From IMG/VR virus record IMGVR_UViG_3300030101_003056, positions 1 to 26,586 of that record: a stretch of 26,586 nt of DNA, one strand, 5' to 3'. The stretch's first letter is position 1. Each line of letters begins with the position of its first letter. The notes below the pieces were generated by a model that did not search any database, had not been told where the DNA came from, and worked only from the letters and a program-made list of their open reading frames with translations. This DNA is from a virus. Below are positions 1 to 26,586 of the stretch, piece by piece. A program made the position numbers and the translations under genes.

Positions 1-1
1 T

Positions 2-118
2 GAATGGTGTGAAACTGGTATTGGTGAAGAACAAGTTGCAAAGATGAAAGAAGGTTTAGATGCACAGATTGAAGAAAAAATAAATCCAACTCACGTTACA
101 CTTCAAGTTTCTGAATAA
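2..118 (+). CDS. 3' end of an unrecognised phage protein (partial)
   Basis: An open frame enters from the left edge and ends at a TAA at 116-118, leaving 38 codons. The visible residues are rich in Glu and Lys and end in THVTLQVSE. I do not recognise the family from this fragment. It sits just upstream of the tail tube gene and reads the same way, so it is probably the last gene of a tail or appendage group that starts outside the window. It is not the continuation of the tail fibre gene at the right edge: joining the two ends directly puts a stop codon in that frame. Confidence 0.6.
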   Translation, partial: EWCETGIGEEQVAKMKEGLDAQIEEKINPTHVTLQVSE

Positions 119-141
119 AAATAATTTTAAAATTCTTTCCT

Positions 142-149
142 TAGCTTTG
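142..149 (+). promoter_or_regulatory. Bacteroidetes-type -7 promoter box (TAGCTTTG)
   Basis: The sequence fits the TAnnTTTG consensus recognised by the Bacteroidetes primary sigma factor. It lies in the gap after the preceding stop codon and 31 nt before the tail tube ATG. No clear -33 TTG is visible. This is a motif match only. Confidence 0.45.
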
Positions 150-180
150 TAATATTGTTTAACAAATAAATTTTATTATT

Positions 181-603
181 ATGGCTACAAGTGGTGTATT
201 TAATGGAACTAATTTACTTTTAAAATTATCATCTGATGGTGGTTCAACTTTCACAAATCTTGGACATACAACGAGCTCAAGCATTTCATTTAGTCTCGAT
301 ACGCCAGAATCAACAAGCAAGGATTCTGGAGGGTATAGAGAAGTAATCGCTGGATTACGTTCTATCGAGATTTCTTTTGATGGGCTAGTTGCGTATGATG
401 ATGGTTTTGGTGCTGAATCTTTAGTAAATATTCTAAATAACAGGACAAAAATTAAAGCACAATTTGGTACTGCTTCTTCTGGTGACCCAGTTTATACTGT
501 TGATGGTTTTATTTCATCAATAGAAGTAAGTGGGGAGATGGAAAGCCCAGTAAGTTATTCTGGTACTTTCATTGCAACTGGTGCGGTATCTATTGCAAGT
601 TAA
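181..603 (+). CDS. Major tail tube protein (TP901-1-like family)
   Basis: This 140-residue protein is probably the tail tube subunit, which stacks in hexameric rings around the tape measure protein. It opens with MATSGVFNGTNLLLKLSSDG and later has the pattern 'GFISSIEVSGEMESPVSYS' followed by a 'GTFIATGAV' strand. This beta-rich form is typical of TP901-1-type major tail proteins, which usually run 130-200 residues. The gene lies directly before the frameshifted chaperones and the tape measure gene, the standard siphovirus position for the tube gene. It is preceded by its own TAnnTTTG box, as expected for a highly expressed structural gene. Membership is judged from sequence character and context, not from a search. 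Confidence 0.8.
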   Translation: MATSGVFNGTNLLLKLSSDGGSTFTNLGHTTSSSISFSLDTPESTSKDSGGYREVIAGLRSIEISFDGLVAYDDGFGAESLVNILNNRTKIKAQFGTASSGDPVYTVDGFISSIEVSGEMESPVSYSGTFIATGAVSIAS

Positions 604-627
604 TTTTTTAATTACAATATCTTTTCA

Positions 628-635
628 TAAATTTG
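628..635 (+). promoter_or_regulatory. -7 promoter box (TAAATTTG), leaderless geometry
   Basis: This is a TAnnTTTG match whose final G is only four bases before the ATG at 640. If transcription starts the usual few bases after the box, the mRNA would begin at or next to the start codon. The same geometry occurs at 13504-13511 and, on the - strand, at 10186-10193. Confidence 0.5.
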
Positions 636-639
636 ATTT

Positions 640-1014
640 ATGAATAAGCAAAGAGGTTACTATACTCTTGTTATTGGTGGTAAAGAAAGAACTATGCATT
701 TTAGCATGAACTTTTGGGCATCATTAACAGAAACCTTAGATGTTGGATTACAAGATTTAGAAAAAGTTTTTTCAGATAAGTCGCAGTTATCGTCTATTAG
801 GGCGATTATATACTGCGGCTTATTAGCTTATGACCAAGAAGAAGGTAAGGAAATAGATTATAATATATATAAAGTTGGTTCATGGTTAGATGAATTAAAT
901 CAAGATGAGTTTAATCATATTATGACAGCTATGACAGAAACTAAAATACTTGGTAATAAATTAAATGCAGGAGTTGAAAGAACTCAAAAAAAAAATCAAC
1001 TGAAAACGAAATAA
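640..1014 (+). CDS. Tail assembly chaperone, unshifted product (gpG-like)
   Basis: This 124-residue product is made when ribosomes do not shift frame. In lambda-like siphoviruses the gpG-type chaperone coats the tape measure protein and helps recruit tail tube subunits. It is not part of the finished virion. The sequence starts MNKQRGYYTLVIGGKERTMH, contains an aromatic core (FSMNFWASLTE) and ends in a Lys/Gln-rich tail encoded over the A10 run. Length, position between tail tube and tape measure, and a slippery run just before the stop all fit the gpG role. Sequence similarity within this family is generally low, so the assignment rests mainly on gene order and frameshift structure. Confidence 0.8.
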   Translation: MNKQRGYYTLVIGGKERTMHFSMNFWASLTETLDVGLQDLEKVFSDKSQLSSIRAIIYCGLLAYDQEEGKEIDYNIYKVGSWLDELNQDEFNHIMTAMTETKILGNKLNAGVERTQKKNQLKTK

Positions 1015-1343
1015 GCAACTGGAATAGTATATTAGATTACTATATTGGTCAAGTTGGAATATCTCCTAATGATTTTTGGAAATACACATTCAAAGAATGT
1101 TATTTAGTTGCAGAGCATTTTCATATCAAAAACAATATTGACTGGGAAAAATTTAGATATGTATCATGTATGATATACAACACTAATATATCAAAATCAA
1201 GTCAAGCAAAAAAACCAAGTCAATTATTTAGATTGCCACAAGATAATGTGAAATATAAAATAGCACCTAAATCAACAAAAGAAAGCTACGAACAATTTAA
1301 GAAAAAAATAGAGGAAGCAGAAAAAAAAAGCAAAAGTAAATAA
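640..1343 (+). CDS. Tail assembly chaperone, -1 frameshift fusion (gpGT-like)
   Basis: The frame after the gpG stop stays open from 978 to a TAA at 1341-1343. It has no usable start codon near its beginning, because the first ATG lies well inside the domain. It is in the -1 frame relative to the gene starting at 640. A run of ten A (986-995) within the overlap provides slippery heptamer(s) A_AAA_AAA. Slipping at 991-993 would give a fusion of about 118 + 116 = 234 residues. The T part contains 'GQVGISPNDFWKYTFKE', which resembles the 'G..P..FW.MT..E' pattern of T domains in other phages. The T domain contacts the tape measure protein, whose gene begins 26 bases downstream. Seen: frame, A-run and missing start. 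Inferred: that frameshifting occurs. Confidence 0.85.
986..995 (+). other. Slippery A10 run for programmed -1 frameshift
   Basis: Ten consecutive A lie in the overlap of the two chaperone frames. Zero-frame codons across it are CAA AAA AAA AAT, so both the A-site and P-site tRNA-Lys can re-pair after slipping back one base. The -1 frame opens just upstream, after a TGA at 975-977. I saw no strong downstream stem-loop. Confidence 0.75.
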
Positions 1344-1347
1344 TTCT

Positions 1348-1355
1348 TATATTTG
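1348..1355 (+). promoter_or_regulatory. -7 promoter box (TATATTTG) before tape measure gene
   Basis: This TAnnTTTG match lies in the short gap between the chaperone stop (1343) and the tape measure ATG (1370). The same eight bases occur at a similar distance before the tail fibre gene at 24829. Confidence 0.45.
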
Positions 1356-1369
1356 TATAAATATCTGAT

Positions 1370-3385
1370 ATGGCTCTAAGTAATTTTATAATACCAGTAA
1401 AGGTTGATACATCTCAAGTTTCAAAAGGTTTGAGAAATGTATCAAATCAATTTAAAAATTTATCTAATGGTTTAAAAAGCACAGGACAGGCATTAACACT
1501 AGGTGTAACTGCACCACTAACACTATTGGGTAGAGAATTTGTAAAAACTGCAAGTGATGCAGAAGAAACTCAAGCAAAATTTAGTGCTGTTTTCAAAGAA
1601 CTTACTGGAGATGCAGAGGAGTTTGTACAAGCAACAGCAGATAGATTAGGACGTTCTACAAATGACCTAAGAAAATTTATGGGTACATTACAAGATACAT
1701 TTGTGCCTTTAGGGTTCGCTAGAGAGGAAGGTTTAGAGATGTCTAAGGCACTTACTCAACTCACAATGGACTTAGCCTCATTTAACAATATGGCGGAGGC
1801 AGAGGTGATGCAAGGGCTTCAATCAGCTATTGTTGGTAATCATGAGACTATGAGGAAGTTTGGTGTAATAATAAACCAAACAAATCTCAATCAAGAGTTG
1901 TTGAATATGGGTGTGAAGGATGGTATTAAAAATGCTACAGAATCTCAAAAGGCTCAAGCAAGATTAAATATAATAATGGCAGGAACTTCTGATGCTCAAG
2001 GTGATGCAGAAAGAACTGCAGGGAGTTTTGCAAATCAAACAAGAAGATTAAAAGCAGGTTTTGAAGAACTTTCAATAGAATTAGGTAATGTTATAATGCC
2101 AGTAATACAAAGATTGATAACATTTTTTGGTAATCTTATTAGCAGATTTAGAGGTTTAGATAGTGAAACTAAAATATTAGTTGTTGCTTTAGGTGGTATA
2201 GCGATAGCCATTGGACCAATAATGACTGCATTAGGAATGTTAATATCTCCTATAGGTTTAGCTGTTGCAGGGTTTGTTGCCTTTGCCAAAATAATTTTTG
2301 ATAATAGTGATGCTATATTAGAAAATTTAGTTGCGATTACAAATAACTTTATTAATATATATAATAATAGTTTATTAGTTAGAGCAGGAATACAAGGTAT
2401 ATTTTTTGTTGCAAAAACTGTATTTAATTTTATAGTTCTTGGTGTTAAAACTATTGCAGATGCTTTTAAGGGATTAGGCAAAATAGTATTATCAGCATTA
2501 AAAGGTGATTTTAGTTCTATAAAATCAATATTTAATGAAACATTTTCTAACATTGGAGAAAACGTAAAAGAGTTTGGAGAAAAGGTATCAGAAGATTTAG
2601 CTGATGGTGTTTCTAATACATTAGAAGGTCAATTAGAGCATGTAACAACTGATGGTATAAAAAAAGGTTTTTCTAATGCGATAAGCAACGTAAAAGAATT
2701 TATTTTAAGTAAAGCTAAAGAACTAGGATTTCAAGTTCCAACAGCAATATCTACGGCAATGGCAGAGGCAGGTGCTGTATTAGGTGGAGATGGTGAGGAA
2801 GGTGGGCCAATCGATAAATTAAATAAACAATTAGATACTTTAGATGAAAAATCACAAACAGTATCAAGTGCTGTTGCTGAACAATTTGGTAATTTCTCAA
2901 ACAGTTTAGTGAGTTCTTTTAATCTAGCGGAAAGTGGTATACAAGGGTTTTTTAGAAAAATAATGGAAACTATTGTAAAATTAACTCAAATGATTGTGCA
3001 ACAAAGTATAATACAAAGAATGACAAAAAAGAAAAATGTTGCTGCATCACAGGGAGAAGCCATGGCAGAATCAATATCAAACGCAACAAAATCAGCAGGA
3101 GCGACAGGACCAGCAGCCATATTTACGCAACCTGCATTTATAGCAACTTTAATTGGTGGAGTTTTAGCAGCGTTTGCATCTATACCAAAATTCGCAAAAG
3201 GTGGTATCGTGACAGGACCGACACTTGGTTTGGTTGGTGAGGCAGGGCCGGAGGCTATAATACCACTTAACAAATTAGATGGCATGATGAGTGGTGGAAC
3301 AAAAGGAGAATTTATATTAAGAGGTCAAGACCTTGTATTAGCACTAGAAAGAGCAGATGATTTCAGAACTAGAATAACAGGGTAA
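1370..3385 (+). CDS. Tail tape measure protein
   Basis: This 671-residue protein sets tail length and is ejected with the DNA. The N-terminus (residues 1-60) has a 'VDTSQVSKGLRNVSNQFKN' start followed by a Gly-rich 'TLGVTAPLTLLGREFVK' stretch, typical of TP901-type tape measure cores. A hydrophobic block of about 40 residues around 265-310 is probably the membrane-inserting part. The C-terminus carries 'FAKGGIVTGPTLGLVGEAGP' followed by EAIIPLNKL, one of the best-known signatures of siphovirus tape measure proteins. At about 0.15 nm per residue, 671 residues predict a tail of roughly 100 nm, which is an inference. The stop TAA overlaps the next ATG by one base, so the two genes are translationally coupled. 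Confidence 0.93.
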   Translation: MALSNFIIPVKVDTSQVSKGLRNVSNQFKNLSNGLKSTGQALTLGVTAPLTLLGREFVKTASDAEETQAKFSAVFKELTGDAEEFVQATADRLGRSTNDLRKFMGTLQDTFVPLGFAREEGLEMSKALTQLTMDLASFNNMAEAEVMQGLQSAIVGNHETMRKFGVIINQTNLNQELLNMGVKDGIKNATESQKAQARLNIIMAGTSDAQGDAERTAGSFANQTRRLKAGFEELSIELGNVIMPVIQRLITFFGNLISRFRGLDSETKILVVALGGIAIAIGPIMTALGMLISPIGLAVAGFVAFAKIIFDNSDAILENLVAITNNFINIYNNSLLVRAGIQGIFFVAKTVFNFIVLGVKTIADAFKGLGKIVLSALKGDFSSIKSIFNETFSNIGENVKEFGEKVSEDLADGVSNTLEGQLEHVTTDGIKKGFSNAISNVKEFILSKAKELGFQVPTAISTAMAEAGAVLGGDGEEGGPIDKLNKQLDTLDEKSQTVSSAVAEQFGNFSNSLVSSFNLAESGIQGFFRKIMETIVKLTQMIVQQSIIQRMTKKKNVAASQGEAMAESISNATKSAGATGPAAIFTQPAFIATLIGGVLAAFASIPKFAKGGIVTGPTLGLVGEAGPEAIIPLNKLDGMMSGGTKGEFILRGQDLVLALERADDFRTRITG

Positions 3386-5535
3386 TGGCTTACGGTGAGA
3401 GATTTAGAATTGATTTTTTTGATGTAGATGAAAATAAATTTAGACTACAAATATTCAAAGACGGATATACTGGAAGTGTAAAAAGTAATTTAAAACTTGG
3501 ACCAAATCCAGTACAAGTATCATGGAAACAATCAGATGATTATTTTAATCCAATAATAGGAAGTAGTTGCAGGTTACAATTTTATATTGATGATGCTACT
3601 GGTGGTGATGAGTGGGAAGATGAGGAGACGACTTGGGAAAATGCTTTTTGGTCGTGGGAAGAATCTGGATTAGAGTTTTTACAGCCTACATTTGATAGAG
3701 AATTTAAAGTGGTTATTTCTTACGAAAGTTCAACTGGAACTTTCACTAATTATTGGACTGGTTTTATTGTACAAGACCAGTATACAATACCATTAATATC
3801 ATATCCTTATTTAGTAGAAGTAACAGCATCAGATTTAATTGGAACTATTGATGGTTTCACTTATGATTTATCTACACAAACGCCATCATTGTTTGCTAGT
3901 ATAAGAGAATGTTTAAAAAATATTAATGTGCAAGATGCTAGTGGAAACTCTGGTAAGTCATTAGATTTTGGATATAAAATATTATGTAGATATAATTCAA
4001 AAGTTAGTGGTACATTAACAAGCAATGGTAATCCTTTTTTAAATATTTTTATTAATGACAAAAGTGCATTCAATGATGAAAATGGTAATGCCTTTAGTTG
4101 TAAAAAAATATTAAAATCTATATTGCAAATGTTTAATGCAAGAATATTTCAGCATGAGGGTACATGGACAATTATTGATAATGCATCACTTTCTTTAAGT
4201 TCTTTTTCAGATGGTGGTGGTTCATATTCAAAAGAATTTTTATCATATACTAAAACTGGTTCTGTATCATCGGATGCAACAGTTGAGATTTCAAGTCCAT
4301 TAGTTAATATTAATGATACATCTGATAACGGTACTTTACAACCATTAGGTAAATCTTTAGAAAATATAATTAAAAGCCCTGCAATCAGAAATAAAGTTAT
4401 TATTGATTTAAAGCTAAAAAGTAAATTTGATAATTTTAATTTTGAAAATACATCTGTAAATTCATCTGGTTATGGTTTTATTCCAAGTGGTGTAAACTGG
4501 AATATACAAGATACTGCAGGAGCAAGTTTAAAAAATACTATTGTAAGTGCTAGTACATTTAATTCTTTTGCATCTGTTCAAGTTGGTATTGAGCCTTATG
4601 GCGGAACCAAAAGTTTACTGGCCCAAGGTTCTGAATCTTCTGCATTTTCAACTACTGTTGCCACAAATCCAACTGGTAATATTGGAACTACATCTGAATC
4701 TTTAAATTTTAGTTTTGCATATTATGCAGATGACCCAGATGCTACTGTAACAAGCATAAGTTATTCAATAAGATATCAATTAATATTAGATGATTCTAGT
4801 GGAACATTATATTATTGGAAACAATCCAGTAACGAGTGGGTTACATCTTCAACTCAAGGTAGAAATACAATATCAGATTCTAAAAAAGCACAATGGATTT
4901 TAGCATCATTCAATCCAGTTGCACCTCCAGTTACTGGTACTGTAAGCATTAAACTATATACTGCACATGAAGCATTACAAAACAATTCTGATTTTAGAGT
5001 TTATTATGATGATTTTAATTTTAAAAGCCAATCTGATTTAAAATTTTTAGCAAATACTACAACTATTACAAAAAGCACAATTAAAAATAATAGTTTAGTT
5101 ATTAATAAAAAAGAAACTTTATTCGGTCAATTAGGAGACGCTCAATTTAGTAATTGTATAACAAATGCAGGTAGAGTTCCAGTTGAAAATGTAAAATATT
5201 TTGATACAATAACAAGTGAAACATCTTTAGAGAATTTAGCATGTATGACAAGGCTAAATGACTTGGCTAATAATAATGATAGATATAGAGGAACATTTAG
5301 AAAAATAAAAGATGCAAACGGGTTTTTAAATCCTGTAACAATGCTGACATTACCTAAATTAAATTTCACTACATTTCAAAGTTCTAGTGACCACTTAGCT
5401 ATTGATAATCTAACATTTAATGTATCAAAAAATAGAATTAAATTAGCAACACATACACCTCAACAATCAGAATTGACTACAACTTCTGATGTTAATAATA
5501 ATAGGTCATTTTATCAAGAAAAACCAGAGAGTTAA
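3385..5535 (+). CDS. Large distal tail / baseplate protein
   Basis: This 716-residue protein is encoded immediately after the tape measure gene, where siphoviruses carry their distal tail and tail-associated proteins. The N-terminal 180 residues are beta-rich and aromatic (starting MAYGERFRIDFFDVDENKFR), with a Trp-rich acidic stretch around residue 75-95. The middle and C-terminal parts are Ser/Thr/Asn-rich beta-type sequence, as in carbohydrate-binding or appendage domains. No lysozyme, peptidase or collagen-like repeat is evident. It is the last gene of the left-hand + strand tail block and ends just before a convergent terminator. The role at the tail tip is inferred from position and length; I cannot assign a named family. 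Confidence 0.6.
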   Translation: MAYGERFRIDFFDVDENKFRLQIFKDGYTGSVKSNLKLGPNPVQVSWKQSDDYFNPIIGSSCRLQFYIDDATGGDEWEDEETTWENAFWSWEESGLEFLQPTFDREFKVVISYESSTGTFTNYWTGFIVQDQYTIPLISYPYLVEVTASDLIGTIDGFTYDLSTQTPSLFASIRECLKNINVQDASGNSGKSLDFGYKILCRYNSKVSGTLTSNGNPFLNIFINDKSAFNDENGNAFSCKKILKSILQMFNARIFQHEGTWTIIDNASLSLSSFSDGGGSYSKEFLSYTKTGSVSSDATVEISSPLVNINDTSDNGTLQPLGKSLENIIKSPAIRNKVIIDLKLKSKFDNFNFENTSVNSSGYGFIPSGVNWNIQDTAGASLKNTIVSASTFNSFASVQVGIEPYGGTKSLLAQGSESSAFSTTVATNPTGNIGTTSESLNFSFAYYADDPDATVTSISYSIRYQLILDDSSGTLYYWKQSSNEWVTSSTQGRNTISDSKKAQWILASFNPVAPPVTGTVSIKLYTAHEALQNNSDFRVYYDDFNFKSQSDLKFLANTTTITKSTIKNNSLVINKKETLFGQLGDAQFSNCITNAGRVPVENVKYFDTITSETSLENLACMTRLNDLANNNDRYRGTFRKIKDANGFLNPVTMLTLPKLNFTTFQSSSDHLAIDNLTFNVSKNRIKLATHTPQQSELTTTSDVNNNRSFYQEKPES

Positions 5536-5562
5536 AAAAAAGGCAACCCATAAGAGTTGCCC
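5534..5562 (-). terminator. Intrinsic terminator of the leftward operon
   Basis: On the - strand a GGCAAC/GTTGCC stem (5542-5547 with 5556-5561, 8-nt loop) is followed by a run of eight T. It would stop transcripts of the - strand operon before they run into the convergent tail operon. On the + strand the hairpin has no T-run, so it should work mainly in one direction. Confidence 0.75.
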
Positions 5563-5589
5563 AAAAATGAAAATCAAATATAAGAAGTT

Positions 5590-5982
5590 TTAAGCAATTA
5601 ATTTATCTATATTATATTTTATACCAAACTGCCATAGAAAGTCTGTTAAATCATTGTTATATTCTTTATATTGACCTCTATTGTATAATCCTATTATTTT
5701 ACAATCTTTAAACATTATTGTCTCATGAGACATAGTGTCGTGTTCACAATAAACGATTGAACCTATATTGCCAGATTTTTCCCAAGAATCAATTATTCTT
5801 TCTAACATCATTCTCTGACCAATAGGAACTTTGTTTCCTACCTTTTTTAACTCAAATAATAATAAATACTTTGAATCAAATTCTAAAACTGCATCTATGT
5901 CTGATGGATGTATTTTACCATTTTGAACTCCAGTAAAATCAATTACTTGCTTAATTCTTTGAGGATTTTTTATTAATCCCAT
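5590..5982 (-). CDS. Putative PD-(D/E)XK-type nuclease-like protein
   Basis: This 130-residue protein is the last gene of the leftward operon. Residues 24-47 read as an Asp-rich strand (IHPSDIDAVLEFD) followed by a hydrophobic strand ending 'LLLFELKK'. This gives D28/D30, E44 and K46, the spacing of a PD-(D/E)XK nuclease core. A Gln/Arg-containing helix follows (GQRMMLERII), which fits the QxxxY-like position of several phage enzymes in this superfamily. The substrate is unknown: it could be a recombination or repair nuclease, or an anti-host nuclease. It overlaps the upstream ORF by 32 bases. The fold call is from motif reading only. Confidence 0.5.
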   Translation of the reverse strand: MGLIKNPQRIKQVIDFTGVQNGKIHPSDIDAVLEFDSKYLLLFELKKVGNKVPIGQRMMLERIIDSWEKSGNIGSIVYCEHDTMSHETIMFKDCKIIGLYNRGQYKEYNNDLTDFLWQFGIKYNIDKLIA

Positions 5983-6145
5983 GTTCTAAATTTTTTAAAC
6001 TATTATCCTCTACTTTTATGAAATCTTCTAAAATATTAAGCTGTTCTTTATATTTATTAATTATTTTTCTTCTATGTTTTAAATCATGCATATTATTAGA
6101 ACAGGAATCTAAGAAATGATTTTTTATAAGTTCAGCGATTTCCAT
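5951..6145 (-). CDS. Small charged hypothetical protein
   Basis: This is a 64-residue ORF rich in Lys, Glu, Asn and Leu, with a likely amphipathic or coiled-coil helix from about residue 20 to 55. It overlaps both neighbours (22 bases upstream, 32 downstream), as is common in this operon. I do not recognise it. Its reality rests on its place in a chain of overlapping ORFs on one strand. Confidence 0.5.
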   Translation of the reverse strand: MEIAELIKNHFLDSCSNNMHDLKHRRKIINKYKEQLNILEDFIKVEDNSLKNLEHGINKKSSKN

Positions 6146-6384
6146 AGTTTTAATTTATCTTTCAGCAACCTTTGTTCTTGATTTAATCTTCTTTTCTCTA
6201 TTGTAATATACTCAATCCTTTTTTGAATTATATAATCTAAAGAATCTGTTATTTCATTAATTGGTATAGATACACTAATTAATTCATTATCATGATATGT
6301 GATACCTTCAAAAGTAATATCGTTATCATCTGACCATAGAGAATCAATATTACGCATCATTATATATTTATTTGGATTATTCAT
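6124..6384 (-). CDS. Hypothetical protein with coiled-coil C-terminus
   Basis: This is an 86-residue ORF from the ATG at 6384, beginning MNNPNKYIMMRNIDSLW. I prefer this start to the in-frame ATG at 6408 because it overlaps the TGA of the tiny upstream ORF as ATGA, a junction used repeatedly in this genome. The first half looks like a small beta domain; the last 35 residues (IQKRIEYITIEKRRLNQEQR and on) form a likely coiled coil. No family is recognised. Confidence 0.5.
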   Translation of the reverse strand: MNNPNKYIMMRNIDSLWSDDNDITFEGITYHDNELISVSIPINEITDSLDYIIQKRIEYITIEKRRLNQEQRLLKDKLKLWKSLNL

Positions 6385-6464
6385 GATACAAAAATTAATC
6401 CTAACCATGTTAATGCAAAAAGCAAAAACACAAACATAAAATCTTCTATATATTTATTTTTCAT
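6381..6464 (-). CDS. Tiny membrane peptide (27 aa)
   Basis: ATG at 6464 and TGA at 6381-6383 encode a peptide whose core (MFVFLLFALTWLGLIFV) is a single transmembrane segment. The stop overlaps the next ATG as ATGA, which supports real translation. An in-frame ATG at 6488 would give 35 residues. The function is unknown. Confidence 0.4.
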   Translation of the reverse strand: MKNKYIEDFMFVFLLFALTWLGLIFVS

Positions 6465-6579
6465 TTTTACAAAATTTACATATTCCATTTTTTCTAGAAA
6501 CTATTCTGTAACAAGTGTTTCTGCTACAAATCCAAACATCTAGAAAAAACTTAGTAATTATTTTAATAATTTGATGCAC
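6454..6579 (-). CDS. Tiny possible zinc-ribbon ORF (41 aa, GTG start)
   Basis: This frame runs from a GTG at 6579 to a TAA at 6454-6456. It encodes a Cys pair spaced C-x4-C (VWICSRNTC) and a second pair C-x2-C (GICKFC), as in small zinc ribbons. It fills the only gap between the genes ending at 6563 and starting near 6464. It overlaps the 3' end of the upstream gene and the start of the tiny membrane peptide. With no ATG the start is uncertain, so the ORF is tentative. Confidence 0.35.
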   Translation of the reverse strand: MHQIIKIITKFFLDVWICSRNTCYRIVSRKNGICKFCKNEK

Positions 6580-6883
6580 GTATAGGAGGTTGACATTCAA
6601 CATAAGCCTGTACTTTTAATATTACAGTATCACAATCTGGATGTGTCTCTACCCCAAGAGCATCTAAATGTGCACCCCATATATCTGGATTATCATCCTT
6701 TTGTATTTCAAACCATACTGGCTGATAAAATTTAACTGATTGTGATTCAAAAATCTCATCAGATAATGATTTAATAGTGTTCACTTGTTCATTTATAGAG
6801 GTTTCTTTTTTTATTGTATGTCCTCTTTTTTTCAGTTGCTTATATGCATCTGAATTAGGTAATATATCGCTAATCTTTTTCAT
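6563..6883 (-). CDS. Hypothetical protein (106 aa)
   Basis: The protein starts MKKISDILPNSDAYKQLKKR, has a basic and probably helical first 30 residues, and ends in a beta-like Cys-containing segment (TVILKVQAYVECQPPIRA). No family is recognised. It lies 14 bases downstream of the 140-residue ORF in the same leftward operon. Confidence 0.6.
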   Translation of the reverse strand: MKKISDILPNSDAYKQLKKRGHTIKKETSINEQVNTIKSLSDEIFESQSVKFYQPVWFEIQKDDNPDIWGAHLDALGVETHPDCDTVILKVQAYVECQPPIRASNY

Positions 6884-6897
6884 AATATTGTTTTAAA

Positions 6898-7320
6898 TTA
6901 TTTAGTTTGTACAGTTTCATTCTCTCTGCTAAGTATTATAGGATGATATTCATTATATATCATTCTAGCAGCATCAACCCATTCTTTTTCAATAAAAGAG
7001 TTACCATCATTTGTAAAGATATTATATAATAAACTACCTAAATTTTGCATTGTTTTTAATAAATCAATATCCTCATCAACTTCAACTTCATCAAAACTAA
7101 TATTATTATTTTCTCTGTATTGTAAATTATAAGCAGTAATATTTGCTACGTACATATACCATAACATTCTCCCAATATAATCTTCTACAGTTTCAAAAGA
7201 ATATTTACATCTATATTTATAATGTTTACTTTTTTTAACTAATTCCAATATTTCTTTATTAGTTATTAATCCTTGATTAATATTCGTAATAAATTTTTTG
7301 TCATATAATATTACACTCAT
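6898..7320 (-). CDS. Hypothetical protein (140 aa)
   Basis: The protein starts MSVILYDKKFITNINQGLIT and is mostly helical in character. Its middle is aromatic (YIGRMLWYMYVANITAYNLQ) and is followed by an acidic stretch (FDEVEVDEDIDLLK). The middle is amphipathic rather than a clear membrane span. It starts two bases after the stop of the upstream small ORF, so they are probably co-translated. No function can be assigned. Confidence 0.6.
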   Translation of the reverse strand: MSVILYDKKFITNINQGLITNKEILELVKKSKHYKYRCKYSFETVEDYIGRMLWYMYVANITAYNLQYRENNNISFDEVEVDEDIDLLKTMQNLGSLLYNIFTNDGNSFIEKEWVDAARMIYNEYHPIILSRENETVQTK

Positions 7321-7322
7321 TT

Positions 7323-7478
7323 TTAATTATTTATTTTGTTGTATCCTAATTTTTGTAATTCATTATTTACATAGTTTTTTAAAGCAAATGATTTGAAGCC
7401 ACCGCATTCCTCCTTGAGGTATTTAGTGCCTTGAATTAATAAATTGTCAATTAATTCTATTGAAGGTTCTTTTTTCAT
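7323..7478 (-). CDS. Small hypothetical protein (51 aa)
   Basis: ATG at 7478 and TAA at 7323-7325 give 51 residues starting MKKEPSIELIDNLLIQGTKY. The composition is ordinary for a soluble helical protein (FKSFALKNYVNNELQKLGY). It fills an otherwise empty stretch between two genes and is preceded by a TAnnTTTG box at 7504-7511, which supports expression. The family is unknown. Confidence 0.55.
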   Translation of the reverse strand: MKKEPSIELIDNLLIQGTKYLKEECGGFKSFALKNYVNNELQKLGYNKINN

Positions 7479-7503
7479 TTTTAATTATTTAATTATCAAT
7501 AAT

Positions 7504-7511
7504 CAAATTTA
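7504..7511 (-). promoter_or_regulatory. -7 promoter box (TAAATTTG) inside the leftward operon
   Basis: On the - strand this matches TAnnTTTG and lies 25 bases before the ATG at 7478. The 72-bp gap around it is extremely A+T rich and is one of the few true gaps in the operon. It is a likely internal promoter for the distal half. Confidence 0.4.
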
Positions 7512-7550
7512 TAAATATTTTTTTATAAAAAAAAATATATATAGTTTTTT

Positions 7551-7901
7551 TTAGAAAGTTTTTAGAATTTTATTTTCGACTAGCATTTCAAGAATCTCTA
7601 ACCAGTCATTTTTTTCCATGATAACATATTCCCTACCACCTTTTCTTTTATGATAAATTAATTTGTATAATGGTTTATTAGGCCTCATTTGGTCTAAAAT
7701 TTTATGATAGCTTGGGTTATTAGTAGTTGATTTACATTGTATAGCAAAGGGGTCTGTGCCAACTAAATCTATTTTTGCATTATCAATCATTTTAGATGCA
7801 TATCTTGATGTTTCACAAAATTTCCATCCAAAATTTCTAAACTCTTTGCGTATTGCTCTCTCGTAATCGTGTCCCTTTCGCCTTGATTTCATTCCTGACA
7901 T
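7551..7901 (-). CDS. Holliday-junction-resolvase-like nuclease (PD-(D/E)XK)
   Basis: This 116-residue protein starts at ATG 7901, with alternative starts at ATG 7892 or GTG 7919. The N-terminus 'SRRKGHDYERAIRKEFRNFG' is followed by 'ETSRYA', then 'NAKIDLVGTDPFAIQCKST'. The ordering of E14, D45 and the Q55-x-K57 motif matches archaeal Hjc-type and phage resolvase-like PD-(D/E)XK nucleases, which open with a helix carrying the first Glu and are 110-140 residues long. The likely role is cleavage of branched DNA made during replication or recombination, before packaging. A TATCTTTA box at 7906-7913, just before the ATG, may be a promoter. It shares the operon with the RecE-like nuclease. Confidence 0.7.
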   Translation of the reverse strand: MSGMKSRRKGHDYERAIRKEFRNFGWKFCETSRYASKMIDNAKIDLVGTDPFAIQCKSTTNNPSYHKILDQMRPNKPLYKLIYHKRKGGREYVIMEKNDWLEILEMLVENKILKTF

Positions 7902-7942
7902 ACAATAAAGATAATACACTTACAAGTACAATAGCAATTATT

Positions 7943-8269
7943 TTAATTATTCTTTTTTTCACCATCTCTTTCTATAAATAAAGCATATCCTAAATAACAA
8001 TAATTTATAATATCTGAAAACCTTGAATGTATAGGCTCTGATTTTTTAAGATTAGCGTTTTTTAAATGTGCATATACTGATTGTACTTGCTTGTCCATAA
8101 ATGTTGCCCATACTTTTAATTCAGATGTGTCTAATCTATTAGCAGTTGATTTAAAATTGTACAAAACATCTTCATCTTCGTTCGTATATTCTGGTCTTTT
8201 GTTTTGCATTATATCAAAACTATAATCATTTAATTGTTTAACTAATTTATTAAATTCTTTTTGTGTCAT
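7943..8269 (-). CDS. Phage protein of an uncharacterised helical family
   Basis: This is a 108-residue protein with a 'DEDVLYNFKSTANRL' segment (about residues 32-46), a 'DKQVQSVYAHL' helix and a 'SEPIHSRFSDIINYCYLGYA' segment near the C-terminus. The combination of an 'x-L-x-NF' helix and an 'E-x2-x-R-x2-D-x2-NY' helix reminds me of a widespread phage protein family of about 80-110 residues with no established function. A link to all-alpha nucleotide pyrophosphatase or nucleotide-modification proteins is only a resemblance. Its start overlaps the upstream stop as ATGA. Confidence 0.6.
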   Translation of the reverse strand: MTQKEFNKLVKQLNDYSFDIMQNKRPEYTNEDEDVLYNFKSTANRLDTSELKVWATFMDKQVQSVYAHLKNANLKKSEPIHSRFSDIINYCYLGYALFIERDGEKKNN

Positions 8270-8511
8270 ATCACTTTTTTTAATATATCATATTTTAATG
8301 GGTCAAGTTCTTTAATCTTAGATAATAATATTAATTGTTTATTTTTAGCTTTTGCTCTTTCTTTATCTGTACTATCAATGCCGAGATTACATTCAATAAT
8401 TTGACATTTATGCATAAGTGCATCAATTTTTGATTTGACAATTTTATTAGTGTTGTATGCACCATATAATTCTCTTTTTTCGTGTTTGCTTAATTCATCT
8501 GATATTGTCAT
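8266..8511 (-). CDS. Small helical hypothetical protein (81 aa)
   Basis: The protein starts MTISDELSKHEKRELYGAYN and is highly charged and helical throughout, with one Cys pair (CQIIEC). It is joined by ATGA overlaps to the RecE-like nuclease gene upstream and to the 108-residue ORF downstream, so the three are translated together. It could be a partner of the nuclease, but nothing in the sequence shows a function. Confidence 0.6.
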   Translation of the reverse strand: MTISDELSKHEKRELYGAYNTNKIVKSKIDALMHKCQIIECNLGIDSTDKERAKAKNKQLILLSKIKELDPLKYDILKKVI

Positions 8512-9263
8512 AATACTAAACTACCATCATTATTAAAATTTTCCCACCAGTAACTAGATATATTGCTAGTTTGTAAATATTCTTTCCAACATTCAAAAGC
8601 TATACGCCATGCATCTTTCCCATATTCTATCATATCTTCACTCATAGCGTAAACCTCAACTGTGTAAGGATATTTATTCTCTATAGTAATAAATCTAAAT
8701 TGAGCAGGGTCATATCCTAATGCTTCACTATAGAAACATGCTTGTAAATGGTAAGCATAATTATAAATTTGACTTTTAAAAAATTTTGGACTAGCGTCAG
8801 ATGTTGTTTTAATGTCAATAATATATTCTTTTTCTTTGATGCCATCTGGTCTAATTCTTACAGGAATTTTATCTATTTTTCCGTAATAAGAAACTTCTGT
8901 TTCTGTGAGCCGTTGTATTAAATTTTTAGCTAATTTATGATTATAGACATTCCTTTTTATTTTATCTATAGCCTCTTTTTCTTCATGTTTAATTATAATT
9001 TTTCCTTTGTTGCCATAAATGAAATTATCTTTTATTTTTTTGCCATCATTTGTCCTAAGGTTCACTTTAGGCATTACAGCAATCTCATCACCACCTTCAA
9101 GTATTGCAGAATGCACAGCACTACCAAAGTTCATTGCATCAGTCATTTTAAAAATGCTGTTAAGATGATGATAAATGGATTTTTTAAAAATAGTTTTCAA
9201 ACCACTAGCTGATATACTTTTATGTGAATGATATTGTTCATTACTATCTTTTATTTTTTTCAT
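8508..9263 (-). CDS. RecE/exonuclease VIII-like PD-(D/E)XK nuclease
   Basis: This 251-residue protein starts at ATG 9263. An upstream in-frame TTG at 9269 is less likely. The motif 'NFGSAVHSAILE' (about residues 45-56) is the N-terminal helix signature of RecE-type phage exonucleases. 'VRIRPDGI' then supplies an Asp (D140) and 'YIIDIKTT' supplies the D-x-K pair (D150, K152). A 'HLQACFYSEAL' helix gives the Q-x3-Y element. The family degrades one strand of duplex DNA 5' to 3' to make 3' tails for annealing and recombination, usually with a RecT, Erf or beta annealing protein. No annealing protein is recognisable in the window; the small SSB-tail protein upstream may be the DNA-binding partner. 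Confidence 0.82.
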   Translation of the reverse strand: MKKIKDSNEQYHSHKSISASGLKTIFKKSIYHHLNSIFKMTDAMNFGSAVHSAILEGGDEIAVMPKVNLRTNDGKKIKDNFIYGNKGKIIIKHEEKEAIDKIKRNVYNHKLAKNLIQRLTETEVSYYGKIDKIPVRIRPDGIKEKEYIIDIKTTSDASPKFFKSQIYNYAYHLQACFYSEALGYDPAQFRFITIENKYPYTVEVYAMSEDMIEYGKDAWRIAFECWKEYLQTSNISSYWWENFNNDGSLVL

Positions 9264-9302
9264 AGACAAATATTATAATTTTTTTTAAGAGTAAAAAATA
9301 TT

Positions 9303-9452
9303 TTATATAATTTTTTTTAAATATTTTTTAATATGCCATTTAAAATAATACATGACATATATTATAAATGGAGACGTATATATTATTGTCCATAAATTAG
9401 GATGCCAATGTTCACCGCATAAACCTAAAAAATGTTTGAAAATTTCTATCAT
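9303..9452 (-). CDS. Small membrane protein (49 aa)
   Basis: ATG at 9452 and TAA at 9303-9305 give 49 residues. The N-terminus is MIEIFKHFLGLCGEHWHP, with Cys and two His, followed by a single hydrophobic segment (LWTIIYTSPFIIYVMYYF) and a basic tail (KWHIKKYLKKII). The shape is that of a one-span inner-membrane protein with its C-terminus inside. It occupies the 280-base gap between the RecE-like gene and the SSB-tail gene. The function is unknown. Confidence 0.5.
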   Translation of the reverse strand: MIEIFKHFLGLCGEHWHPNLWTIIYTSPFIIYVMYYFKWHIKKYLKKII

Positions 9453-9465
9453 ATTTACAATATAA

Positions 9466-9523
9466 AAAAAGAGCCTTCAAAACTCCTAACTGCTTAATTA
9501 AATTTGTTTATCCAGCTCTTAAC
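9466..9523 (-). terminator. Possible weak terminator or attenuator
   Basis: On the - strand an AGAGC near 9520 can pair with GCTCT near 9475, followed by a run of seven T. The outer stem is short and encloses about 45 nt, with a weak inner AAAC/GTTT pairing. It lies after the SSB-tail gene and could reduce read-through into the downstream genes. Confidence 0.3.
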
Positions 9524-9547
9524 CCAAACTACAAAATGTGTGATAAT

Positions 9548-9802
9548 TTAGAAAGGCATATCACTAGCCTTATCTTCAACGGTTTTAGCAGGAGAAAAGT
9601 CATTGTAAGCCACATATAAATCTTGACCTGCTTTTAATTTATTTCTCAATTTACCAATAGTAAGGTTTAGAAATTTTCTGTCACCAACCTTTTGAATACA
9701 ATTTGGATTCTCTGCTAATTTATTTAAATCAATCTGTATATTAGAAAAATCTCCATATTTACCAGTTTTGGTCCATCCACTACCTAAATATAATTTGCTC
9801 AT
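9548..9802 (-). CDS. Small protein with SSB-like C-terminal tip
   Basis: This 84-residue protein has predicted beta strands (KLYLGSGW, FSNIQIDL, KFLNLTIGKL, DLYVAYNDF) followed by a short linker. It ends 'VEDKASDMPF'. An acidic tail ending in D-(I/M)-P-F is the hallmark of bacterial single-stranded DNA-binding proteins, where it recruits repair and replication enzymes. At 84 residues it is shorter than a standard SSB (about 110 residues for the OB fold alone). It may be a reduced ssDNA-binding protein, or a decoy that engages host SSB partners. It is coupled (TAATG) to the gene upstream and lies two genes before the RecE-like nuclease. Confidence 0.55.
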   Translation of the reverse strand: MSKLYLGSGWTKTGKYGDFSNIQIDLNKLAENPNCIQKVGDRKFLNLTIGKLRNKLKAGQDLYVAYNDFSPAKTVEDKASDMPF

Positions 9803-9990
9803 TATTTTAAAAGTTTATTATTATTGTTATACTTCTTACCAGTTGCACAATAGTAAGCAATCTCACTAGCAACATCAATAACATCATCAACTGTAATGTC
9901 ATTCATACCTTGTTCTGATTTTAATTTAAAAAAATCTATTGAGGCCTTAATGGAACTCTGTCTTATAATACTTTTTTGTACATCTTCCAT
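9802..9990 (-). CDS. Hypothetical protein (62 aa)
   Basis: The protein starts MEDVQKSIIRQSSIKASIDF. It is an acidic, helical small protein ending in an Asn/Lys tail (KKYNNNNKLLK). TAATG overlaps join it to the HTH gene upstream and the SSB-tail gene downstream, so the three form a tight early cassette. No family is recognised. Confidence 0.6.
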   Translation of the reverse strand: MEDVQKSIIRQSSIKASIDFFKLKSEQGMNDITVDDVIDVASEIAYYCATGKKYNNNNKLLK

Positions 9991-10181
9991 TATAGCTCTA
10001 TTATTAAACTTTTTATAAATCCAACCTTAGCAAGTTTCTTTAATTCTGATATTTTTAATGTATCGGGATTATTAAATTTATTGTACATCGTCATAGATGT
10101 TACGTCAATTTTGTTTGCTAATTTTTCTTTATTTAGTCTCATCTCCTTGAGACGAGATTCTAATATTTCTTTTGTTAGCAT
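9990..10181 (-). CDS. Small HTH DNA-binding regulator (Cro-like)
   Basis: This is a 63-residue protein. Residues 12-45 read as helix-turn-helix: 'EMRLNKEKLANKIDVTSMTM' then 'YNKFNNPDTLKISELKKLAK'. The pattern 'KLANKIDVTSMTMYNKFNN' is a typical XRE/Cro recognition unit. It is the first gene of the leftward operon and faces a divergent control region with three ATTAC-N3-GTAAT repeats, so it probably represses its own promoter and/or the rightward early promoter. Its promoter box TAATTTTG ends four bases before the ATG, suggesting a leaderless or near-leaderless transcript. It could be the Cro-type half of a lysis/lysogeny switch, but no CI-like partner or integrase is in the window. Confidence 0.72.
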   Translation of the reverse strand: MLTKEILESRLKEMRLNKEKLANKIDVTSMTMYNKFNNPDTLKISELKKLAKVGFIKSLIIEL

Positions 10182-10185
10182 AAAA

Positions 10186-10193
10186 CAAAATTA
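10186..10193 (-). promoter_or_regulatory. -7 promoter box (TAATTTTG) of the HTH-led operon
   Basis: This TAnnTTTG match on the - strand has its G four bases before the ATG at 10181, the same geometry as at 628-635 and 13504-13511. It is the likely promoter of the whole leftward operon. Confidence 0.5.
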
Positions 10194-10253
10194 TAAAAAT
10201 ATTTTTAAAAATTAAAATTTTTTTTTAAATTTATTTTTAATTAGTAATTATTC

Positions 10254-10325
10254 TTTACAATGTAATTACTATTATTTTTTATATATAAAAAATAATTATT
10301 ACAATGTAATTAATTACTATGTAAT
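10254..10325. promoter_or_regulatory. Three operator-like inverted repeats (ATTAC-N3-GTAAT)
   Basis: The sites are 10254-10266 (TTTAC-AAT-GTAAT, one mismatch), 10298-10310 (ATTAC-AAT-GTAAT) and 10313-10325 (ATTAC-TAT-GTAAT). The last two start 15 bp apart. They sit between the divergent HTH gene and the rightward gene at 10343, where operators for the HTH protein are expected. The pattern stands out from the surrounding A/T-only sequence because of its conserved C and G. Confidence 0.6.
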
Positions 10326-10342
10326 TATAAAATAATAAAAAA

Positions 10343-10648
10343 ATGGAATTAACAAAAGAAAAATTAAAATCATTTATTGAAGATTATGAAAATAATTCTA
10401 TAACTAAAAAATGGATTGAATCAGTAGATAATAGGGCAAAATATCAAAGAAAATTAGACAAAGAGTTTTTTAATCTATCTAAAAAAACGATAAATCAATT
10501 AATTGACTTAATAATTTTTATGAATACTATTTATGGTAGTGTTGATAAAGTAACGGAAGCCATTGTTATAGAACAAGAAAAATATCTAGATATAGTTGAT
10601 GATTTAGAAAAACAATTAATAAAATTAAATAATGGGTATAAAGGTTAG
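10343..10648 (+). CDS. Hypothetical early protein (101 aa)
   Basis: The protein starts MELTKEKLKSFIEDYENNSI and is charged and helical throughout, with a probable coiled coil at the C-terminus (EQEKYLDIVDDLEKQLIKLN). It is the first rightward gene after the operator region, and its 3' end overlaps the helicase start by 17 bases, so it is probably expressed with the helicase. A helper role such as loader or regulator is possible, but nothing in the sequence proves it. Confidence 0.65.
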   Translation: MELTKEKLKSFIEDYENNSITKKWIESVDNRAKYQRKLDKEFFNLSKKTINQLIDLIIFMNTIYGSVDKVTEAIVIEQEKYLDIVDDLEKQLIKLNNGYKG

Positions 10649-11579
10649 AGATTTTGATGACATTCTAAAAAAAGATTATAATAAAAATGCATGTAAGGAA
10701 GTTTTTGTAGATGATATTAAAGATAAACTATATACATATTATGAGGAAGGGTATCCAATGGGAGAAACATCACATATCAAAGGATTAGACGAAAATTTTA
10801 GATGGCGTAAAGGTTTTTTATATTGTTTTAGTGGGTATCCGCAAAGTGGTAAATCTGAAATACTTAATTATTTAAGTATCCTAAGGGCATATCATTTTAA
10901 AGATAAGATAATGATGTATTCACCAGAAACAAATACAGCAGAGTTGGTTTTAAATCTATGTCAAGCATTTTTAGGAAAAAATGTAAATCCAAATTATGCT
11001 GATAAATGTACAGAAGAAGAAATGAGAAAAGCATTAGATTTTATTAGTTATCATTTTGTTTTTTTAGAAAATAACGACGAGATGCCAACTATTAATTCAT
11101 TAGTAGATAAATTTGAGGAATACACGAAAAAAGGATACAATAATTTTATCATTGACCCTCTTAATTGGGTGGTTGAATCAAATGCAGGAGAAAGTAATAT
11201 GTATCAATATTTAAAACTTACACTTACTATACTAAAACAATTTGCAAAAAAAACTGATAGTATAATGACATACGTGGAGCACCCTAAAACTCCATCACCA
11301 ATTAGAGGTGTAATACCAAAAGCAACTGCTTTTAGTTTGGCAGGCGGAACAATGCATTTTAATAAATGCGATTGTATGGTTGTTATGCATAGAATTGCAG
11401 ATGATGAAGTAGAAGAAAGAGTCAAGGGTAGAGATTTAGTTGAAGGTTTACTTTTAAATCAAGAAAAACATATTAAATTTGTTGAGTTTGAAACTGTTAA
11501 AATGAAGTCTCAAAGATTAAATGGTACTTTAGGAAGCTGTTTCATACAATATGATTTAAAAACAGGTAGATATAAATAA
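10632..11579 (+). CDS. DnaB/twinkle-type replicative helicase (SF4), no primase domain
   Basis: This 315-residue RecA-fold ATPase has Walker A 'GYPQSGKS' (residues 68-75), a catalytic Glu in 'MYSPETNT' (E100) and Walker B 'NNFIIDPLNW' (around 171-179). A 'VEHPKTP' segment and the 'LAGGTMHFNKCDCMVVMHR' segment (around 237-253) resemble the late motifs of DnaB and gp4/twinkle helicases. The approach 'YPMGETSHIKGLDENFRWRK' before Walker A is also typical of phage twinkle-like proteins. It probably unwinds the phage replication fork as a hexamer. There is no Toprim or zinc-binding primase domain, and no polymerase in the window, so host primase and polymerase are probably used. Confidence 0.85.
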   Translation: MGIKVRDFDDILKKDYNKNACKEVFVDDIKDKLYTYYEEGYPMGETSHIKGLDENFRWRKGFLYCFSGYPQSGKSEILNYLSILRAYHFKDKIMMYSPETNTAELVLNLCQAFLGKNVNPNYADKCTEEEMRKALDFISYHFVFLENNDEMPTINSLVDKFEEYTKKGYNNFIIDPLNWVVESNAGESNMYQYLKLTLTILKQFAKKTDSIMTYVEHPKTPSPIRGVIPKATAFSLAGGTMHFNKCDCMVVMHRIADDEVEERVKGRDLVEGLLLNQEKHIKFVEFETVKMKSQRLNGTLGSCFIQYDLKTGRYK

Positions 11580-11585
11580 ATAATT

Positions 11586-11783
11586 ATGACAAAAGAACAA
11601 GCATTACAAATCATTGTGCAGGTATGTGAGAAAGGAAATAAAAATGGATTATTTACACTTTCTGAAAGTTCATTAGTTTTGCAGGCACTAGAACAGTTTG
11701 GAGTACAACCTCCAAAAGTTGAAGAAGTGCAACAAGATGAAACTGAGGAAAAAAAGACAGAAACAAAAAAAATTAAAGAGTGA
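11586..11783 (+). CDS. Small hypothetical protein (65 aa) with acidic tail
   Basis: The protein starts MTKEQALQIIVQVCEKGNKN. The first 40 residues look like a small helical domain (TLSESSLVLQALEQFG), followed by a Glu/Lys tail. It begins six bases after the helicase stop and is in the same operon. Its acidic tail overlaps, in another frame, the basic start of the next ORF. The function is unknown. Confidence 0.6.
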   Translation: MTKEQALQIIVQVCEKGNKNGLFTLSESSLVLQALEQFGVQPPKVEEVQQDETEEKKTETKKIKE

Positions 11784-12045
11784 TTATTATTTCATAGATA
11801 ATAATAATGAAATTTTAGGCAAGACAGATAATCCTTGCAGAACATTAATAAACCTTTTTACAGTTTTTCAAAATAAAGGCTGTAGAAAGGTTTTTTTTAA
11901 TATTGATAATTGTAAAAAAAAAATTATGGATAGAGTTAATTGCTTACAGTTAATAGAAAACAATAAAAACACTATTTATAAATATCATAACAAAATTATT
12001 ACAAGAAAAGAATTTATAATACTTTTGGGATGTGAGGAAAAATAA
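11737..12045 (+). CDS. Hypothetical protein (about 102 aa), start uncertain
   Basis: The frame is open to a TAA at 12043-12045. The first plausible ATG is at 11737, and another in-frame ATG is at 11698; both lie inside the upstream gene. Domain-like sequence begins at 'SDYYFIDNNNEILGKTDNPC', right after the upstream stop, and continues with 'KVFFNIDNCKKKIMDRVNCL'. It looks like a small alpha/beta protein with several Cys. I do not recognise it. A non-ATG start, or a +1 shift from the preceding frame, cannot be excluded. Confidence 0.5.
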   Translation: MKLRKKRQKQKKLKSDYYFIDNNNEILGKTDNPCRTLINLFTVFQNKGCRKVFFNIDNCKKKIMDRVNCLQLIENNKNTIYKYHNKIITRKEFIILLGCEEK

Positions 12046-12313
12046 AAATAAGTTATTAAAAATTTCAAGAGAATATATAAATAAAAAAAAAAGAAAAGCA
12101 AAAATAGGTGATTATTCAAATTATGATGATTATGAAACATATAAAATGATTTATGCATTAGCAGATTTATTTCCTGTAGATGATAAATACTTTAGAGACG
12201 AACCAGAAGTAGAACAACAATTAAAAGAATTATGGTATCTATATTTTTTTTTTAAACATAGTATAGATGGTAAATGCATAAAATATTCTAATATTGTTAA
12301 AAAATATTGTTAA
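12032..12313 (+). CDS. Hypothetical protein (93 aa), GTG start
   Basis: The frame opens with a GTG at 12032, overlapping the upstream gene by 14 bases, and ends directly before the ParB-like gene's ATG. The N-terminus is very basic (MRKNKNKLLKISREYINKKK); the rest is acidic and aromatic (NYDDYETYKMIYALADLFPV) with a 'LWYLYFFFKHSI' patch. No family is recognised. Confidence 0.55.
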   Translation: MRKNKNKLLKISREYINKKKRKAKIGDYSNYDDYETYKMIYALADLFPVDDKYFRDEPEVEQQLKELWYLYFFFKHSIDGKCIKYSNIVKKYC

Positions 12314-12850
12314 ATGAGAAAAAAAGTAAAGGTTAAAGATATTATTGCTAATAAAGAAAATCCAAGAATTATATCAGATATAAAATTTGAAAAATTAGTA
12401 AAATCAATAAAAAATTTTCCAGAGATGTTAGAAAAAAGACCATTAATTGTAGATGAAAATATGGTTGTTCTTGGTGGTAATATGAGATTGAAAGCTTTAC
12501 AAAAAGCTGGATTAAAAGAAGTTACTATAGATATTGCAAACGGATGGACAGAAGAACAGAAAAAAGAATTTATAATAAAAGATAATGTAGGATTTGGGGA
12601 ATGGGATTGGGATATATTAGCTAATACTTGGAATGTTGAAGAAATAAAAAATTGGGGTTTAGATGTACCAGATTATCATGAATTACCTGATTTCAATGAA
12701 TTAGATGAAAATAAAAAGAATAAACCTGCTACAATGAAAATAACATTTCAAAACGTAGATGATTTGCAAAAAGCCGAGATTGATATAAAAGAGTTATTAG
12801 ATAGAAAATATAATGGTGCACATTTTTCAGTAAGTGCAGGAGAAATATGA
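12314..12850 (+). CDS. ParB/sulfiredoxin-fold protein, partner of Mom
   Basis: This is a 178-residue protein. Residues 1-75 form a ParB N-terminal (ParB/Srx) domain: 'DIIANKENPRII' gives the ENPR box, and 'LIVDENMVVLGGNMRLKALQ' gives the GG-x-x-R motif that in ParB proteins binds nucleotide. Residues 88-118 (FIIKDNVGFGEWDWDILANT and on) match the connector seen in phage ParB-methyltransferase fusions. The last 45 residues hold a small domain with 'AHFSVSAGE'. Here the methyltransferase is replaced by a Mom-like enzyme whose ATG overlaps this stop as ATGA. A role in DNA modification is therefore inferred. Alternative roles are DNA binding in packaging, or nuclease activity as described for some ParB-domain proteins. 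Confidence 0.78.
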   Translation: MRKKVKVKDIIANKENPRIISDIKFEKLVKSIKNFPEMLEKRPLIVDENMVVLGGNMRLKALQKAGLKEVTIDIANGWTEEQKKEFIIKDNVGFGEWDWDILANTWNVEEIKNWGLDVPDYHELPDFNELDENKKNKPATMKITFQNVDDLQKAEIDIKELLDRKYNGAHFSVSAGEI

Positions 12851-13401
12851 TTTTAAAAAAAGCGTCTTATAAAGCTGTTAAATATGCATGTATGAATTAT
12901 CATTATGCAAAAGCAATACCAGTTACTAGATTGGCATATAATGTTTATAATAAAGAAAATGAATGGTGCGGATGTGTAGTTTTCGGTGGTGGTGCAAACT
13001 ATAGATTAGGAAATTCTTTTAATTTGACACATGGTCAATATTTAGAATTAACAAGAATGGCATTAAATGGAAAACAAGAAAGCACAAGTCAAGTTTTAGG
13101 TAGAGCAATAAAACTAGCTAAAAAACATTGTCCATCTATACAACTTTTAATTAGTTATGCAGATAAAGGGCAAAATCATAAAGGTATTATATATAAAGCA
13201 ACGAACTGGATTCTTATAGATGAAACAAAAACAAGTGGATGGGAAGTTTATTATAAAGGTAAATGGAGACATGATAGAATAATAGCAAATGTAAAAAATA
13301 GAGATAAAATACCTAAAAGAAAAAAATCTGGTAAATATAAATATGTATATCCTTTAAATAAACAAATGAAAAAATTATGTTTAAATATGAAAATATATTG
13401 A
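12847..13401 (+). CDS. mom: Mom-family adenine methylcarbamoylation (DNA modification) protein
   Basis: This 184-residue protein resembles phage Mu Mom, a GNAT-fold enzyme that converts adenine in phage DNA to N6-(methylcarbamoyl)adenine and so blocks many restriction enzymes. Seen here: an N-terminal 'NYHYAKAIP' with the His-Tyr pair H19-Y20; a beta strand 'WCGCVVFGGGANYRLG'; the core 'LELTRMAL'; and 'LISYADKGQNHKGIIYKATN' followed by W. From memory, Mu Mom depends on a His-Tyr pair and on an Asp and a Tyr ten residues apart (D139/Y149). Here D106 and Y116 have that spacing. It is shorter than Mu Mom (about 230-240 residues). No Mu-like Com translational activator is visible; coupling to the ParB-like gene by ATGA overlap may replace it. 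Confidence 0.82.
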   Translation: MILKKASYKAVKYACMNYHYAKAIPVTRLAYNVYNKENEWCGCVVFGGGANYRLGNSFNLTHGQYLELTRMALNGKQESTSQVLGRAIKLAKKHCPSIQLLISYADKGQNHKGIIYKATNWILIDETKTSGWEVYYKGKWRHDRIIANVKNRDKIPKRKKSGKYKYVYPLNKQMKKLCLNMKIY

Positions 13402-13470
13402 GCGAGTAGATAGATTTGAACTTCACCTACTAACTGGACGTTAATTGTGCTACCATTACACCATACTCGC
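13402..13470 (-). tRNA. Degenerate tRNA-Gly(UCC)-like gene, possibly pseudo
   Basis: On the - strand the 7-bp acceptor stem is perfect (GCGAGTA/TACTCGC). Positions 8-9 are TG, and the D arm GTGTAATGGTAGCAC is canonical. The anticodon stem pairs as ATTAA/TTAGT. The loop is CGTCCAG, giving anticodon TCC (Gly), and the next base (position 73) is T, as usual for tRNA-Gly. Two defects stand out. Position 33 is G instead of the near-universal T. The T stem has lost a base on its 5' side (GAAG facing CTATC, pairing only with a bulged A). CCA is not encoded. It is antisense to the late operon and abuts the mom stop codon. It is either a decaying tRNA gene or a tRNA-like element. Confidence 0.65.
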
Positions 13471-13503
13471 ATAGTAAAAATATAGATATAAAAATTAATT
13501 TCA

Positions 13504-13511
13504 TAATTTTG
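13504..13511 (+). promoter_or_regulatory. -7 promoter box (TAATTTTG) of the packaging operon
   Basis: This TAnnTTTG match has its G four bases before the TerS ATG at 13516, again a leaderless geometry. It is the only true intergenic gap between mom and the packaging genes. Confidence 0.5.
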
Positions 13512-13515
13512 TAAA

Positions 13516-13866
13516 ATGAAAAACAACAAAATACAACATACTAAAAAAGCATTATTAGAATCTTTAGAAAAATCTTTAGGTGTAGTTACCACGGCCTGTA
13601 AGCAAGTTGGTATTGATAGAACTACATTTTATCGATATTATAAAGAGGATACAGACTTTAAAAAAAAAGTTGACGATTTGAGTAATGTAGCAAAAGATTT
13701 CGCAGAAAGTCAATTATTCAAACAAATACAAGACGGTAACCCAACAGCAACTATTTTTTACCTAAAAACAAAAGCAAAAGATAGAGGGTATGTTGAAAGA
13801 CAGGAAATCACACATTCTGGAGATGTGAAAACTGAAATAATACAATGGCAGCCGTCAAAAAAATAA
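13516..13866 (+). CDS. terS: Terminase small subunit
   Basis: This 116-residue protein probably recognises phage DNA and starts packaging with TerL. The N-terminal half is helix-turn-helix: 'LLESLEKSLGVVTTACKQVG' then 'IDRTTFYRYYKEDTDF', with the 'T-A-C-x-x-x-G-I-x-R-x-T-x-Y' pattern common in TerS of Bacteroidetes phages. A central helix (LSNVAKDFAESQLFKQIQDG) is followed by 'NPTATIFYLKTKAKDRGYVE', another recurring TerS segment. Its 3' end overlaps the TerL start by 22 bases. Length and position directly before TerL support the call. Confidence 0.87.
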   Translation: MKNNKIQHTKKALLESLEKSLGVVTTACKQVGIDRTTFYRYYKEDTDFKKKVDDLSNVAKDFAESQLFKQIQDGNPTATIFYLKTKAKDRGYVERQEITHSGDVKTEIIQWQPSKK

Positions 13867-15014
13867 AATGCAATATTCAATTTTACCAGTGTTTAAATAG
13901 TAAAAAAAGAATTAAAATTTTTCAAGGTGGCACAAGGTCTGGTAAGACGTATGCAATATGTCAATATTTAATTCATCTATTGTTAGCTACAAAAAAACCA
14001 CAAATAATAACCATTGCTAGAAAGACTTTACCTGCAGTAAGGGCATCAGTATTTAGAGATTTTATGGGAATATTAGAAGTTGTAGGAATATTGTATAATG
14101 GGTATTTAAATAAAAGTGAAATGATTTATTATTTTAATAAACATAAAGTGGAATTCATTAGTGTAGATGAGCCACAAAAAATTAGAGGAAGAAAGAGAAA
14201 TATTTTATTTATTAATGAAGCAAATGAGCTTACTTATGAAGATTTCAGACAGTTAATAATGAGAACAACAGGAGAGGTTATACTTGATTTTAATCCGTCT
14301 GACCCTATACATTGGATTTATGATGAACTTATGGAAAGAGAAGATGCAGAAACATTTATTTCAACATATAAAGACAATGCATTTTTAGAAAAAGAAATTA
14401 TTGATGAAATAGAAAGACTGAAAAACAGAGATGAACAATATTGGCGTGTTTATGGTCTTGGCGAAAAGGCAACATTTTCTGAGGGTATGATTTTTAATAA
14501 CTGGTCTTTTATAGATTATTCTGAATTTCCTGAAAGTGATGATGTTTTTTTAGCGTTAGATTGGGGTTACACTAATGACCCTACCGCAATCGTTGAATTA
14601 AGAAAACAAAATAATAAAATTTATATAAAGGAAATATGCTATAAAACTGGTATGACAAACCAAGATATATCTGTTTTTCTAAAACAGAACAAATATCAAA
14701 ATACAATTATATATTGCGATTCTGCTGAGCCAAAATCAATAGAAGAACTAAGGCAATCTGGTATATTGGCTAAACCTAGTATCAAAGGACAAGGTAGTAT
14801 AAATGCAGGAATTTCTTTAATTAAAGAATTTGATATATTTGTTTCTAATTGTTCTAAAAATATAAAACATGAATACCAATTTTATATTTGGGAAGAACTA
14901 AAAGATGGTACAAAAACAAATAAACCAAGAGATAAATATAATCACACAATGGATGCATTGCGTTATGGTATTTATACTAGATACAGTAATAAAACAGAAT
15001 TTTTTGTGTATTAA
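13845..15014 (+). CDS. terL: Terminase large subunit
   Basis: This 389-residue packaging motor and nuclease appears complete. The ATPase half has Walker A 'GGTRSGKT' (residues 28-35) and Walker B 'LFINEANE' (121-128), with the coupling segment 'VILDFNPSDPIHW' around 145-157. The RNase H-like nuclease half has conserved acidic residues in 'LALDWGYTNDPTA' (D239), 'IYCDSAEPKSIEELR' (D292) and 'YNHTMDALRYG' (D370). This layout fits the Terminase_3/PBSX-type large subunit and is slightly shorter than average (about 400-450). It docks on the portal encoded next. Confidence 0.96.
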   Translation: MAAVKKIKCNIQFYQCLNSKKRIKIFQGGTRSGKTYAICQYLIHLLLATKKPQIITIARKTLPAVRASVFRDFMGILEVVGILYNGYLNKSEMIYYFNKHKVEFISVDEPQKIRGRKRNILFINEANELTYEDFRQLIMRTTGEVILDFNPSDPIHWIYDELMEREDAETFISTYKDNAFLEKEIIDEIERLKNRDEQYWRVYGLGEKATFSEGMIFNNWSFIDYSEFPESDDVFLALDWGYTNDPTAIVELRKQNNKIYIKEICYKTGMTNQDISVFLKQNKYQNTIIYCDSAEPKSIEELRQSGILAKPSIKGQGSINAGISLIKEFDIFVSNCSKNIKHEYQFYIWEELKDGTKTNKPRDKYNHTMDALRYGIYTRYSNKTEFFVY

Positions 15015-15033
15015 ATAAATTATTTATTTTAAT

Positions 15034-15041
15034 TAACTTTA
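15034..15041 (+). promoter_or_regulatory. Possible -7 box variant (TAACTTTA) before the portal gene
   Basis: This is a one-base variant of TAnnTTTG in the 40-base gap between TerL and portal, 13 bases before the portal ATG. The related TATCTTTA occurs at 20678-20685 and, on the - strand, at 7906-7913. Confidence 0.3.
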
Positions 15042-15054
15042 CAAAAAAAAATAT

Positions 15055-17433
15055 ATGCCTACATTTTATCAAAGATTACAATCAGCATTAAAAGCGTTTT
15101 CACAAAACACTAATCCAGAATATAATAGGGCAATATATAGTTACATGGGTAACAGCACAATATCAAATACTGAAAATGATGATAATTATATAAGGAAAGG
15201 TTACCAAAAAAACCCAACAATCTATTCACTTGTAAATCTAATAACTAAAACAGCAGTTGCTGTACCTTATATAATTTATGAAAAACAAGATGAAGATACC
15301 TTAAAACAATATAAAGCACTTACATCTGGTATTGTTAATGATGATAGTCTAATAAAAGCTAATATGATAAAAAAACATGCTCTTAAAAAAGTTGAGCATA
15401 CTCCTTTACATGATTTATTAGATAGACCAAACCCTGCACAAAGTTATGCAACATGGATGACAGAAGTTATCGCATTTGGTAAATTAACTGGTAACAGATT
15501 TATATATGGTATTGGTCCAGAAAGTAGAGAGGGTAAAATTTTTAATGAACTATATGCTTTGCCAAGTCATTTAATTGAGATAAAAAGTAAAGGTATATTT
15601 GAACCAGTTGCAAAATATTGTATGAATTACGGTAGAAATGCTTATGATATTGATGCAGATGATATATTACATATTGCAGATTTTAATCCAGATTATGATG
15701 GTAGTGGTTCACATTTATATGGTCAATCTCCTTTATTAAGTGGTCTGCGTTCTATGGTTTCAAATAATGAAGCAGTAGAAACAGGATTAAAATATTTACA
15801 GAATCAAACAGCAAGAGGAATTTTAACAAGTGAAGATGAATCACTTACACCAACACAAGCACAACAATTAAAAGATGCGTTTAGAAGAAATTATCAAGGT
15901 TCACACAATGCAGGTGATGTGATTGTTACTCCAAAAAAATTGTCATGGACAAATTTTGGATTAAGTGCAGGAGACTTACAGCTAATTGAAACATACAATG
16001 CAAGTATCAAAGACCTTTGTAATATATTTAGTGTACCAGTACAATTACTAAATAATACGGAATCCTCTACATATAATAATATGAGAGAGGCAAAAAAAGC
16101 ATTATACCAAAATGCTGTAATCCCAGAACTTGATAAATTAAGGGATGAACTTAATAGATGGTTAGTGCCTTTGTACGGTGAAAATTTATTTTTAGATTTT
16201 GATTATTCCTCTATAAGTGAGCTACAACAAGAGCAAGAAAAAATTGTTGCACAATTAAGTCAGTCTTATTGGTTATCAAGTAATGAGAAAAGAATGGCAA
16301 TGGGATATGGATTAGATGATGAATTAGAAATAATGAATGACTATTTAGTACCAAGTAATTTTTTACCTATATCTGATTTAGATTTAGGTTCGGAAAAAAA
16401 CTTTTTTGAACATGCAATAGAGGAGAAACAAGAAATTAATGAAAGACTTAGAAAGGCATTAAAGAAAAAAGCAGATGACCATAATGAAAAAGTAAAATCT
16501 AAAACAAAAAAAACTAATGTGAGAACTCTTTTTGCTGTTTATAAAAGAGGTATAGGTGCATATAGAACTAATCCACAATCAGTAAGGCCAACTGTTTCTA
16601 GTGAGCAGCAATGGGCAATGGCTCGCGTAAATTCTTACCTTTATGCGTTGAAAAATGGTAAATTTAGAAGCGGTAAACATGACACAGATTTATTTCCAGA
16701 AGGTCATCCACTTAGTTCAAAAGGAAAAAGTATTGATTTTGATTATAAAAAATTAGTACCGGGAATGACAGATGTTTTTACTACAGAACAAGAAGCAGAA
16801 GAAAGAGCAAGAGAATTAGGTGGTAGTGGGTCTCATTCACATAGTTGGGATGGAGAAGAAGTTTTTATGCCTTTTGAATCACATGATGAATATAATGAAG
16901 CAGTTGCTGATGAAAAAACACATTATGATGAAGAAGAAGAAAGAAGAAGAAACAAAGATTTAGAAGATGAGGTTTACGATACTCCAGATGAAGCAATGCA
17001 GAGAGCTAGAGAGATAGGATGTGATATTACACATAGTCATAATACTGGTAGTGGAACTGTTTATATGCCATGTAGAAATATGGAAGAACTACAACAGCAA
17101 CTTAGTAAACAGGAAAAACAAGAAACCTATGGTGGTTATCCAAAAAAAGCAATATCAAATGCAGAAAGAGCAATAAAAATTAATGATAAGTATAATAATC
17201 CATGTGCAACAGCAGTTGGCAAAAAAAGAGCACAAGATATAGTAGCAAATAGGTCATTTTCTCTATCAGTTTTAAAAAGGGTTTACAGTTATTTATCAAG
17301 AGCAAAAGCCTATGATACAGGCAATTATGAAAAAGATGATAAGCCTGTTTGCGGTACTATCAGCTTTAATTTATGGGGCGGAGATTCTATGTTGAAATGG
17401 TCAGAACGTAAACTGAAACAAATAGAGGAATAA
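15055..17433 (+). CDS. Portal protein with long C-terminal extension
   Basis: At 792 residues this is far longer than the usual 400-500. Residues 1 to about 430 are an HK97-type portal: 'IRKGYQKNPTIYSLVNLITK', 'TPLHDLLDRPNPAQSYATWM', 'GLSAGDLQLIETYNASIKDL' and 'CNIFSVPVQLLNN'. Beyond this come (a) about 490-555, a basic domain with 'YKRGIGAYRTNPQSVRP' and 'WAMARVNSYLYALKNGKFRS'; (b) two copies of a roughly 45-residue repeat, near 577 and 643, each with 'RARE(L/I)G', an H-S-H triplet and a '(F/Y)MP' ending; (c) 690-792, with 'YPKKAISNAERAIKIN' and 'CGTISFNLWGGDSMLKWSER'. I have seen similar domains in other phage head proteins, with no assigned function. The stop overlaps the MuF-like gene as TAATG. 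Confidence 0.9.
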   Translation: MPTFYQRLQSALKAFSQNTNPEYNRAIYSYMGNSTISNTENDDNYIRKGYQKNPTIYSLVNLITKTAVAVPYIIYEKQDEDTLKQYKALTSGIVNDDSLIKANMIKKHALKKVEHTPLHDLLDRPNPAQSYATWMTEVIAFGKLTGNRFIYGIGPESREGKIFNELYALPSHLIEIKSKGIFEPVAKYCMNYGRNAYDIDADDILHIADFNPDYDGSGSHLYGQSPLLSGLRSMVSNNEAVETGLKYLQNQTARGILTSEDESLTPTQAQQLKDAFRRNYQGSHNAGDVIVTPKKLSWTNFGLSAGDLQLIETYNASIKDLCNIFSVPVQLLNNTESSTYNNMREAKKALYQNAVIPELDKLRDELNRWLVPLYGENLFLDFDYSSISELQQEQEKIVAQLSQSYWLSSNEKRMAMGYGLDDELEIMNDYLVPSNFLPISDLDLGSEKNFFEHAIEEKQEINERLRKALKKKADDHNEKVKSKTKKTNVRTLFAVYKRGIGAYRTNPQSVRPTVSSEQQWAMARVNSYLYALKNGKFRSGKHDTDLFPEGHPLSSKGKSIDFDYKKLVPGMTDVFTTEQEAEERARELGGSGSHSHSWDGEEVFMPFESHDEYNEAVADEKTHYDEEEERRRNKDLEDEVYDTPDEAMQRAREIGCDITHSHNTGSGTVYMPCRNMEELQQQLSKQEKQETYGGYPKKAISNAERAIKINDKYNNPCATAVGKKRAQDIVANRSFSLSVLKRVYSYLSRAKAYDTGNYEKDDKPVCGTISFNLWGGDSMLKWSERKLKQIEE

Positions 17434-18266
17434 TGCCTTCTATAAATATTAACAAAGAATATAATTTTTCTTTGAAAAAATTTATACTCGCTTTTAAAAA
17501 GGGGTATACAAAACTATACAGACAATCACAAAGAAAAAATTTTACAATATCAAAAAAATATTATCGTAAAGGCTATGATGCTTGTATTGATGATTTTTTA
17601 AAAAATGGTATAAAAGATGTACAAGCCTATGAAATTTTTTTCCAAAAAAATGATGTACAAAACTTATACATTGATATATATACAAATACTGGATTGATTT
17701 TTTATAATTGGTACAAAAAAAACTATGAGACTTTTTTAGGTAAACAAGAAGATACTGATAATATAGTTGATACTTTTTTTAGGAATTATGCAATAAATAG
17801 CACATTTAATAAACAGTCATCAGTACAAGCAACGTCAATAAAATCTGTAGAAAAACTTTTTACTAAAATGTTACTTGATAAAGATTTTGTAGAAGATTCA
17901 TTTGAAGGTAAATCTAAGAGATTACATAAACAGTTAGATAAGAGAGCAATATGGGAAGCACGTAGGATTGTTAAAACTGAAACAACATTAGCCTCTAATT
18001 TAGGTGTAAATCAAGGAGCATTATCAGTCATGAAACCAGAACAAATGGTTAAAAAATGGATTTTAGGTGGAAGTGTTGACCATAGAGAAGGTCACGTAGC
18101 ATTAGATAGAGAGGAGCCAATACCATTTACAGATTCATTTGTAAATCCAGTAACTGGTAATATATTACCCTATGCAGGGCAGGGTCCTGCAAGTGAAGTA
18201 ATAAATTGTTCTTGTTATGTTGCCCCTATACCTAAACGCTCTGAATATCTGTTCAACGGTAATTAA
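17433..18266 (+). CDS. MuF-like minor head protein
   Basis: This 277-residue protein lies directly after the portal gene, the usual place for Mu gpF/SPP1 gp7-like proteins that bind the portal and enter the head in small numbers. The helical N-terminal region is basic. The C-terminal 100 residues carry the family pattern 'ARRIVKTETTLASNLGVNQG', 'KKWILGGSVDHREGHVALD', then 'GNILPYAGQGPASEVINCSC'. The 'R-x-x-x-T-E' helix, the 'H-x-x-(L)D' element and the final 'N-C-x-C' are the common MuF signature. No toxin domain is attached to the C-terminus. Confidence 0.86.
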   Translation: MPSININKEYNFSLKKFILAFKKGYTKLYRQSQRKNFTISKKYYRKGYDACIDDFLKNGIKDVQAYEIFFQKNDVQNLYIDIYTNTGLIFYNWYKKNYETFLGKQEDTDNIVDTFFRNYAINSTFNKQSSVQATSIKSVEKLFTKMLLDKDFVEDSFEGKSKRLHKQLDKRAIWEARRIVKTETTLASNLGVNQGALSVMKPEQMVKKWILGGSVDHREGHVALDREEPIPFTDSFVNPVTGNILPYAGQGPASEVINCSCYVAPIPKRSEYLFNGN

Positions 18267-18288
18267 AAAAAATATTAAAAAAATGTGC

Positions 18289-18296
18289 TATTTTTG
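18289..18296 (+). promoter_or_regulatory. -7 promoter box (TATTTTTG) before the prohead protease gene
   Basis: This TAnnTTTG match lies 17 bases before the ATG at 18314, in the gap after the MuF-like gene. It could give extra transcription of the protease and major capsid genes. Confidence 0.45.
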
Positions 18297-18313
18297 AATT
18301 TAAAAATAATATT

Positions 18314-18988
18314 ATGATTTTATATAAACAAGCACCAATAGGTGATTTAGACGAAAAAGCAGGGGTAGTCAAGGGCTACGGTTCTGTTTTTGGTAATAGA
18401 GATAGTGATGATGATGTAATAATGAGAGGAGCATATACAAAAACAATTCAAGAAAATGGAGATAGGGTAAAATATATTTATCAACACGATATAACAAAAC
18501 CTATCGGAAAGATGGATGAATTATATGAAGATGAAAAAGGACTAGCATTTACTGCAACTATTCCAAAAACTACATTAGGCAAAGATGTAATGGAATTGAT
18601 GAAGTATGGTGTTATTACTGAAAATAGCGTAGGTATTATGCCTATTGTCAAAGATTATGTTGAAGAAGAAAAGACTAGATATATAAAGGAAGTTAAATTA
18701 TATGAAGTCTCTGCTGTTACAATAGCGGCAAATGAACAAGCAATGATAAATGACGTTAAAAGTCAAGAGAAAAAGGCTAAAGAAATAGAAAAGAAATTTA
18801 ATGCAATTAATAAATTATTAAAAGATGGAAACATCTCAGATGATTTAGGATTTGCTATTGAATACCAACTTCAATGTTTAAAATCTGATATGAGTATCAC
18901 AAAGCCGATTGATGAAGTCACTTTGCCGAAAAAAGAAGGACAAAACCTTGAGGTGTTTAATTTTTTGTATAACCGTTTAAATAAATAA
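18314..18988 (+). CDS. HK97-type prohead protease
   Basis: This 224-residue serine protease (family S78) cleaves the capsid delta domain during head maturation. The fold signature is visible: 'GVVKGYGSVFGNRDSDDDVI' with 'RGAY' after it, the catalytic His in 'YQHDITKPIG' (H58) and the catalytic Ser in 'ENSVGIMP' (S105). The later strand 'EVKLYEVSAVTIAANEQA' is also characteristic. A charged C-terminal tail (from about 150) is probably helical and may help scaffolding. It lies two bases upstream of the major capsid gene, the standard arrangement. Confidence 0.93.
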   Translation: MILYKQAPIGDLDEKAGVVKGYGSVFGNRDSDDDVIMRGAYTKTIQENGDRVKYIYQHDITKPIGKMDELYEDEKGLAFTATIPKTTLGKDVMELMKYGVITENSVGIMPIVKDYVEEEKTRYIKEVKLYEVSAVTIAANEQAMINDVKSQEKKAKEIEKKFNAINKLLKDGNISDDLGFAIEYQLQCLKSDMSITKPIDEVTLPKKEGQNLEVFNFLYNRLNK

Positions 18989-18990
18989 AC

Positions 18991-20229
18991 ATGAGTAATA
19001 TTGATGAAAATACTCAAGAGCATCTCAATAAACTTGCTGATTTAATTGATGAAAAAATTGAAAAAGCAGGAAAGGCATCTAAAGATAATTTAGATAATAA
19101 AGTTGATGAAGTGCTTAAGGGTGAAGTTCAAAACCTCGTTACCAAGTTTAATGAGGAAAATGAAGCTCTAAATAAACGTATTGATACATTTGAAGTTGAA
19201 AATAAAAAAAATAACTTCAACAATACTTTTATGAGCAAAAAAGAAGCATTTACTGATGCTATTGGCAAAAGTGAATCTTTAAGGGCTATGAAAGATGGTT
19301 CTAGAGGTAATGCTTCTATTGAAATGAAAGCAGACGTATTAATTTCGTCTGATTTTGCAGGTGCAAGCTCTTCAAGAGATGCAACTGGTGTTATGAGGGT
19401 TGATGGGATAAAAAGAGACCCAAGCAACGTAACTAACATGATGGGAATTATTCCAGTTGGTAATACAGATTCTAATGTTATTAGATATGTCAAAGAATCT
19501 GCTTACACAGATAACGCTGCAAATGTAGCAGAGGGTTCTGCACCAACTGATAGTGAATTCCAACTAACAGCAGAAGATGCCGTAGTTCAAAAAACGTCTG
19601 CAGTGATGACTATATCACAGGAGATGCTTGACGATACTCCGGGTCTTTCTTCTTATTTATCGCAGAGATTACCTGCAAAAATCAATACAGTTATTGATGA
19701 CCAATTAATTGGTGGCTCTGGTAGTTCTCCTAATTTATTAGGATTGATGAATGGTGGAACAACTTTTGCGGCAGGTGGATTTGCAAATGCAATTGAATCA
19801 GCACAGGAATTAGACGTATTATACGTGGCAATGAATCAGCTTGCGTTAGCTAATTATGCGGCAAATGGTATTGTGCTGAATCCTACAGATTTCCATAAAA
19901 TCGCGTTACTTAAAGACACAACTAACGAATACTTGAGAGGTAATTCTCTAGTTTCTGCAGACGGCTTCTTTAGAATTAATGGCGTTCCAGTTTATATGAA
20001 TAATAAAATGGCGGCTGGTAATTTTGTTGTAGCTGATTTTTCTCAAGCATCACAAGTATGGCAAAGAGAAGGTCTAAGAGTAGACTTTGGTTACGAGGAC
20101 AGCGATAACTTTAGCAAGTATTTAGTTTCAGTTAGAGGTATTGCTAGAATTGCACATTCTATTTACTTACCTACTGGTATTGTAAAAGGTGCGTTCTCAA
20201 CTGCTAAAACAGCATTAGAAACTTCATAA
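18991..20229 (+). CDS. Major capsid protein (HK97 fold)
   Basis: This 412-residue protein forms the icosahedral shell. Residues 1 to about 85 are highly charged and helical (KLADLIDEKIEKAGKASKDN and on), as expected for a scaffolding delta domain removed by the protease encoded just upstream. The remainder has HK97-capsid features: 'SSSRDATGVMRVDGIKRDP' at the start of the mature region, 'QKTSAVMTISQEMLDDTPGL', 'INTVIDDQLIGGSGS', 'NGIVLNPTDFHKIALLKDT' and 'VPVYMNNKMAAGNFVVADFS'. G+C content is somewhat higher here than in neighbouring genes, which is usual for the most expressed phage gene. A strong intrinsic terminator follows. Confidence 0.95.
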   Translation: MSNIDENTQEHLNKLADLIDEKIEKAGKASKDNLDNKVDEVLKGEVQNLVTKFNEENEALNKRIDTFEVENKKNNFNNTFMSKKEAFTDAIGKSESLRAMKDGSRGNASIEMKADVLISSDFAGASSSRDATGVMRVDGIKRDPSNVTNMMGIIPVGNTDSNVIRYVKESAYTDNAANVAEGSAPTDSEFQLTAEDAVVQKTSAVMTISQEMLDDTPGLSSYLSQRLPAKINTVIDDQLIGGSGSSPNLLGLMNGGTTFAAGGFANAIESAQELDVLYVAMNQLALANYAANGIVLNPTDFHKIALLKDTTNEYLRGNSLVSADGFFRINGVPVYMNNKMAAGNFVVADFSQASQVWQREGLRVDFGYEDSDNFSKYLVSVRGIARIAHSIYLPTGIVKGAFSTAKTALETS

Positions 20230-20257
20230 TTAGTTTAATCTAATTTAGTTTACAAAA

Positions 20258-20284
20258 GGGGGTTGTATAAACCTCCTTTTTTTT
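20258..20284 (+). terminator. Intrinsic terminator after the major capsid gene
   Basis: A GGGGGTT/AACCTCC stem (20258-20264 with 20270-20276, 5-nt loop, one G-T pair) is followed by eight T. It would limit read-through from capsid into the downstream connector genes. Confidence 0.88.
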
Positions 20285-20360
20285 ATTAAAAAAAAATTTA
20301 TAAAAATATTTTGATTTTATTAAAAAAATTTTTAAATTATAGTATTATTAAAAACTAAAA

Positions 20361-20624
20361 ATGAAAACTATGAATAATTTAAAACCTATTGGTAAAGTCA
20401 CAAATGATAATATTAAAGTAGGAACGACTATTTATGATAATGCTGTTAAATGTTTTTATGAGGTCTATTGGCATGATAAAGACACAAGAGGTGCATTATT
20501 ATCTGCTGGTTTGTCTTCTGCTAAGAATCGTAATAACTCTCTAAGCCCTGTTTGGACAAAAGATGGAGATGAACTTATGAATGAAAAATATAATGATAAC
20601 TTAAGGTATATTGTTTGGGGATAA
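20361..20624 (+). CDS. Hypothetical protein, probable moron
   Basis: This 87-residue protein starts MKTMNNLKPIGKVTNDNIKV; the second Met (M4) could also start it. It has a small beta-rich look with aromatic segments ('CFYEVYWHDKDTRGALLSAG', 'LRYIVWG'). It is enclosed between two strong intrinsic terminators, one after the capsid gene and one 24 bases after its own stop, and has an A+T-rich leader of about 75 bases. That isolation is the layout of a moron, a gene with its own promoter and terminator inserted between structural genes. A capsid decoration role is possible given the location. No family is recognised. Confidence 0.65.
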   Translation: MKTMNNLKPIGKVTNDNIKVGTTIYDNAVKCFYEVYWHDKDTRGALLSAGLSSAKNRNNSLSPVWTKDGDELMNEKYNDNLRYIVWG

Positions 20625-20647
20625 ATAAAAAATACTAAGGTGTTTTA

Positions 20648-20678
20648 AGGGCAACTAAATTAGTTGCTCTTTTTTTTT
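20648..20678 (+). terminator. Intrinsic terminator after the probable moron
   Basis: A GCAACTAA/TTAGTTGC stem (20651-20658 with 20660-20667), extended by AGG/TCT with one G-T pair, is followed by nine T. The T-run leads straight into the TATCTTTA box of the next gene. The stem begins GGGCAACT, like the - strand terminator at 5534-5562. Confidence 0.88.
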
Positions 20679-20685
20679 ATCTTTA
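20678..20685 (+). promoter_or_regulatory. Possible -7 box variant (TATCTTTA) before connector genes
   Basis: This one-base variant of TAnnTTTG directly follows the terminator T-run and lies 23 bases before the ATG at 20709. A promoter is needed here because two terminators separate this operon from the capsid gene. Confidence 0.4.
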
Positions 20686-20708
20686 CAAAAACAATAAATT
20701 TATAAATT

Positions 20709-20885
20709 ATGAAAGTAAAATTAAAAACTGTATTAATGATTGATAACGTAACTTATGAGAAAGGATATGTTATGGATGTTGAAGATAGTAAAGGAGATGT
20801 CTGGATAAGTAAAGGATGGGCATCTAAAGAAGAAAAGGGAAAAAAAGAAACTAAAGAATACAAAGGAGATAAGGAAACAAAATAA
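20709..20885 (+). CDS. Small hypothetical head-tail region protein (58 aa)
   Basis: ATG at 20709 and TAA at 20883-20885 give 58 residues. The first 37 resemble a small beta module ('MIDNVTYEKGYVMDVED', 'GDVWISKGWASK'), and the rest is a Lys/Glu tail. Short proteins with a 'KGYV-x-DV' and 'KGWA' pattern are often found just before the head-tail connector in phages. The stop overlaps the connector start as TAATG, so the two are coupled. Confidence 0.7.
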   Translation: MKVKLKTVLMIDNVTYEKGYVMDVEDSKGDVWISKGWASKEEKGKKETKEYKGDKETK

Positions 20886-21448
20886 TGGTAAGCGTACAAA
20901 TTGATTCTACAACAGGAAGTGAATTAGTTTCAACTTCTGAAATAAAAAGTTATGCTAGAATAGAAACGTCTAGTGATGATACATTAATCGGTATATTAAA
21001 TACGTCAGCAAGAAGTGCGTGTGAAGATTATATTAATAGAGATATTGTAGCAAAAACAAGAACTTATTTTAGAAGTCATGTACCAGAAAAAGGTGGAAAT
21101 TATGATGGTTTGTATGCGGATAGATATAAAATATTATTACCTTATGCACCTATAAATGCCATAACAAGCGTACAAACTCAAGAAAGTGATGGTTCTTTAA
21201 AAACTGCAAGTTTTGATTCTTATGGTATGGATGATAAATATATAATTCTTACAGGGTTACCAAATGAAGATATTAAGATAGTTTATACAACTTCTGGTAT
21301 GTCAGATAGTGCTTTAAAATTAGCAATTATGCAATTAGCTACAACATACTATGATAATAGAACTGACTTTGTTGCAGGAAATATATCTGAAATACCTACA
21401 GGAGTTAAAAAGATTCTTGACCCATTTAAATATATAAGCGATATATAA
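20885..21448 (+). CDS. Head-tail connector (gp6-like)
   Basis: This 187-residue protein probably forms the ring under the portal. The helical N-terminus 'STSEIKSYARIETSSDDTLI' with 'GILNTSARSACEDYINRDIV' after it is the classic start of the phage gp6/Phage_connect_1 family. A beta middle follows ('ILLPYAPINAITSVQTQESD'), then a C-terminal helix 'LKLAIMQLATTYYDNRTDFV'. It begins the run connector, adaptor, neck protein, tail terminator that is standard in HK97-like phages. Confidence 0.88.
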   Translation: MVSVQIDSTTGSELVSTSEIKSYARIETSSDDTLIGILNTSARSACEDYINRDIVAKTRTYFRSHVPEKGGNYDGLYADRYKILLPYAPINAITSVQTQESDGSLKTASFDSYGMDDKYIILTGLPNEDIKIVYTTSGMSDSALKLAIMQLATTYYDNRTDFVAGNISEIPTGVKKILDPFKYISDI

Positions 21449-21449
21449 A

Positions 21450-21776
21450 ATGAACATTGGAGAGTTTAGAGATAGAGTTGCTGTTAAAAGATTAACTAAA
21501 TCAGCAGATGGCTTTGGTGGTTTCACATCATCACAATCAACTGTAGCTACAATATGGGCAAAATTAAAATTTACTGATGGTGATATGTCTTTTAATAATG
21601 ACAAAAGACAATTAAATAAGGGTATTGATTTAATTATAAGGAAAAATACAGCAACAGGAAATATACAAGTTGGCGATGTATTATTTCCAGAAAGAGACAA
21701 TAATCAGTATAGAATAAATACTATATTAGAATTAGATTTATATTTTTTTCAAGTGAAAGGTAACAGGACAGCATGA
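21450..21776 (+). CDS. Head-tail adaptor / head closure protein
   Basis: This 108-residue protein starts 'MNIGEFRDRVAVKRLTKSAD' then 'GFGGF', the characteristic opening of SPP1 gp16/HK97-like head closure proteins (about 100-115 residues, beta barrel). 'TIWAKLKF' and 'YRINTILELDLYFFQVKG' fit the remaining strands. It closes the portal channel and gives the tail a docking surface. It overlaps the next gene as ATGA. Confidence 0.87.
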   Translation: MNIGEFRDRVAVKRLTKSADGFGGFTSSQSTVATIWAKLKFTDGDMSFNNDKRQLNKGIDLIIRKNTATGNIQVGDVLFPERDNNQYRINTILELDLYFFQVKGNRTA

Positions 21777-22312
21777 TAACTATTGGTAATACAACTCCAG
21801 AATTAGAAAAATTAAAAAAGAGGTTAGGTGATAAATCTAGGTTATTAGATAATAATATATTTAAAGCATTACAGGAATTTAGTTTTGTGTTTTCTGGACT
21901 TGCAAATCAGAATCTAGGTAAGAAAAATTTTAATTTGACTGGTAAGGTAAAGCCATTTATTTCAAAAAATAATATGGAAGGTGGTGCACAAGTCAATGAA
22001 TTTTATGCACCATTTTTAGAATTTGGTACTAGAACCAAAGTTGATGTACCTACAGAATTTAAAAAAATAGCTCAAAAATTTAAAGGTAAAAAAAGTAATA
22101 GTGCTGTAGATTTTAAAGAAGCAATAGAAAGGTGGATTGTACAAAAATTAAATAAATCTCCAGAAGAAGCCAAACAAATATCATTTCCAATAATGATGAA
22201 AATATTAAAAGTTGGTACAAATCCACAACCTTTTTTATATCCTGCATTTAAAGATTCATTAAAAGATTTAAATAGATTCATTAAAAGAGAAATTAAAAAT
22301 ACAACCAAATGA
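21773..22312 (+). CDS. HK97 gp10-like neck / tail component protein
   Basis: This 179-residue protein has the family pattern of a helical N-terminus ('FKALQEFSFVFSGLANQNLG'), a basic strand region, then 'EFYAPFLEFGTRTKVDVP' and a C-terminal 'NPQPFLYPAFKDSLKDLNRF'. The 'A-x-(Y)-x-E-x-GT' and 'P-F-x-x-P-A' pairs are the hallmarks of gp10-type proteins acting at the head-tail joint. It overlaps both neighbours as ATGA. Confidence 0.86.
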   Translation: MITIGNTTPELEKLKKRLGDKSRLLDNNIFKALQEFSFVFSGLANQNLGKKNFNLTGKVKPFISKNNMEGGAQVNEFYAPFLEFGTRTKVDVPTEFKKIAQKFKGKKSNSAVDFKEAIERWIVQKLNKSPEEAKQISFPIMMKILKVGTNPQPFLYPAFKDSLKDLNRFIKREIKNTTK

Positions 22313-22746
22313 AAGAACCTGCACACTTTGTAAGACGAGGATTATTTAATGTATTGAATGGTAATATAAGTTATGATGGTTCTAATGTTCCAGTTTATAA
22401 TACAGTACCAGATAATGCAGGATATCCCTATATAATAATTTATTCCGTTAGTACAAATCAAATAGAAGATAATAGAACAAATTATATTGCTGATGTTTCA
22501 ACAAGAATAGAAGTTGTTACAAGGTTTGCGTCTGGAGACGGTGGACAGTTACAAGCAAATCAAATTATAAACTCAATATCACAATTAGTTATACTAAAGA
22601 GTGGTTTATTAAATTTAACATCAGATAATTTCAATGTTTATTCTCAAGTGAACGAGGGCATTACCTACCTAACAGAAGATGAACCAGATAATACATATTA
22701 TAGAGGCATTATATCATTATCAATTAAATTAGAACAAACTTCATGA
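22309..22746 (+). CDS. Tail terminator / completion protein (DUF3168-like)
   Basis: This 145-residue protein has 'VPVYNTVPDNAGYPYIIIYS', then an 'RIEVVTRFASGDGGQLQANQ' segment and 'IINSISQLVI'. This fits the DUF3168/gpU-like family, in which a PYI(V/I)-type strand is followed by a helix that aligns subunits. Such proteins cap the finished tail and join it to the head. Here it is the last of the head-tail connector run and overlaps the lysis-type gene as ATGA. Confidence 0.83.
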   Translation: MKEPAHFVRRGLFNVLNGNISYDGSNVPVYNTVPDNAGYPYIIIYSVSTNQIEDNRTNYIADVSTRIEVVTRFASGDGGQLQANQIINSISQLVILKSGLLNLTSDNFNVYSQVNEGITYLTEDEPDNTYYRGIISLSIKLEQTS

Positions 22747-23222
22747 GGTTAGAATTATATAGATATAGTTCAAAAAAAGATAGTACATTAGGTTTATTAT
22801 TTTTAATAAATGATGAAACAAACAAAAAAGATTTTTTATGCTTTACTCTTGAAGATGAAAAAAGAGAGGTCAAGGTATATGGAGAAACTCGCATACCTCA
22901 AGGCACATATAAAATTGAATACAGAAAAGAGGGCGGTCATCATAATAAATATAAAAAGCGTTTTGAGGGCATTCATAGAGGCATGCTACACATTCTCGAT
23001 GTTCCTAATTTTACTCATATTCTTATGCATTGCGGTAACGATACTAGCCATACACATGGTTGTTTGCTTGTTGGAAATGTTATATCGCAAAATATTGACA
23101 AAGAGCCATTTTTAGGACAATCTACAGATTGTTATAAAAGAATTTATCCAATAATTGCTGATATTTTAGATTCTCAAAAACATCTATCAATTAAAATAAT
23201 TAATTTTGATGAAAGTTCTTAA
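22743..23222 (+). CDS. DUF5675 family protein, candidate cell-wall enzyme
   Basis: This 159-residue protein is of the DUF5675 type. Seen: 'TLGLLFLINDE', 'CFTLEDEKREVKVYGETRIP' followed by QGTY, then 'HRGMLHILDVPNFTHILMHC' and 'GNDTSHTHGCLLVG' (residues about 98-111). The His (H96) and the later H-G-C (105-107) recall the H...(S/T)HGC active site of YkuD-type L,D-transpeptidases, though the spacing is not identical. The function of DUF5675 is not established. Because a holin-like gene and small membrane ORFs follow, a peptidoglycan role in lysis is a reasonable inference. No other endolysin is visible in the window. Confidence 0.75.
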   Translation: MRLELYRYSSKKDSTLGLLFLINDETNKKDFLCFTLEDEKREVKVYGETRIPQGTYKIEYRKEGGHHNKYKKRFEGIHRGMLHILDVPNFTHILMHCGNDTSHTHGCLLVGNVISQNIDKEPFLGQSTDCYKRIYPIIADILDSQKHLSIKIINFDESS

Positions 23223-23535
23223 AAATAAAAGCATGGATGATATAACAAATAAAAAAGTCGCAATAGACGTTGATGGAGATGGTAGAAGCGATATAAAGCT
23301 AGATATCAAATTTATAGGATTATTGGTCGGTGGTATAATATCACTTACAATGACATATTCACAATTAACTGCAGAGATAGAGGTTGCTAAAACATTACCA
23401 GAATATAAAATTGAACAAGATGACACAAAAGTAATCAATCAAAAAATTGATTATCTTATTAAAGAATTAGAAAAATACGAAGAACAAACTAATAGAAGAT
23501 TAAACAGTTTAGAAGATAAGGTATATAAGAAATGA
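23209..23535 (+). CDS. One-span membrane protein with coiled coil (lysis region)
   Basis: This 108-residue protein starts at ATG 23209; an internal ATG at 23233 (MDDITNKK) would avoid most of the overlap with the upstream gene. A short 'DVDGDGRSDIKLD' segment resembles a calcium-binding EF-hand-like loop. It is followed by a transmembrane segment 'FIGLLVGGIISLTMTYSQL' and then a coiled coil ('INQKIDYLIKELEKYEEQTN'). The layout suggests an inner-membrane protein with a periplasmic or cytoplasmic rod, such as a holin accessory or spanin-like protein. The exact role is unknown. Confidence 0.6.
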   Translation: MKVLKNKSMDDITNKKVAIDVDGDGRSDIKLDIKFIGLLVGGIISLTMTYSQLTAEIEVAKTLPEYKIEQDDTKVINQKIDYLIKELEKYEEQTNRRLNSLEDKVYKK

Positions 23536-23606
23536 ATCCTAGAACAAAATTTGCTATCGTATTATTATTTTTAATTTTTGTATTTACAATTTTTATTCAA
23601 AGCTAA
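23532..23606 (+). CDS. Tiny membrane peptide (24 aa)
   Basis: The ATG overlaps the upstream stop as ATGA. The peptide starts MNPRTKFAIVLLFLIFVFT and is nearly all one transmembrane segment. Its TAA is directly followed by the next ATG. The tight junctions on both sides support translation. It may be a holin modulator or antiholin. Confidence 0.5.
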   Translation: MNPRTKFAIVLLFLIFVFTIFIQS

Positions 23607-23798
23607 ATGAAGTTATTAAGTGATATATCTTTATCAGAAGCTGATGTAAACAAACAGCTAAAAACAACACAAACAATATCTAAGATAAATACATTAATGG
23701 ATGTAGCAGATGGATTAAAAGAATGGGAAGGAGTACAAAGAATTGAGATATTTTTAAGGATTGAACATAAATTAATTGACTTAATAGATGACTTGTAA
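23607..23798 (+). CDS. Small helical hypothetical protein (63 aa)
   Basis: The protein starts MKLLSDISLSEADVNKQLKT and is an acidic helical protein ending 'FLRIEHKLIDLIDDL'. It is joined to both neighbours without gaps (adjacent ATG upstream, TAATG downstream). No family is recognised. It sits between two tiny membrane peptides in the lysis-type cluster. Confidence 0.6.
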   Translation: MKLLSDISLSEADVNKQLKTTQTISKINTLMDVADGLKEWEGVQRIEIFLRIEHKLIDLIDDL

Positions 23799-23887
23799 TG
23801 GATGTATTTTTATTGGGAATTGTTCTTCTTATTGCATTTATGTATAGTGCTTTTCTTATCTATATATGGACTAACGATAAAAAATGA
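23798..23887 (+). CDS. Tiny membrane peptide (29 aa)
   Basis: The peptide starts MDVFLLGIVLLIAFMYSAFL, has one transmembrane segment and ends in a polar 'WTNDKK' tail. TAATG upstream and ATGA downstream tie it to its neighbours. It resembles small holin or antiholin peptides in shape only. Confidence 0.5.
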   Translation: MDVFLLGIVLLIAFMYSAFLIYIWTNDKK

Positions 23888-24270
23888 ACAAAATATTATC
23901 AAAACTTTTTGGAGAAACTGCAAGTGGTATTGCAAATATTGTAGATAGATTTGTACAGACAAAAGAAGAAAAACACAAAGCAAATCAAGAGATACAACAA
24001 CTTTTTCAATCTTTTGAGATTGAGATGCAAAAAAATACTACAGAGAGATGGAAATATGATAGCACTTCGGATAGTTGGTTATCTAAAAACATTAGGCCAT
24101 TGGTTCTTTTAATTCTAGTTATATCAACTATATTGCTTGTATTTATAGATGCTGGAAAAATATCTTTTGAAGTCAAAGAAAGCTGGGTTGATTTATTACA
24201 AATAGTTTTAATTACAGTTATTGGTGCATACTTTGGTTCACGTGGTCTAGAAAAGTATTCAAAAAAGTAA
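23884..24270 (+). CDS. Holin (GTA/3TM holin-like family)
   Basis: This is a 128-residue protein. The N-terminal half is a charged helix (FVQTKEEKHKANQEIQQLFQ). It is followed by the family-like stretch 'TERWKYDSTSDSWLSKNIRP', a first membrane segment 'LVLLILVISTILLVFIDA', a second 'LLQIVLITVIGAYFGSRGLE' and a basic end. The 'W-x-x-x-x-(I)RP' before the first span and 'YFG-x-R-x-x-EK' after the second are typical of GTA_holin_3TM-type proteins. It would permeabilise the inner membrane at lysis. The stop overlaps the next ATG as TAATG. Confidence 0.78.
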   Translation: MNKILSKLFGETASGIANIVDRFVQTKEEKHKANQEIQQLFQSFEIEMQKNTTERWKYDSTSDSWLSKNIRPLVLLILVISTILLVFIDAGKISFEVKESWVDLLQIVLITVIGAYFGSRGLEKYSKK

Positions 24271-24410
24271 TGGCTAAAAGATTTTATCTAAAAGCATACG
24301 AAAAAAAAGCAAAGAAAAAAAGGAAAGGAATACACAGTAAAAACAGAAATACAAATAATAAAAACGGTAAATATTATAGTGGCACAAAATATAGAGGACA
24401 AGGAAGGTAG
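24270..24410 (+). CDS. Small very basic peptide (46 aa)
   Basis: The peptide starts MAKRFYLKAYEKKAKKKRKG and ends 'YYSGTKYRGQGR'. About half the residues are Lys, Arg or Asn. A 'KKG-x-H-x-K-(N/T)' core with a final 'Y-x-GQGR' recurs, as I recall, in phages of Bacteroidetes, with no known function; nucleic-acid binding is plausible. The start overlaps the holin stop (TAATG), and the end overlaps the HNH gene by 32 bases. Confidence 0.6.
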   Translation: MAKRFYLKAYEKKAKKKRKGIHSKNRNTNNKNGKYYSGTKYRGQGR

Positions 24411-24804
24411 AGTATGTGCCAAATGTAAGAAATATAAACTTTTATCAAGATATTACAAAAGAGCTAATAAAAAACCAGAGATAAATTGTAGGGATTGCAG
24501 AAACAAGCAAAGAGAAAAAAACCATAGACATTGGAAACAACAATTTATTTATAAATTAAGCGAGTTTATTGATATTGCATGTGTAAGGTGCGGATATAAT
24601 AAAAATTTTGCAGCGTTAGACTTTCATCACACTAAAAGAAAAAAATTTGCTATTGCAAGAGCAATAAGAAATTTATCACATAAAAGTTTTTATGATGGTA
24701 AAGTTGATAGTATCTTAACAGAGATTATGAGCAAATGTGAGGTGCTATGTTCTAACTGTCATCGTGAACATCATAACAAGCATATAATGAAAATGAAAAA
24801 ATAG
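24379..24804 (+). CDS. HNH endonuclease with N-terminal zinc ribbon
   Basis: This 141-residue protein starts at a GTG (24379); no earlier ATG is available in frame downstream of the basic peptide start. The N-terminal zinc-binding part uses C13-x2-C16 and C37-x2-C40. The HNH domain has C68-x2-C71 (CVRCGYNKNF), the 'ALDFHH' motif (H83/H84), and 'KCEVLCSNCHREHH' with C124, C127 and the final His residues, forming the beta-beta-alpha metal site. Such genes are either free-standing homing endonucleases or helpers of packaging. Since it lies far from TerL, between lysis and tail fibre genes, the mobile-endonuclease reading seems likelier. Confidence 0.87.
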   Translation: MAQNIEDKEGRVCAKCKKYKLLSRYYKRANKKPEINCRDCRNKQREKNHRHWKQQFIYKLSEFIDIACVRCGYNKNFAALDFHHTKRKKFAIARAIRNLSHKSFYDGKVDSILTEIMSKCEVLCSNCHREHHNKHIMKMKK

Positions 24805-24812
24805 TATATTTG
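24805..24812 (+). promoter_or_regulatory. -7 promoter box (TATATTTG) before the tail fibre gene
   Basis: This TAnnTTTG match lies right after the HNH stop codon and 16 bases before the fibre ATG. It is identical to the box before the tape measure gene. Confidence 0.5.
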
Positions 24813-24828
24813 TAAATAAAATAATCTT

Positions 24829-26586
24829 ATGGGTACAGCACTTACTGGAAATACTATCGCATCCTCGTATTTAGGATTACTAAAATCAACTGATTCATTA
24901 GCAATAAGCACATCAGCAAAAAGAATAACTGATGGAGCAGGAAATGATTTACCAATAAAACTTACTACAAGTCAAATGTTCTTTAATGTGGGAACTGCTT
25001 CAGCTCCTGCATTATCTTTTGATGGTAATAGTTCAGAAGGTTTTTATATTCCTGATGATGAAAATATAGGTGTGACAGTAGGAGGTACAGAAGTTGCTAG
25101 ATTTTTAAGTACTGGTTTAAGTTTAACATCATCAAAACTAACTTTAAGTAATGACCAAAAAATAAGATGGACTTCGGATGATGTTTATATTCAAGGTACA
25201 ACAAGTTCTGATAATATACAGATAGGCGTTGGTGGTGCAACACAATTCACTTTTGCTCAAACAACTGGTTTAAGATTACATCAATACGGTAGTGGTTCTA
25301 TTACTGGAACAGTAACGCAAAGATTAGGTGTAACATCAACTGGTCAAGTTGTTGAGATTCCTATTGGTGCAGGTGCTGTAGATGGTAGCGGTACGGCAGG
25401 AAAGATTGTTAAGTGGTCAGATTCAGATACAATAACTGATTCTATATTAAGCGAAAGTGGTTCTGTAGTATTAGCATCGGGAACAATACAGACAACTGGT
25501 AGTGTATCAGTTGGGGATGCTCTAACCCTTGCAGCCAATAAAAGAATTAAAATGGGTGCTGGTGCAAATTTTGAAATATATCACAATGATGGTTCTACAA
25601 ATAATGCTTTTATAGAAAATGATAGTGGTTACTTAATGATAAGAAGTGATACAAATATTTTTCTACGTTCTAATACTGATAATCAACCTTATATTAATTG
25701 CACAAAGGGGGCAGAGGTAAGTCTCTTTTTTAACGATTCTCAAAAATTTGAGACCACAAATACTGGAACAAAAACAACTGGTAATGAAACTATAACTGGT
25801 TCTGTAGGTATCGGACACACCAGTACGCCTGATTCTGCTTTAGATGTAAGAAAAAATGATTCAGCAACAACGCCTCTTTTAACTTTACGTCAATTAGGTG
25901 CAGGAGATTCATCTATAAACTTTCAAACCACTACAAGCCCATTCGGTTTTAATATGGGGGTTGATGGTAGTGATAGCGATTCTTTTAAGATTGCAGTAGG
26001 TCTTGGTGACGTTGGAACTGATACTGCATTAAAAATTGATACATCAAAAAACGCCACGTTTAGTGGTAGTATAAAAATAAGTGGTGATGAGTTAAGTATA
26101 TTAGAGGAATCTTCACAATTTAAATTTGTAAACTCTAATGTCAATGGTGGTTATCAATTTTTTACAAGAAACCCGAGTTCAACTTTTATAGAAGCTCTTT
26201 CATTAAATGGTGATGGTAATGCAACTTTTAATGGTAATGTAACAATATCACAAAGTAATTCTTCTTCATCTGATTTAATAAATCAAAATACACACGGCAC
26301 TGGTACATCAAGATTTATTGCACAATCAAATACAACTGACCAAAATGCACAACTTGTTTCAGATGATTCTAATAATATTTCTTGGGTTGGTACTTCTACT
26401 GGTGGTTTAAATAGAATAGCTTTTATTAATAATACTAATGCTTATTATGAAGGTGGTAATTTTGGAGTGGGTACGACATCGCCAAAACATTATTCAGGAA
26501 CAACTGGTACAGTTTTATCTATACATAGTGCAACTCATAGAGGTATATTAGAATTAAGTGGTGCATCAAATTCTGATGAAGCAATT
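24829..26586 (+). CDS. Tail fibre / appendage protein (3' end outside window)
   Basis: At least 586 residues are visible, with no stop before the right edge. The protein starts MGTALTGNTIASSYLGLLKS. It is almost entirely Gly/Ser/Thr/Asn-rich beta sequence with recurring short units such as 'GSVGIGHTSTPDSALDVRK' (about residue 326) and 'NFGVGTTSPK' (about residue 543). These 'G-(I/V)-GTTSP' units are widespread in long fibre-like proteins of marine phages, and such proteins often end in an intramolecular chaperone domain. It probably binds the host surface. No Cys-rich or enzymatic motif is seen. Confidence 0.78.
   Translation, partial: MGTALTGNTIASSYLGLLKSTDSLAISTSAKRITDGAGNDLPIKLTTSQMFFNVGTASAPALSFDGNSSEGFYIPDDENIGVTVGGTEVARFLSTGLSLTSSKLTLSNDQKIRWTSDDVYIQGTTSSDNIQIGVGGATQFTFAQTTGLRLHQYGSGSITGTVTQRLGVTSTGQVVEIPIGAGAVDGSGTAGKIVKWSDSDTITDSILSESGSVVLASGTIQTTGSVSVGDALTLAANKRIKMGAGANFEIYHNDGSTNNAFIENDSGYLMIRSDTNIFLRSNTDNQPYINCTKGAEVSLFFNDSQKFETTNTGTKTTGNETITGSVGIGHTSTPDSALDVRKNDSATTPLLTLRQLGAGDSSINFQTTTSPFGFNMGVDGSDSDSFKIAVGLGDVGTDTALKIDTSKNATFSGSIKISGDELSILEESSQFKFVNSNVNGGYQFFTRNPSSTFIEALSLNGDGNATFNGNVTISQSNSSSSDLINQNTHGTGTSRFIAQSNTTDQNAQLVSDDSNNISWVGTSTGGLNRIAFINNTNAYYEGGNFGVGTTSPKHYSGTTGTVLSIHSATHRGILELSGASNSDEAI

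What the first reader, a model, noticed from the sequence alone, without database searches (positions are those of the whole stretch)
12314..13401. ParB-fold protein translationally coupled to a Mom-like DNA adenine modification enzyme
Seen: two genes joined by an ATGA overlap. The first has the ParB/Srx motifs ENPR and GGNMR plus a C-terminal domain like that of phage ParB-methyltransferase fusions. The second has Mom-type motifs, including a His-Tyr pair and an Asp and Tyr ten residues apart. Known: Mu Mom makes N6-(methylcarbamoyl)adenine and protects phage DNA from restriction. Inferred: the ParB-like protein is a fixed partner that positions or regulates Mom, replacing the methyltransferase usually linked to it. 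The pair sits immediately upstream of the packaging operon, so modification could precede packaging. Mu's Com activator has no visible counterpart.
Basis: partly seen in the sequence, partly recalled or inferred. Interest (0 to 1): 0.72.

Follow-up and report, generated by a model that had tools for sequence, protein, structure and literature searches.

The report
Phage Mom enzyme with dedicated glycine tRNA
This phage carries a known type of DNA-modifying enzyme (Mom) next to a ParB-like partner and an oddly built glycine tRNA gene that looks chargeable but unfit for making protein, which suggests the tRNA exists to hand glycine to the enzyme so the phage can decorate its DNA.

Summary
The two genes are as described: a ParB-fold protein (12314-12850) overlaps by ATGA a true Mom enzyme (12847-13401; Pfam Mom E 8e-32; model matches the Mu Mom crystal structure, Z 19.6). 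In 80 of 80 related viral loci ParB lies directly upstream of mom and a tRNA-Gly-like RNA lies near its 3' end; 0 of 69 loci with a similar ParB but no mom have one. The link recurs in other Mom clades and in bacterial chromosomes. These RNAs keep the bacterial glycylation identity elements but often lose U33, have 8-nt anticodon loops or no D arm, and nearly all have a purine-A T-stem mismatch; the window RNA lacks pairs 51-63 and 49-65, the pairs lost in Staphylococcus aureus tRNA-Gly that escape EF-Tu. A 2025 meeting report says Mu's modification needs tRNA-Gly. Best explanation: a phage-encoded, non-translating glycyl-tRNA donor for Mom, with ParB as an exchangeable DNA-loading partner. 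New variant of a known kind; the biochemistry is untested here.

The parts
12314..12850 (+). ParB/Srx-fold partner protein, 178 aa: N-terminal NTP-binding ParB domain (residues 1-95) plus a ~80-residue tail; no HTH domain seen
   Evidence: pLDDT 86.5; best PDB 7bnk ParB-CDP, Z 14.4
12847..13401 (+). Mom-type DNA adenine modification enzyme, 184 aa, GNAT fold; invariant or near-invariant His19-Tyr20, Glu67, Arg70, Asp106, Tyr116
   Evidence: pLDDT 94.9; 8bv8 Mu Mom Z 19.6; profile E 1.9e-36
12847..12850 (+). ATGA stop/start overlap of parB-like and mom genes
13401..13470 (-). tRNA-Gly-like gene: G1-C72, C2-G71, U73, anticodon UCC (C35 C36) kept; G33 instead of U33; T stem A.A at 51-63 and U.C at 49-65; CCA not encoded
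13436..13438 (-). anticodon UCC of the tRNA-Gly-like RNA; G33 lies at 13439
13516..13866 (+). context: terminase small subunit (packaging operon start)
   Evidence: phrog_309 E 4e-14
13845..15014 (+). context: terminase large subunit

Best explanation
A three-part phage DNA modification cassette. (1) The phage supplies its own tRNA-Gly, which host GlyRS can charge (identity elements kept) but which is poorly suited to EF-Tu and the ribosome (mismatched T stem, U33 lost; in relatives sometimes an 8-nt anticodon loop or no D arm). (2) Mom, a GNAT-fold enzyme, takes the glycyl group from this glycyl-tRNA and puts it on adenine N6 in phage DNA; a rearrangement then yields the glycinamide-type adduct known from Mu, which blocks restriction. 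(3) The ParB-fold protein is a co-translated partner that loads or targets the modifying enzyme on DNA before packaging. Shown here: gene identities, folds, linkage, conserved RNA anatomy. Inferred: glycyl transfer by this Mom, EF-Tu escape, ParB's role, the rearrangement chemistry.
For: Mom identity and fold. tRNA-Gly-like RNA near the mom end in 80/80 window-clade loci and 79/79 of a second clade, 0/69 control loci with ParB but no Mom (covariance model). A one-line acceptor-stem pattern hits 320 of 425 Mom loci near mom (0.89/kb) against 0.029/kb elsewhere in the same loci and 2 hits in 569 kb of controls. The bacterial glycine identity set is G1-C72, C2-G71, U73, C35, C36 (PMC9976931), all kept; the same paper says EF-Tu-escaping S. 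aureus tRNA-Gly lost pairs 49-65 and 51-63, the pairs broken in the window RNA. T-stem purine-A mismatch in 197 of 209 unique RNAs; host tRNA-Gly of the same genomes, e.g. Taibaiella lutea, have U33, 7-nt loops and intact T stems. The RNA lies on either strand, downstream or, in Chloroflexota, upstream of mom. A 2025 conference report states that Mu adenosine hypermodification depends on tRNAGly for transfer of a glycyl group (PMC12908700).
Against: No biochemistry on this phage. Listeria, Proteus, Yersinia, Serratia and many Gram-positive Mom genes have no linked tRNA, so a dedicated tRNA is not essential for all Mom enzymes. Some actinophage RNAs (Appa, BarretLemon) have an intact T stem, so EF-Tu escape is not universal. 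33 of 88 seven-nt loops keep U33. Karambelkar et al. 2020 on Mu Mom could not be read.
Confidence: 0.78

Rival explanations
1. The tRNA-Gly is an ordinary phage translation tRNA (codon supplement or replacement for host tRNA cut by anticodon nucleases) that happens to sit beside mom.
For: Phages often carry tRNAs; Appa's is annotated as tRNA-Gly(ccc) with a normal T stem.
Against: Always glycine, a single tRNA, nearly always within about 110 bases of mom (one at ~410), 0/69 in matched non-Mom loci; U33 lost in most, 8-nt loops in 57 of 155, D arm absent in 54 unique RNAs, T-stem mismatch nearly universal.
Confidence: 0.07
2. The RNA is a cis element: a tRNA-like 3' end or processing/regulatory signal of mom mRNA, or an integration site.
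For: In many loci the RNA overlaps the 3' end of the mom reading frame on the same strand.
Against: In the window and many relatives it is antisense to mom, often with its own Bacteroidota-type -7 box (18 of 36, 1.7 expected by shuffle); it is upstream in Chloroflexota; it is full-length and glycine-specific.
Confidence: 0.08
3. One reading: a ParB-Mom pair modifies DNA and the tRNA is irrelevant; the donor is an acyl-CoA such as glycyl-CoA.
For: ParB linkage is near-constant; a 2021 review states glycyl-CoA as donor (PMC7824862).
Against: tRNA linkage statistics and anatomy; conference report of tRNAGly dependence in Mu; tRNA linkage persists where no ParB is adjacent.
Confidence: 0.07

Closest known systems
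Bacteriophage Mu Mom (Com-Mom system)
   Same: Same protein family and fold (8bv8 Z 19.6; profile E 1.9e-36), same His-Tyr, Asp, Tyr positions; Mu modification reported to depend on tRNAGly (PMC12908700)
   Different: Mu uses Com for mom translation and, to my knowledge, has no linked tRNA or ParB partner; this cassette brings its own tRNA-Gly-like RNA and a ParB-fold partner
Staphylococcus aureus non-proteinogenic tRNA-Gly for peptidoglycan
   Same: Glycine tRNA that can be charged but has lost T-stem pairs 49-65 and 51-63, feeding a non-ribosomal transferase (PMC9976931)
   Different: The acceptor here would be DNA; the RNAs carry a conserved purine-A T-stem mismatch and altered anticodon loops, some lack the D arm; encoded beside the enzyme
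Phage ParB-DNA methyltransferase fusions and other ParB-CTPase-fold fusions (PMC12704722)
   Same: Same ParB-fold module (phrog_498 match), same genome slot before the terminase in relatives
   Different: Stand-alone ParB-like protein coupled to Mom; not fused; no methyltransferase
ParB of ParABS
   Same: N-terminal NTP-binding fold
   Different: No helix-turn-helix or C-terminal dimer domain seen; Pfam ParB_N score below cut-off

Membership tests
Mom family (PF25680) | Curated profile score above cut-off | tested here: met
   111 bits against 27.1
Mom family (PF25680) | GNAT-type Mom fold over the whole protein | tested here: met
   Model pLDDT 94.9; 8bv8 Z 19.6, 173 residues aligned, rmsd 3.0
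Mom family (PF25680) | Conserved His-Tyr, Asp and Tyr residues | tested here: met
   H19 Y20 D106 Y116 align with Mu Mom and are invariant or nearly so
Mom family (PF25680) | Modifies adenine in DNA with a glycine-derived group | not testable with these tools
   Needs mass spectrometry
Bacterial tRNA-Gly (chargeable) | G1-C72, C2-G71, U73, C35, C36 | tested here: met
   Window RNA and almost all relatives. G1, C2, U73 and CC were partly required by the script searches; ARAGORN, which does not require them, called the mom-adjacent tRNAs Gly or unresolved. Charging itself not tested
Translating (elongator) tRNA | U33, 7-nt anticodon loop, intact T stem | tested here: not met
   G33 and two T-stem mismatches in the window RNA; across relatives U33 in 33 of 88, 57 of 155 with 8-nt loops
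ParB (ParABS partition protein) | N-terminal ParB NTP-binding fold | tested here: met
   Z 14.4 to 7bnk
ParB (ParABS partition protein) | Central HTH and C-terminal dimer domains, parA partner | tested here: inconclusive
   No Pfam hit to such domains in this protein; the rest of the phage genome outside the window is not held
ParB (ParABS partition protein) | CTP binding and hydrolysis | not testable with these tools
   needs an assay

The most novel reading that the evidence does not exclude
A widespread class of dedicated, non-translating glycine tRNAs, including D-armless minimal forms with a signature purine-A mismatch in the T stem, is encoded beside mom genes in phages and bacterial chromosomes to donate glycine for DNA modification, with ParB-fold proteins acting as exchangeable DNA-loading subunits for several base-modifying enzymes.
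Probability: 0.72. Interest if true: 0.93.

Novelty: new variant of a known kind. Interest (0 to 1): 0.86.

Why it matters
The donor used by Mom has long been an open question; a 2021 review still names glycyl-CoA (PMC7824862). An RNA gene that co-occurs with mom, keeps its glycine charging identity and loses translation features points directly at glycyl-tRNA and makes the question testable with isolated phages (Appa, BarretLemon, Salinibacter phage B2_17). If true it gives dedicated tRNAs for DNA chemistry, natural D-armless tRNA-like RNAs in phages, and hundreds of loci to re-annotate. The observation that one ParB slot hosts Mom, TET/JBP, GNAT-ABC or methyltransferase partners suggests a common adaptor for phage DNA modification.

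Tried and rejected
MAFFT alignment of the RNAs misplaces the anticodon loops, so RNAalifold recovered only 13 pairs; arms were parsed by script instead. The covariance model misses many D-armless forms, so these were found by an acceptor-stem/TCCA pattern, which requires a paired acceptor stem; their anticodon stem was not required and appears in 50 of 54 against 1.8 in shuffles. A conserved C-terminal peptide as the cause of the D-armless conservation was considered (they overlap the mom frame) and judged less likely because anticodon stems differ between RNAs while staying paired. A tree test of whether ParB presence predicts the RNA was inconclusive. The simple per-locus RNA classifier used for the tree misses some covariance-model hits, so its change counts are rough. 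Iyer 2009/2013 and Karambelkar 2020 are not held. Aminoacyl-tRNA transferases of GNAT-like fold were not among the 50 listed structural matches, which says nothing either way.

Full report
What was checked. The window holds a 178-aa ORF (12314-12850) overlapping a 184-aa ORF (12847-13401) by ATGA. The second is a clear Mom protein: Pfam Mom E 7.8e-32, PHROG Mom-like E 2.6e-44, AlphaFold model pLDDT 94.9 whose best PDB match is the crystal structure of phage Mu Mom (8bv8, Z 19.6, 173 residues; next best GNATs Z about 12), and a family profile finds only 8bv8 in the PDB (E 1.9e-36). His19-Tyr20, Asp106 and Tyr116 line up with Mu Mom and are invariant or nearly so in 50 sequences. The first protein's residues 1-95 have the ParB/Srx NTP-binding fold (best match ParB-CDP of Myxococcus, Z 14.4).

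ARAGORN and Rfam find a tRNA-Gly on the minus strand at 13401-13470, its 3' end touching the mom stop codon. A tRNA-Gly is annotated beside the mom-like gene in Microbacterium phage Appa and Salinibacter phage B2_17 too.

How general. IMG/VR gave 80 loci with the closest Mom proteins (54-100% identity): all 80 have a ParB-like gene directly upstream and all 80 have a match to a covariance model of the tRNA-like RNA (E up to 7e-07), nearly always within about 110 bases of the mom end, on either strand. A second Mom clade (around L143) has 79 of 79. Of 69 loci carrying a similar ParB gene without mom none has a match at E up to 1. Clades around Appa and phiEf11 have covariance-model matches beside mom in 35 and 22 of 80 loci, and D-armless forms in many more: 54 unique RNAs in 82 loci, all ending in an encoded TCCA. 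Of 75 bacterial chromosome loci, 25 have a match beside mom (after setting aside three ordinary tRNAs), in Bacteroidota, Bacillota, Acidobacteriota, Myxococcota, Ignavibacteriota and Chloroflexota among others; in Chloroflexota it lies upstream of mom. Listeria-type Mom genes lack it almost entirely. On a tree of 150 Mom proteins, presence/absence needs 22 changes, at least 10 on well-supported branches, and the D-armless label at least 11 (rough, since the classifier misses some hits), so the link is not one inherited accident. Near-duplicate contigs inflate raw counts.

Anatomy of the RNA. Among 155 unique RNAs parsed from the covariance-model hits: first three bases GCG in all, U73 in all but one, C35-C36 in all 88 seven-nt loops, but U33 in only 33 of 88 and 57 with 8-nt loops. 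The T stem carries a G.A or A.A mismatch at one fixed place in 51/51, 44/44, 48/60 and, for D-armless RNAs, 54/54. The window RNA has G33, A.A at 51-63 and U.C at 49-65. The tRNA identity review gives the bacterial glycine set as G1-C72, C2-G71, U73, C35, C36, and notes that S. aureus non-proteinogenic tRNA-Gly lost pairs 49-65 and 51-63 to escape EF-Tu (PMC9976931). Host tRNA-Gly of the same genomes, such as Taibaiella lutea, are normal. Some of the minus-strand genes have a Bacteroidota-type -7 box 8-30 bases upstream (18 of 36, 1.7 expected); the window's own copy has no exact match.

Link to chemistry. Mu's modification is a glycinamide group on adenine (my recollection of Swinton et al. 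1983). A review assumed glycyl-CoA as donor (PMC7824862). The report of a 2025 phage meeting says in one sentence that R. M. B. Silva (New England Biolabs) showed Mu adenosine hypermodification to depend on tRNAGly for glycyl transfer (PMC12908700). I found no paper that describes mom-linked tRNA genes; the library lacks most subscription papers and preprints.

ParB. Its N-terminal module is exchanged between close relatives (for example L079 and L009) while the rest of the protein stays alike. In related phages the same slot before the terminase holds a ParB-like gene alone, ParB fused to an N6/N4 methyltransferase, or ParB followed by a TET/JBP oxygenase (Pfam E 6e-09) or an ABC-ATPase/GNAT protein. 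This fits a general loader for DNA-modifying enzymes, but that is inference; 47 of 72 testable bacterial loci have Mom without an adjacent ParB hit.

Verdict. New variant of a known kind.

Noticed in passing
L092:5847-6644, L154:6471-7571, L128:5908-7125: In relatives of this phage the slot between replication genes and terminase carries ParB with different partners: TET/JBP-like 2OG oxygenase, ABC-ATPase fused to GNAT, or a fused N6/N4 methyltransferase.
   Followed up: partly
L163:4580-4650: Arthrobacter phage BarretLemon has an unannotated tRNA-Gly-like gene overlapping the end of its mom-like gene 71.
   Followed up: partly
L184:3597-3661 and 53 similar RNAs: D-armless tRNA-Gly-like RNAs with encoded TCCA overlapping the mom 3' end.
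   Followed up: yes
L333:2989-5031: Three mom-like reading frames in tandem on one viral contig.
   Followed up: no
L195:19-89 and 2175-2245: The same tRNA-Gly-like RNA appears twice on one contig of 2277 bases, possibly a terminal repeat.
   Followed up: no
window 5590-10181, minus strand: Opposing cluster with RusA-like resolvase (7551-7919) and exonuclease VIII-like protein (8508-9269).
   Followed up: no
window 24379-24804: HNH endonuclease-like gene near the end of the window.
   Followed up: no
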